Source: Massilibacillus massiliensis (GTDB taxonomy: Bacteria > Bacillota > Negativicutes > FLKF01). Taken from it: 64,000 nucleotides of DNA. The stretch covers positions 1,445,534 through 1,509,533 of the forward strand of contig NZ_LT575483.1 in assembly GCF_900086705.1 (NCBI RefSeq). Reading direction: 5' to 3'. Position 1 is the stretch's first letter. Every line of letters starts with the position of its first letter. Below, in pieces: positions 1 to 64,000 of the stretch. The translations under genes were made by a program, and so were the position numbers. The notes under the pieces are model-generated. The model made no database searches and was not told where the DNA came from. It saw nothing but the letters and a program-made list of their open reading frames with translations.

Positions 1-1126
1 CATCTAAATCATTAAGTTCCTCCATATCATTGAGTACGATACCATACTCTTGTTTAGCGTCTTCAATATTAGCCAAATAATCATTAACTAATATTGAAAC
101 TCCATACTCCTTCAATTCCAGTAAAATATCAGGAACACGACTATTACGCAAATCCGGAACATTTTCCTTAAATGCAAGTCCAAAAACACCAATTTTTGAT
201 CCTACTATATCTTTATTCATTTTAGCCAAGGTTTTTACCGTTTGTTCTGCAATATATTTTCCCATACCATCATTAATACGCCGTCCTGCCAAAATAACTT
301 GTGGAATGTACCCAAGTTCCTCGGCTCGATAAGTTAGATAATAGGGATCGACACCTATACAATGACCTCCTACTAATCCAGGAGTGAATTTTAGAAAATT
401 CCATTTAGTATTTGCTGCTGCTAATACGTCCTGAGTGTTAATTCCCATTTTATTAAATATAATAGCTAATTCATTCATAAGCGCTATATTGATATCCCTC
501 TGGGTATTTTCAATTACCTTTGCCGCTTCTGCAACTTTAATACTTGATGCTTTATGTACACCTACTTTTATAACCTTAGAATAAACATCTGCAATTAATT
601 CCAGTGTTCTTTCATCTTGTCCCGACACAATTTTCGTAACATTTTCCAGTTTGTGTACTTTATCACCAGGATTAATACGCTCCGGCGAATATCCAAGATA
701 AAAATCTTCTCCAACTGACAAATCTGATATTTCAGCTAAAATATCACCACAAATTTCTTCTGTTACCCCTGGATAAACAGTTGACTCATATACAACTATA
801 TCTCCTCTTTTTAAAACACTGCCGACTGTTTCTGATGCTTTAATCACTGGTGTCAAATCTGGACGATGAGCTTTATCAATTGGTGTAGGTACAGCGACTA
901 TATAAAAATTCACATCAGATAAATCACTAACATCACAAGTAATTTTCAAATTTGTATTTTCTAACTCTCCATCTGATAATTCACCAGTGTAATCATGACA
1001 TTCTTTTAATTTAGTTACTTTTTCACAACTGATATCAAATCCAACCACAGAAGAAAATTTCTTCGCAAAAGCAATTGCCAAGGGCAGACCAACATAGCCT
1101 AATCCAATCACACCTATTTTAACCAC
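1..1126 (-). CDS. Nucleotide-sugar 6-dehydrogenase (TviB/WbpO type), 3' end cut off
   Basis: This enzyme is likely to oxidise a UDP-HexNAc to the uronic acid with NAD, supplying an acidic sugar for O-antigen or capsule. I translated about 375 codons. They show an N-terminal Rossmann GLGYVGLP (residues 8-15), a VPTPID segment, a YSPERINPG segment and the catalytic cysteine Cys256 in [11 protein letters not shown], which identify the UDP-Glc/GDP-Man dehydrogenase family. The start is GTG at 1126, set by AGAAGGA five bases upstream; there is no ATG alternative. The gene runs off the left edge, so roughly the last 50 residues are missing. Substrate choice (UDP-GlcNAc or UDP-GalNAc rather than UDP-Glc) is inferred from resemblance to TviB/WbpO and is not certain. 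Confidence 0.9.
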
Positions 1127-1189
1127 TGTAATCCTTCTTTCACATATTTATCTAGTGATTCACTTACATCTTATCAATATTATATATTA

Positions 1190-1230
1190 CTGATAGCTCT
1201 TGAAATTATGGATGTTTCAAGAGCTATCAG
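1190..1230 (-). terminator. Hairpin terminator after the acyltransferase gene
   Basis: Two perfect 16-base arms (1190-1205 and 1215-1230) around a 9-base loop lie between the acyltransferase stop and the dehydrogenase start. There is no long U-tract, so it may be an attenuator or a processing hairpin rather than a strong intrinsic terminator. Confidence 0.6.
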
Positions 1231-1262
1231 CTTGTCCATTAACTATATGCCATTCTAAGCGC

Positions 1263-1586
1263 TTATTTATTACCAAAATATTTTATTAGTTTGGCTGGGT
1301 TTCCTCCAACCAAAGAAAATGATGGTACATCGCTAACAACTATACTACCTGCAGCGACAATGCTGCCTTCACCTATTGTCACCCCAGAAAGTATGATTGT
1401 ATTTAATACTATCCATACATTATCTTTTATAATAATGGGATGCGCTCCATATTTTTCACCAAATGTATGTATCATATTTTCTGGATTCTCAAAACAAAAA
1501 TCATGACCATTACAGTCAAAAATCTGAGTGTTTGCAGCAATTAAGCAGTTTTTCCCTATTGATTTTTTATTAAGATCATATTTCAT
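1263..1586 (-). CDS. Short left-handed beta-helix (hexapeptide) acyltransferase
   Basis: The 107-residue protein has hexapeptide repeats (ILSGVTIGEGSIVAAGSIV at residues 65-83) and the family-typical ending VGGNPAKLIKYF. These match the C-terminal half of WcaF/maltose-O-acetyltransferase-like enzymes, which put acetyl groups on sugars. Family members usually have 170-200 residues, so the N-terminal part is missing here. However, its ATG overlaps the upstream ATP-grasp gene's stop by 4 bases (ATGA), which argues for translational coupling and against random decay. The residue GANV, usual in this motif, reads VLNT here. It could be a compact active enzyme or a remnant. A role in O-antigen decoration is inferred from context. 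Confidence 0.7.
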   Translation of the reverse strand: MKYDLNKKSIGKNCLIAANTQIFDCNGHDFCFENPENMIHTFGEKYGAHPIIIKDNVWIVLNTIILSGVTIGEGSIVAAGSIVVSDVPSFSLVGGNPAKLIKYFGNK

Positions 1587-2656
1587 ATATTATTGCGTTG
1601 TACTATCTCAATTTCATTAATAAAATCATCTACATGTGCATATTCCGGCCAAACATGCCCAGAAATCCAAGCCATCTTTTCATCCCAATATCCTTCACAA
1701 TTATAAATTGCCACATCTGCAAATCCATAACTTATCTCACCTATCAATGGCTCTCCTTTTTCATCAAGTAAAAAATCATAAGCCATACTTTGAAAATGAT
1801 ATTTTCGAGAAATTTCCTGAGCTATTTTCACTGCCTTTAATGGAATTTTTTCTTTATCATAATCTATAACCCCGCTACCAGATGCTCGAAAATCGCCATT
1901 ACGATTATACCTAATAAACCCAAACGTCCTTTTACCAATTGTTGTTATTCGGATATCATAAGCATTATTAGGCAAAAATTTCTGCACATAAAAATATCCT
2001 TTTTGCGCTAAATAATACTCCGGAAGAGGTGGATATTCCTGCTGGGAAATGTATCTCATTGCATAAAAAATTCTTTTCAACAAATTTTTTAATTCATATT
2101 TTATGCCAAACTTAAAAACAGTAGGGCTAAATTCATTTATTGTATAAGGAAAAATCCCATTTAAAAACATTTTTTCTGCATAATGTACAGCTTCATTATA
2201 TGATTTCAATAATAAAACATTAGAAGCGCCTGCTCCAGATGACAATTTAAAAACTAAGGGATACTGTGCTTCTTCAGATAAAAATTTTTTAGTAGCAGCA
2301 TATGAGGTAAAAAGCCACGATTGTATATGCGGACATTTTGAACCTATAAAGAAAAAATTCTGCAATACCTTTTCATCGAAAGACCAACATGTATGCATAT
2401 TTGGGAAAACCGGTATTTTGTAACATTCACTGATATTCTGCAAAATCCCCAAAGCCATTTTCTTGTCTTCCGGTGAATGAAACCAATGCCACATAGCTCC
2501 TTGACATTGCTTTACCTTGGCTAAGTCATCAGTTTTTTTTAAATCAACTTTTACTACTTCAATACCTTTGCCTTCTAATCTTTCAATCCATTTAGGCGTA
2601 AAGCCGCTACCATATGTCTGTTTATCACAATGTACGGCAATTTTCAAAAATATCAC
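1583..2656 (-). CDS. ATP-grasp family ligase
   Basis: The protein has 357 residues. ATP-grasp features in order are a lysine strand with a glycine-rich loop VFKLSSGAGASN (residues 135-146), a central RITTIGKRTFGFIRYN stretch with Arg/Asn ligands (236-251), and YDFLLDEKGEPLIGEIS with the metal-binding Glu (293-309). ATP-grasp enzymes join a carboxylate to an amine through an acyl phosphate. Within a polysaccharide cluster this suggests adding an amino acid or similar group to a uronic acid, possibly the one made by the dehydrogenase at 1-1126. That substrate is inference. It is translationally coupled to the downstream acyltransferase. Confidence 0.82.
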   Translation of the reverse strand: MIFLKIAVHCDKQTYGSGFTPKWIERLEGKGIEVVKVDLKKTDDLAKVKQCQGAMWHWFHSPEDKKMALGILQNISECYKIPVFPNMHTCWSFDEKVLQNFFFIGSKCPHIQSWLFTSYAATKKFLSEEAQYPLVFKLSSGAGASNVLLLKSYNEAVHYAEKMFLNGIFPYTINEFSPTVFKFGIKYELKNLLKRIFYAMRYISQQEYPPLPEYYLAQKGYFYVQKFLPNNAYDIRITTIGKRTFGFIRYNRNGDFRASGSGVIDYDKEKIPLKAVKIAQEISRKYHFQSMAYDFLLDEKGEPLIGEISYGFADVAIYNCEGYWDEKMAWISGHVWPEYAHVDDFINEIEIVQRNNI

Positions 2657-2665
2657 TGACCTTTG

Positions 2666-3406
2666 TTATCGTTTTTTTGCTATTAGTAAAATCATAGGAC
2701 TCCACAGTCTTGAAGATGGCAATCGATGTCTTAAATGCTTATCCATAAAATTAGCCAATCTCATGAAATCTCTTCTGTCATCTCGTACGCAATCATCTTT
2801 CCAATTAAACCAAACTGTAGTCCCTAATACATAATCTGCAAACACAATTTCCATAGATTTTCTTTTTAAAATCTTTTTTAGGTTATTTAAATTCATTGCT
2901 TGCAAGTTATGTGACTCATAAATTTTATCTAAAAATTCTTTTTTATATGCCTGTTGTCTAATGATACCCTGCATTCCCCCTAAAAAAGGAACACTTAACA
3001 CCAGCATTCCATCCTTACGAATAAGCTCTATTTGTTTTTCTATAACGCTCTCATAATCAATAAAATGTTCAATAAATCCAAAAGAAGTAACAATATCAAA
3101 TTGAAGATCTTTAACCGAAAAAAAATCTTGGTTTAAAATCTCATATTTGTTTATCCCATTAAACTGTAACAATTCCTCTATATGATTACACTGTGTTGAA
3201 TATTCTATTGCCGTAGGCTGATAACCAAACGTTTTTGCCAAATAGCAAAGATACGTTCCTGGATATGCCCCAATCTCCACACATGATTTATTTTTATCAA
3301 CTTCAAGATATTTCTTCAACTCTAACGAAAAAGGTATATCCATTACTTTATAAGGAGTAAATTTTTCTCTACCAGTATCCCAGTATTCTTTAGTCGTCAA
3401 TTTCAT
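2666..3406 (-). CDS. Class I SAM-dependent methyltransferase
   Basis: The protein has 246 residues. Motif I is VEIGAYPGTYL (about residues 43-53), followed by an acidic AIEYS strand end and the post-I motif DIVTSFGFIEHF (about 104-115), typical of Methyltransf_11/23-type enzymes. It lies in a run of tailoring genes, 9 bases upstream of the ATP-grasp gene, so methylation of an O-antigen sugar or its lipid-linked precursor is likely. No acceptor can be read from the sequence. Confidence 0.8.
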   Translation of the reverse strand: MKLTTKEYWDTGREKFTPYKVMDIPFSLELKKYLEVDKNKSCVEIGAYPGTYLCYLAKTFGYQPTAIEYSTQCNHIEELLQFNGINKYEILNQDFFSVKDLQFDIVTSFGFIEHFIDYESVIEKQIELIRKDGMLVLSVPFLGGMQGIIRQQAYKKEFLDKIYESHNLQAMNLNNLKKILKRKSMEIVFADYVLGTTVWFNWKDDCVRDDRRDFMRLANFMDKHLRHRLPSSRLWSPMILLIAKKR

Positions 3407-3439
3407 ATTTATTCCATTTCACCTTAAAATTATTTCTCA

Positions 3440-4360
3440 TCATCTGCCCATAAAAATTTGCTTTATTTGCTGAATTCTATTTGAAACAAGATGGTATTTA
3501 CGAATCGTTTCCCTGCCATTCTTTCTTATAATATTAAATTTTTCTGGTTCCTTTTGATATTGGTATACTCTTTCTAAAAATTCCTCTTTATTTTCAAAAG
3601 ATACCATATTTCTTGAAGTGAATCTTAAATCTTTTAGATCTTTACATTTCTGACCTATCAATAATGCTCCACTTGCCATAATTTCAAAATATTTCGGTGT
3701 GACTAAATCATAAATAGGATTTGTACTTCCGGCAGCAATAATTGCCTCAAATTTACTCAACCATAAAAAATATTCTTCATCTGTAAAAACTTTATTTTCT
3801 ACACCTGAATTTGCATAATCAATAACACCGTTTTGTTTTCTACACCAATTTCTCATATCATATGCGTCTGAATTTGCTCCACCAAAAATAGCAATTTTGC
3901 CATCATTACAAACAATTTCATTATCTGCAATAAACTGATCGGGAATAGCCCATGGCATATGCACAAATTTATCTTCTGGAAAATCAACGAAATGATAAAA
4001 AAATGGTGACTTATAATAAGAAAAAACATAGTCAAATCCATTATTGTTAAAATACCCTAATCTTTTTTTAGTCTCATAATGTGGGTCACTATAAAAAATG
4101 GCTTTTATACATTCGCATTTTGCATCATACTTTAACTTTGGAGCTGCCCAGCCTGGTTCCATCGATATAATATATTTTATTTTTCTCTTATGCAATTCAT
4201 ATTCTAACTGAGATGAAATAATAATAGGATGGAACTCTTCAATCAGTGCATTCACTAAATATGGCGTAAGCGCACTAACCCATCGATTCCTTTCATGAAA
4301 ATCCCAATTAATAACCAACCCAAATTCCGATTTTTTCCACAATTGATTAAACTTAATCAA
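3440..4360 (-). CDS. Glycosyltransferase, CgeB/Glyco_trans_1_2 type
   Basis: The C-terminal half carries the family pattern SNPIYDLVTPKYFEIMASGALLIG followed by FTSRNMVSFENKEEFLERV. This is the nucleotide-sugar binding region of GT-B enzymes of the CgeB-like group. The open frame extends upstream to an ATG at 4402. However, GGAGG at 4370-4374 lies inside that extension and sits 9 bases before an in-frame TTG at 4360, so I place the start at TTG 4360 (306 residues). It probably adds a sugar to the O-antigen unit. Donor and acceptor are unknown. Confidence 0.8.
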   Translation of the reverse strand: MIKFNQLWKKSEFGLVINWDFHERNRWVSALTPYLVNALIEEFHPIIISSQLEYELHKRKIKYIISMEPGWAAPKLKYDAKCECIKAIFYSDPHYETKKRLGYFNNNGFDYVFSYYKSPFFYHFVDFPEDKFVHMPWAIPDQFIADNEIVCNDGKIAIFGGANSDAYDMRNWCRKQNGVIDYANSGVENKVFTDEEYFLWLSKFEAIIAAGSTNPIYDLVTPKYFEIMASGALLIGQKCKDLKDLRFTSRNMVSFENKEEFLERVYQYQKEPEKFNIIRKNGRETIRKYHLVSNRIQQIKQIFMGR

Positions 4361-4476
4361 AACTAATATCCTCCAGCCCCATAAAAATATTATTTCATAC
4401 ATTTATGTGTCTATGTAAATAGTAAATATATGTAATTTTATTAACTTTAATTTGTGTTTATATATACATTTGATCT

Positions 4477-5220
4477 TTAAATATTAATTTTTCCCTTTGA
4501 AATAATTATATTAGCACTATATGCAAAATTACCACATAGAAATAAAAACTGATTTTTTGTTTCTATTTCAGCTAAATTTTGTTCGGAATATATAAAAAAC
4601 TCATGGCGTTTTAATAAATCATAAAATTCCCAAGCTGTGATTCCATAATTCAAATAATTTGCATGATTTACTTCTAACAATATTACTGGTTTAAATTTTT
4701 CAATACTCTGCCATGCACCTTCTAAAAATACGGGTTCATGACCATCTACATCAATTTTTATAAAATCTATTTTATTAATATTTTGGAATTCTATAATATC
4801 ATCTAATCGCTTAAGTTGTATCTTTTCAGTTTTAATTGGTTTACTATCATCCGCCCAATGCATCGTTGCCGAAGATGACCCAATAGAGATTTCACATATA
4901 TCATTTCCGTTAGAAAGCCCAAAATCCATAATATCACAATTGTTAAGATTATTTATTTCAATATTAGATTGTAAGACTTCTCGATAATGCTGAGTTAGTT
5001 CAAAACTAATAACTCTTTCATTAATCCCCACCAATTTTGACATCAATACAGAATAATAGCCAATATTTGCTCCTACATCTAAAACTACATCTCCTTTCTT
5101 AACTAAATTTTTAACTACATTAGTACTTTGTGGGTCAAAAACCCCTGTTTGCTTTATACATTTATCAAGATATCCTTCATTGTTAAGCCAAAAACAATCA
5201 CCATATTTAGTCTCATACAA
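4477..5220 (-). CDS. FkbM-family methyltransferase with a damaged 5' end
   Basis: The protein has 247 residues. VLDVGANIGYYSVL (about 47-60) is the SAM-binding motif, and IDFIKIDVDGHEP (about 152-164) is the FkbM-typical second motif. These enzymes O-methylate sugars and other small molecules. The first start codon is TTG at 5220, with only a weak, distant ribosome site. The same frame stays open upstream for about 25 codons (reading ...KVIKKGIERD) that look like genuine FkbM N-terminus, ending at a TGA. The normal start therefore appears lost where a glycosyltransferase fragment (5244-5516) joins. Confidence 0.8.
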   Translation of the reverse strand: MYETKYGDCFWLNNEGYLDKCIKQTGVFDPQSTNVVKNLVKKGDVVLDVGANIGYYSVLMSKLVGINERVISFELTQHYREVLQSNIEINNLNNCDIMDFGLSNGNDICEISIGSSSATMHWADDSKPIKTEKIQLKRLDDIIEFQNINKIDFIKIDVDGHEPVFLEGAWQSIEKFKPVILLEVNHANYLNYGITAWEFYDLLKRHEFFIYSEQNLAEIETKNQFLFLCGNFAYSANIIISKGKINI

Positions 5221-5243
5221 ATCTCGTTCAATACCTTTTTTAA

Positions 5244-5516
5244 TTACTTTAGATTCATCACAGTTTCCAAGCGAATGAACTCTTCCAATTGCTCATACAT
5301 TTTTAATAACTCTCGATCGCCAATCTGCCACCTAAAGTCTAACTCATCAAAGGACAAACAACTATTCGGAGAATTTAATGTCAAACAAAATGGAATAATA
5401 TTATATCCATATTCACGTAAACGATTAGCATATCGTAAAGCCATCTGCTGAGTATCATCATATGCCTGTGATGGATAATACGGATATCCATAAACTATTT
5501 TTAGATTTTTATTCAT
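5244..5516 (-). pseudogene. N-terminal fragment of a glycosyltransferase
   Basis: The frame encodes 90 residues beginning MNKNLKIVYGYPYYPSQAYDD, then ...RELLKMYEQLEEF. This resembles the first 80 or so residues of CgeB-like glycosyltransferases, which normally have 300 or more. The frame ends at a TAA just as the sequence merges with the FkbM reading frame, so the catalytic domain is absent. I read it as the left stump of a deletion or recombination event in the O-antigen locus. It may still be translated. Confidence 0.6.
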
Positions 5517-5521
5517 TTAAA

Positions 5522-6244
5522 TCACACCTTATAAATTCCTATCCAAGAATCCTTTAAATGCAAAATTCTCCCTTTAAGATATCCATCTTTATATAACTTC
5601 TCTATCGCTAAACAAACTTCGTTTATCCAACCAAATTTATCTTTCAACTCTAAATTAAAATCGTGCCACAGTATAAATCCACCTGGTTTCATATTTCTCA
5701 GTACTTTTATTGTATCATTATAAACAAATTTAGTGTCATGACATCCATCAATAAACGCTACATCAATATTTCCCACATTAGGCTCCCAAGTAGCTGTATT
5801 AGAGTAAATTTGCGTGATATTTTTTAGATTTTGTTTTTTATATTCTATTCCTATTTTTTCTTTTTCCAAAGCAATTGTTGTCAAATTGCCTCCAGCTCCA
5901 GACAAAATTTCCTCTGGCGGAATATTTATCGTAAAAATATTTGTTTCCGGCGCATTGGCAGCCATTAATACCGTTCCCATACCGTTTGCAGTCCCAATTT
6001 CTAACGCAATCTTCGGCTTTACATTTTTCATTACAACGGCCAAGGCTTCCGCATCTCTTATTCTACGTTCATTTATATCTTCGATATAATCAAAATCATA
6101 AATGTCCGGCCTATCTAGAACAGGATCTTCTTCCCATTTAAATACTCTCTTTATTTCACCAAAACTATTGCATTCAATTACATTTTTTTGTAAATTACAT
6201 AATTCATTCCGTGCAAAAAGTATTTGCTTAATTTTAAAATTCAA
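5522..6244 (-). CDS. Class I methyltransferase (Methyltransf_24-like)
   Basis: The 240-residue protein has ALEIGTANGMGT (about 80-91) for SAM binding, DVAFIDGCHDTKFVYND (about 160-176) and GGFILWHDF. This set is typical of the Methyltransf_24 and cephalosporin-hydroxylase-like group found in polysaccharide loci. It lies between the ABC exporter ATPase gene and the truncated glycosyltransferase, in the same direction. One option is a chain-capping methyltransferase: in Wzm/Wzt systems whose Wzt has a C-terminal binding domain, a terminal modification often signals export. That role is inference. Confidence 0.78.
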   Translation of the reverse strand: MNFKIKQILFARNELCNLQKNVIECNSFGEIKRVFKWEEDPVLDRPDIYDFDYIEDINERRIRDAEALAVVMKNVKPKIALEIGTANGMGTVLMAANAPETNIFTINIPPEEILSGAGGNLTTIALEKEKIGIEYKKQNLKNITQIYSNTATWEPNVGNIDVAFIDGCHDTKFVYNDTIKVLRNMKPGGFILWHDFNLELKDKFGWINEVCLAIEKLYKDGYLKGRILHLKDSWIGIYKV

Positions 6245-6259
6245 TCCTAAACGTCTCCT

Positions 6260-7543
6260 TCATATTAGCTTTTTCGTGTTCCATTCTAATGCCAATCCAA
6301 GTTTACCTCTAAATGTATCAGCCGCATACGCTTCGTTATAAATGCCTGTTTGTGTAACTTCTAACGGTATTGCTATACCATCTGATGCACAAGATCTTAC
6401 ATTAAAAATTGTTGCATATATTTTCAAGTTATAATTAATTGGCCCTAATATATTAGCAGGGATAATCACAGTAGAAATGTAGTCTCCCTTTTCCATGTCA
6501 GAAAAGTTTTTTATTCTTTCATCATGGAAACTTCGAAAAATCAAATCCTCTTCTCTGTCTAATATATCAAAATATATTCTGAATCCTTTAACCTTTTGTA
6601 ATACAGAGTATTCTATTATTATTTCCAATGACGAACCATTTTCAATATTATTTTGAACTACATAGTCATTTTGTTTTAGTTGTACTGCTTTTAACTTAAA
6701 CACAGGATCAGGAGGCAAATTTTTTATTGCTTTTTCTAGGTTATATCTTTCTATTTTATCTCCTTGAAGATAAACTTTAATAATATTTTCTGTGTTTCCT
6801 TCGCCTATTTTCTTTCCCCTTTCTAAGAACAATCCTTTATTACACAATCGCTTTACAGCTTGCATATTATGGCTAACAAATAAAACTGTTCTACCTTCCT
6901 TACTTACTTCACCCATTTTGCCTAAACACTTCTTCTGAAAATTAGCGTCACCAACAGCCAAAACTTCATCAACAATCAAAATTTCTGGATCAAGATGCGC
7001 CGCTACCGCAAAAGCCAATCTAACATACATACCTGAAGAATATCTTTTTACTGGCGTATCAATAAATTTCTCAATTTCAGCGAATGCTACGATTTCAGCA
7101 AATTTTTTATCAATTTCAACTTTACGCATGCCAAGAATCGTACCATTAAGGTATACATTCTCCCTACCAGTAAGCTCTGGGTGAAACCCTGTCCCTACTT
7201 CGAGCAGACTTGCGACTCTCCCTTTGATCTTTATATTACCACTTGTTGGGCCAGTTACTCTGGACAATATCTTTAAAAGAGTGGACTTTCCCGCTCCATT
7301 TCTACCAATGATACCGACTACATCACCTTGTTTCACTTCAAACGATACATCCTTAAGCGCCCAAAAGCTGTTAGCTTGATCCATTTGTGCTGCATCCCAA
7401 GCACCAAGTTGTGTATTGGGGTCTTCTTTTCCTCTAAGTCTGGCCCACCAGCTTTGGAGATCTCTATATAATGTTTCTGAGCCAATCGTGCCCAAATTAT
7501 AATGTTTTGATAGATTTTCTACCTTTATGACTGTATCTGACAT
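6260..7543 (-). CDS. wzt: O-antigen/polysaccharide ABC exporter ATPase with C-terminal binding domain
   Basis: This is the ATPase half of a polysaccharide exporter that moves undecaprenyl-linked glycan across the inner membrane. Walker A GRNGAGKST and the signature YSSGMYVRLAFA (Wzt/TagH variant of LSGGQ) are followed by Walker B ILIVDEVLAVGD. After about residue 245 comes a beta-rich domain of about 180 residues, as in Wzt proteins that recognise a capped glycan end. The start is ATG at 7543, with GAGG six bases upstream; an ATG four codons earlier has no room for a ribosome site. It is 15 bases downstream of wzm. Confidence 0.93.
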   Translation of the reverse strand: MSDTVIKVENLSKHYNLGTIGSETLYRDLQSWWARLRGKEDPNTQLGAWDAAQMDQANSFWALKDVSFEVKQGDVVGIIGRNGAGKSTLLKILSRVTGPTSGNIKIKGRVASLLEVGTGFHPELTGRENVYLNGTILGMRKVEIDKKFAEIVAFAEIEKFIDTPVKRYSSGMYVRLAFAVAAHLDPEILIVDEVLAVGDANFQKKCLGKMGEVSKEGRTVLFVSHNMQAVKRLCNKGLFLERGKKIGEGNTENIIKVYLQGDKIERYNLEKAIKNLPPDPVFKLKAVQLKQNDYVVQNNIENGSSLEIIIEYSVLQKVKGFRIYFDILDREEDLIFRSFHDERIKNFSDMEKGDYISTVIIPANILGPINYNLKIYATIFNVRSCASDGIAIPLEVTQTGIYNEAYAADTFRGKLGLALEWNTKKLI

Positions 7544-7558
7544 CGTATTCCTCATTCC

Positions 7559-8410
7559 TTAGACCGTATCCATAAAGTTTTTTTCTACTTTACTAAATAA
7601 AATGACACCTATTAATAATAAAAACAGCGTAATGCCTATACTTATTCCCCAGTACCATAATGAAATGAGCTGCCCACCTAAAAATGCGAACCGAAAAATT
7701 TCAATGATAGCAGTCATCGGATTCAGTGCCATTAATAGCGCTAGCTTTCCTGATACCATAGACATAGGATACACCACCGGTGTAGCATACATCCATAGCT
7801 GAACACCAAAAGTGACTAGAAGGGATAAGTCTCTATATTTTGTTGTTAAGGATGAAACAATAATACCACACCCTAATCCTAGGCAAGCCATCTGTAATAA
7901 CAATACTGGCGTAAACAAAATCCATGCATTGGGACTTACGCCTGATCCTTGAAAAAGAAAATATAAAAGAAATAACAAAAACAATCCAAATTGGATAGCA
8001 AATGTCATCATTTGCGTAATCACAACTGAAATCGGCATCACCATTCTAGGAAAATAAACCTTGCCAAATATTCCTGCATTAGAAATAAACGTATTGGAAG
8101 TCGTATTCAAGCAGGCTGCAAAATAATTCCACATTACAGTTCCTGACAAGTAAAATAGTATTTGTGGTACACCATTGGTTGGTAATTTTGCAATTTGTCC
8201 AAAAACGACGGTAAAAACAACAGTCGTAAAAATTGGCTGCAGAAAAAACCATAGCGGTCCTAAAATCGTTTGTTTATAGACCGCAACAAAATCTCGTTTT
8301 ACAAACATCATGATTAAGTCACGATATTGCCATAATTCCTTTATATTTATATCAAACCAGCCATTTGTTGGCTTAATCACACTCGTCCACTGTATTTTCT
8401 CTTCGTTCAT
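7559..8410 (-). CDS. wzm: Polysaccharide ABC exporter permease
   Basis: The protein has 283 residues and ABC-2 permease architecture: an N-terminal cytoplasmic segment (DLIMMFVKRDFVAVYKQTILGPLWFF, residues 30-55 region), then about six hydrophobic spans, ending KVEKNFMDTV. The YKQTILGPLW stretch is a hallmark of Wzm/TagG/RfbA. It pairs with the downstream wzt to export O-antigen or capsule built on the lipid carrier. It follows the initiating phosphotransferase gene by 31 bases, giving an operon-like order wbaP-wzm-wzt. Confidence 0.93.
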   Translation of the reverse strand: MNEEKIQWTSVIKPTNGWFDINIKELWQYRDLIMMFVKRDFVAVYKQTILGPLWFFLQPIFTTVVFTVVFGQIAKLPTNGVPQILFYLSGTVMWNYFAACLNTTSNTFISNAGIFGKVYFPRMVMPISVVITQMMTFAIQFGLFLLFLLYFLFQGSGVSPNAWILFTPVLLLQMACLGLGCGIIVSSLTTKYRDLSLLVTFGVQLWMYATPVVYPMSMVSGKLALLMALNPMTAIIEIFRFAFLGGQLISLWYWGISIGITLFLLLIGVILFSKVEKNFMDTV

Positions 8411-8441
8411 GAAATGCTCCTTTAACTCTCTGATACCTTTA

Positions 8442-9854
8442 TCACATTACCCTGTACATATTCGATGAATCTTTTGTTTCATTCACCTCATACTGTTTTA
8501 GATTCATTTTGCTCTTATTTATACCTACGCCCTCGGTACTGCTTTTTGTTAACAATACCTTTACCGTCTGTATCATAACAACCAAGTCAGTAAATACATT
8601 GCATTTTTGAATATACATTAGATCATAAATTAACTTATCGTAGGCAGTGGTATTGTACTTGCCATAAACTTGTGCCATGCCGGTGATCCCTGGCTTTACA
8701 TTATGCCTATACACATATTCTGGTATTTTTTTTTTAAATTGATCCACAAAAAATGGTCGTTCCGGTCTTGGCCCAACGATGCTCATGTCGCCTAGAAGTA
8801 CATTAATCAATTGGGGAAGTTCATCTAGTCGTGTAGCACGCAAAAAATTTCCTAGTTTAGTGATTCTAGGATCGTTTTCAGCCGCCATTACCGGACCACT
8901 TTTCGTTTCGGCATCCTGCCGCATACTACGGAATTTATAAATTTTAAAGTTTTTCTCATATCGTCCGGTGCGCACTTGGCTATAGAACGCTGGTCCTGCG
9001 CTCTCTAATTTTATTGCAATGGCTGTCATGACCATAATTGGTGCTGTAATGATAAGTGCAACTCCCGAAATGAGAACATCTACGATTCGTTTTAATGAAC
9101 GCTGTTCTAAGCTTGGATTTAGATATTTAGGTCTAAATACTGGGATGTCATCAATCTTATCCAGTTCCAGCCCACTGCAAAATAGTTCATATACATCAGG
9201 AACAAGCAATACCTGCTTGTTTAACATTTGACAAGCATGCATGATTTCAGCTTTACTTTTTAAGTTTAAATCTGAACAAATGATCACCATATCAATATTG
9301 CTGATAACGCTCTTCCATTCTTCACTGCTACTGTCTGTACATACATAACAAATTTCATAGCGTAATTGAGACTGATGCTTTAGTCTGATAAAAATTCGAT
9401 TACACTCTTCTTCAGCACCGATAATTAATGCTTTGCGCGGCGCAATCAGCATTCTTTCCATACGCCAAAATGCATATTTCCAAAGTGCCAGAAAAATAAA
9501 TTGTAAGATTGCCGCAATACCTAGAACACTCCTGGAGTATGCAAACTCTCTAACAAAAAAGCTAAATGCCATCATAATAATGAGTAAGTTTAGAACAGAT
9601 ATACCTACCCCAAGTAAGATTTCACTATATCTTTTTTTACTTAATGAAAACAAGCCATGTACATTGAGCAAGATTCCAATCGTAATAATGCTTACCGGCA
9701 GCATCGTATGATAGATTTCCATATCCATTTGTGGTGGCCTGTAATAAAATATAAAGCTAACAGCTAAATAGGTCGACAGTATAACGATCCCTATATCTCC
9801 GCAAAGTAATACAAGTTTTCGCAGCGTCGGAAATTTTCTTTGCATTGCGATCAT
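8442..9854 (-). CDS. wbaP: Undecaprenyl-phosphate sugar phosphotransferase (WbaP/WcaJ family)
   Basis: It transfers a sugar-1-phosphate from a nucleotide sugar to undecaprenyl phosphate, the first step of repeat-unit assembly. The protein has 470 residues: four N-terminal membrane spans, a CoA-binding-like middle domain, then a fifth hydrophobic hairpin (VLISGVALIITAPIMVMTAIAI). The catalytic domain follows, with YKFRSMRQDAE, RLDELPQLINVLLGDMSIVGPRPERP and the late PGITGMAQVYGKYN. The polyprenyl phosphotransferase motifs are all present. As the most upstream gene of the locus it probably follows the promoter in 9855-9960. Its sugar (Glc, Gal or a HexNAc) cannot be told from sequence. Confidence 0.92.
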   Translation of the reverse strand: MIAMQRKFPTLRKLVLLCGDIGIVILSTYLAVSFIFYYRPPQMDMEIYHTMLPVSIITIGILLNVHGLFSLSKKRYSEILLGVGISVLNLLIIMMAFSFFVREFAYSRSVLGIAAILQFIFLALWKYAFWRMERMLIAPRKALIIGAEEECNRIFIRLKHQSQLRYEICYVCTDSSSEEWKSVISNIDMVIICSDLNLKSKAEIMHACQMLNKQVLLVPDVYELFCSGLELDKIDDIPVFRPKYLNPSLEQRSLKRIVDVLISGVALIITAPIMVMTAIAIKLESAGPAFYSQVRTGRYEKNFKIYKFRSMRQDAETKSGPVMAAENDPRITKLGNFLRATRLDELPQLINVLLGDMSIVGPRPERPFFVDQFKKKIPEYVYRHNVKPGITGMAQVYGKYNTTAYDKLIYDLMYIQKCNVFTDLVVMIQTVKVLLTKSSTEGVGINKSKMNLKQYEVNETKDSSNMYRVM

Positions 9855-10120
9855 CCCATCTAAAATTAAAATCCATAAAAATTTACTATTATTTTATCAT
9901 ATTCATAGCGCTTAATCTACAAACCTAACGCTAATAATACAATTTCATTTACATTATATCAATAAAAAGTCTAAAAAAGCCAGTTTATCCATAAACAAAA
10001 TATATATTATTTTGTTCGATAAATTTCATTTATGGATTTTTATATTGTGAAAATATATAAAGTTAGATTGTTATCTAAAAACAGATTATCTACCTTGACT
10101 TGTATTTCTTTTGCAATTTT

Positions 10121-10129
10121 TGCTATAAT
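10121..10129 (+). promoter_or_regulatory. Extended -10 promoter of the small hydrophobic peptide RNA
   Basis: TGCTATAAT is a perfect -10 hexamer with the TG extension. The predicted start near 10136-10137 coincides with the first base of the sequence that pairs with the 3' end of the RNA. No good -35 lies at 17 bases; an extended -10 does not need one. Confidence 0.7.
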
Positions 10130-10135
10130 TCACTT

Positions 10136-10353
10136 AGGTGCTACGATAACGGTAGGGGGTTAGTTCCCATTCGTGTTCTGCATTTTGCAGGAGGATGGGG
10201 GTGATGCCATGAATGATACAAATATAACGTTGTTATTTTTTATCATCTTGGTTTTAGCCATAAAAAAAGATTAACCGCCCAGCCTGGAAACTTTGCGGTT
10301 AATCTTTTAACGTAAGTTCTTCGGGAACTAACCGTCTATCGGTAGCACCCTTT
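10136..10353 (+). other. Folded mRNA of a candidate type I toxin
   Basis: The 5' and 3' ends can pair: GGTGCTAC (10137-10144) with GTAGCACC (10342-10349), GATA (10145-10148) with TATC (10337-10340), and GGTTAGTTCCC (10158-10168) with GGGAACTAACC (10323-10333). A second hairpin pairs CCCATTC (10166-10172) with GGATGGG (10193-10199) and TTCTGCA (10176-10182) with TGCAGGA (10186-10192). It buries the AGGAGG at 10189-10194. Both features recur in known type I toxin messages: long-range end pairing and a hidden ribosome site. Confidence 0.65.
10209..10274 (+). CDS. 21-residue hydrophobic peptide, candidate type I toxin
   Basis: It reads MNDTNITLLFFIILVLAIKKD: a short polar start, a run of 11-12 hydrophobic residues and a basic tail. 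This is the layout of small membrane toxins such as Ibs, Fst or the Bacillus TxpA/BsrG group, although I see no clear sequence match to any of them. GGGGGTGAT (10197-10205) directly upstream resembles the Firmicutes ribosome site GGAGGTGAT. An AGGAGG slightly farther upstream is locked in a hairpin, and a two-codon frame (ATG CCA TGA at 10204-10212) overlaps the start. The stop codon lies in the stem shared with the antisense RNA terminator. Toxic action is inferred, not shown. Confidence 0.6.
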   Translation: MNDTNITLLFFIILVLAIKKD

Positions 10354-10355
10354 AT
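10262..10355 (-). ncRNA. Candidate antisense RNA (antitoxin) overlapping the peptide mRNA 3' end
   Basis: From the minus-strand promoter at 10362-10390, transcription would start near 10355 and meet a strong intrinsic terminator. The stem is 14 perfect base pairs (10295-10308 with 10265-10278), followed on this strand by a run of seven U. The product of about 94 nt is fully complementary to the last codons and the 3' part of the peptide mRNA, in the convergent arrangement of TxpA/RatA and BsrG/SR4. On the plus strand the same stem has only four U and should terminate less well. Confidence 0.62.
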
Positions 10356-10361
10356 ATGTTT

Positions 10362-10390
10362 ATCTTAATCTTTATTTTTTATACTGTCAA
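10362..10390 (-). promoter_or_regulatory. Promoter of the antisense RNA
   Basis: A consensus -35 TTGACA (10390 to 10385) and a -10 TAAGAT (10367 to 10362) are separated by 17 bases, pointing into the 3' end of the peptide gene. A consensus -35 at ideal spacing with no minus-strand gene just downstream supports an RNA product. Confidence 0.62.
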
Positions 10391-10495
10391 GTTCATCATT
10401 TTATCCTAACTGCCAAAATACAGTATTCACATTGAATGCAAAAAGGACGTTTGTCATTTTATGATCAACCTGTTCGCAAAGCATATATAAGATAC

Positions 10496-10545
10496 AAAAA
10501 AAATCGAGTTTGCACCATACATATGGTTACAAACTCGATTTTTTT
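10496..10545 (-). terminator. Bidirectional intrinsic terminator after the DUF2922 gene
   Basis: AAATCGAGTTTG (10501-10512) pairs with CAAACTCGATTT (10530-10541). There is an A-run on one side and a T-run on the other, so it can stop transcription in both directions. It overlaps the DUF2922 stop codon. Confidence 0.85.
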
Positions 10546-10756
10546 ACGCTAAAGCAATTTCATCTGTACTTTTGATTACGATCTCCGCTACGCTTTCTAG
10601 TTTCCCTTTATCGCTGGTAAAAATCGCTTTGCTTACGATTTCTTCCATCACTGCGGAAACTTGCGCTTTGGTTAGATCGTCTTTGGGATCAGCTAGGGTA
10701 AGTGTGACTTCTTTGCCTAAGTCAGTTTTAAAGACCATGTTAAGTTTTTTCGTCAT
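10544..10756 (-). CDS. DUF2922 family protein
   Basis: The 70-residue protein (MTKKLNMVFKTDLGKEVTLT..., ending STDEIALA) matches the DUF2922 pattern: a beta-strand start, LADPKDDLTKAQV, then a short helix and a final strand. The function of this Firmicutes family is unknown. It follows the DUF1659 gene by 36 bases, the usual pairing of these two families. A broken second copy lies at 15285-15448. Confidence 0.85.
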   Translation of the reverse strand: MTKKLNMVFKTDLGKEVTLTLADPKDDLTKAQVSAVMEEIVSKAIFTSDKGKLESVAEIVIKSTDEIALA

Positions 10757-10792
10757 TTTTTCTGCCCCCTTCCTTTTTTAGGTTTTAAACTC

Positions 10793-11017
10793 TTACTGTT
10801 CTGCAAGTGCGGCTACGTCTTGACGTGATACTGCTTCTACCGGATTTTTCTGCAATGCTGCGATTGCTGTACCGATTGCGTATACTTCGCTGTCGGCTGC
10901 GGCTGGATTCAGTCCGTTAAAACTTCTTTGTGCATAAACCGGCTCACCCTTTGCATTGGTTTTCGTTTGCACTTTGATGATGAGTTTCGCACTTTGACTC
11001 GTTTTTACTACTGCCAT
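10793..11017 (-). CDS. DUF1659 family protein
   Basis: The protein has 74 residues, MAVVKTSQSAKLIIKVQT..., then GEPVYAQRSFNGLNPAAADSE and VYAIGTAIAALQ. This is the DUF1659 pattern of short Firmicutes proteins of unknown function that accompany DUF2922. The start is ATG 11017 because AAGGAGGTGATC, a near-perfect ribosome site, lies just before it; the frame opens six codons earlier without such a site. Confidence 0.85.
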   Translation of the reverse strand: MAVVKTSQSAKLIIKVQTKTNAKGEPVYAQRSFNGLNPAAADSEVYAIGTAIAALQKNPVEAVSRQDVAALAEQ

Positions 11018-11197
11018 GCTGATCACCTCCTTCACTATACTACATTCCGTGAAGGAGGATTTTTAAACGAATTTTATAAAAATAAAAAATAAGGTATAGC
11101 AATCAGCAATACTGCCACATGCTATACCCTATTCTACGATTCTACACAAACCATAATTATCACTATTCTAACTCATAAAAGCATATTATCAAATCAT

Positions 11198-12871
11198 CTA
11201 GCTTTTTAGATCTATATCATAATTCTGGTTATGATATATTCTCTTTCTTTGTGGATTAAAATTCTTATTAATTAAGCTTCTCGTCTCATCAAATTCTGGT
11301 GTCTTAATGTCAGATAAATCTAATAATGTATGTATTAGATCATCTGTCATATATGGTTTTTCTGTAGAATTTCTAATTTGTTCCACTTTTCCACTATATT
11401 TTTCACTGAATAAATCAGAAGTCCATATTATCATCGGAATTTCAACCATATATTTGCTGCCATTATCTTCTGTATGACCAGCAAAATCGCGATAATCATA
11501 TACCTCCTCTCCATGATCTGAAAGATATATAACAATAGCCTCTTCATTTTTAAATCTATTTATAATTTGTTGAATAATGTAATCATTATATAAAACTGCA
11601 TTATCGTATTTCGCAATAGTCTGTTTTTTATCACTATCAAAATCTGACTTAATGTCTTGTTCATGAAAAACATTATATTCCTTTGGATATCTTTTATGAT
11701 AAGCGCCATGAGTCCCCATCAAATGTATAACAAAAAAATTCTTTTCTACTTTGTTTTCTAGCTCTTTATCTAGAATTGGCAGTAATAACTCGTCATAAAC
11801 CTCATCATCTTCATTTGAATCTCTATAGCGAGTAAATACTTTACGATTACTTAAGTTTGAAAAAATTTGCGCTACATTACCCCAAATTCCAGAACTTTCC
11901 TGGTTGGACAACCAATATGTTTTGTATCCAGCCTGCTTAAAGATACTCACTATATTATTGTTAGTATACCAAGGTTCTTCAGACTCAAAATTACAGAAAG
12001 TAAATAATTTACTTATTACCGGACTAGTATGAGAATGAGGGCTAATGATATCTTTAAAAATAAAAAGTTTTTGCTGTTCCTGCATTCTTTTCAAATTTGG
12101 CGTTGTATTATTGTAGTAATCATATATGCTCATATGATTACGATTGGTAGATTCACCAACAATAAATACAATATTTTTAATTTGTGCTTTATTTTCAGTA
12201 ATAACTGGTTGATCATTCAATTTTGAATATAAATTTTCATATTCATTTATATTTTTCATTGCGACTTTTGTAGAAGCATATACTCTAGGAAGTAAAAACT
12301 CCTCATCATAGTCATTATAAATATAAACACCTCTAATTGTACATATCGCACCTACAATTAACATGACTAGTAATCCTTTTTGCAGTTTCACAATACCTAT
12401 TTTCTTTATATATCTCCCCAAAAAATATATAAAAGATAAGAAAATTCCTATAAAAGCAACTACCAATAGCACCATTGAAAGATTGATGTATGTATTTAAA
12501 AATTCTATAGCCTCTCGTTGATTTGTCTCCAATATAACATTAATTATCCCTGCGCCGATACTCGTCTTATAATAATACACAATGAAAGATTCGACTAAAA
12601 ATAAAATCGATAATATACTAATAAGTAAAAACTTTAAAAGATTTTTTACATAATTGCTATGAATTAAGTTTATAATCACTCCAAAACAAAATGATATGAA
12701 AATTGCACTAAATGTATAATTCACTAATTTTGAAATTTTACCAGATTCAATTAAGAAGAACATATGCGTTGCAAAATTAAAGAAAAACACAAGTAAGATA
12801 AACCTTATTTCTTTCTGAAAAACGTTCGTACAGATCATTATAAACTTTTGAAAATAGTTTCTAATTGACAC
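11198..12871 (-). CDS. Phosphoethanolamine transferase-like membrane sulfatase (EptA/CptA family)
   Basis: It probably adds phosphoethanolamine to lipid A or core on the outer face of the inner membrane. The protein has 557 residues. Five hydrophobic spans fill residues 20-185. The alkaline-phosphatase-like domain follows, with VGESTNRNHMSIY (nucleophile Thr242), SPHSHTSPVISKLFTF, FFVIHLMGTHGAYHKRYP, and the metal ligands in YLSDHGEEVYDYRDFAGHTEDN. The start is GTG 12871, eight bases after AAGGAG. It stands alone, divergent from the GDPD-like gene. Neighbouring WaaP-like kinase and LPS genes support an LPS target. Polymyxin-type resistance would be a known consequence in other bacteria, but is not shown here. 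Confidence 0.85.
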   Translation of the reverse strand: MSIRNYFQKFIMICTNVFQKEIRFILLVFFFNFATHMFFLIESGKISKLVNYTFSAIFISFCFGVIINLIHSNYVKNLLKFLLISILSILFLVESFIVYYYKTSIGAGIINVILETNQREAIEFLNTYINLSMVLLVVAFIGIFLSFIYFLGRYIKKIGIVKLQKGLLVMLIVGAICTIRGVYIYNDYDEEFLLPRVYASTKVAMKNINEYENLYSKLNDQPVITENKAQIKNIVFIVGESTNRNHMSIYDYYNNTTPNLKRMQEQQKLFIFKDIISPHSHTSPVISKLFTFCNFESEEPWYTNNNIVSIFKQAGYKTYWLSNQESSGIWGNVAQIFSNLSNRKVFTRYRDSNEDDEVYDELLLPILDKELENKVEKNFFVIHLMGTHGAYHKRYPKEYNVFHEQDIKSDFDSDKKQTIAKYDNAVLYNDYIIQQIINRFKNEEAIVIYLSDHGEEVYDYRDFAGHTEDNGSKYMVEIPMIIWTSDLFSEKYSGKVEQIRNSTEKPYMTDDLIHTLLDLSDIKTPEFDETRSLINKNFNPQRKRIYHNQNYDIDLKS

Positions 12872-12972
12872 AATGACAACTCCTTAAACATGCTAGTTTA
12901 AATTTTACAAATAATTTTTCTATAAAATAAGATTAATTCATATTAAAAATGAATTGACTTGTAATAGCATAT

Positions 12973-13018
12973 AAAATAAAAAATAATAGATTCGTATGAA
13001 CCTATTATTTTTTATTTT
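12973..13018. terminator. AT-only inverted repeat between divergent genes
   Basis: Perfect 17-base arms (12973-12989 and 13002-13018) flank a 12-base loop. It sits between two divergent genes, where a terminator is not expected. The surrounding 12872-13185 otherwise holds only promoter-like sequence, including a possible plus-strand -10 TATAAT at 13117-13122. Confidence 0.45.
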
Positions 13019-13185
13019 GCCTAACTATTGTATATTATTTTACTGTATGTGTAAACATTGGCTGTTTTGAGGAAATAATCTTTCTCTTTTTCAAATTGTA
13101 AATTGATAAAGGAATTTATAATTTGTTGCAGAAATGAATGTAAGAATATAGTTTTAATTTAACACAAAGTCAGGTGGAATAAAAT

Positions 13186-13974
13186 TTGAAAAAATCTATA
13201 ATTCTTATTGTGCTAATCATTAGCACTGTTAGTCTACTTTTTTTAAAAAAAGACTCACTAACAGAATCAGCTTTAAATCGCATATCTCGTATGCATGGAG
13301 ATTCATATATTCAGCAACTATATCCAATTTCTGAAAAATTCTGGTTACATAGAAGTAATAGCCTGGAAAAAATAGAAGAGTTGTCTGATAAATACAATGG
13401 TATAGAATTAGATATCATTTTTTATAGCAAAGAAAATAATTTTGATGTATCACACGATTCAAATGAACGAATTGATTACCCATTAAATTCTTTTTTTGAA
13501 TTTTTAAGTAACACTGAAGATAAGATTTGGTTAGATTTTAAAAATTTAAATATAAATAATGCTATTGAATCTTTGAATTTATTAGATCATTTATTAAATC
13601 GTAACAATATTGATAAAAGCAGGATAGTCATAGAAAGCCATGACTACAAAGCACTTAAATACTTTAAAGACAATGGCTATTATACCTCTTTCTATTGTCC
13701 AGTAGATGATAAATATCTGACTACAGAAAATGGAAAAAACTCATTTATATCAATCGTATCAAAAGTTGCTGACTCCGGGAATGTAAATGCTGTTTCGTTT
13801 CCAATTGCTTATTATCCATTAATAAAAAGTACAAATATAAAAACCGATTTATTAACATGGAAAGAAAACAAAAAATGGTATGCTTTTTATCTTGATCCGA
13901 ATTTTAAAAAAGTACTTATTGATCCACAAGTAAAAGTAATATTAGTAAAAGATTCTGCCAAAGTAAATCGCTAA
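13186..13974 (+). CDS. Secreted or membrane-anchored GDPD/PLC-like protein
   Basis: The protein has 262 residues: an N-terminal hydrophobic anchor (IILIVLIISTVSLLFL, 4-19), then WLHRSNSLEKIEELSDKYNGIELDIIFYS..NNFDVSHD (about 53-91). His-Arg, Glu-x-Asp and His-Asp at these spacings are the metal and catalytic residues of the glycerophosphodiester phosphodiesterase / FAM151-like TIM barrel. WLDFKN and IVIESHDYKALKYF follow as further barrel strands. The start is TTG 13186, eight bases after AGGTGG. The substrate is unknown; the place between EptA-like and LPS genes suggests an envelope role. A hairpin terminator follows at 14071-14116. Confidence 0.65.
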   Translation: MKKSIILIVLIISTVSLLFLKKDSLTESALNRISRMHGDSYIQQLYPISEKFWLHRSNSLEKIEELSDKYNGIELDIIFYSKENNFDVSHDSNERIDYPLNSFFEFLSNTEDKIWLDFKNLNINNAIESLNLLDHLLNRNNIDKSRIVIESHDYKALKYFKDNGYYTSFYCPVDDKYLTTENGKNSFISIVSKVADSGNVNAVSFPIAYYPLIKSTNIKTDLLTWKENKKWYAFYLDPNFKKVLIDPQVKVILVKDSAKVNR

Positions 13975-14070
13975 AAATCTTCCCTCATACAAATAACGTT
14001 GACTTTTTAATAAATTTTTGTATAATAAACCAATCACTTACAATAAATATTTAATAGAATAATTTTATAA

Positions 14071-14116
14071 TATATAAGAACAACCAATGGAAAAATCCAT
14101 TGGTTGTTCTTATATA
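14071..14116. terminator. Perfect 20-bp-arm hairpin
   Basis: The arms 14071-14090 and 14097-14116 are exact reverse complements around a 6-base A-rich loop, downstream of the GDPD-like gene and upstream of the DUF535 promoter. It is symmetric and could terminate in either direction. The rest of 13975-14294 holds only the promoter at 14138-14167. Confidence 0.75.
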
Positions 14117-14137
14117 AACTAATATTTTTAATAAAGC

Positions 14138-14167
14138 TTGTATTATTTTTCTCTAATATGGTATAAT
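14138..14167 (+). promoter_or_regulatory. Promoter of the DUF535 gene
   Basis: TTGTAT (14138-14143) and TATAAT (14162-14167) are spaced by 18 bases, upstream of the VirK/YbjX gene. Confidence 0.55.
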
Positions 14168-14294
14168 TCTTTCTTATAAGAAATATTTAGGAAATATTAT
14201 ATGCACTGCTATATTTAGAAGTATATCCAAAAACAAAATACCACTTTATACAACAACATAATTACTAAATTTATTTGTAAGGGAATGTTTCAAA

Positions 14295-15209
14295 ATTAAA
14301 AATTTTTATACATTAGGAAAACAAATTTACAATAAACAAAATAGTCGCTCCATTCTATTCGCGCTTAGATCGTTATGGCATCGTAATGCAATCTTAAATT
14401 TAAATGAATTTTTCCAATCAGATTCTCTACGACAAAAAATCATTGAAAGTAATCTTTTTATTTTTACACAATTAACACGTCCAGTTTTTTATAAAAATTC
14501 TAGCGCTCTTGAAAGATTCAACATCATCACCAAACATTTTTGCTTCATGGAAAAAATGTTTGGTGATAATGTTGTAAAAAATATTTACTTAGAATCAGGA
14601 GTCTGTCTTTGGGCAGAAAGTTATAAAGAACAAACACTATCTTTGAACTTAAAATTTTGTAAAAGTGAAATTAGAGAGGGATTACTTACTTTAGGATTAA
14701 AGCTCGACAATAAAAGTATATACCATATAAATTTTTGGATTACTTCTAATGCAAATCGGAATGCTATTTTAAACATCGGAACTCTGCAAGGATCCCGAAA
14801 TGGACTGGCAATTAACAAAGAACTTACCAAACATTTCTTCGGATACCGTCCAAAAAATTTAGTCGTGTACGCTTTGCGTATAATAGCACAATCTCTATCT
14901 ATCGACAAAATTTACGCTGTATCTGATTATGGGTTTTATGCAAATAATCATATCCCTTGGAATCGAAAAATTCAACCGAATTTAAATAAATTTTGGGAAG
15001 AGATTGAGGGTATACATTCTGAAGACCAACGTTTTTTTTCGATTCCTCTAATCGAAACTAGAAAAAGTATAGAAGAGGTGGCTTCTCATAAGCGTAACCT
15101 TTATAGAAAACGTTTTGCTGTACTAGATAAAATAGCAGAGGATATTTTGACTACATTAGATTTATCACTTAAAGTAAAAATAAAGAAACAAACAGAAACA
15201 ATTTGCTAA
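14295..15209 (+). CDS. VirK/YbjX family protein (DUF535), start codon irregular
   Basis: The first ATG of this frame is at 14547 (220 residues), but the frame is open from 14262. The upstream codons read as true family sequence: KNFYTLGKQIY, then LRSLWHRNAI, SLRQKIIESN and LTRPVFYKN. DUF535 proteins have about 300 residues, so the gene is nearly full length from about 14295. No ATG, GTG or TTG exists in the upstream part. Either ATT 14295 is used (AAGGGA lies 10 bases before it), or a one-base slip in the A/T-rich run at 14292-14310 separates it from the out-of-frame ATG at 14285. VirK/YbjX proteins are linked to envelope modification and peptide resistance in enterobacteria. Confidence 0.75.
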   Translation: MKNFYTLGKQIYNKQNSRSILFALRSLWHRNAILNLNEFFQSDSLRQKIIESNLFIFTQLTRPVFYKNSSALERFNIITKHFCFMEKMFGDNVVKNIYLESGVCLWAESYKEQTLSLNLKFCKSEIREGLLTLGLKLDNKSIYHINFWITSNANRNAILNIGTLQGSRNGLAINKELTKHFFGYRPKNLVVYALRIIAQSLSIDKIYAVSDYGFYANNHIPWNRKIQPNLNKFWEEIEGIHSEDQRFFSIPLIETRKSIEEVASHKRNLYRKRFAVLDKIAEDILTTLDLSLKVKIKKQTETIC

Positions 15210-15232
15210 AAGCACTTTTTCAAAAAAATAGA

Positions 15233-15278
15233 GAGGCTGTCGCATTAAGCGTCTTCAACGCTAACGATAGCCCCATTT
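15233..15278. terminator. Bidirectional terminator
   Basis: GAGGCTGTCG (15233-15242) pairs with CGATAGCCCC (15265-15274) with one GU pair, extended by AAGCG/CGCT inside. T-rich runs flank it in both directions. It serves the DUF535 gene on plus and the remnant DUF2922 gene on minus. Confidence 0.7.
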
Positions 15279-15284
15279 TTATTT

Positions 15285-15448
15285 TTACGCTAAAGCAGCT
15301 TCATCTATACTTTTGATTATGATCTCCACTACGCTTTCTAATTTTCCTTTATCACTGGTAAAGATCGCTTTGCTCACGATTTGTTCCATCACGGCTGAAG
15401 CTTGGCATTTGGTTAAATCGTCTTTGGGATCAGCTAGGCTGAGTGTGA
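15285..15448 (-). pseudogene. 3' fragment of a second DUF2922 gene
   Basis: The sequence is clearly homologous to the 3' two thirds of the DUF2922 gene at 10544-10756, including the stop codon and the final ALA. Homology ends abruptly at about 15448, where the sequence becomes the promoter region of the next gene. The N-terminal third, start codon and ribosome site are missing, so it is a dead copy. Confidence 0.8.
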
Positions 15449-15464
15449 TATGGAAATTTTATGC

Positions 15465-15494
15465 TTGTGGTATTTTGTAAATTTCTGCTATACT
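15465..15494 (+). promoter_or_regulatory. Promoter of the WaaP-like kinase gene
   Basis: TTGTGG (15465-15470) and an extended -10 TGC-TATACT (-10 at 15489-15494) are spaced by 18 bases. They begin exactly where homology to DUF2922 ends. Confidence 0.5.
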
Positions 15495-15579
15495 TGATAC
15501 AGATATTATGAAAAATAGTATACTTTCCCTATTTCGCAATATTACGAAATCCAAAGATCAAGGAGACTAAATACATACA

Positions 15580-16323
15580 ATGTTACAACAACAAAAATAT
15601 AATGCTGAAATTAATATGTATTATCAAAATGATTTATATTATGAACTGGCAGAAGAACTGATTCAATTTCTTTGGTTAAAGCAACCTTCATCTAAAGCCA
15701 CACGAGAAATTGATCTCATTCGCGATTTCAGGTCTAAAGTCTACAAAATGAATTTTAAAAATGAAATTTACTATGTAAAAAGCTACACGCCTCAAACTAT
15801 AAGTAAAAAAATTAAAAACTATTTTCGCCCAGCAGATGCTGTCCGCTATTTTCAAACATCAATCAGAATAAAGCAGGCAGGTGTGGCTGTTGCACAGCCA
15901 GTTATTGCCTTAACCAGAAAAAGAGGAATTTACCCTTCTGACAGTATTTTTGTGACTCGTGAAATTCCTGGTATAGACTTATATACATTTCTCATGGGAG
16001 AAGCTCGAGCTAATCCAGTGTTGAGAAATAACGTTATTTCTCAACTAGCCCTTATATTGGCTAAATTATCAACTCACAGTCTCGCCCATCAAGATACTTC
16101 GCTATATAATTTTATCGTTCATCCCGAACAATGTAACAAAATTTTACATATTCAATTAATTGATGTTGACAATATTTATTTTCGACCTCTGCTCCCCCAA
16201 AAATTAATTTTACTAAAAAATTTAAAAAAACTGAAAAAGACGACACAAAATTTCGCTGTGACTGCGTCTGAATATAATTTTTTTCTAGAAGAAATTCGCA
16301 GAAACATGAACCTGTCTGTTTAA
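15580..16323 (+). CDS. LPS core kinase-like protein (WaaP/InaA/Kdo-kinase superfamily)
   Basis: The 247-residue protein has a small eukaryotic-like kinase fold. It shows a lysine strand YYVKSYTPQ (about 66-74), the catalytic loop HQDTSLYNFIV (about 169-179; H-x-D-x4-N), and IDVDN in place of DFG (about 195-199). These are typical of the WaaP/KdkA/RIO group that phosphorylates heptose or Kdo in LPS core. Only a 3-lysine/arginine-rich region follows, and it has no membrane span. It is a single gene with its own promoter and a terminator at 16401-16428. Heptose genes occur in the same window, so heptose is a plausible target, by inference. Confidence 0.72.
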   Translation: MLQQQKYNAEINMYYQNDLYYELAEELIQFLWLKQPSSKATREIDLIRDFRSKVYKMNFKNEIYYVKSYTPQTISKKIKNYFRPADAVRYFQTSIRIKQAGVAVAQPVIALTRKRGIYPSDSIFVTREIPGIDLYTFLMGEARANPVLRNNVISQLALILAKLSTHSLAHQDTSLYNFIVHPEQCNKILHIQLIDVDNIYFRPLLPQKLILLKNLKKLKKTTQNFAVTASEYNFFLEEIRRNMNLSV

Positions 16324-16400
16324 AATACACCGAAACTTTTGGACTTTTACTATATGGTGTGTTCCTTTCAAAAAGACAGTCAAAAATATAAGTTTTTTTT

Positions 16401-16428
16401 AGCTCATCCGTAAGGATGGGCTGTTTTT
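16401..16428 (+). terminator. Intrinsic terminator after the kinase gene
   Basis: AGCTCATCC (16401-16409) and GGATGGGCT (16414-16422) form a 9-bp stem with one GT pair and a GTAA loop, followed by GTTTTT. Confidence 0.85.
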
Positions 16429-16531
16429 ATGATAACGTATACTATTTTCGCAAAATTAAATAAAGACATGGTACTCGTAATTTGTTAGAATAAAGTCGCC
16501 AAACCGAACTCTACAAAGGAGACGATGAACC

Positions 16532-16660
16532 ATGCCCAATACCATTATCCAGTTAAACGAAGATTTAATCAAAACGGATTTAAAAACTTTAGTCAAACAA
16601 AGTGTCAAAGATACTTTGAATTCTCTGCTCGATCAAACTTCGCGGTATTTAGTCATATAA
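16532..16660 (+). pseudogene. N-terminal remnant of an IS256-family transposase
   Basis: It encodes 42 residues starting MPNTIIQLNEDLIKTDLKTL, then VKQSVKDTLNSLLD, which fits the N-terminus of IS256/mutator transposases (QLNEELIK...V..TLN.LL). AAAGGAG precedes the ATG. The remaining 350 or so residues, including the DDE catalytic domain, are gone; the frame runs into unrelated AT-rich sequence at about 16650. No terminal inverted repeat could be recognised. Confidence 0.75.
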
Positions 16661-16791
16661 CTTTTTTTTCAAATATTGTTCAATTAGATCTATTTATATT
16701 TCTCACTTTCAATTATAAATTTTGTAAGAAATAAAATATTTAAAACTCAATCATTTTTTAACTAATTCATAATTTCACTACCTATTATGAA

Positions 16792-17889
16792 TTAGTTTAT
16801 ATGTGAAAGTAAAGAACTAATCTCTTCCATGTTTTTTGGGAATTTCACACCTGCTTCTTGCATAATGTCTCTATACAAAGGATGTAAAGAATCCCTGTAA
16901 AAACTTGCAAGGCTGATACTTTCTAATTTTCTTTCTGCAAATTTGTCCGTAAACATTAATGCAGTGGACTGGTAACTAATCACTGCATGCAAGTTTTTTT
17001 CACTATAAAAAGCTATCTCAACTGGTTCTATAGATTCAAAAAACTCCATTTTCGGTAATTCTTTTTTATAAAATTTTATTTTTTCAGGACTGTCATTAGG
17101 ATGTGATTTATAGTAAAAGACTTGATTCTCATCTAAAGTTTCCACAATGTCTCTAAGCATGCCAAACTCTTCTTCAATTGTAAATTTTCCTTGTTCTACT
17201 AGTGGCTGACTTAAGTATAAAATACTAGCTTTTTTCATAACTGAATCCAACCTTGTATTTTCCTGAAGATCACACATTGCCATCTGAATCAGAGCTGAAG
17301 TAATTTCATAGGCTTGTGGAGAATATCTCTTCAAAAGTTTCGGCTTATACATATAATCACAAATCCCAGCCTTACTAGCACTAGCAGTAGAGGTATTAAT
17401 ATCTGGGCCATTCTTTATACCCGCAATCCATTCAATAGCATGGATTTTTAATTTATGAAATAACATATGCGAAATTGGACGACGACGATTTTGATTGTAG
17501 TAAGAATATAGTCCATCTTCATATCTATAAAATTCTTTTTTCCCTAGCGCACCTACCAATAACTGATTTTGCACATCAATATCACTGCCTAAAAAAATCT
17601 GATCGATTTCTATCTTACCAATCGTATTTTTTACTTCATTAACTTGTTTGCGATAGGACTGCTTTTTATTTTTTCGTGACATCCAAGTAATCAACGGAAA
17701 TACTTCCTTATATCCACAATTGATGGATGACATATACTGCATTACATCACTATCTTGCCATTTTTCATATCCATGTGGATGAATTAATGCAAGATAATTT
17801 TCATCTTTTTGAAATCTTCCCTTACTTAGAATAAAGGAAGTTAGTAAATGAAAGGGAGTATTTACGATAAATAAATTTTTCTTAACCAT
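16792..17889 (-). CDS. Sialyltransferase-like glycosyltransferase (polysialyltransferase / GT52-like)
   Basis: The protein has 365 residues. The N-terminus NLFIVNTPFHLLTSF, the later ILYLSQPLVEQGKFTIEEE, and YYKSHPND with SYQSTALMF follow the pattern of bacterial alpha-2,8-polysialyltransferase and GT52 LPS sialyltransferases (start strand, SQPL, HP motif, S-x-A). It would add a charged terminal sugar to LPS core. No sialic acid synthesis genes are seen here, so the donor may be another sugar. Its ATG overlaps the end of the upstream heptosyltransferase-like gene by 8 bases, indicating coupling. Confidence 0.65.
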   Translation of the reverse strand: MVKKNLFIVNTPFHLLTSFILSKGRFQKDENYLALIHPHGYEKWQDSDVMQYMSSINCGYKEVFPLITWMSRKNKKQSYRKQVNEVKNTIGKIEIDQIFLGSDIDVQNQLLVGALGKKEFYRYEDGLYSYYNQNRRRPISHMLFHKLKIHAIEWIAGIKNGPDINTSTASASKAGICDYMYKPKLLKRYSPQAYEITSALIQMAMCDLQENTRLDSVMKKASILYLSQPLVEQGKFTIEEEFGMLRDIVETLDENQVFYYKSHPNDSPEKIKFYKKELPKMEFFESIEPVEIAFYSEKNLHAVISYQSTALMFTDKFAERKLESISLASFYRDSLHPLYRDIMQEAGVKFPKNMEEISSLLSHIN

Positions 17890-18874
17890 TTATATCCCTT
17901 TCTTTCAGCAAATTCTTAATTTCAGCCATCATAGATTCCGGTGACAGCCTCTCACCAACCAATAATTTATGCGGATAAAAATTTTTAGGAGCCCAAGCGT
18001 TTAAATGATTCCGATCCTGCACATAAAAAAGTGCTAATAACGGTATATGCAGTGCGCAAATTAAATGCATCGTTCCTGTATCTACACTCACTGCAACTTG
18101 ACAGCGTTTTATTACTGCAGCTAATTCTGAAATCGTTGTTTGATTCGTCAAATCGATAAAATCCGTACAATCCAATCTATGCAAAGTCTGGACGTATTCC
18201 ACCGCTGCTTTTCCAGCACCAACATACAAAACTTTTTTTCCTAGTTTATTTAATGCATTGATGAGTTTTGCACACTCTTCTACAGGCATGTCCTTTTCTT
18301 TGCGCTTACTGGTCGTACAAAGCGCAATACATTTATCTTCCACTTTTAAATGATGTTTATGTAATAAAAAATCCACCTTCGTATAAGCTTCATTAGGGGG
18401 CTCATATAGCATTGGTAAAGATTGCGCTTTCTTACCAGCGTACAATTCAAATAATACAGTATGTTTATCTTGTGTATGTACACTACCATGATAATCAATC
18501 ACACTATGATTTAACAAAAATCGCATAATGCTTGTATTATCACTGTAAATTTTCTTCGTCCCAAAAAGCTTAGCTAACATGATCCCTCTTTCATTTCCAT
18601 AAATCACAAAAGCAACATCAATCTTGTTATTGTATTTTGCTTTATACATTTGATAGAAATGTAAAAAACCTGCCAAACCTTTATGTTCACCTTTCTTATC
18701 ATAAACAAGAACTTCATCTACACCATCCATATATTTTGCCACTTCCAGAAAAGGCTTGTTAACCATAAAAATAACTTTCGCATTTGGATATTCTAGTTTA
18801 ATGTTGCGGCACAAAGGATCTGTCAATAATGTATCCCCAAAAAAAGATGTATTAATCACCAAAAAAGTTTTCAT
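17882..18874 (-). CDS. Glycosyltransferase family 9 (heptosyltransferase-like)
   Basis: The 330-residue protein begins FLVINTSFFGDTLLTDPLCRNIKLEYPNA, the GT9 signature of WaaF/WaaC. It continues with IALCTTSKRKEKDMP (phosphate-binding region) and VSVDTGTMHLICALHIPLLALFY (about 259-281), the conserved D-T-G-x-x-H donor loop. It probably adds heptose or a related sugar to LPS core. It lies between a GT8 gene and the sialyltransferase-like gene, with which it is coupled. Confidence 0.88.
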   Translation of the reverse strand: MKTFLVINTSFFGDTLLTDPLCRNIKLEYPNAKVIFMVNKPFLEVAKYMDGVDEVLVYDKKGEHKGLAGFLHFYQMYKAKYNNKIDVAFVIYGNERGIMLAKLFGTKKIYSDNTSIMRFLLNHSVIDYHGSVHTQDKHTVLFELYAGKKAQSLPMLYEPPNEAYTKVDFLLHKHHLKVEDKCIALCTTSKRKEKDMPVEECAKLINALNKLGKKVLYVGAGKAAVEYVQTLHRLDCTDFIDLTNQTTISELAAVIKRCQVAVSVDTGTMHLICALHIPLLALFYVQDRNHLNAWAPKNFYPHKLLVGERLSPESMMAEIKNLLKERDING

Positions 18875-18890
18875 AAAGTTGACCTTTCTT

Positions 18891-19886
18891 CTAAGCTTTA
18901 GATCGAAGTTTCGTTTTTAAATAATAAATATACCATTTTAGTCCTTGCAGATAATTTCCTTGATTAAATAAAGCATTTGCATAATGTTTCATTTCCTTAT
19001 AGTTTTTGGGCAATAGCAAAGCACAATCTTGCCAAGGCGTTAACTGCTCATAACGCGCGTAAATATCTTGTGTAAACTCATTACATACTTTACTAATAGG
19101 CCAAGCAATATTCCAAGGCTTCGGATGCGCAGCAAAGTGCAAAAATACAATATCCTTACACATCATATCCGGGGTATTTATACAATTATACTTTTTATCC
19201 AAATAGTGAATTTTTCCTGTTAATATCAAGTTTAACGCATCTTGGTCTAAATATCTAAACTTTTCTGGATCACTCGCTAATGTTTCCATTACCCTACCAA
19301 CGACATCATACTCATTCCATTTTTCTATATCAATGAGTAATACACCCGCATTAAAATAAATATGATCTTTTAAATCCAAAGCTATATTTCGCTTATATGC
19401 TAATGATTCGACATCAGGTACAGCTGATATAATACTATTTTTCTTATCATTTACAAATAAGCTTTTTATACTTCCCATACAAATAATATCTGCATCTATA
19501 TAAAGTACTCTAGGTACTTGTAATACGAGTGGCAAAATAAATCGATAATAGGTCGACACTGGTAAATGCGTATGCGTGGGTAAAAGATTAAATGCATTCT
19601 TATCTATATCATAAACATTAATACATAGAAAAAATTTTTCCGCCAACCGCTTCAAATTTTGGATATTCTCATTCTCTAAGTCGCTTGCTAAAACATGAAA
19701 AATTATATTTTCCTCTTTATTATTTTGTATAATTGAAGCAATGGAAACTCCCATACATCGTGCATAATTATTATCTACACCATAACCTATATGCAAAACC
19801 TTTTCATTATTAATATGTTCCGGTTTTCTATTATCAAAATTAGTGTGTTTTTTTATCGCTTTTAAAAGTTCTTCTCTATAAATCAA
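18891..19886 (-). CDS. LPS glycosyltransferase family 8 (WaaJ/WaaO-like)
   Basis: The protein has about 331 residues. IGYGVDNNYARCMGVSIASI begins the GT-A fold. VLYIDADIICMGSI (about 130-143) holds the DxD metal site, YFNAGVLLIDIEKW follows, and HFAAHPKPWNI is the C-terminal metal-binding HxxxxKPW. This is the pattern of retaining glucosyl/galactosyl transferases of LPS core. The frame opens at GTG 19895, but AAGG lies too close to it; TTG 19886 is 9 bases away and is the better start. The stretch upstream to the next gene is 90 bases without further genes. Confidence 0.88.
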   Translation of the reverse strand: MIYREELLKAIKKHTNFDNRKPEHINNEKVLHIGYGVDNNYARCMGVSIASIIQNNKEENIIFHVLASDLENENIQNLKRLAEKFFLCINVYDIDKNAFNLLPTHTHLPVSTYYRFILPLVLQVPRVLYIDADIICMGSIKSLFVNDKKNSIISAVPDVESLAYKRNIALDLKDHIYFNAGVLLIDIEKWNEYDVVGRVMETLASDPEKFRYLDQDALNLILTGKIHYLDKKYNCINTPDMMCKDIVFLHFAAHPKPWNIAWPISKVCNEFTQDIYARYEQLTPWQDCALLLPKNYKEMKHYANALFNQGNYLQGLKWYIYYLKTKLRSKA

Positions 19887-19986
19887 ATATGTCACACCTT
19901 TTATTCTATTTTAACCATTTATTGGGGTGTATTAATAATTTATTTATTTTATAATCGCATTAAAATAATCCTAAGATAGATAAAAC

Positions 19987-21003
19987 TCATGTTCTTTTTA
20001 ACCTTCGGAAGGTGATATATAATAATAATAATTTATACTGTTTAGTTCTTATTAAAAAAACTGCTAGTAATCTTTTAATTTTATATTTATTTTTTTTACA
20101 ATCATCATAATATGAGCCTTTTGCGGGATTATATTCAATATATTTCTTTATCATTTTATATTTAATAGAAAAAGATGTTTTTATATTTGAAAAATTCAAC
20201 AATGTATCGGTAAGAAGATTATTATAAAATTTATTAATTTCCAAATATATATCACTGTTTTTCTTTTGTGCAATCAATGTTAAATTTTTATATAAATGTA
20301 TTCCATTTTCTAAAGAATTAATTTTTATAGATGCTGTTACAGAATTCTTATTTTCACAATAGTAATATAAAATGTCAGGAATGTATACTATTTTTCTAGC
20401 ATCTAATGTACATGCTAATACTAAATTCAAATCTTCTCCTAAAACAATTCCATTGGTACAATACAATAAATTTTTTCTAACTATTTCACTTTTAATCAAT
20501 TTATTCCATCTAGCCTGTCCATATCTTTCATTATTAAATAAGTCAGGTATAACGTTTTTTATTATTTCTGCCGATTTAAAAATCGATTTTTTTTCAATTT
20601 GATAAAATATTGTTTCATTTTGTGATTTTCTCTTCGCCCCACAAGCAATAATATCAGCATGATAAATCTCTATATTATAATGTAATAACTCATACATTGT
20701 AGATTCTATATAATCATCACTATCTACAAATCCAATATATCTTCCCTTAGCTATCTTAACACCATCTATCCATGCCGCCATTGCACCTTCATTTTTTTTA
20801 TGTATTACACGTATCCTATTATCTTGTCTTGCATATTGATCACAAATCTCACCTGATTTATCAGGTGATCCATCATCAATTAAAATTAATTCAAAATTTT
20901 CTATCGTTTGATTTAATATAGAATTAATACACCTTTCAATAAGATTTTCCACCTTATATACAGGCACAATTATACTAATCTTTACATGTTTAAAATCTAT
21001 CAA
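19987..21003 (-). CDS. Glycosyltransferase family 2
   Basis: The 338-residue protein has the GT2 fold: ISIIVPVYKVENLIERCINSIL (9-30), LILIDDGSPDKSGEICD, then GFVDSDDYIESTMYELL with the DxD (about 92-98) and GEDLNLVLACTLDARK. The start TTG 21003 is preceded by GGGAG at 9 bases. It is similar in sequence to the next gene upstream (21046-22095) along its whole length, so the two are paralogues from a duplication. It probably adds consecutive sugars of core or O-antigen. Confidence 0.88.
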   Translation of the reverse strand: MIDFKHVKISIIVPVYKVENLIERCINSILNQTIENFELILIDDGSPDKSGEICDQYARQDNRIRVIHKKNEGAMAAWIDGVKIAKGRYIGFVDSDDYIESTMYELLHYNIEIYHADIIACGAKRKSQNETIFYQIEKKSIFKSAEIIKNVIPDLFNNERYGQARWNKLIKSEIVRKNLLYCTNGIVLGEDLNLVLACTLDARKIVYIPDILYYYCENKNSVTASIKINSLENGIHLYKNLTLIAQKKNSDIYLEINKFYNNLLTDTLLNFSNIKTSFSIKYKMIKKYIEYNPAKGSYYDDCKKNKYKIKRLLAVFLIRTKQYKLLLLYITFRRLKRT

Positions 21004-21045
21004 TTAGACTCGCTCCCAAATTAAAATTCTACAATAAACCAATAC

Positions 21046-22095
21046 TTATTTAACAATTAGTTCTTTTACTTTTTTCCTAAATTCCCTTTTCATAATATAG
21101 AAAGTTAATATCCAATACCATTTTCTATTAATGCAAAAAATTATAATATATGATTTTAATATATTTTTGTAATTATGATATCTAAATAAGTCTTTAGCTG
21201 GATTGTTTTCACAATATTTTTTCAACATTATACATTTATTGGTTAATGAAATTGGCGCCTTTGCTAAATTTCGAATAGCCGCAATCAACATTGAATTGTA
21301 ATATAGATCAATTTCTTCATGTATTTTTTTATTCTTTTCTTTCACCATATCATGAAAAGCCTTATATAAAATCAAATTATTTTCAAAATAATTTGGCGTA
21401 TAAGAAACAGATGTAGATGTTTGGTTCCATTCATAATGATAAAAACACGATGTTAAGAAAATCATTTTTTTAGCATCTAATGTACATGCCAATACCAAAT
21501 TCATATCTTCACTAATTCTAATTCTCTCATCACAATATTCTAAATTATTCTTAATTATACTTGCCCTATATAACTTGTTAACTCTATAAGGACCATAAAT
21601 TCCATATTCATACATCCAATAATTTAATAGATTAGGAATAATGTATTTTTCAATTTCAGGTTCTAAAAAAACTGATTTTTCTTTAACAACGTATTGCCTT
21701 ATTATTTTTTTTTCACCATGATACAAAACCCCGCAAGATACAATATCCGCATTATCCTCTATAACAGTCTTATACATGTGTTCATACATCTCTGATTCGA
21801 CCCAATCATCACTATCTACAAAACCGATATACTGACCTTGCGCCATATCTATGCCATATTTACAAGCAGCCATTGGGCCTTTATTTTCTTGATGAAAAAC
21901 TTTAATTCTATCATCTAACATTTTATATTTTTCGCAAATTTCACCACTTTTATCAGGAGATCCATCATCAATTAAAATTAATTCAAAATCGCGTAGCGTT
22001 TGTTTTAATATTGATTCAATACAACGACCCACATATCGTTCCACCTTATACACTGGAACAATAATACTAACTAATATTTTTTTTGAATTCATCAA
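21046..22095 (-). CDS. Glycosyltransferase family 2, paralogue of its neighbour
   Basis: The protein has 349 residues. VSIIVPVYKVERYVGRCIESIL, LIDDGSPDKSGEICEKY, GFVDSDDWVESEMYEHM (DxD) and ISEDMNLVLACTLDAKK mirror the neighbour at 19987-21003. The C-terminal halves share ENNPAKD/EYNPAKG-type blocks. The start is either TTG 22095 or the adjacent ATG. The acceptor is unknown. The gene fits in a core/O-antigen operon running from waaL to the sialyltransferase-like gene. Confidence 0.88.
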   Translation of the reverse strand: MMNSKKILVSIIVPVYKVERYVGRCIESILKQTLRDFELILIDDGSPDKSGEICEKYKMLDDRIKVFHQENKGPMAACKYGIDMAQGQYIGFVDSDDWVESEMYEHMYKTVIEDNADIVSCGVLYHGEKKIIRQYVVKEKSVFLEPEIEKYIIPNLLNYWMYEYGIYGPYRVNKLYRASIIKNNLEYCDERIRISEDMNLVLACTLDAKKMIFLTSCFYHYEWNQTSTSVSYTPNYFENNLILYKAFHDMVKEKNKKIHEEIDLYYNSMLIAAIRNLAKAPISLTNKCIMLKKYCENNPAKDLFRYHNYKNILKSYIIIFCINRKWYWILTFYIMKREFRKKVKELIVK

Positions 22096-22118
22096 TGAAT
22101 GTTCACTCCCTGCTTAAC

Positions 22119-23198
22119 TCAACCGTTATTAACCAATTCCATTAATATATTTTCAACACATTTTTTCATTGTGTACTTTTCCTTGGATCGCTTATATCCA
22201 TTATATGCTATATACTTTCTTTCTTCATCATTTTCTAAATAATAATCAATTTTTTTACATAAATCTGTTTCATTTTCAAACTCAACTAAATGTTCCCCCG
22301 ACTTTAACTCAACTTGATATAGATGTTCAGAATCAACTAATTCAAAAGAACCACATCCTAAAATTTCGAAAGTTCTTGGATTAGGGCCTGAGTGTAGGTT
22401 GCCAGCCGAATGGATATTAATGCATATCTTAGTATTTCTATATAGATCGGCTAATTGTTCATCATAAATTGGTTTATCTATTAGGATTTTACTTAGATGA
22501 GGATATCTAGATTTAATCTTATTAGACCTAAAATAGTTCCTTACCTTATGTAAAATATTTTTCTCTGGATACAGTGGATTTGTGTATATGATCATTTTTT
22601 TATCATTCTTATATGCATATTCGGCAACTGCTTCCAAAAGATTAAACCTTTTCATATTTAAAGCACCAACAAAACATATGTCATATTCTTTCTCATCATA
22701 ATTATCTTTACAATGAAAAATAGTTTCATCATATCCTAGGAAGGAGTATTTAGCATTCTTCTGACCATAAGTTTTTGATAAAAAATGTATATCAGATGGT
22801 TCGTAAGAAAATATTTTATCATAATAATCTATCTGTTTTAAAGCCTGATTATAACAATTAAATTGTATACTATCAATCATAAATAAAGCAGTTTTCACAA
22901 ATTGTTTTTTTAAGTATTTTAAAAATTCATTATTAATGTCCTTTCCATTTAAGATAATACAACAATCTGGATTAGAATGCTCTACTGCTTTAATAAACTT
23001 TTTATTCATTTTCTCATTATATTTAATCTCATAAATCTTTAATCCCAATTTAGCAGCACGAATTTTCCAGTAGGAATTTTCACTATCTCTAAACTCAGTT
23101 ATCCATATATTTATTACTTCATGCCCCAGTAGTTCACAAGCTCTTACCAAAGAAGCAGCGTAATGGAAATAATTAACGCCTACAATCAATACTTTCAC
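22119..23198 (-). CDS. CgeB-like glycosyltransferase (Glyco_trans_1_2)
   Basis: The 359-residue protein has an N-terminal domain MKVLIVGVNYFHYAASLVRACELLGHEV with CCIILNGKDIN. The C-terminal domain follows, with YDICFVGALNMKRFNLLEAV, DLYRNTKICINIHS, NPRTFEILGCGSFELVDS and KIDYYLENDEERKYIAYNGYK. This is the standard layout of CgeB/spore-maturation-like GT-B enzymes, common in polysaccharide loci. It probably adds one sugar to O-antigen or core. Confidence 0.85.
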   Translation of the reverse strand: MKVLIVGVNYFHYAASLVRACELLGHEVINIWITEFRDSENSYWKIRAAKLGLKIYEIKYNEKMNKKFIKAVEHSNPDCCIILNGKDINNEFLKYLKKQFVKTALFMIDSIQFNCYNQALKQIDYYDKIFSYEPSDIHFLSKTYGQKNAKYSFLGYDETIFHCKDNYDEKEYDICFVGALNMKRFNLLEAVAEYAYKNDKKMIIYTNPLYPEKNILHKVRNYFRSNKIKSRYPHLSKILIDKPIYDEQLADLYRNTKICINIHSAGNLHSGPNPRTFEILGCGSFELVDSEHLYQVELKSGEHLVEFENETDLCKKIDYYLENDEERKYIAYNGYKRSKEKYTMKKCVENILMELVNNG

Positions 23199-23215
23199 TT
23201 TATATGCTCCTCATA

Positions 23216-24436
23216 TTAATTATTTTTGATTGTTTCCTTTTCGTTATAAATAATTAAATCATTTGTGATCAAGTACATACCTAAAAAGAAGCAATAAATT
23301 TTAAATAAAATTCTAAGATTACCCAAATTAACGTCAGTCATCCCATGTAGAAAAAAGCCCAAAGTCACACAAAGAAATAGTAAAGACATTAAATCTTTCG
23401 TTCTAATCCACCGTATAAAACTTTCCATCGTAAAGTAAACAACCATACAGATATAAGGTAGAATACCTATAATTCCACTTTCAGCTAACGTTTGCATAAA
23501 TACATTATGCGCATGCCATTGATTTCGCTCTTTAGCTTCAGGTAATATATATTTAGTTCTATATTGTTCCATATAATTACCTAATCCCACTCCAGCAATT
23601 GGATGATCACTAAACATATTCCAAGCACTTTTCCACATACGTACTCTTTCAGCGTTGGATTGATAATTATGATCGGTTATTGAATAGAAGCGTTTTTGTA
23701 AAGCATCATTGTTATTTATTAACATAGAAGTAGAAGCTAGTACTATAAGTAAAATTGTTATAAGCATTTTTTTATTTTTCATCAATAAAATCAATATAGA
23801 AGGAATAGTTAGTGCTAAAATAACCCACGCAATTCTAGTTCCATTAAAAAAAATAACAGGTGTTGAAACAATTAAGCACAAATACAAAATTATTTTACAA
23901 CGTTTAGCTAATTGATCTTTAAATAAAAAAATGATTGTACTAGGATATAACATAATAAGAAAACCGGCTAATTCCATTGTGTCTGTGGTAAGTCCTGAAA
24001 CCCTGCTTCCACCCTGATAAAATTCTCCTATAGCGAATAAATTTCCAATAAGAAAAGATATCACAAGAGCAAAAAATAGATTTTTAATTTTTTCTTTTTC
24101 TCTAACAAAATATATTAATAGAAATAAAATTAATATCGGGCTTAAAAACCGATCTCGAAACCATTGAAAATTTGTATAATAATTCGCGTTTACATCATTA
24201 AGAAAAATTGTACTAAATTTACAAATAAAAAATATGACTAAAATCCAAATATGATATGTTTGCAATTTAATTTTAATTGGACTAAAATAATATCTTATAA
24301 TACCTAATATTAATATAATATAGCCTAAAAAGTTTGTCCTTAATTCTGTCCAACATATAGTTACCATATATACTAAAAAAATATAGTATATTACGGTATC
24401 TAAAATCTCAGCTCTTTTAGTATTCAAAATTACCAA
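23216..24436 (-). CDS. waaL: O-antigen ligase (WaaL family)
   Basis: The 406-residue membrane protein has about 10-12 hydrophobic spans. A large periplasmic loop carries NAERVRMWKSAWNMFSDHPIAGVGLGNYMEQYR and then HAHNVFMQTLAESGIIG. The R-x3-W...HPxxGVGxGN pattern and the loop histidine HxHN are the Wzy_C/WaaL signature. It joins undecaprenyl-linked O-antigen, exported by Wzm/Wzt, to lipid A-core in the periplasm. A Wzy polymerase is an alternative, but an ABC export pathway does not use Wzy, so ligase is favoured. It is the most upstream gene of this operon. Confidence 0.82.
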   Translation of the reverse strand: MVILNTKRAEILDTVIYYIFLVYMVTICWTELRTNFLGYIILILGIIRYYFSPIKIKLQTYHIWILVIFFICKFSTIFLNDVNANYYTNFQWFRDRFLSPILILFLLIYFVREKEKIKNLFFALVISFLIGNLFAIGEFYQGGSRVSGLTTDTMELAGFLIMLYPSTIIFLFKDQLAKRCKIILYLCLIVSTPVIFFNGTRIAWVILALTIPSILILLMKNKKMLITILLIVLASTSMLINNNDALQKRFYSITDHNYQSNAERVRMWKSAWNMFSDHPIAGVGLGNYMEQYRTKYILPEAKERNQWHAHNVFMQTLAESGIIGILPYICMVVYFTMESFIRWIRTKDLMSLLFLCVTLGFFLHGMTDVNLGNLRILFKIYCFFLGMYLITNDLIIYNEKETIKNN

Positions 24437-24586
24437 TCCTCAATTCTTCATTTGCAAATCTTTCTTATATCTTTGCATTATTAACAATCTATTTTAATAC
24501 AACTAATTTAAAATACTATCCTTATAAAAATTTATATAATAAACTCGTCTTTAATCTTACTATACTTTTTATTGTGAGGCAATATA

Positions 24587-25405
24587 ATGATATTTTCTTC
24601 CATATTTTTTATCTTAATACTCTTAATTATCTTACTTTATTTAAAATTTAAAAATTACATACCAATTTTAATGTATCATCGTATCGCTGATATTCCGGGT
24701 GATAGGAATGCATTACCACCCAATAAATTCTGTGAGCAAATGGATTACTTAAACAACAACGGATTCACTACGATAACGATGGAAATGGTCTATGATTTTT
24801 ATGCAAATGGTAAAAAACTTCCTAGAAAATCTGTACTTCTCACGTTTGACGACGGTTATATGGACAACTTCACAGCAGCACTACCTATTTTAAAAGAAAG
24901 AAACATGACTGCTGCTATTTTTCCAATCTCTAATTGGATCGGCAAAAAAAACAAATGGGAAGACTTTAACAAGGAGCAAACCGTAACCATGGATTGGGAC
25001 CAATTGAAAGCCTGGCAAGATGCCGGGATGGAAATTGCATCTCATACTGCAAATCATCCTTTTCTTGGTCACACGTCGATAGAACAGACAAAATTGGAAT
25101 TAACAGAGAGCAAAGAACAACTTGAAAAAAATCTACAATGTAAAATTGATTTTCTATGCTATCCCTATGGCAGTTTCAATGTACATACGTGTAGTACTGC
25201 AAAAGCAGCGGGGTACAAAGCTGCTTTTGCCATATTTGAACATGTTTCGCTTTGGCATATCGATCTATTCGCACTGCCACGAATCCCGATTCCTTCTAGT
25301 CAATCTATATTTGAGTTTAAATTAAAAGTCAGTCGTATACATGTTATTTTTATTGCAATGCGAAAATGGGAACGTAATTTCAAGCGTTGGTTGAGAAAAA
25401 AATAA
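24587..25405 (+). CDS. Membrane-anchored polysaccharide deacetylase
   Basis: The protein has 272 residues: one N-terminal membrane span (FSSIFFILILLIILLYLKF), then a NodB/CE4 domain with IPILMYHRI, VLLTFDDGYMDNF (catalytic Asp and metal Asp, about 85-97), the metal histidines in EIASHTANHPFLGH, and FLCYPYGSFN. It removes acetyl groups from sugars, outside the membrane or on an LPS precursor. The start is ATG after GTGAGG. It is the only plus-strand gene between two minus-strand LPS operons, divergent from waaL. Confidence 0.9.
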   Translation: MIFSSIFFILILLIILLYLKFKNYIPILMYHRIADIPGDRNALPPNKFCEQMDYLNNNGFTTITMEMVYDFYANGKKLPRKSVLLTFDDGYMDNFTAALPILKERNMTAAIFPISNWIGKKNKWEDFNKEQTVTMDWDQLKAWQDAGMEIASHTANHPFLGHTSIEQTKLELTESKEQLEKNLQCKIDFLCYPYGSFNVHTCSTAKAAGYKAAFAIFEHVSLWHIDLFALPRIPIPSSQSIFEFKLKVSRIHVIFIAMRKWERNFKRWLRKK

Positions 25406-25439
25406 GGTAGCTGCAAATTTGCAGTTGCCTTATTTTTTC
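25401..25439 (+). terminator. Intrinsic terminator of the deacetylase gene
   Basis: AATAAGG...GCTGCAAATTTGCAGT...CCTTATT forms a strong stem followed by a TTTTTT run, directly after the stop codon. Confidence 0.85.
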
Positions 25440-25535
25440 TGGTAGAAAAGATCTTGTTGTAAATTCTAAAAAAATATATCTCATCTTAACACAAATACGC
25501 CTTCTTCAATGTAATATTTAATTTTTTCTTTTCGA

Positions 25536-26606
25536 CTATAAATTTTTATAAAGAGTCAAAATATTTTCGATCATCTTATCCCTTGAAAATAATTTTTCAA
25601 CTCGCTTACGCCCTTGTTCGCCCATAGAGCTACATAAAACCTTGTCTTTTTCCAAACTCGCTAATTTTTCATAAAAGCAATTGATAGCATCTTTCTCCAC
25701 CAAATATCCAGAATGCTCATTGTCGATAACTTCCGGTGTCCCGCCAACAGCATAAGCAATCACGGGTTTTTCCATAGCCATTGCTTCTGCAATCACCAAG
25801 CCAAAGGTCTCAAATTTCGATGGTAAAACAACTACATCGACCCCATCAAGCACTTCTTCTACATTCACAATATGCCCCAGCACATGCACACGACTCCTCA
25901 AATTATGCTTCCATATCTGATACTGCAGACTCCACTTTCCTTTTCCTTTCCCAATAACCATAAGATGCCAATTCTTTGCATCCGCATAATTTTGTAGCAC
26001 CTGTAATATGTCCGCATGACCTTTATTATGTAAATTTTTTATGCGTGAAACAATTGCAACCGTAAATGCATCTTGTGGAATTCCGATATTCTCCCGAATC
26101 AATCGTACCTTCTCGGAATTAGGTTTAAACCTGTTCAAATCAATCCCGCTATAAATCGTCACCAGTTTTTCTGGTGTAAAACCTTTTTCAATTGCGTACG
26201 CACGCACAAATTCGCTTACACAAATAATCCGATCACACTCATTCAGTGTCATCTCTTTCGCATTATGACCAAACACACCATGCGCTGTATATATAGTTGG
26301 TATGTGCAGTTTTTTCTTCACCCTTACAGCAACAATACCGGCAGCGGAAGAATTTGCGTGAATAATATCTATTTGATATCTTTTGACGATCTTTTCTATC
26401 AAATACGCTGCTAAAGAGGCATTTGCTCTAATAGGAACATAACAATGCTTGATCCCTTTATTCACAAGTTGCTCCGCTAGCAGACCGCCACCTGATGCTA
26501 CAACTACATTCCATCCAGACTCTTTTAAACCTAACGCAACCGTAGCGACATAAGTTTCCGCACCACCGATATTCATCCTCGGCACTATCAGCAATATATT
26601 TTTCAT
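25536..26606 (-). CDS. Glycosyltransferase family 4
   Basis: The 356-residue GT-B enzyme has NIGGAETYVATVALGL near the N-terminus, TAHGVFGHNAKEM and IICVSEFVRAYA in the middle, VAIVSRIKNLHNKGHADIL, and the donor site LPSKFETFGLVIAEAMAMEKPVIAYAVGGTPEVI with the family E-x7-E. It probably adds a hexose to inner core. It is 38 bases downstream of a heptosyltransferase gene in the heptose operon. Confidence 0.9.
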   Translation of the reverse strand: MKNILLIVPRMNIGGAETYVATVALGLKESGWNVVVASGGGLLAEQLVNKGIKHCYVPIRANASLAAYLIEKIVKRYQIDIIHANSSAAGIVAVRVKKKLHIPTIYTAHGVFGHNAKEMTLNECDRIICVSEFVRAYAIEKGFTPEKLVTIYSGIDLNRFKPNSEKVRLIRENIGIPQDAFTVAIVSRIKNLHNKGHADILQVLQNYADAKNWHLMVIGKGKGKWSLQYQIWKHNLRSRVHVLGHIVNVEEVLDGVDVVVLPSKFETFGLVIAEAMAMEKPVIAYAVGGTPEVIDNEHSGYLVEKDAINCFYEKLASLEKDKVLCSSMGEQGRKRVEKLFSRDKMIENILTLYKNL

Positions 26607-26644
26607 ATCAAATCACCTTCTTTTAAAAAGAACTGCAAACAAGA

Positions 26645-27667
26645 TTACAAAAGTGACTGCAACTTTTCAATGACGGGTTCCAATTTTATATCATCCAGGC
26701 AATCAAATTTGAATTTGCACTGCCGCTTCCAACAGTGTTTACAAGGTCTTTCGATCTCAATTACATTTTGCGCTTGTTCATATGGTCCATTCCGATTCGC
26801 ATCCGTTGGTCCCATCAGCATTACTACCGGTTTACCAATCCCTGCTGCTAAATGCACTGTTCCCGTATCTCCACCAACTACAGCCTTAGATTTCTGCATA
26901 ATATACGCTAACTGTTTCAGTGTTGTCTTCCCCACTAAATCGACTGGTGGTATTTCAGACTCCGCAGTAATTTCATCCACCAATCTACGATCAACAACAC
27001 CGCCACCGATCACCACAGGAATGAAATGATTTGCATACAAAAAATCCACAAGTTTCGCATATAACGCAGTTGACCAACGCTTATTCGGCCAATTTGCACC
27101 TACCGCTAAAACAATATAATCTTGATTTATGTCTGCACCAGACTGCTGCATAATTTGTTTCGCAATATCCGCTTCTTTTTCCGTTACCGTGAGCGGAAAC
27201 ACGACCTTTTCCACTTTACACCCCAAAGCCCTGACTACATCTAAATATCGTTCAACAATATGTCCATTTTGATTGATCCCACAGATTGGTCTGCTAACGA
27301 AATGGCTAAACTCCCGCATATTACAGCAACCTAATTTTACAGTCGCACCACTTAAATAAGTAATGATTGCGCTTTTCCCTAACCCCTGCAAATCAAGTGC
27401 AGCATCATAGTTTACTTTTCTCAATTCTTTATAAAATCCGGGTAAATTTTTTATAAAGCCATCCACGGATTTAAATTTCTTCTTTTCAAAGAGTAAAATA
27501 CGGTCAACACAGGGGTTATTTACCAATAAATCATACGCTGGCGGCTCAACAACCCAAGTGATGTTTGCCTCTGGAAAACTTTCTTTTAGTGCATAAGAAA
27601 CCGGCAATGCATGAATCACATCACCTATAGCACTTAATTTTACAATCAAAATATTTTGTATTAACAT
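26645..27667 (-). CDS. LPS heptosyltransferase (GT9, WaaC/WaaF-like)
   Basis: The protein has 340 residues from MLIQNILIVKLSAIGDVIHALPVSYALK. VLAVGANWPNKRWS is the phosphate/heptose binding strand, VVGGDTGTVHLAAGIGKPVVMLMGPTDANRNGPY is the GT9 donor loop, and a C-terminal cysteine cluster (CKHCWKRQCKFKFDC) resembles that of heptosyltransferases. It transfers ADP-heptose to Kdo or heptose. The start is ATG 27667; the frame runs 21 codons further upstream, but that part crosses the inverted repeat at 27700-27762. It follows hldA and hldC, which make the donor precursor. Confidence 0.9.
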   Translation of the reverse strand: MLIQNILIVKLSAIGDVIHALPVSYALKESFPEANITWVVEPPAYDLLVNNPCVDRILLFEKKKFKSVDGFIKNLPGFYKELRKVNYDAALDLQGLGKSAIITYLSGATVKLGCCNMREFSHFVSRPICGINQNGHIVERYLDVVRALGCKVEKVVFPLTVTEKEADIAKQIMQQSGADINQDYIVLAVGANWPNKRWSTALYAKLVDFLYANHFIPVVIGGGVVDRRLVDEITAESEIPPVDLVGKTTLKQLAYIMQKSKAVVGGDTGTVHLAAGIGKPVVMLMGPTDANRNGPYEQAQNVIEIERPCKHCWKRQCKFKFDCLDDIKLEPVIEKLQSLL

Positions 27668-27699
27668 AATTATGTCAACCTCATTCTGAAAATAATGAT

Positions 27700-27762
27700 A
27701 ACCACAAATTCTCAAAACGAAACAACGCATTTTTTAATTGCTTCGTTTTGATTATTGTGGTT
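27700..27762 (-). terminator. Long imperfect inverted repeat after hldC
   Basis: About 25-base arms beginning AACCACAA pair with few mismatches around a 12-base T-rich loop, just past the hldC stop. It can act as an attenuator between hldC and the heptosyltransferase. A shorter hairpin with the same AACCACAA ends lies at 30859-30901. Confidence 0.6.
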
Positions 27763-27778
27763 AATCTTATGGATACCC

Positions 27779-28246
27779 TTATTCTACACTTTTTATTTTG
27801 TTAATAATATTGGTTGACGAACGTCCTGCTACCAGCGGAACAAATTCAATTTTTCCACCATAGTGCTGCACGATTTCCGCTTCCGGTAATGTTTCCACCG
27901 TATAGTCGCCGCCTTTAACATAAATATCAGGACGAATTTTAGCGATTAATTTTTCGGCAGTCTTATCACCAAAAATAACAACACAATCCACAACTCTAAG
28001 TGCACCTAAAACTTCCGCACGGTCTATTTCATGATTGATGGGTCTGGATTCTCCCTTAAGTGACCGTACAGAAGCATCACTATTTAACCCAATTACCAAG
28101 CAATCTCCAAGTTCTTTCGCGCGTTCTAAATATCTGACATGTCCAGCATGCAGAATATCAAAACAGCCATTGGTAAATACGATTTTTTTCCGCTCTGCAC
28201 GTAGTTTTTCACACCAAAGTTCAATATCGTTTTCAGTTATGAACAT
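27779..28246 (-). CDS. hldC: D-beta-D-heptose 1-phosphate adenylyltransferase
   Basis: The 155-residue protein has the nucleotidyltransferase signature VFTNGCFDILHAGHVRYLERAKELGD (about 20-45, with HxGH) and a late GRSSTNIINKI. It forms ADP-heptose from heptose-1-phosphate, and equals the C-terminal domain of fused HldE. Here it is a separate gene, two bases after the kinase gene hldA, as in split-HldE bacteria. Confidence 0.93.
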   Translation of the reverse strand: MFITENDIELWCEKLRAERKKIVFTNGCFDILHAGHVRYLERAKELGDCLVIGLNSDASVRSLKGESRPINHEIDRAEVLGALRVVDCVVIFGDKTAEKLIAKIRPDIYVKGGDYTVETLPEAEIVQHYGGKIEFVPLVAGRSSTNIINKIKSVE

Positions 28247-28248
28247 TC

Positions 28249-29241
28249 CTATACTTCCCCAATCACATTTTTTAATTCAGCTGCACTTACAGTGGCAGTA
28301 CCAAGTTTGCGTACTGCAATTCCAGCGGCAATATTAGAAATTTCTGCAGCGAGTACAGGCTCTATACCGGCAGCAAGCGCAAGCAACATGGCTGCTACAC
28401 ATGTATCGCCGGCACCGCTCACATCAAAAACTTCGCTAAGATTGGATACAGGAATATGATGCACTGCACCACTTGCTTCAAATAAGGTCATACCTTGATC
28501 GCCACGCGTTATCAGAATACCTTTTGCCTGCATTTTTTCTAATAAAATGGCCCCTGCTTTCAGCAATAATTCTTCATTTTCGATCGCAAAACCTACATTA
28601 GCTGAAGCTTCGGCATCATTTTGTTTTACATAATCTACACCAGTGAAACTTAAAATATTATACCTAGAATCGACTATGCATGGTATATGATGCTGTTTAC
28701 AGTAACAAATAATTCGTTTTTTAATATCCTCTGTCAAAGTTCCGCTGCCATAGTCACTCATCACGACACCATCGATATTTTTTAGCGTTGACTCTAAAAA
28801 ACTCATTAATTTATCTTCTACTACAGAACTCATAGACGTTTTTGGCTCATTATCTATTCGTACGATTTGCTGACTAACAGTGGCCGCACCACCAGCTATA
28901 ATTCTTGTCTTTGTTATCGTTGCCCAATCTTCTAATTGAAGAAGACCTTCAATGTGAATGTCCTTTTCACTGAAGATTTGCCTGAGACCAGTACCAGCCT
29001 GATCATTGCCTACTAACCCAACTGCCCAGACATCACCGCCTAAAGTCGCCACATTATGCACAACATTGGCTGCACCGCCGGCAACGATCGTTCTCTTTGC
29101 CTGCTCCAAAACTAAGACTGGCGCTTCACGAGAAATACGGGAAATCATCCCATGCAAATAGACATCAGCAACCATGTCTCCAATCACCAAGATTTTTTTA
29201 CCTTGAATTTGATGGATTACATCTACTAAATCGCTCTTCAC
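28249..29241 (-). CDS. hldA: D-beta-D-heptose 7-phosphate kinase
   Basis: It is a PfkB/ribokinase-fold kinase of about 330 residues: KILVIGDMVADVYLHG, GGAANVVHNVATLGGDVW, KQNDAEA, and the catalytic FDVSGAGDTCVAAMLLA. It phosphorylates heptose-7-phosphate at C1, and equals the N-terminal domain of HldE. I choose GTG 29241 as start because AAGGAGG lies five bases upstream; the earlier ATG at 29259 places this ribosome site inside the gene and overlaps the lptD-like stop. It is directly followed by hldC. Confidence 0.92.
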   Translation of the reverse strand: MKSDLVDVIHQIQGKKILVIGDMVADVYLHGMISRISREAPVLVLEQAKRTIVAGGAANVVHNVATLGGDVWAVGLVGNDQAGTGLRQIFSEKDIHIEGLLQLEDWATITKTRIIAGGAATVSQQIVRIDNEPKTSMSSVVEDKLMSFLESTLKNIDGVVMSDYGSGTLTEDIKKRIICYCKQHHIPCIVDSRYNILSFTGVDYVKQNDAEASANVGFAIENEELLLKAGAILLEKMQAKGILITRGDQGMTLFEASGAVHHIPVSNLSEVFDVSGAGDTCVAAMLLALAAGIEPVLAAEISNIAAGIAVRKLGTATVSAAELKNVIGEV

Positions 29242-29252
29242 ATTATCCTCCT

Positions 29253-30719
29253 TTACCAATGCGCTACATCGAACTTCACTTTGATTTTATCATCTTTTTC
29301 CTGATAATCTTTATGATATGTTAACGTCATATCCCAGCAATGTAAATTATGCTGCCAAGAATAATACATATCTGCAACGCTTCCATTTGCTAAATCAAAA
29401 CTTTGTGAAATTGAAATCGAATTTTTATCGTCAAACCGGTAACTAATACCACTAGCAAGTTCTTGACCAACATCTGAGTTATCATAGTTAAATAATGAAG
29501 TTTGACTATTGTTCTTCGTATAATGGTATCCTGTATAAACATTGATTCTATCATTTACTTTTTTGTATAAAGTCGCATCATATTTCATTGTATTGATTTG
29601 CGAACCATCATAAGATTCCTTTACAATTTCATACCCTGTACCAAGTGATAAAGTAAATGTCTTACTCAAATGAATCGGATCACGGCTAAAATATAGTGTA
29701 TAATCTTGGTGCCAACTTGATTTATCGCCATCACGCCACTTACCATATACTGCATCAAAGTCGTATTTCCAAGGTCCACCCGCAATACGTTTCGTGGCAT
29801 ATTTAAATTCTAGTTCTGGTTCTTTTTTCATCCAATCATCATCATCATCCAAATAATCTCCCGCTCTTAGCGTGAGCGTATAATTTGGATCATATTTTGT
29901 AATTTCGTAGTCATTTTTAAAATCATGCTTACTGTAATAGCCAATATTAGCTTCCGCTATAATCGTATCTGCTAATGGATATTGGAAATTTTGAGTGACA
30001 TAAACACCATTATCACTATTGTAACCAATTCTAGGAAAAGCGCTCTTTTGTTTGTTCTTACCAATTTTAGTTTCATAACGTGGCGTTGAATAGATAATTT
30101 TATCCTTAATTAAGAATTGTGCATCGTAGGCGACCATTTTATCATCCGGCCAAATTTCTATTTTTTTTGCCCGCATATGATAATCCGGTTTTTTTGCCGG
30201 ACATTTTGTTACTGTGCCATTATAAATAATATATTCATCTGGCAAAAATTCAATGTGTTTTGCAGTAACATGTTTTTCATAATCAACGATGCCTTTCGCT
30301 TCCCCCATATTACCAACATGATCTTGATAGTTATAGAAAGTAGCATAACCATCTAAGTTCATTCCTGGCTGCATAATCTTCGCTTTGCCATCTATATTGA
30401 CCTCTGTACGTTTCGTATTTCCGCGAATATCATCTGCATAAACCGTTGCCGGATCTTGTTTTATTACCACATTTCCCTTTGCATACACATCGCCAGTTTG
30501 ATTATCAAAAGAAATATCATCTCCCTCTATCGTCACTGGAACAGCTGGTTTTTCAAGGTTTTCTTGATCTTTTTCTACTGTTGCACCCATATCATTTGTT
30601 GTTTCTTCAACATGAACTGGGACATTGTCGTTTGCTTCTGCAGCCTGTCCTACCATATTGGAGCCAAGTATTGTATATAAAGTAATCAAACCACAAAGGA
30701 TCTTATTTTTTCTTGCCAT
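29253..30719 (-). CDS. lptD: Short LptD-like outer-membrane LPS assembly protein
   Basis: The 488-residue protein has a signal peptide (ILCGLITLYTILGSNMVGQA), an acidic linker, and then an OstA/LptA-type domain (ISFDNQTGDVYAKGNVVIKQ, about 70-89; VYADDIRGN). A long beta-rich segment with alternating aromatic residues ends KVKFDVAHW and fits an outer-membrane barrel. LptD takes LPS from LptA and inserts it in the outer membrane. E. coli LptD has 784 residues, so the barrel here is much shorter. No LptE is seen nearby. It overlaps no neighbour once hldA starts at GTG 29241. Confidence 0.8.
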   Translation of the reverse strand: MARKNKILCGLITLYTILGSNMVGQAAEANDNVPVHVEETTNDMGATVEKDQENLEKPAVPVTIEGDDISFDNQTGDVYAKGNVVIKQDPATVYADDIRGNTKRTEVNIDGKAKIMQPGMNLDGYATFYNYQDHVGNMGEAKGIVDYEKHVTAKHIEFLPDEYIIYNGTVTKCPAKKPDYHMRAKKIEIWPDDKMVAYDAQFLIKDKIIYSTPRYETKIGKNKQKSAFPRIGYNSDNGVYVTQNFQYPLADTIIAEANIGYYSKHDFKNDYEITKYDPNYTLTLRAGDYLDDDDDWMKKEPELEFKYATKRIAGGPWKYDFDAVYGKWRDGDKSSWHQDYTLYFSRDPIHLSKTFTLSLGTGYEIVKESYDGSQINTMKYDATLYKKVNDRINVYTGYHYTKNNSQTSLFNYDNSDVGQELASGISYRFDDKNSISISQSFDLANGSVADMYYSWQHNLHCWDMTLTYHKDYQEKDDKIKVKFDVAHW

Positions 30720-30858
30720 ATAGTTCTCCTATTCTAATCCAAGAAAATTTCTTAGCACCTACTATTATCATTTGAAAAAATTAAGAAATAATTCTTAACT
30801 TAGTTTTATTCTACAAATATACCGTATTTCCTGCACTAAATCTATCGGTAATATGTAG

Positions 30859-30901
30859 AAAACCACAAAGATCGCTAAAATCAGCGCGATCTTTGTGGTT
30901 T
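30859..30901 (-). terminator. Terminator of the 309-residue secreted protein gene
   Basis: AAACCACAAAGATCGC pairs with GCGATCTTTGTGGTTT around a 9-10 base loop, 10 bases after the stop codon. Only a short T-run follows on the minus strand. Confidence 0.75.
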
Positions 30902-30911
30902 ATTATACAAC

Positions 30912-31841
30912 TTAATTAAATGTGGTTTGCGATTGCACCCCATGCACGATGTTTTCTTCTTTTGTTTGAATATAGATTTCTGTACCTTCTGGAATATTTA
31001 CCTGTTTACCTTTAACAAAAGCGCCCCCGACAATCCCGATTGGTCCTAAGATTGCCAATCCTGCTACCGTAGCTCCCGCGGCAATCGCCATAGATTCGGT
31101 TTCTTTTTTGGCTTTATCGCCCAAAAAGGTACTTACTTCTGAGCCATCGATTGCAGTAATAGAAGAAAAATCAATATCCACTTTCGCATCACGTCCAAAA
31201 TTTTGTGCTTGTGATACTTTTGTTATTTTACCATTTCCTTCGGCTCCCTTGGCAAACACTAAAACGCCATTCATCACTACATCTTCAGCAACTTGATATG
31301 TAACGATATCCCCAACCCGCGCTGTTTTGCTCTCAATTGGTGTAACCAATTTTATTTTAACCAAAGTATCCGCAGGAATAATTTCGTCCGATACATCTAC
31401 AGACCCATCAGCAAAAGCCAATGCTGCTAAATTACTAATACGATCATTGTATGCGCCTACTTTTGGATTCCCCTCAATTACTGTTTCCAAATGTTCTATT
31501 CTATTTTTCATAGCTGTATTCGTCACACTATGTGTTATCGCCCATTCAATCCCATTTACCTTTGTCAGCATGGATGGATGTCCCGCTGAATTATCCAAAG
31601 CTCCATTATATAAATTATCAACTCTCGAAACGATTGCTCCATCCATGGAAGTACCATATACATCCTTTTCTAACTTCGAGACACGTTCAAGTAATGCTCC
31701 TGTTTGGTCATTGCCATACAAAGTCTTTTCTACTGTAGACATTTTATCCATTACTGTCATCTCTGCTGTCGCCTGGGCTGAAATAATCGTAGTAAACATA
31801 AACATGAATACTAGTGCCATCGCTATCGTTCTACGAAACAT
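30912..31841 (-). CDS. Secreted protein of unknown function
   Basis: The protein has 309 residues: a signal peptide (AMALVFMFMFTTIISAQA), then two or three repeats of the form V-x-KLEKDVYG-x-x-x-x-GA-x-x-x-RV (about 33-80), which look helical. A beta-rich domain from about residue 155 reads VKIKLVTPIESKTARVGD, VLVFAKGAEGNGKIT, and VNIPEGTEIYI. That beta domain resembles a widespread periplasmic domain of unknown role. A Gly/Ala-rich stretch before the end (IAAGATVAGLAILGPIGIVGGAF) could insert in a membrane. It lies between lptD and the porins, so an outer-membrane link is plausible. I cannot assign a function. Confidence 0.75.
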   Translation of the reverse strand: MFRRTIAMALVFMFMFTTIISAQATAEMTVMDKMSTVEKTLYGNDQTGALLERVSKLEKDVYGTSMDGAIVSRVDNLYNGALDNSAGHPSMLTKVNGIEWAITHSVTNTAMKNRIEHLETVIEGNPKVGAYNDRISNLAALAFADGSVDVSDEIIPADTLVKIKLVTPIESKTARVGDIVTYQVAEDVVMNGVLVFAKGAEGNGKITKVSQAQNFGRDAKVDIDFSSITAIDGSEVSTFLGDKAKKETESMAIAAGATVAGLAILGPIGIVGGAFVKGKQVNIPEGTEIYIQTKEENIVHGVQSQTTFN

Positions 31842-31922
31842 ATATTAGAATCCCCCTTAAATTCATATTATTATTGTATAAACTTCTAAATTTATTTACA
31901 AAATCCTGCAATCACAAAAAGA

Positions 31923-31953
31923 AAAGCATGATATCCTAAAAATACCATGCCTT
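31923..31953 (-). terminator. Hairpin after the 145-residue protein gene
   Basis: The GGCATGGTAT / ATATCATGC stem (one mismatch) is followed on the minus strand by CTTTTCTTTTT. Confidence 0.65.
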
Positions 31954-31998
31954 TATTTTATAGATAATTTAAAATATATCGATTGGTTTGCGCGCCTA

Positions 31999-32436
31999 TC
32001 AGATTTTCACATCAATTTGGGCAGATACCCCTACACCTTGTACACGATTAAAGCTGGTTGGATTTTTACTGTCGATTGGAATCAATGCTTTGATTCTGAA
32101 TTTATCGCCGCTGAAATTCCCTTCAATCTGCAATACTGCTTGGGTTTGATCTACGGATGCTTGAGGTCCAGTAATCTGTGCGGCACCAGTATATGTACCA
32201 CTCCCCACGACGATAATTGGTACAACCTTGGTTGCATAATCACTGCTAACAGAATGTTTCGCAGTCAATGTATTGATAAAATTATTTAATGGTTCAGCAA
32301 ACTTGTCCACTAGAATCGCGATACCGCCAACCTTTAAAATACTCCCAAAACTAAATGCTTGGGTCGTTTGTATAGCAATAGTAGAAACAACACTCAAAGC
32401 AACAACTGATGCAATTAAGGTTTTCTTCATACTCAT
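31999..32436 (-). CDS. Small secreted protein of unknown function
   Basis: The protein has 145 residues: MSMKKTLIASVVALSVVSTIAIQTTQA is a signal peptide, followed by a Gly/Ile-rich segment (FGSILKVGGIAILVDKF) and a beta-rich C-terminus (VQGVGVSAQIDVKI). The start is ATG 32436 because AGGAGG lies nine bases upstream; the frame opens 15 codons earlier. It stands alone just downstream of an OmpM gene with terminators on both sides. It is probably periplasmic or outer-membrane associated. No family recognised. Confidence 0.75.
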   Translation of the reverse strand: MSMKKTLIASVVALSVVSTIAIQTTQAFSFGSILKVGGIAILVDKFAEPLNNFINTLTAKHSVSSDYATKVVPIIVVGSGTYTGAAQITGPQASVDQTQAVLQIEGNFSGDKFRIKALIPIDSKNPTSFNRVQGVGVSAQIDVKI

Positions 32437-32555
32437 ATCGAAATACCTCCTAAAAATATATTCATTAATTGTATTCGACACAAGAAGAAAAACCCCTTCT
32501 TATGTAAAGTCGTTCTTAAATCTCACTAAAGTTTTTTTTGCTACTATATACGCAA

Positions 32556-32587
32556 AAAGAGCTTATGCCAATTGGCATAAGCTCTTT
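32556..32587 (-). terminator. Terminator of the first OmpM gene
   Basis: AAAGAGCTTATGCC pairs exactly with GGCATAAGCTCTTT around AATT, with a U-run on the minus strand. Confidence 0.9.
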
Positions 32588-32601
32588 CAAATTGTCTAAG
32601 A

Positions 32602-33897
32602 TTAGAATTGGAATTCGATACGACCGAATACTTTTTCTACATCATTTTCACCATTAATTTTTTCACCATCAAAGTAAACAAGTTTAGCTAAGATGTTTTT
32701 ATCAAGCATGTAATCCACGCCAACTTCTGTACCTTTTTCAGCGAAACCAACACCATCATAAGTTGGAGCAACAGAAGCAAATGAACCGATTTGACGATAT
32801 GCTACCCATGCACCGAAAGAACCTGGTGCATTAGATTCTGCACCTTTATAAGTTAATTGTACACTATATGCGTCTTCATTGTCATCATTTGTACCTTCAG
32901 CTGCATCTAAACTAGATTGTGCATATAAACCACCGAAAGTAAGATTATTGTTAAATTTGTAATCAAAACCTAAATTCCAAATAGAATTGGTATCATCTAC
33001 CCCTTCACCATCTAGGAATCCTACACTATTACGAAGATTGTAATATCCAGCACCTAATGAAAGTTTATTTGTTGCATCATATCCAAATTGGATTGCTGCA
33101 TAATCACTTGTACCATAAAGATTTGCATCCGTATTAGTCAATCTTTTAACTTCATCATTTGCTGAATAATTATCACCATGTAAACGTCCAACAGTTACTA
33201 TAGTTTTTAATGCCTTTCCAAATTGGAATTCAGCACCACTAACTTCAGTATCCATGATTAAACCGCCGTTAGTTAAGTGTTCAGCATCAAATGTGCCGAA
33301 TTTACCTAATTTTGCATTTGCACCAAATAATGGTCCTTCTGCATAGGCTTGCTTAAGTTCTGTATCTCTATCGGAACTATCATTATCTAAATCAGCTTCA
33401 GATTCAAAACGAGCTTTTACTGCCCAATCATCATTTACGGCAGCATTCATGTCTAAACGAATCGTGCCTGTAGCTTCGCTTCCATCGTCATGACTATCAA
33501 TTTCTGTATGCGTACCATCTAAACGTAAGAAACCAGTGAATTTCACGTTGTCAGTTTTCTTTTCAAGCGCTGAAACACGAACACCTAAGTTGTTTAATTC
33601 ATCTGCATATTCTGCAGATAATTTGTCAATTGTAGCTTTGTTTGATGAGCTAACGCCTTCTTTAGCCATAGCTTTTGCTACCATTTGAGCCATTTCATAA
33701 CGCGTAATTTTTGCATCACCACGGAATGTGTTATCGCCATAACCTTCGATTACACCTTCGTGTGCTAATTTAGCAACTGCATCATAAGACCAATGGTCTG
33801 TTGGTACATCGCTAAATGGATTTGCAGCAGCAAATGTTGTGCTTGCTGCACCGATTACGAGTGCTGAAGTGATTGCAGCAACAAGTGTTTTTTTCAT
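32602..33897 (-). CDS. ompM: OmpM-type SLH-domain porin
   Basis: The 431-residue protein has a signal peptide ending TFAAA, then one SLH domain (NPFSDVPTDHWSYDAVAKLAHEGVIEGYGD..., about 26-80). A coiled-coil linker (KATIDKLSAEYADELNNLGVRVSALEKK) precedes a 16-strand-like beta barrel ending in the outer-membrane C-terminal phenylalanine IEFQF. In Negativicutes these proteins form pores, and the SLH domain ties the outer membrane to polyamine-modified peptidoglycan. The N-terminal 125 or so residues are almost identical to those of the upstream paralogue, while the barrels differ. The leader carries the shared motif at 33965-33982. Confidence 0.93.
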   Translation of the reverse strand: MKKTLVAAITSALVIGAASTTFAAANPFSDVPTDHWSYDAVAKLAHEGVIEGYGDNTFRGDAKITRYEMAQMVAKAMAKEGVSSSNKATIDKLSAEYADELNNLGVRVSALEKKTDNVKFTGFLRLDGTHTEIDSHDDGSEATGTIRLDMNAAVNDDWAVKARFESEADLDNDSSDRDTELKQAYAEGPLFGANAKLGKFGTFDAEHLTNGGLIMDTEVSGAEFQFGKALKTIVTVGRLHGDNYSANDEVKRLTNTDANLYGTSDYAAIQFGYDATNKLSLGAGYYNLRNSVGFLDGEGVDDTNSIWNLGFDYKFNNNLTFGGLYAQSSLDAAEGTNDDNEDAYSVQLTYKGAESNAPGSFGAWVAYRQIGSFASVAPTYDGVGFAEKGTEVGVDYMLDKNILAKLVYFDGEKINGENDVEKVFGRIEFQF

Positions 33898-33908
33898 GAG
33901 AAAATCCC

Positions 33909-33949
33909 CCTTAAAATAAATAATATTTTTTTGAGCCTTTACTTTAAGG
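33909..33949 (-). promoter_or_regulatory. Possible ribosome-site-masking hairpin, ompM leader
   Basis: On the mRNA, CCUUAAA (33949-33943) can pair with UUUAAGG (33915-33909), which overlaps the ribosome site UUUUAAGGGGG. The pairing is short but exact. Similar complementarity is seen in the other two porin leaders. Confidence 0.35.
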
Positions 33950-33964
33950 TGAGAACGAATTTTA

Positions 33965-33982
33965 GAGTATCCACGTTTCCTC
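33965..33982 (-). promoter_or_regulatory. Conserved porin leader motif, copy 1
   Basis: GAGGAAACGTGGATACTC in the 5' region, 68 bases before the ompM start. The other two SLH porin genes have it with 16-18 of 18 bases identical. Confidence 0.65.
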
Positions 33983-34024
33983 TTAAACTTTTCTCCCCTA
34001 TTAAGTTCCAGCTCTGTATATAAG

Positions 34025-34046
34025 ATATACTTTAAATAAAGTATAT
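34025..34046. promoter_or_regulatory. 22-bp perfect palindrome upstream of ompM
   Basis: ATATACTTTA-AA-TAAAGTATAT has exact 10-base arms around AA, about 130 bases before the start in the promoter region (33898-34231). Related half-sites (AAAGTGTAT, AGTATA) lie nearby. It looks like an operator for a dimeric regulator. No regulator gene is in the window. Confidence 0.45.
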
Positions 34047-34184
34047 ACTCATATCTAAACTAAAGATAAAGTGTATGTAAAAATCTTAATAAATACTTAA
34101 CCTTTATTTGACAATCACTTTACTTTTAGTATAATACCACTTTTTCTCATGGAAAACAATAGACAAATTTCAAAATTCTCATAA

Positions 34185-34218
34185 AAAAGGACCTTCTGCC
34201 TAAACAGAAAGTCCTTTT
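34185..34218 (-). terminator. Terminator of the second OmpM gene
   Basis: The AAAAGGAC-TTTCTG / CAGAAGGTCCTTTT stem is followed by TTTTTAT on the minus strand, 14 bases after the stop. Confidence 0.88.
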
Positions 34219-34231
34219 ATTATAGTTATTC

Positions 34232-35551
34232 TTAGAAGGAGAATTGCAGACGACCGAAGATTTTTTCAACATCTTTATCGCCATCAACTTGTTCACCATC
34301 AAAGTAGTTTACATATGCCATGATATTTTTATCTAACATATATTGTGCTCCAAATTCAACACCTTTTTCACCATAGCCAACGCCATCATAAGTTGGGTGG
34401 AAAGATGCTGCTTCACCGATTTGACGATATGCAAGCCACATTCCAAAAGATCCAGGAGCACTTTGTTTAACACCTTTATAAGTTAATTGTGCACCATAAG
34501 ATTCTTCTATATCGCTATCTTCAGCATCAATATCAGATGCTGCATACAAAGCGCCAAAAGTAAGAGTTTTATTTAATTTATAATCAAAACCTAAATTCCA
34601 AATATTATTTGTGTCTTCGTCACTACCAAAAGCACTATCATTTTTTAAGTGATGATAACCAGCACCAATTTTCAATTTATCCGTTGCTTTGTAATCAAAT
34701 TGAATTGCTGCATAATCACTAGTACCATAATAGCCAGCACCATCAGGACGAGCTACACCTGCATCATCAGCTTTTTTAGCTGCTTTAGCTGCATTAGATG
34801 TAAAATCATAATCGCTTTGTGCAAGGCGACCAAGAGTTACTGTAGTTGTCAATGCATTGCCCTTCCAAGCAAATTCAGCACCTTCTACTGGATTATCTAA
34901 AAGCAAACCGCCATTTGTGTAACCAGCGTTATCAAATCCACCGAATTTACCTAATTTTGCAGTTGCGCCAAATAAAGGACCTTCTGCATACACACGTTTT
35001 ACTTCAGTTTTTCTGTCTTTAGATGAAAGATTATCATTGTCAAGATCTGCATCGGAATCAAAACGAGCTTTTACTGCCCAGTCGTCATTTACAGTAGCTG
35101 TCATATCTAAACGAACTTTAGCGGTAACAGCACTTCCATTATCTACATTATCAGTTTCTTTATGGCTACCATCTAAACGTAACAAACCATTAAATTTCAC
35201 GTTGTCAGTTTTCTTTTCAAGAGCTGAAACACGAACACCTAAGTTGTTTAATTCATCTGCATATTCTGCGGATAATTTGTCGATTGTAGCTTTGTTTGCT
35301 GAGCTAACGCCTTCTTTAGCCATAGCTTTTGCTACCATTTGTGCCATTTCATAACGAGTGATTTTTGCATCGCCACGGAATGTGCCATCGCCATAACCTT
35401 CGATTACACCTTCGTGTGCTAATTTAGCAACTGCATCAAAAGACCAATGATCTGTTGGTACATCGCTGAATGGATTTGCAGCAGCAAATGTTGTGCTTGC
35501 TGCACCGATTACTAGTGCTGAAGTGATTGCAGCAACAAGTGTTTTTTTCAT
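34232..35551 (-). CDS. ompM: OmpM-type SLH-domain porin, paralogue
   Basis: The 439-residue protein has the same layout as the gene at 32602-33897: signal peptide, SLH domain (26-80), coiled-coil linker and barrel ending GRLQFSF. The signal peptide, SLH and linker differ from its neighbour at only a handful of positions, while the barrel shares blocks (YDKxILxKLxYFDGE-type) with many changes and an extra loop (TSNAAKAAKKADDAG). It has its own promoter (35704-35732), leader motif (35632-35649) and terminator, so the two porins can be regulated separately. Confidence 0.93.
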   Translation of the reverse strand: MKKTLVAAITSALVIGAASTTFAAANPFSDVPTDHWSFDAVAKLAHEGVIEGYGDGTFRGDAKITRYEMAQMVAKAMAKEGVSSANKATIDKLSAEYADELNNLGVRVSALEKKTDNVKFNGLLRLDGSHKETDNVDNGSAVTAKVRLDMTATVNDDWAVKARFDSDADLDNDNLSSKDRKTEVKRVYAEGPLFGATAKLGKFGGFDNAGYTNGGLLLDNPVEGAEFAWKGNALTTTVTLGRLAQSDYDFTSNAAKAAKKADDAGVARPDGAGYYGTSDYAAIQFDYKATDKLKIGAGYHHLKNDSAFGSDEDTNNIWNLGFDYKLNKTLTFGALYAASDIDAEDSDIEESYGAQLTYKGVKQSAPGSFGMWLAYRQIGEAASFHPTYDGVGYGEKGVEFGAQYMLDKNIMAYVNYFDGEQVDGDKDVEKIFGRLQFSF

Positions 35552-35631
35552 GAGAAAATCCCCCTTAAAAATATAAAATAATTTTTTCGAGCTTTAAATT
35601 TTAGGAAAGATTTTCCGACAAAAAATTTCTA

Positions 35632-35649
35632 GAGTCTCCATGTTTCCTC
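35632..35649 (-). promoter_or_regulatory. Conserved porin leader motif, copy 2
   Basis: GAGGAAACATGGAGACTC, 81 bases before the start and about 48 bases after the predicted transcription start. Confidence 0.65.
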
Positions 35650-35703
35650 ATAAATATTTTTTATCTTCTCATCTTTTCCATCTATGTAACGCTCTTATTT
35701 CGA

Positions 35704-35732
35704 ATTCTACATGATAAATCACAAGTTTGCAA
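35704..35732 (-). promoter_or_regulatory. Promoter of the second OmpM gene
   Basis: -35 TTGCAA (35732 to 35727) and -10 TAGAAT (35709 to 35704) are spaced by exactly 17 bases. The predicted start is near 35697. The rest of 35552-35858 is the leader and AT-rich sequence. Confidence 0.7.
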
Positions 35733-35858
35733 GCAAATAATTGGAAGAATGATTAAAATTTTGTTAACTTTCTGTTATTTTTCAAAAATAATTAAATAAT
35801 TGCTCTAAATAATACAAATAAATGCCATAAGTTCCTAAATATTTAGGGCTAAAACGAT

Positions 35859-36275
35859 CTAAACGTGCTTTTTACTTCCGTAATAACGTTCGGCTAAAAT
35901 AACAGCTACATAATCATCTACTGGTACCGGTGGAACTTGCATCCCCGTAGGAATCAAACGTCTTAAACCACGTGGCGGATGACTTTGCCAATAACGAATT
36001 TTTGCGGCATCCGTTGTCCGATATTCTTCTACGAGTTCAATCTTAACATCTGAAGGTGTAGTACTTTTTTCCACTTGCTGCTTGGCTGTATCACTGGAGG
36101 TTCCATTTCCTAAAAGAATTTTTTCTATTTTATATTTTTCGAGTAGTGTTTTTATTTTATTTTCTAAATCTATTGTAAAAATAACTTCTTGATATAAAAC
36201 TTTTTTGCTTTGTTCAACAACTGCAATTCCGCATTTTTCTCTGCCCGGATCAATAGCAATCACTTGGGTTGGCAT
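35859..36275 (-). CDS. YqgF/RuvX-like RNase H-fold nuclease
   Basis: The 138-residue protein has IAIDPGREKCGIAV (5-18), the first acidic strand of the RNase H fold; IEKILLGNGTSSDTAKQQ; and the final DDYVAVILAERYYGS with acidic residues. It resembles YqgF/RuvX, which matures 16S rRNA ends, and resolvase-like relatives. The basic central insert (PPRGLRRLIPTGMQVPPVPV) is typical of a Negativicutes/Clostridia subgroup. It stands alone between two porin genes. AGAAGGTGA precedes the ATG. Confidence 0.75.
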   Translation of the reverse strand: MPTQVIAIDPGREKCGIAVVEQSKKVLYQEVIFTIDLENKIKTLLEKYKIEKILLGNGTSSDTAKQQVEKSTTPSDVKIELVEEYRTTDAAKIRYWQSHPPRGLRRLIPTGMQVPPVPVDDYVAVILAERYYGSKKHV

Positions 36276-36370
36276 AATTTCACCTTCTATTTTTTCTCAG
36301 TCTATCATCTATACTGTACGCATTCGATAGCTTAAAGTCAATAATGATATAATCTTTCCGCCCCAAGCCG

Positions 36371-36418
36371 CATTCATCCTTCGGAACGTATTTTTCCGGA
36401 AAAAGCCGGGGACGAAAA
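36371..36418 (+). repeat. Truncated copy of dispersed repeat family A
   Basis: It matches the last 48 bases of the family A copies at 38305-38488 and 60321-60503 (CATCCTTCGGAACGTATTTT...CCGGAAAAAGCCGGGGACG). The rest of the element is missing. It sits downstream of yqgF and beside the terminator of the third porin. Confidence 0.8.
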
Positions 36419-36425
36419 GCAAACG

Positions 36426-36456
36426 AAAGCCGCCGCACTGAATGTGCGGCGGCTTT
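36426..36456 (-). terminator. Terminator of the third SLH porin gene
   Basis: The stem AAAGCCGCCGCAC / GTGCGGCGGCTTT is exact with a 5-base loop. Few U follow on the minus strand, so it may be processing- or Rho-linked. Confidence 0.75.
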
Positions 36457-36490
36457 GTGTTCAAGAATACTTCTCTTTGGATGTTATTTT

Positions 36491-37624
36491 TTAGAATTTT
36501 ACGTTTAGATAAGCTGCTGTACGATCTTGGTTTTTGTCGCCAGCTTGGTTTTTGAAGTCTTGGTATTTAAGAGTTAAAGTTGTGTTGTCAGCAACTTCTC
36601 TTGTATATTTGTATTCCATACCTTTGTAGCCTTCATTGAAGAAAGATACATTACTGATATCACCAGAATTGTTGGAGTAGTTTGTAACTGCGCCAGCTTC
36701 AACATCTTTATAAGTTGCAGATAAGCCAAGTTTGTTGAAGTTTACGCCGTAAGCGATTGCATCATCACCGGAATTATCTTCTTTGTTGTATTCTGCATTT
36801 AAGCTAACATTTTTCACTAAGTCAAAGGATGCATTTGCACCATAGAATTCTTTGTCTGTACCATCAGTTGCTTGTGCATCAGCTTTGATATAGTTCAAGT
36901 TAAAGATACCACTTTGTAATTCAGCACCATATAAACGATCTTTTTCACTTGTTTGGTTACCAGCAAATACTTTTAAGCCACCAATTTCAGATTGGATACC
37001 ATTGATTTTATCGTCTAAAATCATACCAGTACCTACAAGAACATCTTGACGACCAATTGTGTTTTCTAAGCCAAGTGCATGGAAACCTACATTTGCAGTA
37101 TCTAATTTGATACCATCAGACTCGCCATTGTAAGAAATGTTACCACTGGATAAACGAGTGTTGAATGTTAAATCATCGTTAATTTTACCTGTAACACCAA
37201 TACGTGCTCTGAAATCAGTATCATCGCTGCTATTATCGGTAGCACCGTAACGAATACGAGCGTCACCAGTAATTTTTGCACGTTCTTGTTCTGCTTTTAC
37301 TTCATCAACTGCAATACCCATATCTTTTAATTCACTGGAAAATTCTTTTGCTAATTTTTCTACTGTTGCTTTTTGATCACCATCTAAATCTTTGTGCATA
37401 GCTTTTGCTACCATTTGTGCCATTTCATAACGAGTAATTGTTTTATCTCCTTGGAAAGTGCCATCGCCATAGCCTTCAATTACTCCATCTTTTGCAAGTA
37501 CTTCTACTGCATCATATGCCCAGTGTCCTTGTTCAACATCAGCAAATGGATTTGCAAATGCAGGTACTGCAAACGCTACTGTAAGTGCAGTCGTAACTGC
37601 CATTTTTAATAAACTCTTTTTCAT
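36491..37624 (-). CDS. SLH-domain outer-membrane porin (divergent OmpM-like)
   Basis: The protein has 377 residues: a signal peptide (KMAVTTALTVAFAVPAFA), SLH domain (NPFADVEQGHWAYDAVEVLAKDGVIEGYGDGTFQGD), coiled-coil linker (KATVEKLAKEFSSELKDMGIAVDEVKAEQ), and a shorter barrel ending AAYLNVKF with C-terminal Phe. It differs strongly from the two OmpM proteins and has a smaller barrel, so probably a different pore. The start is ATG 37624; the open frame extends 21 codons upstream without a ribosome site. The leader contains the shared motif at 37720-37737 and a CCCTTG that can pair with the ribosome site CAAGGGGG. Confidence 0.9.
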   Translation of the reverse strand: MKKSLLKMAVTTALTVAFAVPAFANPFADVEQGHWAYDAVEVLAKDGVIEGYGDGTFQGDKTITRYEMAQMVAKAMHKDLDGDQKATVEKLAKEFSSELKDMGIAVDEVKAEQERAKITGDARIRYGATDNSSDDTDFRARIGVTGKINDDLTFNTRLSSGNISYNGESDGIKLDTANVGFHALGLENTIGRQDVLVGTGMILDDKINGIQSEIGGLKVFAGNQTSEKDRLYGAELQSGIFNLNYIKADAQATDGTDKEFYGANASFDLVKNVSLNAEYNKEDNSGDDAIAYGVNFNKLGLSATYKDVEAGAVTNYSNNSGDISNVSFFNEGYKGMEYKYTREVADNTTLTLKYQDFKNQAGDKNQDRTAAYLNVKF

Positions 37625-37719
37625 TGTCTTCGAGATCCCCCTTGAATTTTTTCTTAAAATTTTGCCTGGCCTATGGCCGACATCCAAGGGACTTGCATTT
37701 GATCCTTACAACTTTTACT

Positions 37720-37737
37720 GAGTATCCACGTTTCCTC
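37720..37737 (-). promoter_or_regulatory. Conserved porin leader motif, copy 3
   Basis: GAGGAAACGTGGATACTC, identical in all 18 bases to copy 1 although the genes are otherwise diverged; it lies 96 bases before the start. Confidence 0.65.
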
Positions 37738-37869
37738 AAGCAAACATTATAATCATCTCTTGCTGTCTCTTGTTGTCCCTACAGCTTTTTTGTAGGTATG
37801 TACGAAGAAATTTTCAAGGTAGGTTCTATTTTATTGAAACTATATGTGGAAACCATATGTGGGAGATAT

Positions 37870-37888
37870 CAGACTGACTAGTCGTTCA
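37870..37888. promoter_or_regulatory. Operator-like site, left member of an inverted pair
   Basis: CAGACTGACTAGTCGTTCA is itself a near-palindrome centred on ACTAGT, the form of many TetR-family operators. An exact reverse complement lies at 37986-38004. Confidence 0.45.
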
Positions 37889-37910
37889 GCGCTGTGTATT
37901 TTATTTCATG

Positions 37911-38216
37911 TTTACATAATTCTATTTTTCTATCAAAACTCCTGCTTATAAGTGCGTGTAATTATTTCCATATTTCTCGGTATTTTGAACGACTAGTCAG
38001 TCTGACAAGAAATCAATTTGAATTCTTTTATATTTACATAATTCTATAAATCTTTTCTTTTTCCTTCTTAAACTTCTGTGTAATTTTTTCCATATACCTT
38101 GGTATAATCAATCTTATGTGTTGTAAATAAAATTGATTCGCTTTGATTTTATATTTACATAATTCTTTATTTCTTCTTATTCTCCTGCTTTTATAGGTTG
38201 GTAATATATGTAACAC
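37911..38216 (-). repeat. Decayed ~121-bp direct tandem repeats upstream of the third porin
   Basis: The block TTTACATAATTCT starts at 37911, 38033 and 38154, a constant 121-122 base step. Between them, other blocks recur in order (TTTCCATAT, and TTGATT-like), while the rest has diverged. One unit could encode a 19-residue basic peptide, but the frame is not kept in the others. Tandem promoters or a decayed insertion array are possible. Confidence 0.6.
37986..38004. promoter_or_regulatory. Operator-like site, right member of an inverted pair
   Basis: TGAACGACTAGTCAGTCTG is the exact reverse complement of 37870-37888. The two 19-base copies lie in facing orientation with 97 bases between them. 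Confidence 0.45.
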
Positions 38217-38304
38217 TATATTGCTTTCAATTAAAAAAAGTCCATGGCATTACAGCTACGAAGCATACCATGAATTCTCGCATACTACTAACCTTTAAGA
38301 CCTT

Positions 38305-38488
38305 TCTTTTGGCATCGCATCAAAAGAAACAAAAATGCTAGGCCTAAGGCCTCCAAAATACTTGAAAAAAGACTGACTTGCTAAAATCCTTAGCTCGCTT
38401 CGCTCAGACAAACGGATTTCTTCACGCAAGCCAGCCTTTTTTCATCCTTCGGAACGTATTTTTCCGGAAAAGGCCGGGGAACGAAAAA
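38305..38488 (+). repeat. Dispersed structured repeat family A, full copy
   Basis: It shares about 180 bases with 60321-60503. It contains three stems: TTTCTTTTG/CAAAAGAAA; the long outer stem GACTGACTTGC/GCAAGCCAGCC around AAAATCC...GGATTT; and TTTTTCCGG/CCGGGG. Several stem positions differ between copies on both sides so that pairing is kept. No protein is encoded. The intervals 38217-38304 and 38489-38567 hold nothing else recognised. Confidence 0.8.
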
Positions 38489-38567
38489 ACTGCCGCAATT
38501 AAAATGCGACAGCTTTATATGACATGATAAATATAGAATTTATATGATTTAGAAAAGTATCCATTGC

Positions 38568-38736
38568 CGTTCCACTTATAAACTAGTGCGAAGATAGGCT
38601 GTGGGCTGGTGAGAAGTGCTCAGATGCTAGGCGCATAAAAGAGTTGCGAAGGAGTCGTACTGGTGTACGTCGACGAGCAGCACTTTTATGCAACAACGCA
38701 GATGAGTGCTTATCGCCTGCCCACGGCCGATCTGTC
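38568..38736 (-). repeat. Dispersed structured repeat family B, copy 1
   Basis: About 170 bases similar to 55283-55454. The ends pair (AGATAGGCTGTGGGCTGG with CCTGCCCACGGCCGATCT), and inside GCATAAAAG pairs with CTTTTATGC. In copy 2 the corresponding pair is GCATGAAGG/CCTTCATGC, two compensating changes. It lies 12 bases after the stop codon of a minus-strand gene, just as copy 2 does. Confidence 0.82.
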
Positions 38737-38748
38737 CCTGTCCACAGG

Positions 38749-39909
38749 TTAAGGTTGTCGAACTCGCACATTCAGCCGTAGCGGGCCTGCGGCATTTGTA
38801 TCCGTTGCGGCAGTAGCGATAAGTTCAATTTCGCCGTTTACATTTTCCAGACTATTAACGATATCGTAAAATTGAGAACCACTCATCACACCGATTGTAC
38901 CCTGCAGCGGATCTGGAATCATGCCTTTATAAATTGCAGCTGCATTTACCTTTTTAAGAAAAGATAGCACAATATCTTCTGCATTGCGTTCTTTTGCATT
39001 GACTGTAATTGTTTCTCTGAACACAATCTGTCCCTCTTTATAGACTTGTTTGTTCGGATAAAGTTCAACATTTACGCGCACCGGTTCACCATAAATAATA
39101 TTACCGGCCGCAACTAAACGAACGATCATTTCTTTATCATTTTGATTGATCTGTCGAACGGTCTGTTCAAACTCATCTTTCGAAAGCCATATTACGTCTA
39201 TATTTTCTTTAATTCCAAGACGTTCTAAAACCGTTTGATTTGCTTCAGTTAAAATTTTAATGAAACTTTCTATCGTTTTATCGGGAATTTCATCTGCATG
39301 GATTGTACCATTTAAGATGACTTCACCAGCCCGATATGCAATGTCGCCTTCACGCACGAATTGAATCCCTTGATTTAATTTTTTTGTCAAAACATTAAGC
39401 CGCTCGACATCGCTTTCGAGTGCCTTTTGTTCTTCACTTAAACTCGCTACACGCGCATCTAATTCCTGCTTAGTTTCTTCTAATTGCCTCTTCGTATTCT
39501 CCAATTCAGCAATTTGTTGTTGAGATTTTTCCAAATCATTGCTGGCAATCTCATAGTCTTCTTGTGCTTGTTTTAATGCTTCTAAGGTCTGTGCACGTTC
39601 TATATTTGCCTTATCAAGATCCAACTTTACATTTTTTAAATTGGATTCTGTAAGTTGAATTTGCTGATTTAGCTTTTCCATACCAAAAAGTGCTGTACGA
39701 ACATTTTTTGAGGTTAAAGCAAGTACGCCAAGGGTAGAGGACGTAATGAGTATCCCGGTGATAATCGTTACAATAATAGAGGTGTGCTTAGGTCTGAGCC
39801 CAAACATGGATAATTTCTTTTTACCGACTTTTGTACCCAACTTATCACCAATATAGGCAATCACACCACCCATGACAATCAATATAAGAATTAATACAAT
39901 ACCATACAC
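38749..39909 (-). CDS. DUF3084 domain protein
   Basis: The 386-residue protein has a first membrane span (VLILILIVMGGVIAYIG), then LGTKVGKKKLSMFGLRPKHTSIIVTIITG containing the DUF3084 start and a second span. A long coiled coil (about 80-185, rich in Gln/Glu/Lys) leads to a beta-rich periplasmic domain (VREGDIAYRAGEVILNGTI..., LRLNVRVRQP). The family occurs in cyanobacteria and diderm Firmicutes and its role is unknown. The position directly downstream of lptF/G suggests an envelope-spanning function. Confidence 0.85.
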   Translation of the reverse strand: MYGIVLILILIVMGGVIAYIGDKLGTKVGKKKLSMFGLRPKHTSIIVTIITGILITSSTLGVLALTSKNVRTALFGMEKLNQQIQLTESNLKNVKLDLDKANIERAQTLEALKQAQEDYEIASNDLEKSQQQIAELENTKRQLEETKQELDARVASLSEEQKALESDVERLNVLTKKLNQGIQFVREGDIAYRAGEVILNGTIHADEIPDKTIESFIKILTEANQTVLERLGIKENIDVIWLSKDEFEQTVRQINQNDKEMIVRLVAAGNIIYGEPVRVNVELYPNKQVYKEGQIVFRETITVNAKERNAEDIVLSFLKKVNAAAIYKGMIPDPLQGTIGVMSGSQFYDIVNSLENVNGEIELIATAATDTNAAGPLRLNVRVRQP

Positions 39910-40021
39910 TCTCTATCCCTCCTTTACATAAAAAGAACCACAAAGTAATCATAGTACACAAAAGGAGTAAAATTCAACCCTTCCTGCAACTTTTTCTTTG
40001 CGGCTGATCTTTTTCTTATTT

Positions 40022-41110
40022 TTATCGTGCAGCTTTGCGGATTAAAATAATGCCAACCAACGTTCCCAAAATATTTGGTATCCAAGCTGCAATAAGCGGC
40101 GGCATCGTTCCGCCTTGTCCTAGCGCACTAAAAACTGTCATAACTGAATAATAGATAAAAATAACAATGATGCTAAGACCAAAACCAATAGAAGAACTCG
40201 TCCGATTTGGCTGCAGGCCTAGCGGTACACCAACTAAAGCAAACACAAAACTTGCAAACGGAATGGTAATTCTCTTATATAACTCGGATTCAAGTTTATT
40301 GGTGGATACCGCTTGCGCTTTCAAAGCTTTAATTTGATAACGCAGCTCACGCATTGTCATTTCATCAGGATCTTTTTGTTCTCTCACCAATTGCTTAGGG
40401 TTTTGCTTGATTGGCAAGATTTGCTGCGTAAACTTTAAAGTACGCTGTACATTTCCTTCTTCAGATAGTTCATTTAGAATTCCCGTGTACATCGTCCAAT
40501 GATCCGCAGTCCATTCTGCTCTTTCAGCATTTTGAACGCGAACGAGTTTTCCCTTTTCAAATTCCTGCACAGATACACCATACATTGCAGTGGTATCTGC
40601 ATCATAACGACGTGCGTAGGTGAGTCTTTCTATCTCACCGCCCGTAATCTCTTTTAAGACCAGATGTTCCTGCGATTTTGGTGCAGTATTACCTTGAATT
40701 TCGTAAAATACAATATTATTATAGGCCTGATTTGCCTTAGGAACGACATGTTCATTAAATAAAATTGCAAAGATACTAACAAAAAGTGCAACGACAAAAA
40801 CCGGCATAGCAATGCGATAAAAGCTGATTCCGCCTGATTTCATCGCTGTAATTTCACTGGATGCGGATAATCTCCCAAAAGCGAGTAAAGCTGCCAGCAG
40901 CATAGACATTGGAAATGTCAGTACGATGATGCCTGGCAGACTATAAATAAACAATTGAATTACAGCTTGAACGGAAGCACCATATTGCGTAACATATTGT
41001 GCAATCCGAAATAAGGTACTAGACCCAATGAAAACACTGGAGAAAGCAAAGATACCAAAAATAAAAGTTCCGATTAATTCCTTCATAATATACTGATCTA
41101 AAATCCGCAT
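40022..41110 (-). CDS. lptF: LPS export permease LptF/LptG family
   Basis: The 362-residue protein has about six membrane spans, three N-terminal (LIGTFIFGIFAFSSVFIGSS...) and three C-terminal (FASFVFALVGVPLGLQPNRTSSSIGFG). A periplasmic beta-jellyroll domain of about 160 residues lies between them: the YjgP/YjgQ layout. It extracts LPS from the inner membrane with LptB. Proteobacteria have two different subunits (LptF and LptG); only one is present here, so a homodimer is likely unless a second gene lies elsewhere. It is 11 bases downstream of lptB. Confidence 0.92.
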   Translation of the reverse strand: MRILDQYIMKELIGTFIFGIFAFSSVFIGSSTLFRIAQYVTQYGASVQAVIQLFIYSLPGIIVLTFPMSMLLAALLAFGRLSASSEITAMKSGGISFYRIAMPVFVVALFVSIFAILFNEHVVPKANQAYNNIVFYEIQGNTAPKSQEHLVLKEITGGEIERLTYARRYDADTTAMYGVSVQEFEKGKLVRVQNAERAEWTADHWTMYTGILNELSEEGNVQRTLKFTQQILPIKQNPKQLVREQKDPDEMTMRELRYQIKALKAQAVSTNKLESELYKRITIPFASFVFALVGVPLGLQPNRTSSSIGFGLSIIVIFIYYSVMTVFSALGQGGTMPPLIAAWIPNILGTLVGIILIRKAAR

Positions 41111-41121
41111 TACATATCTCC

Positions 41122-41841
41122 CTATAAACTAAAGTTTTCACCTAAATAGAACTTCTTGGCTATTTCACTGTTGGCTATGGTATCGCTATCGCCTTCTAAC
41201 AATATTTTACCTTGGTTTAAAATATAAGCACGATCCACAATGCTAAGTGTCTCACGTACATTATGGTCTGTGATTAAAATGCCAATACCGCGTTTACGCA
41301 AATACGCAATAATTGCTTGAATATCCGATACCGCAATCGGATCTACCCCGGCAAATGGCTCATCGAGTAAAATAAAACTTGGATCTGTCGCTAAACACCG
41401 TGCAATTTCTACCCGCCGTCTTTCCCCGCCGGATAATTCCGTTCCTTTTCGCTGCCGGACATGCTCAACATGAAACTCTTTCAACAGGCTCTGCATTTTA
41501 TTCTCGCGGTCTTTTTTCGACAATGGCGTCGTTTCTAAAATCGCCATGAGATTTTTCTCGACCGTCAGTTTACGAAAGATGGATGCCTCCTGCGCAAGAT
41601 ATCCAATACCATACGTTGATCTTTGGTACATCGGCATACGGGTTACATCATCATTCGAAATAAACACCTTGCCAGATGTAGGTTGTTCCAATCCGACAAT
41701 CATATAAAAGGTTGTTGTTTTTCCTGCTCCGTTCGGTCCAAGCAAACCAACAATTTCTCCTTTTTCGACCTTTAAAGAAACACCATCAACTACATTTCGT
41801 TTTTTATAAGTTTTTATGAGATTTTTTGCTTCTATAAACAT
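41122..41841 (-). CDS. lptB: LPS export ABC ATPase
   Basis: The 239-residue protein has Walker [13 protein letters not shown] (about 35-46), a Q-loop [17 protein letters not shown] (LptB-typical [10 protein letters not shown]), signature [15 protein letters not shown], Walker [17 protein letters not shown] and switch histidine TDHNVRETL. It powers LPS removal from the inner membrane with LptF. It is part of the lptC-lptA-lptB-lptF series. Confidence 0.96.
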
Positions 41842-41867
41842 GCTCTTGCCTCATTTCGAGGTTAAAT

Positions 41868-42569
41868 TTATTCAGGTTGTACAACGATTTGTTTTTCTTC
41901 CGCTGGTTTGCTATCGGCTAAATACAACGTGAGCGTTTTACCACGTAATGTATTGCCATCCTGTATAGCTACAGCATTGCCCGAAAGCACCATTTTACCT
42001 CTTCGCTCTTGCCCGCTATAATAAGTCGCGGTATCGCCTGTCGCATCTAAATTTTTCGTTTGGCTCACGATATGCACATTTCCTGTGCCAACTGCACGAT
42101 TCTCTGCCATATACATTTCAAGTTTGTCAGATGTCATCGTTCCGTCAGGATCGACAATACGCGCATTAGAATTTATTATAGCATACTCTTGATCGCTAAA
42201 ATAGTCTACTTGCGGACCATATAAAGTACTGGTACCTTTTTTCATCACAACATTCCCGATCGCAACGATATGATTTTCATCAAGAGAATTTACGCTTTCC
42301 GAAGTCATATCAATATCCTCTTTTACAAAATGCACCCCGCCAGTAACTTTACCTACTTTGGTCTTCGAATTATATTCAGCTTGCACGCCTGTTACGACAG
42401 CATTTTCCTGCATCATTTTTACCGAGCCAGTCGCTGTCATGATACCAGTCGCCGAATCATATTCAATTACATCGCCATAAAGCTCTACTGGTTTATCACC
42501 TGCTGCATACGCACTTGTCATCATAGCGCAAGCAATCATTGTCAACATAAATTTTTTCATATGCATCAT
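41868..42569 (-). CDS. lptA: Periplasmic LPS bridge protein LptA/OstA
   Basis: The 233-residue protein has a signal peptide (KKFMLTMIACAMMTSAYA) then repeated beta-jellyroll strands of the OstA type: ELYGDVIEYDSATGIMTATGSVKMMQENAVVTG, VGKVTGGVHFVKEDI, IVAIGNVVMKKG. The length exceeds E. coli LptA (185), so the bridge may be longer. The start overlaps the lptC stop by 4 bases (ATGA), with GGAGG upstream. Confidence 0.92.
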   Translation of the reverse strand: MMHMKKFMLTMIACAMMTSAYAAGDKPVELYGDVIEYDSATGIMTATGSVKMMQENAVVTGVQAEYNSKTKVGKVTGGVHFVKEDIDMTSESVNSLDENHIVAIGNVVMKKGTSTLYGPQVDYFSDQEYAIINSNARIVDPDGTMTSDKLEMYMAENRAVGTGNVHIVSQTKNLDATGDTATYYSGQERRGKMVLSGNAVAIQDGNTLRGKTLTLYLADSKPAEEKQIVVQPE

Positions 42570-43120
42570 TGAGTCACACCTCCTTTTATAATATGTGCAT
42601 TTCCGGCTACTTTTACTTTAACAACGCCTGCATCACTCTCTATTTTATCGCCAGTCAGCACCGTATCATCACGGGTCACAATAACATTTCCTTCTCCCTG
42701 AAATATCTGATTTTGACTTTGCCAAATAACAGTTTTTGCTTGAAATGTTGCACCATCACTGCTCTTTGCCATCACTTCTCCTTGCATGGTAATATCTTTT
42801 GTCTTATGATCATACAAAGCTTGTGGTGCTGTTAATGTAACTGTTTGTCCATTCTCTTGATAAAAAATCCCCTGGATATTTTTTAAAATTGCGTTTTTTG
42901 TATTTGTTTCAATCTCAATGGTTTCAGCTGTTAAATCCCAAATCTTTTTACCGTCTTTCTCTTCACTTAAGGTATTCCCTTGATAAGACATGGTAACTGG
43001 AGGCTCTTCAACCTTTTTATCTTGGTCTGGTACATGAATCTCTTCGGAAAAAGCCCAATATAATACACCTATAACAGCAATACAAACTGCTAGGATTAAA
43101 CCTATGATTTGTTTATTCAT
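42566..43120 (-). CDS. lptC: LPS export protein LptC
   Basis: The 184-residue protein has one N-terminal membrane anchor (IIGLILAVCIAVIGVLYWAF), then a periplasmic jellyroll (MSYQGNTLSEEKDGKKIWDLTAETIEIE..., LTGDKIESDAGVVKVKVAGNAHI). It hands LPS from LptF/B to LptA. Its start lies inside the end of lpxL (8-base overlap) and its stop overlaps lptA, so the three are tightly coupled. Confidence 0.92.
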   Translation of the reverse strand: MNKQIIGLILAVCIAVIGVLYWAFSEEIHVPDQDKKVEEPPVTMSYQGNTLSEEKDGKKIWDLTAETIEIETNTKNAILKNIQGIFYQENGQTVTLTAPQALYDHKTKDITMQGEVMAKSSDGATFQAKTVIWQSQNQIFQGEGNVIVTRDDTVLTGDKIESDAGVVKVKVAGNAHIIKGGVTQ

Positions 43121-44027
43121 GTTCCACCTGTTCCTTCGTGGTATGTCTTTGTTTTTGTTTCTTCATATCGGGTGTTGTATTCCAGCGTTTTTGAAACCAA
43201 AGCCATTGTGTCGGATGTTCGCGAATGGTAGTTTCGAGAATACGCGTCATCTTCACCGTGAAATCATAAAGATCTTGTTCTTCATTGCCATGATCTTGAT
43301 AGTATAATGGCTCATGAATGATCACTTTATGCTTTCCGTCAGGTTTGCGAACAATAAAACACGGAATTACAGGAGACTTAAATCGTTTCGCAAAAACAGC
43401 TGGTCCCAGAGGAGTTGAAGCTGGTTTCCCTAAAAAATCAATAAATGCCCCGCTTGGGCCTGCATCCTGATCGGCAAGAAATCCCAGCGTCTTGCCCTTT
43501 TTCAACGCCTTTGCTGCTCCAACAAGTTCTGTCGTTCCGCGTGAAAATACTTCGACACCGACCATTTCACGATATTCATTTAAAAGAACGGTATGCTGAT
43601 CATTTGGTTGACGCTTGATAATTGCCGTAAGCGGAATATCCGAAAAGGTAAGTGCAGCCGATAACCACTCCCAATTACCAATATGTGCAGTTAAAATAAC
43701 AACACCGTGTCCTTCAGCCAATGCATTTTTAAAGCGATCCATATGTTCTATTTCCATATACTCCGTAAAATTATGCCGCTTTAAATTCGGCATATACATA
43801 ATTTCAAGAAATGTTCTGCCAATATTAATGAAAGAATCTAAACAAATCTTTTTTGCTTTCTCTTCAGAAACTTGCAAGCTTTCCATCATTTGTTTGATCG
43901 CCCGCTTACGTTGTTTTGCAGCAATCTGATAATATATCCCACCTAAGATTTTGCCGAGCCACAACAATACACGATGTGGCAATAAACACAATACCCAACT
44001 GATAAATTTTAAAACTCTATATTGCAT
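43113..44027 (-). CDS. lpxL: Lipid A acyltransferase LpxL/HtrB family
   Basis: The 304-residue protein has an N-terminal hydrophobic segment (FISWVLCLLPHRVLLWLGKILGGIYY) and then the catalytic HIGNWEW (H-x4-D/E, about 116-122), FLADQDAGPSGAFIDFLGKPASTPLGPAVFAKR and PTQWLWFQKRWNT. It adds a secondary acyl chain to Kdo-lipid A. A second family member is at 58704-59555, so two late acylations are possible. Confidence 0.93.
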   Translation of the reverse strand: MQYRVLKFISWVLCLLPHRVLLWLGKILGGIYYQIAAKQRKRAIKQMMESLQVSEEKAKKICLDSFINIGRTFLEIMYMPNLKRHNFTEYMEIEHMDRFKNALAEGHGVVILTAHIGNWEWLSAALTFSDIPLTAIIKRQPNDQHTVLLNEYREMVGVEVFSRGTTELVGAAKALKKGKTLGFLADQDAGPSGAFIDFLGKPASTPLGPAVFAKRFKSPVIPCFIVRKPDGKHKVIIHEPLYYQDHGNEEQDLYDFTVKMTRILETTIREHPTQWLWFQKRWNTTPDMKKQKQRHTTKEQVEHE

Positions 44028-44065
44028 AGATCGCCACTCCTTTCAATCGTAAACAAATTATTTGA

Positions 44066-44095
44066 ATAAACCCACTTAACTATAAGTGGGTTTAT
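44066..44095 (-). terminator. Terminator-like hairpin after kdsC
   Basis: The stem ATAAACCCACTTA/TAAGTGGGTTTAT is strong but lacks a long U-run. It separates kdsC from lpxL. Confidence 0.7.
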
Positions 44096-44122
44096 CTTCT
44101 CTATTATATACTATTTTGAAGA

Positions 44123-44671
44123 TTATTGCTGAATTTCTTCGATCGAGTCTCGGTTAATATAGGAAGCAATAATATCATCCCATTTATTTTGTGCTTTTAA
44201 GATCAGTTCTGAGATTTCTCTCACCGCGCCATTTCCACCATTGGCTCTAGAAACATAGTGTACCATATTTTTGACTTCTTGTACTGCATTATTAACGGAA
44301 CAAGCAAAACCAACTTGAACCAATACAGGCAGATCCAATAAATCATCACCAACATAAGCGATTTCATCTAACTGCAAATGATACTTTTTTTGCAAATCTT
44401 TGAGTGCATAAATTTTATCGTTATTGCCTTGATACACATCCGTAATTTTCAACTCTTGACTGCGAATCATAACAATATCAGATTTTCTTCCCGTAATAAT
44501 CGCTGTTTTAATTCCTGCATTATGCAATAAAGAAATTCCCATTCCATCATATACATCAAAATTTTTAAACAGTTCCCCATTTTTGCTAAAATTCAATTTA
44601 CCGCTCGTCAAAACACCGTCTACATCAAAAATAATAACTTTTACCCTACCGGCTCTATCCATAAAATGCAT
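44123..44671 (-). CDS. kdsC: 3-deoxy-D-manno-octulosonate 8-phosphate phosphatase
   Basis: The 182-residue HAD phosphatase has VIIFDVDGVLTSGKL (catalytic Asp16 and Asp18), ITGRKSDIVMIR, and VGDDLLDLPVLVQVGF. It is the tetrameric, capless KdsC type that frees Kdo from Kdo-8-phosphate. The order kdsB-kdsA-kdsC matches the biosynthetic steps. Confidence 0.94.
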   Translation of the reverse strand: MHFMDRAGRVKVIIFDVDGVLTSGKLNFSKNGELFKNFDVYDGMGISLLHNAGIKTAIITGRKSDIVMIRSQELKITDVYQGNNDKIYALKDLQKKYHLQLDEIAYVGDDLLDLPVLVQVGFACSVNNAVQEVKNMVHYVSRANGGNGAVREISELILKAQNKWDDIIASYINRDSIEEIQQ

Positions 44672-44745
44672 TTCATCACTCCCTGCTACAAAATAAGCAC
44701 AAAACTTTTTTATTTAACAATATATCGTATTAATAATACGAAACT

Positions 44746-45570
44746 TTATTTATGTCTGCGAACCACTTGATCAATTGCAATTGCATCTTTTAATATATCT
44801 TCTAGTTTGTCCAAATATACCATATTCGGGCCATCACAAAGCGCTTCTTCAGGATTATCATGCACTTCCATAAATAGAGCGTCCACACCAACACCAACTG
44901 CAGCCCGTAATAAATATTCAACATATTCACGATTTCCAGCAGATTTTGTCCCTGCACCTCCCGGAAGCTGTACACTATGCGTTGCATCAAAAACGACCGG
45001 ATAGCCAAAAGAACGCATAATCGGAAAACTTCGCATATCTACGACAAGATTATTATAACCAAAACTTACACCACGTTCCGTAAGCATAATGTTTTCGTTA
45101 TCACCCTCACGGAGTTTCTCTATCACATTTTTCATATCTTTTGGGGCCATGAACTGCCCCTTCTTTACATTGATCGTTTTCCCAGTTTTCGCTGCTGCAT
45201 AAAGTAAATCCGTTTGACGGCAAAGAAATGCCGGAATCTGCAGCACATCCAAAATTTTTGACGCTTTTTCAATTTGTGATGAACAATGGATATCACTGAC
45301 AATCGGTACTTGTAATTCGTCTTTTATTGCTTTTAATATTTCTAAACCTTCCTCTAAGCCCGGTCCGCGAAAACCAGCATACGAAGAACGATTTGCTTTA
45401 TCAAAAGAAGCTTTAAAAATATAGGGAATCCCTAATCTCTGTGTTATAGCCTTGATTTCACGACCAATTTTCAGACTGCGTTCTAACCCTTCTATTACAC
45501 AAGGCCCTGCCAATAGAGCTAGTGGTTGTCCAGCCCCAATTTTTATATCACCAATGTTAATTGTATGCAA
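44746..45570 (-). CDS. kdsA: Kdo-8-phosphate synthase
   Basis: It condenses arabinose-5-phosphate and phosphoenolpyruvate. Hallmarks are [51 protein letters not shown], and [12 protein letters not shown]. The first ATG of the frame (45645) lies inside kdsB, but AGAGAGG sits eight bases before TTG 45570, giving 275 residues from (M)[11 protein letters not shown], the normal KdsA length. Hence I use the TTG. AsnThrAsn-type metal-dependence cannot be judged with certainty. Confidence 0.94.
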
Positions 45571-45610
45571 TTTTGTTACCTCTCTTTTATCAATTGTCCA
45601 TGTAGTTCGA

Positions 45611-46345
45611 CTATTTTTTTGCTTCAAGCTTTTCATAGATTTCATTTACTAAGAGTAAATCATCTTTTGTATCTACACCGACAAAGCAAAAATCCGTTTT
45701 TAATACTTTAATTTTATAGCCATTTTCTAAAACACGAAGCTGCTCTAAAGACTCTGTACGTTCAAGTGGCGTTGGTTCCATAGCTGCATATTTCAGCAAA
45801 AACTCACGACGATACGCATAAATGCCAATATGCTTATAAACAGGAACTTGATGATCATTGCGTGGATATGGCATAAGAGAACGGGAAAAATATAAGGCAT
45901 AGCCATTTAAATCCGTAACAACTTTTACCGCATTTGGGTTATTCTTCTCTTCTTCCTGCATCGGCGTCATAACGGTTGCCATTTGCAATGTTTCATCATC
46001 AAATGCAGTTGCCAATTCGTCAATAATACTTGGTTCAATCAGAGGTTCATCCCCCTGTACATTGATGATCACATCTACATCTGTATATTTTCTCGCAACT
46101 TCCGCCAAACGATCTGTACCATTCGTATGATTCGCGGATGTCATCATAACATGTCCATGGAAGTTTTCTACCGTTTGAAACACAGCTTCATGGTCTGTCG
46201 CTACCAAAACTTCCGTAGGCTTTTTTGCTAAACTTGCGCGTTCATAAACACGCTGAATCATTGGTTTTCCGGCAATATCCGCCAAAGGTTTGCCTGGTAA
46301 TCTCGTTGAAGCATATCTTGCTGGTATCACACATAAAATTTTCAT
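45611..46345 (-). CDS. kdsB: CMP-Kdo synthetase
   Basis: The 244-residue protein has [19 protein letters not shown] (6-24), [12 protein letters not shown], a VMTPM loop, and [16 protein letters not shown]. It activates Kdo with CTP before transfer by WaaA. It starts after GAGGAGG at 46345, just downstream of the waaA-lpxK fusion. Confidence 0.96.
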
Positions 46346-46370
46346 TAAACTTCCTCCTCAAAATGATCTT

Positions 46371-48851
46371 TTATTTTTGTATTTTATCTTTTAAACTTTT
46401 ACGAATAAACTCGATAAATGGTGCCGCGCCTTCTTGAAACGTAATTTCAATACTCAAAATATAAATAGGCAATTGCCGATTGGAATAAATCGCTTCTGCC
46501 GGGATCTTCACCGCATCTTTGTCAGTAATAATAATTGCCTCTGCACCTTGTTCATGGGCTTTGTCCAGCACTGCCTGCATTTCTGCCATCGTATAGCCAT
46601 GATGATCCGGGAACCGTATACTATCAATCAAGACAGCGCCAATATTACTAATGGTTTGTTCAAATGAAGCCGGATTACCAATTGCCGATACAGCAATGAC
46701 TTGCTTGTCTTTCAAAGTATCCACATCGATAATTTTACTTGGAATATCTTTATACCAATCAGCGATTTCAATAAAACACTGAGGCCTATGGATACTTTCT
46801 ACAAGAACCGCATGGTCATTATAGCGTGCAACCGTTTCTTTAATTCTTTCACAGGCACCTGCTTCTGCTTGATCAACCTTTGTTAATAGACACACATCGG
46901 CACGATTCAAATGTGAAAGCGGTTCTCTTAAGGTCCCACGCGGCAACATGTAATTGTTGCCAAAGACATTGATCGCATCGATCAGTAAAATATCTAAATC
47001 TCTGATTAATTTCCAATGTTGGTATCCATCATCCAAAATCACCACTTGTGCATTGAGTTTTTCAACTGCATACTTTCCGGTTTTCGCCCGATCCGCTCCG
47101 ATCAAAACTGGTACTTTGGGCAAATTTTTCGCAAGCAGAAATGCTTCATCGCCGGCTTCAGCCGCTGACATATAAATCTTTTTCCCATCCGAAACAACGC
47201 CGACTTTGCCCTTCCACTTTGCCCGGTAACCACGATTTAAAATCACCACACGATAGCCCATATCACGTATGACCAAGGCAAGTTTTTGCGCCGTTGGGGT
47301 CTTTCCTGTACCGCCTACCGTAATATTGCCTAGACTAATGACATGGCAATCCAGTTTATATTGTTTAAAAATCCCTTGTCGATATAGAGATATTGTTAAG
47401 CTAATTAATTGACAATAAATGAATGAAAACATATGCAAAATTCCCAAAACAACATTTGATAAAAGGCCATTCACTTCACCATGTACCAATTTATATAAAT
47501 AGGTTTGAAAATTTTCAATTTGACGAATAGAACTCTTGCCTGCCTTGCCCCGCTGTTGCTCGTAGGCATCTAGCATTTCACGCAAAAGTATCGCACTCTT
47601 TCGCGAAGCCCCACGATTCTCTTTTACGATTGCCAAGGTTTCTTCTTCCATCTGTTTTCTTGCCTTCGGATCTCTAAAAAGTCTTAGAATATTCGTTCCA
47701 AGTTCTACTGCATCATTGACTGTAATACAAGCATTACGCTTGGAAAACAACGCATATGTATCCTTGAAATTAAACATATTCGGTCCAACAAGAATGGCTT
47801 TCCCATGTGCCGCCGGTTCTAGAATATTATGTCCACCATGTGACACCAAGCTGCCGCCAACGTAAATCACATCACCGATGCTGTAAACCTTGCCTAATTC
47901 ACCAATCGTATCCAGCAGGACAACATCATGTCCCGTTTCAAGATTTTTATTTAATGCAGTCCGCGTTTTTGCCTTAAGTCCAAAAACTTTAGCAGTCTCT
48001 GCAATTTCATGAACTCTTAAAATATCTCGCGGTGCAATCACTAGTTTTGCCGTAGGGAATTCTTTCTTCAACTGCCGAAATGCTTCTAAGATTAGATTCT
48101 CTTCACCCTTATGTGTGCTTCCGGCAAGCAAAATTGCCTCTGAACCAGTCAATCCCATAGCATCAATAATTTGTTGTTTTTCCTCTGGTGCCACATCCGT
48201 ATAGGTTTGATCAAATTTTGTATTTCCCGTAATTGTAACGAGTTCTGGATCTGCTCCCAATTTTATAATATATTGCGCATCAATCGCAGATTGCATGCAG
48301 AATTTTTTTACTGTACCGATCATATCTTTCAGCACGCCACGCAAATAGTGATAACGATTTACACTTTTATCACTGATTCTGCCATTGACCATCATAACAG
48401 GAATGTGATATTTTCGCGCCGCCTTCAAAAAGTTTGGCCACAGTTCTGTTTCAACCGGTAAAAATACACTTGGCATAATCTTTTTTACTACATTGCTGCT
48501 AAGCCAAGGCAAATCCAATGGAAAATAAATGATACTATCCGCATCCTTTACAATACGATTCGCCATTTCATATCCATTATTCGTAACCACGGATACCAAT
48601 ATAGGTTTATCCGGAAATTCCAACCGGAATTCTTTAATCAAGGGACTTGCTGCAACAATTTCACCAACCGAAGCCGCATGTATCCAAATACAACCTTTAT
48701 TGGCTACTGGTTTTAGCGCATCTTTATGCAAAAAACCAAAACTTTGTCTTAGCCGCTCCACAAATCCCTTTTCGCGCATAGCACGAACAGCAAATACCGG
48801 CATTGCAATCATAACCAATAAAACCGCCACTATGTTATATATAATCTGCAT
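46371..48851 (-). CDS. waaA-lpxK: Kdo transferase - lipid A 4'-kinase fusion
   Basis: The 826-residue fused protein carries WaaA at residues 1-430: an N-terminal membrane anchor, HAASVGEIVA with the catalytic Glu (58-67), VFLPVETELWPN, and the donor site HGGHNILEPAAHG (338-350). A linker follows, then LpxK from about 465: an amphipathic membrane helix (SNVVLGILHMFSFIYCQLIS), Walker A GNITVGGTGKT (508-518), VVILDDGYQHWKL and LPRGTLREPLSHLNRADV. In E. coli these are two proteins. Fusing the 4'-kinase with the following Kdo transferase would channel the intermediate. The frame is continuous with no stop or slip. Confidence 0.94.
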   Translation of the reverse strand: MQIIYNIVAVLLVMIAMPVFAVRAMREKGFVERLRQSFGFLHKDALKPVANKGCIWIHAASVGEIVAASPLIKEFRLEFPDKPILVSVVTNNGYEMANRIVKDADSIIYFPLDLPWLSSNVVKKIMPSVFLPVETELWPNFLKAARKYHIPVMMVNGRISDKSVNRYHYLRGVLKDMIGTVKKFCMQSAIDAQYIIKLGADPELVTITGNTKFDQTYTDVAPEEKQQIIDAMGLTGSEAILLAGSTHKGEENLILEAFRQLKKEFPTAKLVIAPRDILRVHEIAETAKVFGLKAKTRTALNKNLETGHDVVLLDTIGELGKVYSIGDVIYVGGSLVSHGGHNILEPAAHGKAILVGPNMFNFKDTYALFSKRNACITVNDAVELGTNILRLFRDPKARKQMEEETLAIVKENRGASRKSAILLREMLDAYEQQRGKAGKSSIRQIENFQTYLYKLVHGEVNGLLSNVVLGILHMFSFIYCQLISLTISLYRQGIFKQYKLDCHVISLGNITVGGTGKTPTAQKLALVIRDMGYRVVILNRGYRAKWKGKVGVVSDGKKIYMSAAEAGDEAFLLAKNLPKVPVLIGADRAKTGKYAVEKLNAQVVILDDGYQHWKLIRDLDILLIDAINVFGNNYMLPRGTLREPLSHLNRADVCLLTKVDQAEAGACERIKETVARYNDHAVLVESIHRPQCFIEIADWYKDIPSKIIDVDTLKDKQVIAVSAIGNPASFEQTISNIGAVLIDSIRFPDHHGYTMAEMQAVLDKAHEQGAEAIIITDKDAVKIPAEAIYSNRQLPIYILSIEITFQEGAAPFIEFIRKSLKDKIQK

Positions 48852-48895
48852 ACGTGCACCTCACAATTTTCGTCAATCTTGAAATACAATTTAAT

Positions 48896-50617
48896 TTATT
48901 TGTTAAACTGTATTTTATATAAACTGCTGTATAAACCATTCAATTTAAGCAATTCCTGATGTGTCCCTTGTTCAACAATTTTCCCTTTTTCCATAACAAT
49001 AATACAATCTGCATTTAATATGGTGGATAAACGATGCGCAATGACAAAAGAAGTACGACCTATCATCAGCTTATCTAATGCCGCTTGTACAATTTTTTCA
49101 CTTTCTGTATCCAGTGCAGAAGTCGCTTCATCTAATATTAAAATACGTGGGTCTTTTAATATTGCTCGCGCGATTGCAATACGTTGTCTCTGTCCACCAG
49201 AAAGACTGGTTCCACGTTCCCCGATCTGCGTATCATACCCATCCGGCATCGCCATAATAAAATCATGCGCATTTGCCGCAATTGTCGCATTGATCACTTC
49301 AGATTTTGTAGCATTTAAATTTCCATATAAAATATTATCGTAAATGGATCCATTAAATAATATCGTTTCCTGCGGCACAATTCCAATTTGCTCACGTAAT
49401 GAGTTTAATTTTACATCAGTAATATCAATATCATCAATATAAATGCTTCCTGATTTTAAATCATAAAAACGTGGAATTAAATTGGCGATTGTGCTTTTTC
49501 CAGCACCACTTGGACCAACAATGGCAACCATTTGCCCCGACTCAACCTCTAAATTTACATGGTCCAATGCCAATTCATTTGGTTTATATTCAAATGTAAC
49601 CTGCTGGAAGCTCACCTTGCCATCGATCATTGGTAATTCGATGGCATGTTCCTTTTCTTTCACTTCTGTCTGTGTATCAAGAACCTCAAATACACGCTCT
49701 GCTGCTGCCAGCGCTTTCTGTATCTCACCAAACAAACGACTTAATCTTTTTACCGGATTCGATAAATTAACAGCATAGACCAAAAATGCAATTAATGCCC
49801 CGGATGTTAAATTTCCATTTACAACTTCAAAACCACCATACCAGATAATAGCAGTAACTCCAATTGCCGCTAAAAACTCCACAACAGGACTTAGCGTTGC
49901 CATCACTTGGGTATTTTTCATCTGCGCACGAAAATTAGAAATATTTTGTTCTCTAAAACGTCCAATTTCATATTCTTCACGAACAAAAGTTTTTACTACC
50001 CTAACAGATGAAATCGCTTCCTGCAATACAGATGTAATATCAGCAATTCGTTCCTGCATAATTCCGCTGGTTTTCTTTAATTTTCTGCCAAAGATTTTCA
50101 TCGCTTGTGCAATAATCGGCACGGTGATCATCGTAAGTAAAGACAACTTCCAATGTAGAAAAAACATCGTAGCAAGTGATCCTATTAAAATCGCACCTTC
50201 TTGCACGATTTCTACCATACTGCTGACAAGCGCTGCTTGTAATGCTGCAACGTCATTGGTAATATAACTCATAATCGTACCGGTTTTACGTTTTTCATAA
50301 TAAGCCAAGGATAACGTCTGCAGATGTTTATATAAATCTTCTCTAATATCAATAATGACACGCTGTGCTATATACGACATCAAATAGGTTTGCCCGTAAA
50401 AGAAAATACCTCGAAAAAAGAACACGATAACAATGCCAACTGCAATTGTATTCAGCATCGTCATATTTTTTTGTGCTAATACTTCATCAATTACATCCTT
50501 CATGATCCATGGAACATAAAGATTCCCAGCGGCCGCAAATATAATACATAGAATAGCTACTGTAAATCGAGGCATATAAGGTTTCATATAAAACAGTAAA
50601 CGTTTATAAGTACTCAA
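48896..50617 (-). CDS. msbA: Lipid A export ABC transporter
   Basis: The 573-residue half-transporter has six membrane spans in residues 1-310 and an ATPase domain with Walker A GPSGAGKST (about 363-371), signature LSGGQRQRIAIARA, ILILDEATSALD and AHRLSTI. Its place between lpxB and waaA-lpxK supports flipping of Kdo-lipid A rather than drug export. MsbA and multidrug exporters are otherwise alike. Confidence 0.92.
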   Translation of the reverse strand: MSTYKRLLFYMKPYMPRFTVAILCIIFAAAGNLYVPWIMKDVIDEVLAQKNMTMLNTIAVGIVIVFFFRGIFFYGQTYLMSYIAQRVIIDIREDLYKHLQTLSLAYYEKRKTGTIMSYITNDVAALQAALVSSMVEIVQEGAILIGSLATMFFLHWKLSLLTMITVPIIAQAMKIFGRKLKKTSGIMQERIADITSVLQEAISSVRVVKTFVREEYEIGRFREQNISNFRAQMKNTQVMATLSPVVEFLAAIGVTAIIWYGGFEVVNGNLTSGALIAFLVYAVNLSNPVKRLSRLFGEIQKALAAAERVFEVLDTQTEVKEKEHAIELPMIDGKVSFQQVTFEYKPNELALDHVNLEVESGQMVAIVGPSGAGKSTIANLIPRFYDLKSGSIYIDDIDITDVKLNSLREQIGIVPQETILFNGSIYDNILYGNLNATKSEVINATIAANAHDFIMAMPDGYDTQIGERGTSLSGGQRQRIAIARAILKDPRILILDEATSALDTESEKIVQAALDKLMIGRTSFVIAHRLSTILNADCIIVMEKGKIVEQGTHQELLKLNGLYSSLYKIQFNK

Positions 50618-50665
50618 GCAATACCCTCCAGTTTCATACTAATTAGAGTAAACGATTGCAAATTT

Positions 50666-51802
50666 TCACTTTTCATCTATCATTGATAAAACTTCTTCAG
50701 CAACGCGTCTTACAGCGCCCTGCTCACCAAGTGTCTTTTTCATTTTCAGTAAGTTTTGATGCACCATCTCTGATTTTTCATTTTCTTCTAATAATGTTAT
50801 CGCTTCGCATGCAATATGCTCCGCTGTAACTTCATCTTGCAATAGCTCAGGAATGATTCGTTCATTCGCCACAATATTCGGCAAACTAATATTCGGAATT
50901 TTAACAAGTAATTTCCCGATAAAATACGTAATTGACGGCATTTTGTAAACTACCACCACCGGTAAATTCAAAATAGCCGCTTCTAAGGTGACTGTGCCAG
51001 AGGCAGCAATTCCTACATTGGCAATATTCATTAAATCGTAAATGTTCTCATGAACAAAGCTTACATTTACTTTGTAATCTTTCATCATATTTTGCAGCAT
51101 TTCCTGGGAAATTGTTGAGGCAACCGGCAAGAAAAATTGACAATTAGGATGGTCTTCTTGTATTTTCTCTGCCCCTTCGAGCATAACTGGCAGCAAAGAG
51201 GTAATCTCTTGGGCACGACTTCCCGGTAATAATAGAACAACCGGACATGCAGGATCTGCTGAAAAATGTTGATACGCTTCTTCTTTCGTCATACTCGGCT
51301 TTACAATATCAACTAAAGGATGTCCAACAAAAACAACTTCTGCCCCAGCCTTTTTATAAACTTCGGCTTCAAAAGGAAAAATTGATGCAATCTTATCAAC
51401 AATCTTAGCTACCGATTTTGCTCTTCCTTTACGCCAAGCCCATGCAGAGGGTGGAATATAAGACAAAATTGGTACGCCTAATTTTTTTGCACATTTCGCT
51501 AGTCTGATATTGAAATCTGGATAATCTATGATAAGCAAGACATCTGGTTTTTCTTTTTTCATGACTTCAACTAATTCATCACGCAATTTGAAAAAGCGCG
51601 GTAAATTTTTTATAACTTCAAAAAAACCCATCACGTTAAGATCTGCAAAATCATGCGTAATTTCAACTCCAGCTGCACGCATAGCTTTACCGCCCATACC
51701 AAATAGTTTTATATCCGGTTTTATTTTTTTTAATTCTGCAGCAATACTTGCACCATGTAAATCTCCAGATGCTTCACCAACAGAGATCATCACTTTGCAC
51801 AT
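50666..51802 (-). CDS. lpxB: Lipid-A-disaccharide synthase
   Basis: The 378-residue GT19 enzyme has ISVGEASGDLHGASIAAELK (6-25), GKAMRAAGVEI, YPDFNIRLAK, YIPPSAWAWRKGR, and LLPGSRAQEI. It joins UDP-diacyl-GlcN and lipid X. TTGGAGG precedes ATG 51802. Confidence 0.96.
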   Translation of the reverse strand: MCKVMISVGEASGDLHGASIAAELKKIKPDIKLFGMGGKAMRAAGVEITHDFADLNVMGFFEVIKNLPRFFKLRDELVEVMKKEKPDVLLIIDYPDFNIRLAKCAKKLGVPILSYIPPSAWAWRKGRAKSVAKIVDKIASIFPFEAEVYKKAGAEVVFVGHPLVDIVKPSMTKEEAYQHFSADPACPVVLLLPGSRAQEITSLLPVMLEGAEKIQEDHPNCQFFLPVASTISQEMLQNMMKDYKVNVSFVHENIYDLMNIANVGIAASGTVTLEAAILNLPVVVVYKMPSITYFIGKLLVKIPNISLPNIVANERIIPELLQDEVTAEHIACEAITLLEENEKSEMVHQNLLKMKKTLGEQGAVRRVAEEVLSMIDEK

Positions 51803-51829
51803 AAGAAACCTCCAATGAGAATTTTAAAA

Positions 51830-51877
51830 AGACGCGAGGACGCTGTTATTTAATTTTAGCATCCGCCGCGCCTCTTA
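51830..51877 (-). terminator. Weak hairpin between lpxI and lpxB
   Basis: GC-rich partly paired arms (GGCGCGGCGGATGCT against AGCGTCCTCGCGTC), then TTTTT on the minus strand. There are mismatches, so it may only reduce readthrough. Confidence 0.4.
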
Positions 51878-51887
51878 TTCTCAGTAT

Positions 51888-52691
51888 TTACAGAGCGACA
51901 ATTGTTATTCCATTTTCGTTTGCAATTTCAAGTACTTTCGCTTTTTCAACCAATATTGTTTTTCCAGCTTCCATCACTAAAGCCTTCGCTCCAATTGCAC
52001 ACATCGATTCAATTGTCTTTACGCCAATCGCTGGTACATCAAATCGAACATCTTGCTTTGGTTTTGCAACTTTCGCTACAACAACATCGCCGCAGCCTAG
52101 TTTACCACCGCGCAAAATACATTCGTCTGTACCTTCAATTGCTTCTACAGCTATAACTGCTAAATCTTTTACTACAACCGTCTGTCCAATATCAAGACCG
52201 CCAATTGCTTTGGCCATTTTAAAACCAAATTCCATATCCGCCTTTTCCGACGCTGATGGTTCACGATTGGTAAGCGTTCCTTCTTTTACCATCAAAGAAC
52301 GAATCAATGCGGTTTGGTCAAAAACCGTAATATGTTCCATTGCAAGTTCGCGAACAAACGCAAGCATTAATGTATCATCACTATGATCCGGTAAAGAAGT
52401 AATTAATTTTTTCACCCGTTCATCAATTTCAACTTTACCGCCAAACATTAATTCTTTTGTAACTTTACCAATCATTGTAACTTTCGTTATATCATGCTGT
52501 TTTAAAAACTGTAAAATTGCATCAAGTTGACCAACACTAATGGATTCCAGTTTTACGACATTCTCTGCTAAATCTGTTTCTACACCGTCTACTAAAGCAA
52601 CCGAAAACACTTCAAACCCCATTTTTTTTGCTGCTTGCGCAAATTCAACGGGTAGTCTGCCGATGCCAGCCAACAAGCCAATTCTATCCAT
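51888..52691 (-). CDS. lpxI: UDP-2,3-diacylglucosamine pyrophosphatase LpxI
   Basis: The 267-residue protein has the DUF1009/LpxI pattern: IGLLAGIGRLPVEFAQAAKKMG, QLDAILQFLKQHDITKVTMIGKV, TDECILRGGKLG, KPKQDVRFDVPAIGVKTIESM. It forms lipid X from UDP-diacyl-GlcN. It replaces LpxH, as in alphaproteobacteria and Negativicutes. Confidence 0.95.
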   Translation of the reverse strand: MDRIGLLAGIGRLPVEFAQAAKKMGFEVFSVALVDGVETDLAENVVKLESISVGQLDAILQFLKQHDITKVTMIGKVTKELMFGGKVEIDERVKKLITSLPDHSDDTLMLAFVRELAMEHITVFDQTALIRSLMVKEGTLTNREPSASEKADMEFGFKMAKAIGGLDIGQTVVVKDLAVIAVEAIEGTDECILRGGKLGCGDVVVAKVAKPKQDVRFDVPAIGVKTIESMCAIGAKALVMEAGKTILVEKAKVLEIANENGITIVAL

Positions 52692-52720
52692 ATCATTTCC
52701 TCCGAATGGTTCTCAAATCA

Positions 52721-53539
52721 CTATTCATTACTCTCTTTACGTCCACGGCAAATACCACGCTCCGCATTACGTAAAAAACGAAGTAAATGCTCAACTTCAT
52801 CGCAAGAATCTACGTCTTGCTCAATCATTGCAATCGCTTGCGTCAAGCTAAGACCTGAACGATAAAGTAATTTGTAAGCCTTTTTAATATTACGCCGCGA
52901 ATCAATCGCAATTCCGGCCCGTGAAATTCCCACACTATTCAATCCGGAAACTTTCGCAGGGTGTCCATCCACAATCGTATAAGGAACAACATCCTGTACG
53001 ACTTTTGATGCCCCACCAATCATTGCATTACGACCAACCTTTACAAACTGATGAATTCCTGTTAATCCACCAATTACAGCTCGATCTTCCACAATAACAT
53101 GCCCGGCTAAAGTTGCTGCATTTGACATAATGACATTATTTCCGACAACACAATTATGCGCGACATGCGTATATGCCATCATCAGACAATTTGCGCCAAT
53201 ACGTGTTTCTTCACCTTCACCAGTTGCCCTGTTTACAGTCGCACATTCACGAATTTTTGTATGATCACCGATAAATACATACGATTTCTCACCAGCAAAT
53301 TTTAAATCCTGTGGTTCAGCACCAATCGAAGCACCAGGAAATATCACGCAATTTTTACCTATACTAGTCCAACCATCTATGACTGCATGTGCGCCGATCT
53401 TTGTACCATCATCAATGAGTACATTTTCGCCAATCACAGCATAAGGGCCGATTTCTACATCTTTGCCCAGTCGTGCACCAGGGTGTACGACTGCTGTTTC
53501 ATGCACTGTACGCAAAGCAACTACTTTTTCTGGTTTCAT
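52721..53539 (-). CDS. lpxA: UDP-GlcNAc acyltransferase
   Basis: The 272-residue protein is a left-handed beta-helix with hexapeptide repeats, catalytic His128 in AHNCVVGNN, GGLTGIHQFVKVG, and a C-terminal helical part. It adds the first acyl chain to UDP-GlcNAc. The frame opens at TTG 53566, but AAGGAG and normal length point to ATG 53539. Confidence 0.95.
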   Translation of the reverse strand: MKPEKVVALRTVHETAVVHPGARLGKDVEIGPYAVIGENVLIDDGTKIGAHAVIDGWTSIGKNCVIFPGASIGAEPQDLKFAGEKSYVFIGDHTKIRECATVNRATGEGEETRIGANCLMMAYTHVAHNCVVGNNVIMSNAATLAGHVIVEDRAVIGGLTGIHQFVKVGRNAMIGGASKVVQDVVPYTIVDGHPAKVSGLNSVGISRAGIAIDSRRNIKKAYKLLYRSGLSLTQAIAMIEQDVDSCDEVEHLLRFLRNAERGICRGRKESNE

Positions 53540-53681
53540 CCGTATATCAACTCCTTTTCCCCGCAAATTTATCTCAACGCCTATACGTAAATTTCTCCCT
53601 AAATCGATGGATTTATTCCTTTACTTTTTATATAGTCCATAGAGTCATTAAAAATTTAACGGTTAATATTTCGCCAAAATC

Positions 53682-53713
53682 AGCTATTATAGGATAAAAA
53701 TCCTACAATAGCT
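53682..53713 (-). terminator. Hairpin between fabZ and lpxA
   Basis: AGCTATT-TAGGAT pairs with ATCCTA-AATAGCT with one mismatch. It lies in the 203-base gap between the two genes and may tune lpxA expression. Confidence 0.55.
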
Positions 53714-53742
53714 AAACATTTCATAAGAAAACAACCTAATTT

Positions 53743-54183
53743 CTATTTATTTTCATTGTTTTTTAATGCAAAAGTAAAATCGCCTTGGGCAATCAATTGA
53801 TCTTCAACATATGCCTCACAATGTAATTTACCAATAGAACCACGTATTTTGACCAATTCAGCAACCATACGCAACTGATCACCAGGTACAACAGGCTTTC
53901 TGAACCGTACATTTTCCATACCTGCAAAAAATGTAATTTTCCCGCGATTTTCTTCAGGATAAAGCATTGCAACACCACCCACTTGTGCCATTGCCTCTAA
54001 AATTAATACACCCGGCATAATTGGATTGCCAGGGAAGTGTCCTTGAAAATGTGTTTCTGTCATTGTCACATTTTTTATACCGACAGCGCGTTTCATAGGA
54101 TCTAATTCAATAATTCTATCGACTAATAAAAATGGGGAACGATGTGGTAATATTTTCTGTATATCTACTACTGATAAAACCAT
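53743..54183 (-). CDS. fabZ: 3-hydroxyacyl-ACP dehydratase
   Basis: The 146-residue hot-dog enzyme has ILPHRSPFLLVDRI, HFQGHFPGNPIMPGVLILEAMAQ (catalytic His49 and Glu63). It competes with LpxA/LpxC for hydroxyacyl chains and is commonly next to them. The start is ATG 54183, after GAGGAGGAG; the frame opens 23 codons upstream inside lpxC. Confidence 0.96.
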   Translation of the reverse strand: MVLSVVDIQKILPHRSPFLLVDRIIELDPMKRAVGIKNVTMTETHFQGHFPGNPIMPGVLILEAMAQVGGVAMLYPEENRGKITFFAGMENVRFRKPVVPGDQLRMVAELVKIRGSIGKLHCEAYVEDQLIAQGDFTFALKNNENK

Positions 54184-54199
54184 AGTAAACTCCTCCTCT

Positions 54200-55027
54200 T
54201 TACTTACAAATTGCAGTTGATATTTGTTTTGCAAGCTCCGTATTGATCGCATGACTAGATTTTACAGCAACAATATGTCCGCGTATTCGCCCAACCAAGC
54301 GAAGATCCCCAATGATATCTAATACTTTGTGACGTACCAATTCATCTTCGAATCTAAGTTTCGTTAGCCATTTCTCGTCATCATATACAATTACATTTTC
54401 TAATGTTCCACCTAAACCAAGTCCCATTTTTTGCAAATCTTCTATTTCTTTTTGATAGGCAATGGTTCTAGCCGGTGCAATTTCTTTATAAAAAGTCTTT
54501 GCTGTAATTTCATAATCTGCATATTCAACACCAATCAGTTTACTTGGATTGACCGAAGTAAAACTCACTCTAAATCCATCATACGGTAAAATCATTGCAA
54601 ATTTATCGTCTTTTCTGACAATGTAGGTCCGATCAATGATAACTTCTCTACTTTCCTCTGCTTGCTTTACAATGCCTGCACTTTGGATCAACTCAAAAAA
54701 AACCAATGCACTGCCGTCTGTTACTGGCGGCTCTACTGCATCAATTTCAACATAGCAATTATCTAGTCCTAATGCATGGAAAGCGGACATTAAATGTTCA
54801 ATTGTAAAGACCTTTGCCTTGCCTGATTCAATCGTTGTTGCTCTAATCGTAGCTGTTACATTATCAGAAATAGCAGCAACCATTGGTGAACCTTCTATAT
54901 CAATACGAATAAACACGATGCCCGTATTTACCGGGGCCGGCTTTAATTTCATCGTAACTTGACAACCCGAATGCAAACCAATACCAGTATAGGTTACTTC
55001 CTTTGCAATTGTCGTTTGGTACTGCAT
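54200..55027 (-). CDS. lpxC: UDP-3-O-acyl-GlcNAc deacetylase
   Basis: The 275-residue zinc enzyme has the pattern TGIGLHSG, TIEHLMSAFHALGLDN (Glu77, His78), FEDELVRHKVLDIIGDL (His233, Asp237) and KSSHAIN (His259). It performs the committed step of lipid A synthesis. It is a stand-alone LpxC, not the LpxC-FabZ fusion of Bacteroidetes. The start is ATG 55027 after AGGAGG; the promoter is 35 bases upstream. Confidence 0.96.
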   Translation of the reverse strand: MQYQTTIAKEVTYTGIGLHSGCQVTMKLKPAPVNTGIVFIRIDIEGSPMVAAISDNVTATIRATTIESGKAKVFTIEHLMSAFHALGLDNCYVEIDAVEPPVTDGSALVFFELIQSAGIVKQAEESREVIIDRTYIVRKDDKFAMILPYDGFRVSFTSVNPSKLIGVEYADYEITAKTFYKEIAPARTIAYQKEIEDLQKMGLGLGGTLENVIVYDDEKWLTKLRFEDELVRHKVLDIIGDLRLVGRIRGHIVAVKSSHAINTELAKQISTAICK

Positions 55028-55061
55028 AAATAGAATCCTCCTGACATGATAACCTTTGTCT

Positions 55062-55090
55062 ATTCTACAAAATATTAGCGCATCCTGCAA
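55062..55090 (-). promoter_or_regulatory. Promoter of the lpxC operon
   Basis: -35 TTGCAG (55090 to 55085) and -10 TAGAAT (55067 to 55062) have exactly 17 bases between. The predicted start near 55055 gives a 28-base leader. It is very like the ompM promoter at 35704-35732. The rest of 55091-55282 shows nothing recognised. Confidence 0.72.
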
Positions 55091-55282
55091 GTATTAAGAA
55101 AAATTTATTTTCAACCTGTCATAAATTCATGAAAAATTCAGATTAAATTGTAATAATCTCGTCCTACAAAGCGAAGTATCACACACTTTAGACAATATGT
55201 ACTGCACCGGAGAATTGCAGGCAAAAAATTTTTTCTAAAAATCAAATATCTACATGATGTATAAATATTTTATCCTTCGTTC

Positions 55283-55454
55283 CCCGCTCCACTTATAAAC
55301 TAGTACGAAGATAGGCTGCCGATTGGTGAGAAGTGCCTAGATGCTAGGCGCATGAAGGGGATGTGAAGGAGTCGTACTGTCGTACGTCGACGAGCAGCAC
55401 CTTCATGCAACGACGCAGATAGGTGCTTATCGCCAGCCCGCCGCCTATCTGTCC
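55283..55454 (-). repeat. Dispersed structured repeat family B, copy 2
   Basis: It matches 38568-38736 along its length, including CACTTATAAACTAGT.CGAAGATAGGCTG at one end and the GAAGGAGTCGTACT...TCGACGAGCAGCAC centre. The inner stem is GCATGAAGG/CCTTCATGC. It lies 16 bases after the stop of the ABC ATPase gene. Confidence 0.82.
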
Positions 55455-55470
55455 ATAGCTTCTCCAGATG

Positions 55471-56226
55471 CTAAAGAATATGTTTACTCGCATCCATCTG
55501 ATAGACAATAAGTTCTTTGTAATTTTTCCCAACAGCAGAGGTTGGGTTGATAAAAATCTCTTGTGTCGATCCAGTTTCAACAATCCGCCCCTGATCCATT
55601 AAAACAATCTTATCTGCTACATTGAGTGCAAATGATAACTCGTGTGTAACAACTAACATTGTGCTGGCACGATATTTTGCGAGTTCTTCCATTATGACAA
55701 GAACTTCCCTAACCAACATAGGATCTAAAGATGCTGTTGGTTCGTCCCACAAAATGAGTTCCGGTTCTAAAGCGAGTGCTCTGGCAATCGCAACTCTTTG
55801 CTGCTGTCCACCCGACAGAGCTGCAGGCTTGTTATAAATCTCTCTTTCTAAGCCAACTTTGCTGAGAGCAATCTTGGCCTTATCCAGTGCAAGCTCTTTC
55901 GCCATACCGCCCATGACAAGCCCTAGCATAACATTTTCAAGAGCCGACAAACGCGCAATTAAATTGAAATGCTGAAATACAAAGCCAATTCTCTTACGCA
56001 TAATAAGGAGTTCAGGTAGTTTTAATTTCGTAATATCAATATCATCAAAATAAATATTGCCTTCATCAGGTTCAATTAAACGGTTAATCATTCGAATTGT
56101 TGTTGACTTTCCACAGCCAGACGGTCCCATTAAAACGATGGTTTCACCTTGTTTTGCTGTTAAACTAATCCGATCTACCGCCTTTACTGTACCAAATTGC
56201 TTGGACAAATTAGAAATGGCAAACAT
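55471..56226 (-). CDS. ABC transporter ATPase paired with a large membrane protein
   Basis: The 251-residue ATPase resembles amino-acid uptake ATPases (GlnQ/HisP) with Walker A GPSGCGKST, VFQHFNLIARLSALENV, signature LSGGQQQRVAIARAL, LILWDEPTASLDP and VTHELSFAL. LILWDEP replaces the usual LMLFDEP. There is no amino-acid permease or binding protein here. Instead it lies 11 bases after the gene for a 772-residue membrane protein, and the two are probably one transporter. LPS-cluster context suggests envelope transport rather than amino-acid uptake. Confidence 0.88.
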   Translation of the reverse strand: MFAISNLSKQFGTVKAVDRISLTAKQGETIVLMGPSGCGKSTTIRMINRLIEPDEGNIYFDDIDITKLKLPELLIMRKRIGFVFQHFNLIARLSALENVMLGLVMGGMAKELALDKAKIALSKVGLEREIYNKPAALSGGQQQRVAIARALALEPELILWDEPTASLDPMLVREVLVIMEELAKYRASTMLVVTHELSFALNVADKIVLMDQGRIVETGSTQEIFINPTSAVGKNYKELIVYQMDASKHIL

Positions 56227-56237
56227 CCAATCCCCCC

Positions 56238-58556
56238 TTATTTGAATTTCAATATACGCTTATTCAAGCGCTCTAATACGCCCGGTCTGCTATTTGGTAT
56301 AATGATTTCGTGCATAATTTCAGTAAACGTCATGCCTAACGATTCGCCAGCCAATACCTCATCCAAAGAAAGCGGCGTAATCTTTTCTGTAATCAAAGCC
56401 ATTAAGAAACCGAAAGCCGCACCAATAAACGGAATGATGTACCAATTTACGTAAGGAATCTGTGCGCCGGAAAAATAAAATATCAAACTAAGCATTCCTG
56501 CTCCAACAAGCATTCCATAGACGTTCTCTATATAAAAGATGCTCTGCAATATATGTCTGCTATACGGTAAAAATCCGCTGGGCTGTTTATACAACATTTT
56601 TCTTAATCTTTGATTACGCAATGCAGACATAACTGCCGTGTGATCCAACGCTAAGAGAATAATTGTCATCACAAATGCTGTAACCCCAGCCAACACCGAT
56701 TGCACTTCATTTAAAATTTGATATGCTTGCAAGTACACATTCGGCTCAATTACGCCAATATTGGATTCAAAAATCCCCACGTTTTGATGTCCAATTGTTT
56801 CGTAAATAATTGGTTTTACATTTTCTATCCAAACAGTATGATCGATCATAATTTGCAATCTTTTATTAGGAATTACTTGCCCATTGATCATTTTATCCAT
56901 TAAGCCAATGGAACTATAAATTTCTTCATCGTTGAGTTTAGGTGCAGATGCTTGTAATGTTCCCAAAGCCTCGCTGACACTTGTAAAATCAGAATTTGCA
57001 AGTTGATTTAAACGTTTGTTTGCATTCACTAAGTTATCCTTTGTATTTCCTTGGTTTAACAATTGCAAAGAATGATTGATTCGATTCCCATTGTCAGTCA
57101 TCATCGATAAAATATTTTTTGCTTGTACCGCTTCTTCATTTACGTTATATACACCACTTAAAAGATCACTAAAATCGGTCATTTTATCCTGTGTTTCTTC
57201 TAACGCCCCGATGGTTTGCTTTACATCCGGATTCACTAAACGAACCAACTTCAAAGTACCAATTAATCCTGTCATAGATTTTGCGGAACTATTTAATTTT
57301 GCTTGAATCGTTGGTACATCAATCGATTCAATTTTTTCATTGGCACGATTTATAATATTTACAGCGTTATCCATGTTGCCCAATGTTTTTTCTACGTTTG
57401 CAGCATTTTCATCATAAAAATTTAAAGTATCTAAGGCGAGCTTACTCACTGTATTACTCTCCTTAGCAAATCTAGGCAGCTCGCTTGTTAGCTTCTCCGT
57501 TTCCGATAATGCATAAAGCATTTCTTCGCGTGGATTTGACCAAGTGACATTTCCTGCGTACGCAGCAACCCGATCTTGATCAACTAAATACGCACGCGTG
57601 TCTTTTATATTCTGCACATCACCTTGTGTAATAACACCAGTAAATGAACCATTTGCATTTGCACCAGTCAAAGAAACAATAATATGTTTTTTTTGCACCA
57701 ATTCACCAACTTGCAACTCCCCCATATCTTCACCTTGCAATACAAGTTTATAATCTTTGGCCAATGTAATATGATTCTCCGGTTTGATGTAAAGTTGTGT
57801 TTGATACACCTTTAAAAATTTACGCATTTCCTGCATCGTACTTGTCATATGCGCAATATCATCGTTGCTATTATCAACTGACACATATTTTGCCATACGA
57901 AGCTGCAGTTTTTTATATAAATTGGTTACAATCGTTTCTGCTAATAATACGGGATTTTCCGGCTCCATACCTGCTGGAAAGCTGATTTCCAGCATCTTAT
58001 TCGTGCCGAGCACGGCCTCTACCTGGCTGGTTACACTTGCAATATGCTCATTTCCCGCTAAGACCACACCAATACTGCTTCCACTTCGATAAACGAAATC
58101 CACCCCAGGAATCGCCTGCAACTGCTCAATCATCATCTCTACAGCACCGGTTGGCACACCACGAATATCTAGTTTAGGTTCGGTAATGATACTAATACCT
58201 GCCCCACCAGGAATACTGGAAAAAATCTTATCTAAACTCTCATATACTGCTTTATTTTTGTATTCACTTGGCAAAGCAATGAAAAAGTTAACTTTTTGCA
58301 CAATAGCAGGTCCTTCTTTATAGGTCGCACCGACTAAATTTTCTGCAAGAATTTTTTCCAATTGCACTTTTCCGTTCTCTTTATTTTCTTCACGAATCTG
58401 AACAATCAAATCATATTCGCCATAATCGCCAACTAAACTAATTAAAGTTTCCTTAAAATATAGATCTGCCCCATAAGAAACCGCTCTAGACACCGCTGTT
58501 CCCAATAAAATACTCACCAATAAAAGTAAAACAATATCTCGCTTAAAGAAATCCAT
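56238..58556 (-). CDS. Large unusual ABC-permease-like membrane protein
   Basis: The 772-residue protein has one N-terminal span (DIVLLLLVSILLGTAVSRAVSYGA, 7-30), about 590 residues predicted outside the membrane, and three spans near the C-terminus (VLAGVTAFVMTIILLALDH; IENVYGMLVGAGMLSLIFYFSG; YIIPFIGAAFGFLMALI). A cytoplasmic tail follows. The outer part has beta-rich repeats first, then a long helical coiled-coil-like region (about 340-590, e.g. NIINRANEKIESI). One-plus-three spans with a big outer domain recalls MacB/FtsX permeases. It resembles no family I can name firmly. Function unknown; see findings. Confidence 0.8.
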   Translation of the reverse strand: MDFFKRDIVLLLLVSILLGTAVSRAVSYGADLYFKETLISLVGDYGEYDLIVQIREENKENGKVQLEKILAENLVGATYKEGPAIVQKVNFFIALPSEYKNKAVYESLDKIFSSIPGGAGISIITEPKLDIRGVPTGAVEMMIEQLQAIPGVDFVYRSGSSIGVVLAGNEHIASVTSQVEAVLGTNKMLEISFPAGMEPENPVLLAETIVTNLYKKLQLRMAKYVSVDNSNDDIAHMTSTMQEMRKFLKVYQTQLYIKPENHITLAKDYKLVLQGEDMGELQVGELVQKKHIIVSLTGANANGSFTGVITQGDVQNIKDTRAYLVDQDRVAAYAGNVTWSNPREEMLYALSETEKLTSELPRFAKESNTVSKLALDTLNFYDENAANVEKTLGNMDNAVNIINRANEKIESIDVPTIQAKLNSSAKSMTGLIGTLKLVRLVNPDVKQTIGALEETQDKMTDFSDLLSGVYNVNEEAVQAKNILSMMTDNGNRINHSLQLLNQGNTKDNLVNANKRLNQLANSDFTSVSEALGTLQASAPKLNDEEIYSSIGLMDKMINGQVIPNKRLQIMIDHTVWIENVKPIIYETIGHQNVGIFESNIGVIEPNVYLQAYQILNEVQSVLAGVTAFVMTIILLALDHTAVMSALRNQRLRKMLYKQPSGFLPYSRHILQSIFYIENVYGMLVGAGMLSLIFYFSGAQIPYVNWYIIPFIGAAFGFLMALITEKITPLSLDEVLAGESLGMTFTEIMHEIIIPNSRPGVLERLNKRILKFK

Positions 58557-58683
58557 TTTTTCTCCCTCGCAATCATAAATGAAGATCTATTTTACCTGAA
58601 AAATCTTCGCATAAATTTTCTCATCGAATAAAGTTCTCCAGTTATTTTGCTCCATAATGTTTTACTTTATGTTTTACAAAAAA

Positions 58684-58705
58684 AAAATCCCCAAACGGGG
58701 ATTTT
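58684..58705 (-). terminator. Intrinsic terminator of the second lpxL gene
   Basis: AAAATCCCC/GGGGATTTT with a 4-base loop is followed by a run of more than eight U on the minus strand. The arm overlaps the stop codon. Confidence 0.92.
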
Positions 58706-59555
58706 AATGTTTTTTCCAACGATTATGCATCCAAAACCATTCCGTTGGATGTTTTTGGATATGTTTTTCAATAATTTCAGTTAGTTTCTTCGTTGTTTCC
58801 TTAATATCTCTTTGTTTATCTTCTGTCTTTTCAACAAAAAATGGTTCTTGAATAAGAATCGTATGGGTTCCATCCGTATTTTCCGTAATAAAAGTCGGTA
58901 ATAACGGTGCATTCTTCATCCGTGCCAAAAAAGCTGGTCCCTGCGGGCAGAATGCACGTCTGCCAAAAAACTCTAGTTCAACACCATCATTGCCTGCATC
59001 CTGATCCATTAGCAATCCAATGACACTGCCTTGGCCTAACATTTTAATCATTTCACGCACCCCATTTTTATAAGTGACGTGCATACCGACCATCGTCCGA
59101 TATTCGTTAATTAAACGATCCATATCTCCATTGGTCTGTTTTTGTGCAACAGCAACGATTGGATATCCATGTAACGCAAGTGCGCCACCCAACAACTCCC
59201 AATTACCGCTATGCGCAGTAGCAAGCACTACGCCATTTCCATAAGCAAGTGCTTGCTCCATATACTCTTTCCCTTGAATCTTCACATAATGATCCACGTT
59301 CTTTTTAATTTTTGGAAATGCCATCACTTCCATGAGCATCTTACCAAATCGAGTCCAGCTGCATTTGGCTACTTCTGCCGCAGCTGCTTGTTCAACGCCC
59401 AATGCCGCAACAATATTTTGTACCGCCATCCATTTACGCTTTGCCGGAACAACCATCCATGTAGTATGACCGATAAAAGCACCAATTTTATTTTGCAGCG
59501 AAACTGGTAAAAAACAAATAAATCTACTAAATAATTTAATGCATACATATGCCAT
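58704..59555 (-). CDS. Second LpxL/HtrB-type lipid A acyltransferase
   Basis: The protein has 283 residues. HSGNWELLGGALALHG holds the catalytic H-x4-E, LMDQDAGNDGVELEFFGRRAFCPQGPAFLARM and PTEWFWMHNRWKK complete the family pattern. It shares the layout of lpxL (43113-44027) and may add a different acyl chain (an LpxM role) or act on another substrate. The start ATG 59555 follows TGGAG; the frame opens nine codons earlier. Confidence 0.9.
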   Translation of the reverse strand: MAYVCIKLFSRFICFLPVSLQNKIGAFIGHTTWMVVPAKRKWMAVQNIVAALGVEQAAAAEVAKCSWTRFGKMLMEVMAFPKIKKNVDHYVKIQGKEYMEQALAYGNGVVLATAHSGNWELLGGALALHGYPIVAVAQKQTNGDMDRLINEYRTMVGMHVTYKNGVREMIKMLGQGSVIGLLMDQDAGNDGVELEFFGRRAFCPQGPAFLARMKNAPLLPTFITENTDGTHTILIQEPFFVEKTEDKQRDIKETTKKLTEIIEKHIQKHPTEWFWMHNRWKKH

Positions 59556-59595
59556 CGAATCAACTCCAAGTTCTAAAAACAAAACTTAGTCAGAA

Positions 59596-60213
59596 TTAAT
59601 ATAAATTATAAGTTACTCCAACATAAGTTTCTTTATCACGCCAGCCAGCATTTAGTTTTAAACCCGGTACAACAGACATGCGTACGCCATAATTCATGTC
59701 ATGTCCATCGTGTTCTACGATCAAAGCTGTATCCGGAAATACACCTTTTATCCCCAGTGGCGTAATATTTTTTTCTAATGCATAAAACATTCCGTCATAA
59801 CGACCGTTCCCGATACCAACATTCACTCTAAATCCCAACGGAAACCCTTTACTAGCCACGGCGTAACTTGTCCGCTCAGTCCGATCTGCAAAATCTTCAA
59901 CGCCAACGGCAATGCCCGGTGTAAATACACTTTCTGCTTGAATTGCATATTTTGCATTTAGATAAGTTTCCTTATCAGAAAAATCAAAATCCGTTCGCGC
60001 CGCACTGATTTCTAAATTTTTGGCAGCGTTAAAACCAAGACTGGCAGATCTACCTTCATGCAGGTCATAAAATCCAAATGAAACTTGTCCTTCTCTGAGA
60101 ACATCCGCTGTTGGTGTATCAATCATACCTGTCGATCCGGTTGTGGAAGGGGCTGCTTCTGTCATACTGATAAAAGAAAAAAATAATATTACACTATATA
60201 ATAGCTTCTTCAT
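59596..60213 (-). CDS. YjbH-like outer-membrane protein
   Basis: The protein has 205 residues: signal peptide (KKLLYSVILFFSFISMTEA), then GSTGMIDTPTADVLREGQVSFGFYDL (the YjbH-type opening), and alternating beta strands ending GVTYNLY. It is probably a small barrel in the outer membrane. YjbH proteins are linked to exopolysaccharide, but many short relatives have no known role. The start is either ATG 60213 or an ATG seven codons earlier. Confidence 0.7.
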   Translation of the reverse strand: MKKLLYSVILFFSFISMTEAAPSTTGSTGMIDTPTADVLREGQVSFGFYDLHEGRSASLGFNAAKNLEISAARTDFDFSDKETYLNAKYAIQAESVFTPGIAVGVEDFADRTERTSYAVASKGFPLGFRVNVGIGNGRYDGMFYALEKNITPLGIKGVFPDTALIVEHDGHDMNYGVRMSVVPGLKLNAGWRDKETYVGVTYNLY

Positions 60214-60320
60214 TGATAAAATAAATCCTTTCATACTTTCTATTTCATATCAAAATAAGAGGGACCATCCCAATAACATTTTATTTACAAAAATCTAGTG
60301 CACTCTTAAAAACGAAGATG

Positions 60321-60503
60321 TCCTTTTGTCATTGCCACAAAAGGACCAAAAAGTCTAGGCTTCATACCTCCAAAATACTTGAAAAATGACCGCCTTACTA
60401 AAATCCTAAACTCGCTTCGCTCAAACAAACGGATTTTTTAACGTAAGTCGGTCATTTTTCATCCTTCGGAACATATTTTTCCGGAAAAAGCCGGGTACGA
60501 AAA
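60321..60503 (+). repeat. Dispersed structured repeat family A, second full copy
   Basis: It matches 38305-38488. Here the first stem is TCCTTTTG/CAAAAGGA and the outer stem TGACCGCCTTAC/GTAAGTCGGTCA, with bases changed on both sides relative to the other copy. It fills most of the gap 60235-60523 between the YjbH-like gene and lpxD. Confidence 0.8.
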
Positions 60504-60523
60504 CGCCGGGGAGACAAAGGTCT

Positions 60524-61543
60524 TCAATTGTTTTCTAATTGAGCCAGGCGTTTTTCAAGCTCACGAACCTTCTTTGCAACATCAGCGGCTTTATTGGCCG
60601 CAGCTGTAATACGTAGCCACTCTTTGTGTGGACGTGCCGGAAAACCGCCATAGTAAGAACCTGCCGGTACATCATTGATCGGTGCAGACCGCGCCACAAA
60701 GACGCAGTCATCACCAATGGTAATATGACCGACGCAGCCACATTGACCAGCAAACGTAACATGATCTCCAACTTTTGTACTTCCAGCTATACCAGTCTGT
60801 GCAACAATTAATCCGTCTTCACCAATCACGACATTATGCGCAAGATGAACAAGATTATCCACCTTTGTGCCTCGCTTAATTCGTGTGGAGCCAGTTGTTG
60901 CACGATCAATACCAGTGTTGGATCCAATTTCAACATCATCTTCTATTACTACATTGCCAACTTGCGGAACCTTACTGTGTTTGCCCTTCGTAGTGATAAA
61001 ACCAAAACCATCACTGCCAATGACTGCACCACTATGAATGATCACCCGTTTCCCGATTTTACAAAATTCCCGAATTGTAACATTTGGATATATCGTACTA
61101 CCCTCTTCAACTTCAGCACCTTGTCCCACATAGGTGTGCGGATACAAGATCACGTTGTCACCAATCACCGCATCGTCATCAATGACGACATAAGGCATAA
61201 TTGCAATATTTTTTCCAAGCGTAACATTTTCTCCGATCACTGCCGTAGAATGAATTTCATGTTTAATTTTTAACGGTGGCGTAAAAACCTCTAATAATTT
61301 CGTAAAGGCAGCCCGCGGGTTCGCAACACAAATTGCTGGCTTTTTATAGGTTGTAATTGTATCTGGAATAATAACAGCCGCAGCATGACAAGTCTCCCCT
61401 TGTGCAATATGCGGTTCCACAGCAAACGTAATATCGTTTGCTGTCGCATTATCAAGATTCGTCACACCCGTAATTGTAATTTCAGTCTCACCCAATATAT
61501 TGCCATCTACTAACTTAGCAATTTCTCTTAGCGTCATTTTCAA
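60524..61543 (-). CDS. lpxD: UDP-3-O-acyl-glucosamine N-acyltransferase
   Basis: The 339-residue protein has an N-terminal uridine-binding domain (ITGVTNLDNATANDITFAVEPH), a left-handed helix with hexapeptide repeats, catalytic His in HLAHNVVIGEDG, GCVGHITIGDD, and a C-terminal coiled coil (KAADVAKKVRELEKRLAQLE). It adds the second acyl chain in lipid A synthesis. TTG 61543 is eight bases after GGGAGG and is the likely start. It follows the Skp-like genes, as in many diderms. Confidence 0.95.
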   Translation of the reverse strand: MKMTLREIAKLVDGNILGETEITITGVTNLDNATANDITFAVEPHIAQGETCHAAAVIIPDTITTYKKPAICVANPRAAFTKLLEVFTPPLKIKHEIHSTAVIGENVTLGKNIAIMPYVVIDDDAVIGDNVILYPHTYVGQGAEVEEGSTIYPNVTIREFCKIGKRVIIHSGAVIGSDGFGFITTKGKHSKVPQVGNVVIEDDVEIGSNTGIDRATTGSTRIKRGTKVDNLVHLAHNVVIGEDGLIVAQTGIAGSTKVGDHVTFAGQCGCVGHITIGDDCVFVARSAPINDVPAGSYYGGFPARPHKEWLRITAAANKAADVAKKVRELEKRLAQLENN

Positions 61544-61561
61544 GAGATTATCCTCCCAATA

Positions 61562-61984
61562 TTACTGCAATTTTTTAATGACATCATCTGTTATATCTAC
61601 GCCACCCTGTGCAACATTATTTTTATATAATACAACGGATAATCCTTTTTCTTTCGCAACATCTGTTAAAGCCTGATTCATTAAAGTATCTACTTGACCT
61701 TCTAAATCCTGTTTCTGTTTAACAAATTCAGCATAGGTATCTTGCTGCCGTTTTTGAAAATCCTCTGCCGACAAATTTGCTTTTTCTTGTTCAAGTTTTT
61801 CCGTCAACTGTTTGCCACTTTCATTCAATTGATCTTGAAATTGTTTTACCTTAGGACTGTCTTGCATAACCTTTTGTACGTCGACAACCCCAGTTTTGTC
61901 TGTATTATTAAAGCACCCTGTCATCATGACTGCCAGCACTGCCAACATAAGCATTGCCAGTACACGTTTTACTTGTAACTTCAC
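61562..61984 (-). CDS. OmpH/Skp-like chaperone, predicted lipoprotein
   Basis: The 140-residue protein has a signal peptide with a lipobox ending MMTGC (Cys24), then VVDVQKVMQDSPKVKQFQDQL and a long coiled coil, ending LSVVLYKNNVAQGGVDITDDVIKKLQ. This is the Skp pattern: V-D-x-Q-K-V start, helical tentacles, V-D-I-T-D end. It would hold unfolded outer-membrane proteins. The lipid anchor is unusual for Skp. The start is GTG 61984. Confidence 0.85.
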   Translation of the reverse strand: MKLQVKRVLAMLMLAVLAVMMTGCFNNTDKTGVVDVQKVMQDSPKVKQFQDQLNESGKQLTEKLEQEKANLSAEDFQKRQQDTYAEFVKQKQDLEGQVDTLMNQALTDVAKEKGLSVVLYKNNVAQGGVDITDDVIKKLQ

Positions 61985-62035
61985 TTGTAAAGCCTCCCTT
62001 AAACTATAGTTTCTTTTCTATTATACGCGTTTCTG

Positions 62036-62998
62036 TTACTTATTAAACTCCGCTACCACAAGATCTGTAATATCAAGTGCATGAATATTAACCTCTACAG
62101 TGGTTAATACAGTCGTCAGATTTTTTTCTATTGCAATCTTTGCGACTTTACTCGCGATATCGTTTTTTATACTTTCCTCTAGTACATGGATTTCTTGCTC
62201 TTTATAAATCATCGCTTCTTTTCCCTTGGCAAGTTTACCCACATCAAATTGCATTGCTGCATTTTGTTCTTCCAGAGCTTTTGTATTGCGTTCTGTAATT
62301 TCTGTTTGCTTTTTCACTCGCTCTGCATCAGCACTTTGTGCGATTTGATTGGCATATGCAGAAAATTCGCTTTCAGCCTTTTGTGATTCAGCTTGCATAA
62401 TCGCATTGACCTGATCATCCACAGCTTTTTGTTTTTGCTGTACTTTTTGATTTCGTTCATTTTCTAAAGCAATCCGCTTTTGATTCAATTCATTTCTAGC
62501 TTCTTCCTGCATTTGAATTGTTTCTAATTTCAATTTTAAATCAAAAAGAAGCGGTTGATAATATTGATCGATCTCAGCGACTTCACCCTGTAGTTTTTCG
62601 GCAAACGGCCTTGCGACCTCTTCATATTTTCGTTTGAGTTTGTCCTTTATTTCAGCGCGTTTTGCCGTAATTTTTTCATTTTCCTTTTGCTGTGCAGCCT
62701 CTTCAACTGCGCCTTGATTTAAGGCAGGCACTTGACGATTTACTGCGAAATCCTGACCTTCCTCATTTTGGGCCTTCAATGTATTGAATTCTTTATTTAA
62801 ACGCACCAAATCTTTATATTTGGGATGCGCTTTTAAAGCTTTATTCATATCGATAATGCCCAGATCTGTCTGCGCGGCTACATTCGTCGAACCTTCAGGG
62901 TTTTTTGAGTCGCCATCTGCAGCCTTCAGCAGATATCCGGCAAACGCGATAACGGCTAAAACAAGGAAACCAATCGTCCAAACCTTTCGACTCGCCAC
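62036..62998 (-). CDS. Long OmpH/Skp-like coiled-coil protein
   Basis: The 320-residue protein has an N-terminal anchor (VWTIGFLVLAVIAFAGYLL), then LGIIDMNKALKAHPKYKDLVRLNKEF (Skp opening). Two successive helical regions, rich in Gln/Glu/Lys/Ala, fill 80-270, and the end NLTTVLTTVEVNIHALDITDLVV resembles Skp. It is about double the usual length, so perhaps a fused or duplicated Skp. The start is GTG 62998. Confidence 0.8.
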   Translation of the reverse strand: MASRKVWTIGFLVLAVIAFAGYLLKAADGDSKNPEGSTNVAAQTDLGIIDMNKALKAHPKYKDLVRLNKEFNTLKAQNEEGQDFAVNRQVPALNQGAVEEAAQQKENEKITAKRAEIKDKLKRKYEEVARPFAEKLQGEVAEIDQYYQPLLFDLKLKLETIQMQEEARNELNQKRIALENERNQKVQQKQKAVDDQVNAIMQAESQKAESEFSAYANQIAQSADAERVKKQTEITERNTKALEEQNAAMQFDVGKLAKGKEAMIYKEQEIHVLEESIKNDIASKVAKIAIEKNLTTVLTTVEVNIHALDITDLVVAEFNK

Positions 62999-63020
62999 AA
63001 AACCACCCTTTCTAAGAAAG

Positions 63021-63050
63021 TACCGAGCGCGGTTGCCCTTGCTCGGTACT
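63021..63050 (-). terminator. Hairpin between two Skp-like genes
   Basis: GTACCGAGC and GCTCGGTAC (63021-63029, 63042-63050) are exact arms around a 12-base loop, followed by TTTCTTAG. It may reduce expression of downstream genes. Confidence 0.6.
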
Positions 63051-63082
63051 GTTAAAACACATTTTTTTAACTCTATAAATTA

Positions 63083-63553
63083 TTATTTAGAAAGCTTTTT
63101 TACAACTTCATCCGTAATATCTTGTCCGCCATAAACTACATTACTTTTGTCAAGAACAACAGATAAACCTTTTGCATCTGCTACACTTTTAATCGTAGCT
63201 TCCACTTTATCAAAAATTGGCGTAATTAATTCTTTTTCTTTCGCTGCTAAACGTTGTTGGATTTGTTGATAATACGCTTGTTTTTCCTGATCATTCATAT
63301 TTGCAGATTTGGATTCAAAATCAGCTTTTGCTTGTTCCACTTCTTTTTGCATTGCTTCTTTTGCTGCTGTCATATCAGGATGCTGTGAAACGATCAATTG
63401 TTGATTTACAACACCAACATTGGAAGAAGAACCAGCCGCACCGGCAAATCCTGTACTTGATTGTGATAATGCAAGCGCAACAATACTAAATACAAAAACA
63501 AACGCAATTGCTACACTAATAATCTTAATTTGTTTTTTCTCGAATTTTATCAT
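63083..63553 (-). CDS. OmpH/Skp-like periplasmic chaperone
   Basis: The protein has 156 residues: a signal peptide or anchor (IISVAIAFVFVFSIVALAL), VGVVNQQLIVSQHPDMTAAKEAMQ (Skp opening), coiled coil, and SVVLDKSNVVYGGQDITDEVVKKLSK. It is the closest of the three to a standard Skp. The start is ATG 63553, after AAAGGAGA; ten codons upstream the frame opens without such a site. Confidence 0.87.
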   Translation of the reverse strand: MIKFEKKQIKIISVAIAFVFVFSIVALALSQSSTGFAGAAGSSSNVGVVNQQLIVSQHPDMTAAKEAMQKEVEQAKADFESKSANMNDQEKQAYYQQIQQRLAAKEKELITPIFDKVEATIKSVADAKGLSVVLDKSNVVYGGQDITDEVVKKLSK

Positions 63554-63669
63554 TTTAATATTCTCCTTTTTGCCTTTCGGCATTTACATTTCAACTCATT
63601 TTTTCACACACTGACTCGTAAGTTAAACAACATTATTATAACAAACTAGCGCTTCTTATTCAAGAAAGT

Positions 63670-64000
63670 TTAAAAATATCCAATCATACGCAACCAATGA
63701 TCATCATCATTCATTACATATTCTACACCGACAAAATCATGCAGATTATATCGAATTGCAAATTCATTCAATTGGGTTTTCGGTGTATGTTCAAATCTAA
63801 GAATCCACTTATTTGCAACTTTTTGCTTTGCCCACAAGATGGATGCCTTTTGATCCATATCATATTTAAAACCTAACTGCATTTGCGGTGTTATATCATG
63901 CGCTAATCCCGGAAGAAATATCCATTTTACTTTATGCGGCAAGAAATCAACTTCCGCAAAAATTTCATTTTGTCTAGAAATCATTCTCCCGGCATGAAGT
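63670..64000 (-). CDS. C-terminal end of a probable envelope protein (cut by the window)
   Basis: The last 110 or so residues are visible, ...LHAGRMISRQNEIFAEVDFLP and ending VGVEYVMNDDDHWLRMIGYF. They have alternating beta strands and a C-terminal Phe, as at the end of an outer-membrane barrel or a TamB-like protein. The frame stays open to the right edge, so ATG 63984 is probably internal. Diderm genomes often have bamA or tamB just before skp, which fits, but I cannot choose between them. Confidence 0.55.
   Translation of the reverse strand, partial: LHAGRMISRQNEIFAEVDFLPHKVKWIFLPGLAHDITPQMQLGFKYDMDQKASILWAKQKVANKWILRFEHTPKTQLNEFAIRYNLHDFVGVEYVMNDDDHWLRMIGYF

Follow-up and report, generated by a model that had tools for sequence, protein, structure and literature searches.

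In Escherichia coli, the ompA 5′ leader acts as a stabiliser, with a hairpin close to the 5′ end of a message that encodes an abundant outer-membrane protein, and in Thermus thermophilus the slpA 5′ untranslated region is said, in work by Castan and colleagues that appeared in J Bacteriol in 2001, to be a site of multiple regulation. In most diderm Terrabacteria, the outer membrane is anchored to the wall by the OmpM and SlpA porins, which are considered ancestral (PMC10628300); among the papers searched, we found none on the control of OmpM/SlpA porin synthesis and nothing helpful on Veillonella 5′ ends or sRNAs or on the Thermus slpA leader. A structured RNA described near such genes is the ‘SLH motif’, a riboswitch candidate found from Thermovirga lienii, for which 80 examples have been described from Synergistaceae, Clostridia and Negativicutes, with SLH genes following about 60% of them (Stav et al., 2019, PMC6429828).

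The 64,000-nucleotide stretch of Massilibacillus massiliensis DNA analyzed here (the window) carries three SLH porin genes on its minus strand: porin 1 (OmpM-type, 431 aa, 32602..33897, Pfam SLH 2e-14), porin 2 (439 aa, 34232..35551, Pfam SLH 1.2e-14) and porin 3 (377 aa, 36491..37624, Pfam SLH 7.6e-13 and Porin_4 2.3e-8). Porin 1 is 69% identical to porin 2 and only 31% identical to porin 3, in line with the strong divergence that the original prediction had ascribed to the third gene. Scanning of the window confirmed the three predicted motif sites, two exact copies of the 18-mer GAGGAAACGTGGATACTC (33965-33982 and 37720-37737) and one copy with two mismatches, GAGGAAACATGGAGACTC, at 35632-35649, all on the coding strand of the porins; the distances from motif to ATG, anticipated as 68-96 bases, were measured as 68, 81 and 96 bases for porins 1, 2 and 3, respectively. 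The Shine-Dalgarno sequence AAGGGGG lies at 33906..33912 (porin 1, outside the hairpin described below), 35560..35566 (porin 2) and 37637..37643 (porin 3), likewise on the minus strand. Zero occurrences of the 18-mer were expected from 100 shuffles of the window, and a search of both strands of the whole own genome (4.0 Mb) at up to three mismatches returned only the three window sites, so the motif is not equally frequent elsewhere in the genome.

The own genome contains nine SLH matches; six of these lie outside the window (near 758446, 763233, 1874103, 1919811, 2163432 and 3218341) and are likewise SLH porins. The element was absent from all six, both in their upstream sequences and in a search with a covariance model (R1), an observation beyond the original prediction; therefore, common ancestry among SLH porins does not account for the motif, and these six genes together with the cross-phylum spread reported below rule out inheritance by close paralogues as the source of the motif identity. 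This suggests two regulatory classes of OmpM-like porins within one genome. The region around porin 3 also carries several repeats. A perfect 20-nt inverted repeat, TCAGACTGACTAGTCGTTCA / TGAACGACTAGTCAGTCTGA, is located upstream of the gene at 37869-37888 and 37986-38005, 97 nt apart, and its core GACTAGTC resembles a TetR-family operator (a resemblance only); interleaved with it at 37901-38226 are three 83-nt direct repeats, 60-72% alike, with a spacing of 121-122 nt. A 40-nt repeat of 98% identity, possibly a dispersed repeat element, is found either side of the porin 3 gene region, at 36373-36412 and 38441-38480.

Folding placed the motif at the apex of a long hairpin, which the original prediction had not described. 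The leader hairpins of the three genes, all on the minus strand, span 33933..34014 for porin 1 (MFE −25.7 kcal/mol, z −4.28, 0/200 shuffles as good; R1 41.2 bits, E 1.9e-10, R1 E-values being rough), 35604..35679 for porin 2 (MFE −19.6 kcal/mol, z −3.21; R1 41.6 bits) and 37687..37770 for porin 3 (MFE −19.7 kcal/mol, z −2.09; R1 42.1 bits), and they share one loop. In general, the element is an imperfect hairpin of about 75-85 nt, in which a GAG/CUC stem (sometimes AAG/CUU; general form R-A-G / C-U-Y) closes the 12-nt loop GNAACNNGGANA. The conserved apex of porin 1 comprises the 3-bp GAG/CUC stem and the 12-nt loop, identified, as for porin 3, by window scan, genome scan and loop comparison, and that of porin 2 by window scan and loop comparison. 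Among fetched loci, folding revealed hairpin arms that were entirely different between loci, their sequence varying freely and their pairing being kept.

To quantify this pairing, the motif was kept and only its flanks were shuffled: 50 leaders had a mean of 24.4 enclosing pairs versus 13.2 with shuffled flanks (Stouffer z −17.5), and the mean pairing was about 0.5-0.8 over some 31 nt of the left arm and 33 nt of the right arm, with weak spots near −5/−6 and −16/−17. The flank-shuffle z was −8.0 in Deinococcota, −7.4 in Atribacterota, −10.3 in Halanaerobiales and −15.5 in other Bacillota, compared with −1.1 for chance pattern hits used as a folding control. In a gapless MAFFT alignment built with no fitting to structure, standard pairs accounted for 53.8%, versus 45.1 ± 0.9% in shuffles, and each slid register gave a lower value, a comparison that leans somewhat in favour of the chosen register, which was picked from the predicted pairing of the same sequences. 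Similarly, in a gapless alignment of 192 distinct elements (<80% identity), Watson-Crick pairs were above chance (z = 20.5), and the outermost motif pair was GC in 178, AU in 14 and mismatched in 0 elements, the sites having been gathered with a pattern that allowed G/A and C/T at the two motif ends independently. The GU-versus-AC comparison for the sense strand gave ratios of 0.84 and 0.77, which are not decisive alone. Conservation across several phyla, specificity for porin genes and compensatory pairing strongly uphold the proposal of selection on the leader element.

Analysis of 104 model-found elements gave the loop consensus G-N-A-A-C-N-N-G-G-A-N-A, with positions 4, 6, 7, 8, 11, 12 and 15 invariant, position 13 nearly so, position 5 mostly A, and positions 9, 10 and 14 free; both differences of the porin 2 apex from the other two window copies fall at the freely varying positions 9 and 14. 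In total, about 15 bases of the element are fixed and near-invariant across phyla. The loop layout is mirror-like (5+2+5), the mirrored partners being G4/A15, A6/A13, A7/G12 and C8/G11 (13 nearly invariant), with variable 5 facing variable 14 and variable 9 paired off with variable 10. This conservation pattern suggests a folded purine-rich tip and not an open loop, in which G.A and A.G pairs may form and a C-G pair may close a two-base turn.

Regarding the position of the hairpin in the transcript, a consensus scan (9/12) predicted a sigma-70-like promoter of porin 2, TTGCAA-17-TAGAAT, at 35704..35732 on the minus strand, which would begin the RNA about 20 nt ahead of the hairpin and so, as originally argued, would place the motif in the transcribed leader. 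Across 205 upstream regions, 64 −10-like boxes ended 31-70 nt upstream of the motif, versus about 18 expected, and a comparable excess was found in no other upstream stretch. Because of this enrichment and the 31-nt left arm, the hairpin would lie directly at the predicted mRNA 5′ end or no more than about 35 nt from it. Downstream, in 28% of leaders the Shine-Dalgarno sequence had a pairing of >0.5 with the hairpin region, being therefore not consistently sequestered, and a run of six T was present in 24 of 188 leaders. Neither signal is uniform, so no common terminator or Shine-Dalgarno switch is visible in these leaders.

To a large extent the element is shared by related bacteria, as the 18-mer pattern at up to two mismatches matched 200 of 300 same-class genomes, with a reversed-pattern control near zero. 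A scan of 84,980 species with GAGGAAACNNGGANACTC yielded at least 120 stretches; the matches listed include true leaders in Negativicutes, Halanaerobiales, Atribacterota, Trueperaceae and Thermus, as well as in a Limnochordia MAG, a UBP9 MAG and several Bacillota MAGs, and about forty chance hits, mostly within genes of unrelated phyla, which were set aside by context and reused as the folding control mentioned above. At a threshold of E 0.01 per genome, R1, which was trained on some sequences of the searched groups, most genomes being new to it, matched 259 of 300 Negativicutes genomes (none in about 14%), 42 of 199 genomes sampled across the whole phylum Bacillota, 52 of 111 Deinococcota genomes (about half without a match), 38 of 50 Atribacterota genomes and, as a control, 3 of 201 Chloroflexota genomes, one of these three being a centre genome picked for its motif hit; the class and phylum names in these counts rest on named loci and downstream proteins. 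The Negativicutes count shows that the motif is not absent from the porin leaders of relatives. Copies per genome ranged from about 1 to 10. Thermus-like and Trueperaceae-like genomes typically had one R1 match each, and the element may have been lost or have diverged in other Deinococcota lineages such as Deinococcus. No tie to a porin gene was found for the Chloroflexota and Desulfosporosinus hits; two Desulfosporosinus genomes, presumably of monoderm bacteria, share tccaRccggaGAGGAAACCGGGAAACTCgccccaataY, with no downstream ORF found. Rfam 15 gave no gathering-level match in the window and no match at the element with E up to 1 at 8 loci.

Where the core was recognisable, nearly all inspected R1 hits were followed by genes for outer-membrane beta-barrel proteins or SLH porins. 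For such hits in Bacillota, secreted beta-barrel or SLH protein genes were downstream in nearly all cases; in fetched Negativicutes loci, the motif stood before MKK...-type signal peptides of SLH porins and sometimes of SLH-less porins. An SlpA-type SLH protein gene was downstream in almost every inspected case in Deinococcota, where the hairpin apex lies about 32-48 nt before the start of Thermus SlpA-type genes, and an SLH protein gene followed in Atribacterota. The majority of inspected sites preceded SLH porins and the remainder mostly SLH-less porins; in a set of 31 downstream proteins, selected to be mostly SLH-less, nine matched Porin_4, a few matched other beta-barrel families and the rest had no Pfam match. 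Since SLH-less porin genes are also preceded, the element is a porin-class leader and not SLH-specific. The start codon followed the motif at a median distance of 72 nt. At three loci, AAG/CUU-type hairpins were located about 260 nt before the next porin start, far beyond the usual distance, where either a short gene or an extended leader may lie in between.

Judged from the hairpin, its kept pairing, the conserved loop and the position before porin genes, all of them features of sequence, the element is best described as a cis-acting leader RNA, and the original wording, an RNA element controlling porin levels, named the right class for what is a candidate controller; overall, the original interpretation was partly supported. 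With moderate confidence, we propose that the motif is the recognition tip of this leader RNA at or near the porin mRNA 5′ end, docking a putative conserved trans-acting factor. The loop would be the docking site, and the factor would most likely be an RNA-binding protein other than CsrA or Hfq, which may stabilise or repress the porin mRNA from its 5′ end and could thereby match porin synthesis to envelope demand. A factor of this kind, acting on mRNA stability or translation, is favoured because no common switch is visible and because CsrA and Hfq are lacking in several hosts. Among 22 element-bearing genomes, the own genome and 12 further hosts encode CsrA, which was not found in nine, including Thermus altitudinis, Veillonella infantium, Dialister micraerophilus and Acidaminococcus; Hfq was not found in nine of the 22, with Thermus, Trueperaceae, Veillonella and Dialister hosts among these; and neither protein was found in the isolates Thermus altitudinis, Veillonella infantium and Dialister micraerophilus. 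Therefore, neither CsrA nor Hfq is the universal partner.

The distribution of CsrA bears directly on the idea that the leader is a CsrA-binding site: the invariant GGA of the loop (A13 nearly so) and the CsrA-bearing hosts would suit it, but the nine hosts in which CsrA was not found refute it as the universal mechanism, and we regard it as highly improbable. Pairing of a trans-acting small RNA with the loop, through a GAGTATCC complement as originally suggested, is very unlikely too. Porin mRNAs are classic sRNA targets in enterobacteria, and the loop is exposed; however, the GAG/CTC ends form the stem, within one genome even paralogues differ at loop positions 9, 10 and 14, Hfq was not found in the hosts named above, and no other site within three mismatches exists on either strand of the own genome, a search that excludes long complements only. 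Least credible is a double-stranded DNA operator for a transcription factor, for which the near-promoter location speaks, since the element lies downstream of the predicted promoters and its variable yet complementary arms of about 31 nt fit an RNA stem.

A riboswitch that binds a metabolite, the role put forward by Stav et al. (2019) for the SLH motif, would account for the strongly conserved loop and would have a published candidate of matching gene context and overlapping taxa on its side. We nevertheless consider it unlikely, as the element is a single hairpin in which about 15 bases are fixed and no expression platform common to the leaders is visible, and the inconsistent Shine-Dalgarno sequestration and the few T-runs favour a trans-acting factor over a riboswitch with such a platform. 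We see an equally small chance that the hairpin is a constitutive 5′ mRNA stabiliser of the ompA-leader type, working with no regulator and keeping its loop for its own stability. Its 5′-proximal position, its long stem and the abundance of porins agree with this, but fifteen near-invariant bases across phyla exceed the needs of a stability hairpin, and common stable tetraloops replace the 12-nt loop in no examined element, the searches being loop-anchored, so that elements with the whole loop replaced would escape them. Traces similar to those of the docking site that we prefer would also be left by a purely structural 5′ stabiliser or a small-molecule aptamer.

The same hairpin before porin genes in Veillonella, Thermus and Atribacterota looks like a very old porin control element. 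Tentatively, one porin-leader RNA family and a dedicated RNA-binding factor may date back to the common ancestor of the diderm Terrabacteria (Deinococcota, Atribacterota and diderm Bacillota) and may still couple the synthesis of porins and outer-membrane tethers to the envelope state. A leader RNA common to Thermus slpA-type, Atribacterota and Veillonella porin genes offers a testable handle on porin control in tractable hosts, brings a regulatory trait into the debate over how old the outer membrane is, and provides a protein-independent sequence tag for porin annotation in MAGs.

Compared with known systems, the element is, like the SLH motif, a structured RNA and candidate cis-regulator upstream of SLH-domain genes, which follow the majority of inspected sites, in Negativicutes and other Firmicutes classes. 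Unlike the 80 examples in the published description (PMC6429828), it occurs in many more genomes, extends to Deinococcota and Atribacterota, and also precedes SLH-less porins. Identity with the SLH motif of Stav et al. (2019) is possible, the two having been compared by their descriptions; we do not file the element there because the smaller published count, the lack of Deinococcota in that description and the lack of Synergistota among the GAGGAAACNNGGANACTC matches listed here leave doubt. CsrA-repressed leaders likewise present GGA in a leader hairpin loop, but the present element also occurs in hosts in which CsrA was not found. The E. coli ompA leader is, like the element, a 5′-proximal hairpin on an outer-membrane protein mRNA, and with no shared sequence, loop or phylum it is a case of similar working and not a member. 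The Thermus thermophilus slpA leader also belongs to an SLH outer-membrane protein gene, and Thermus SlpA-type genes here carry the hairpin apex; the slpA work of Castan and colleagues reportedly concerned a single species, unlike the present element.
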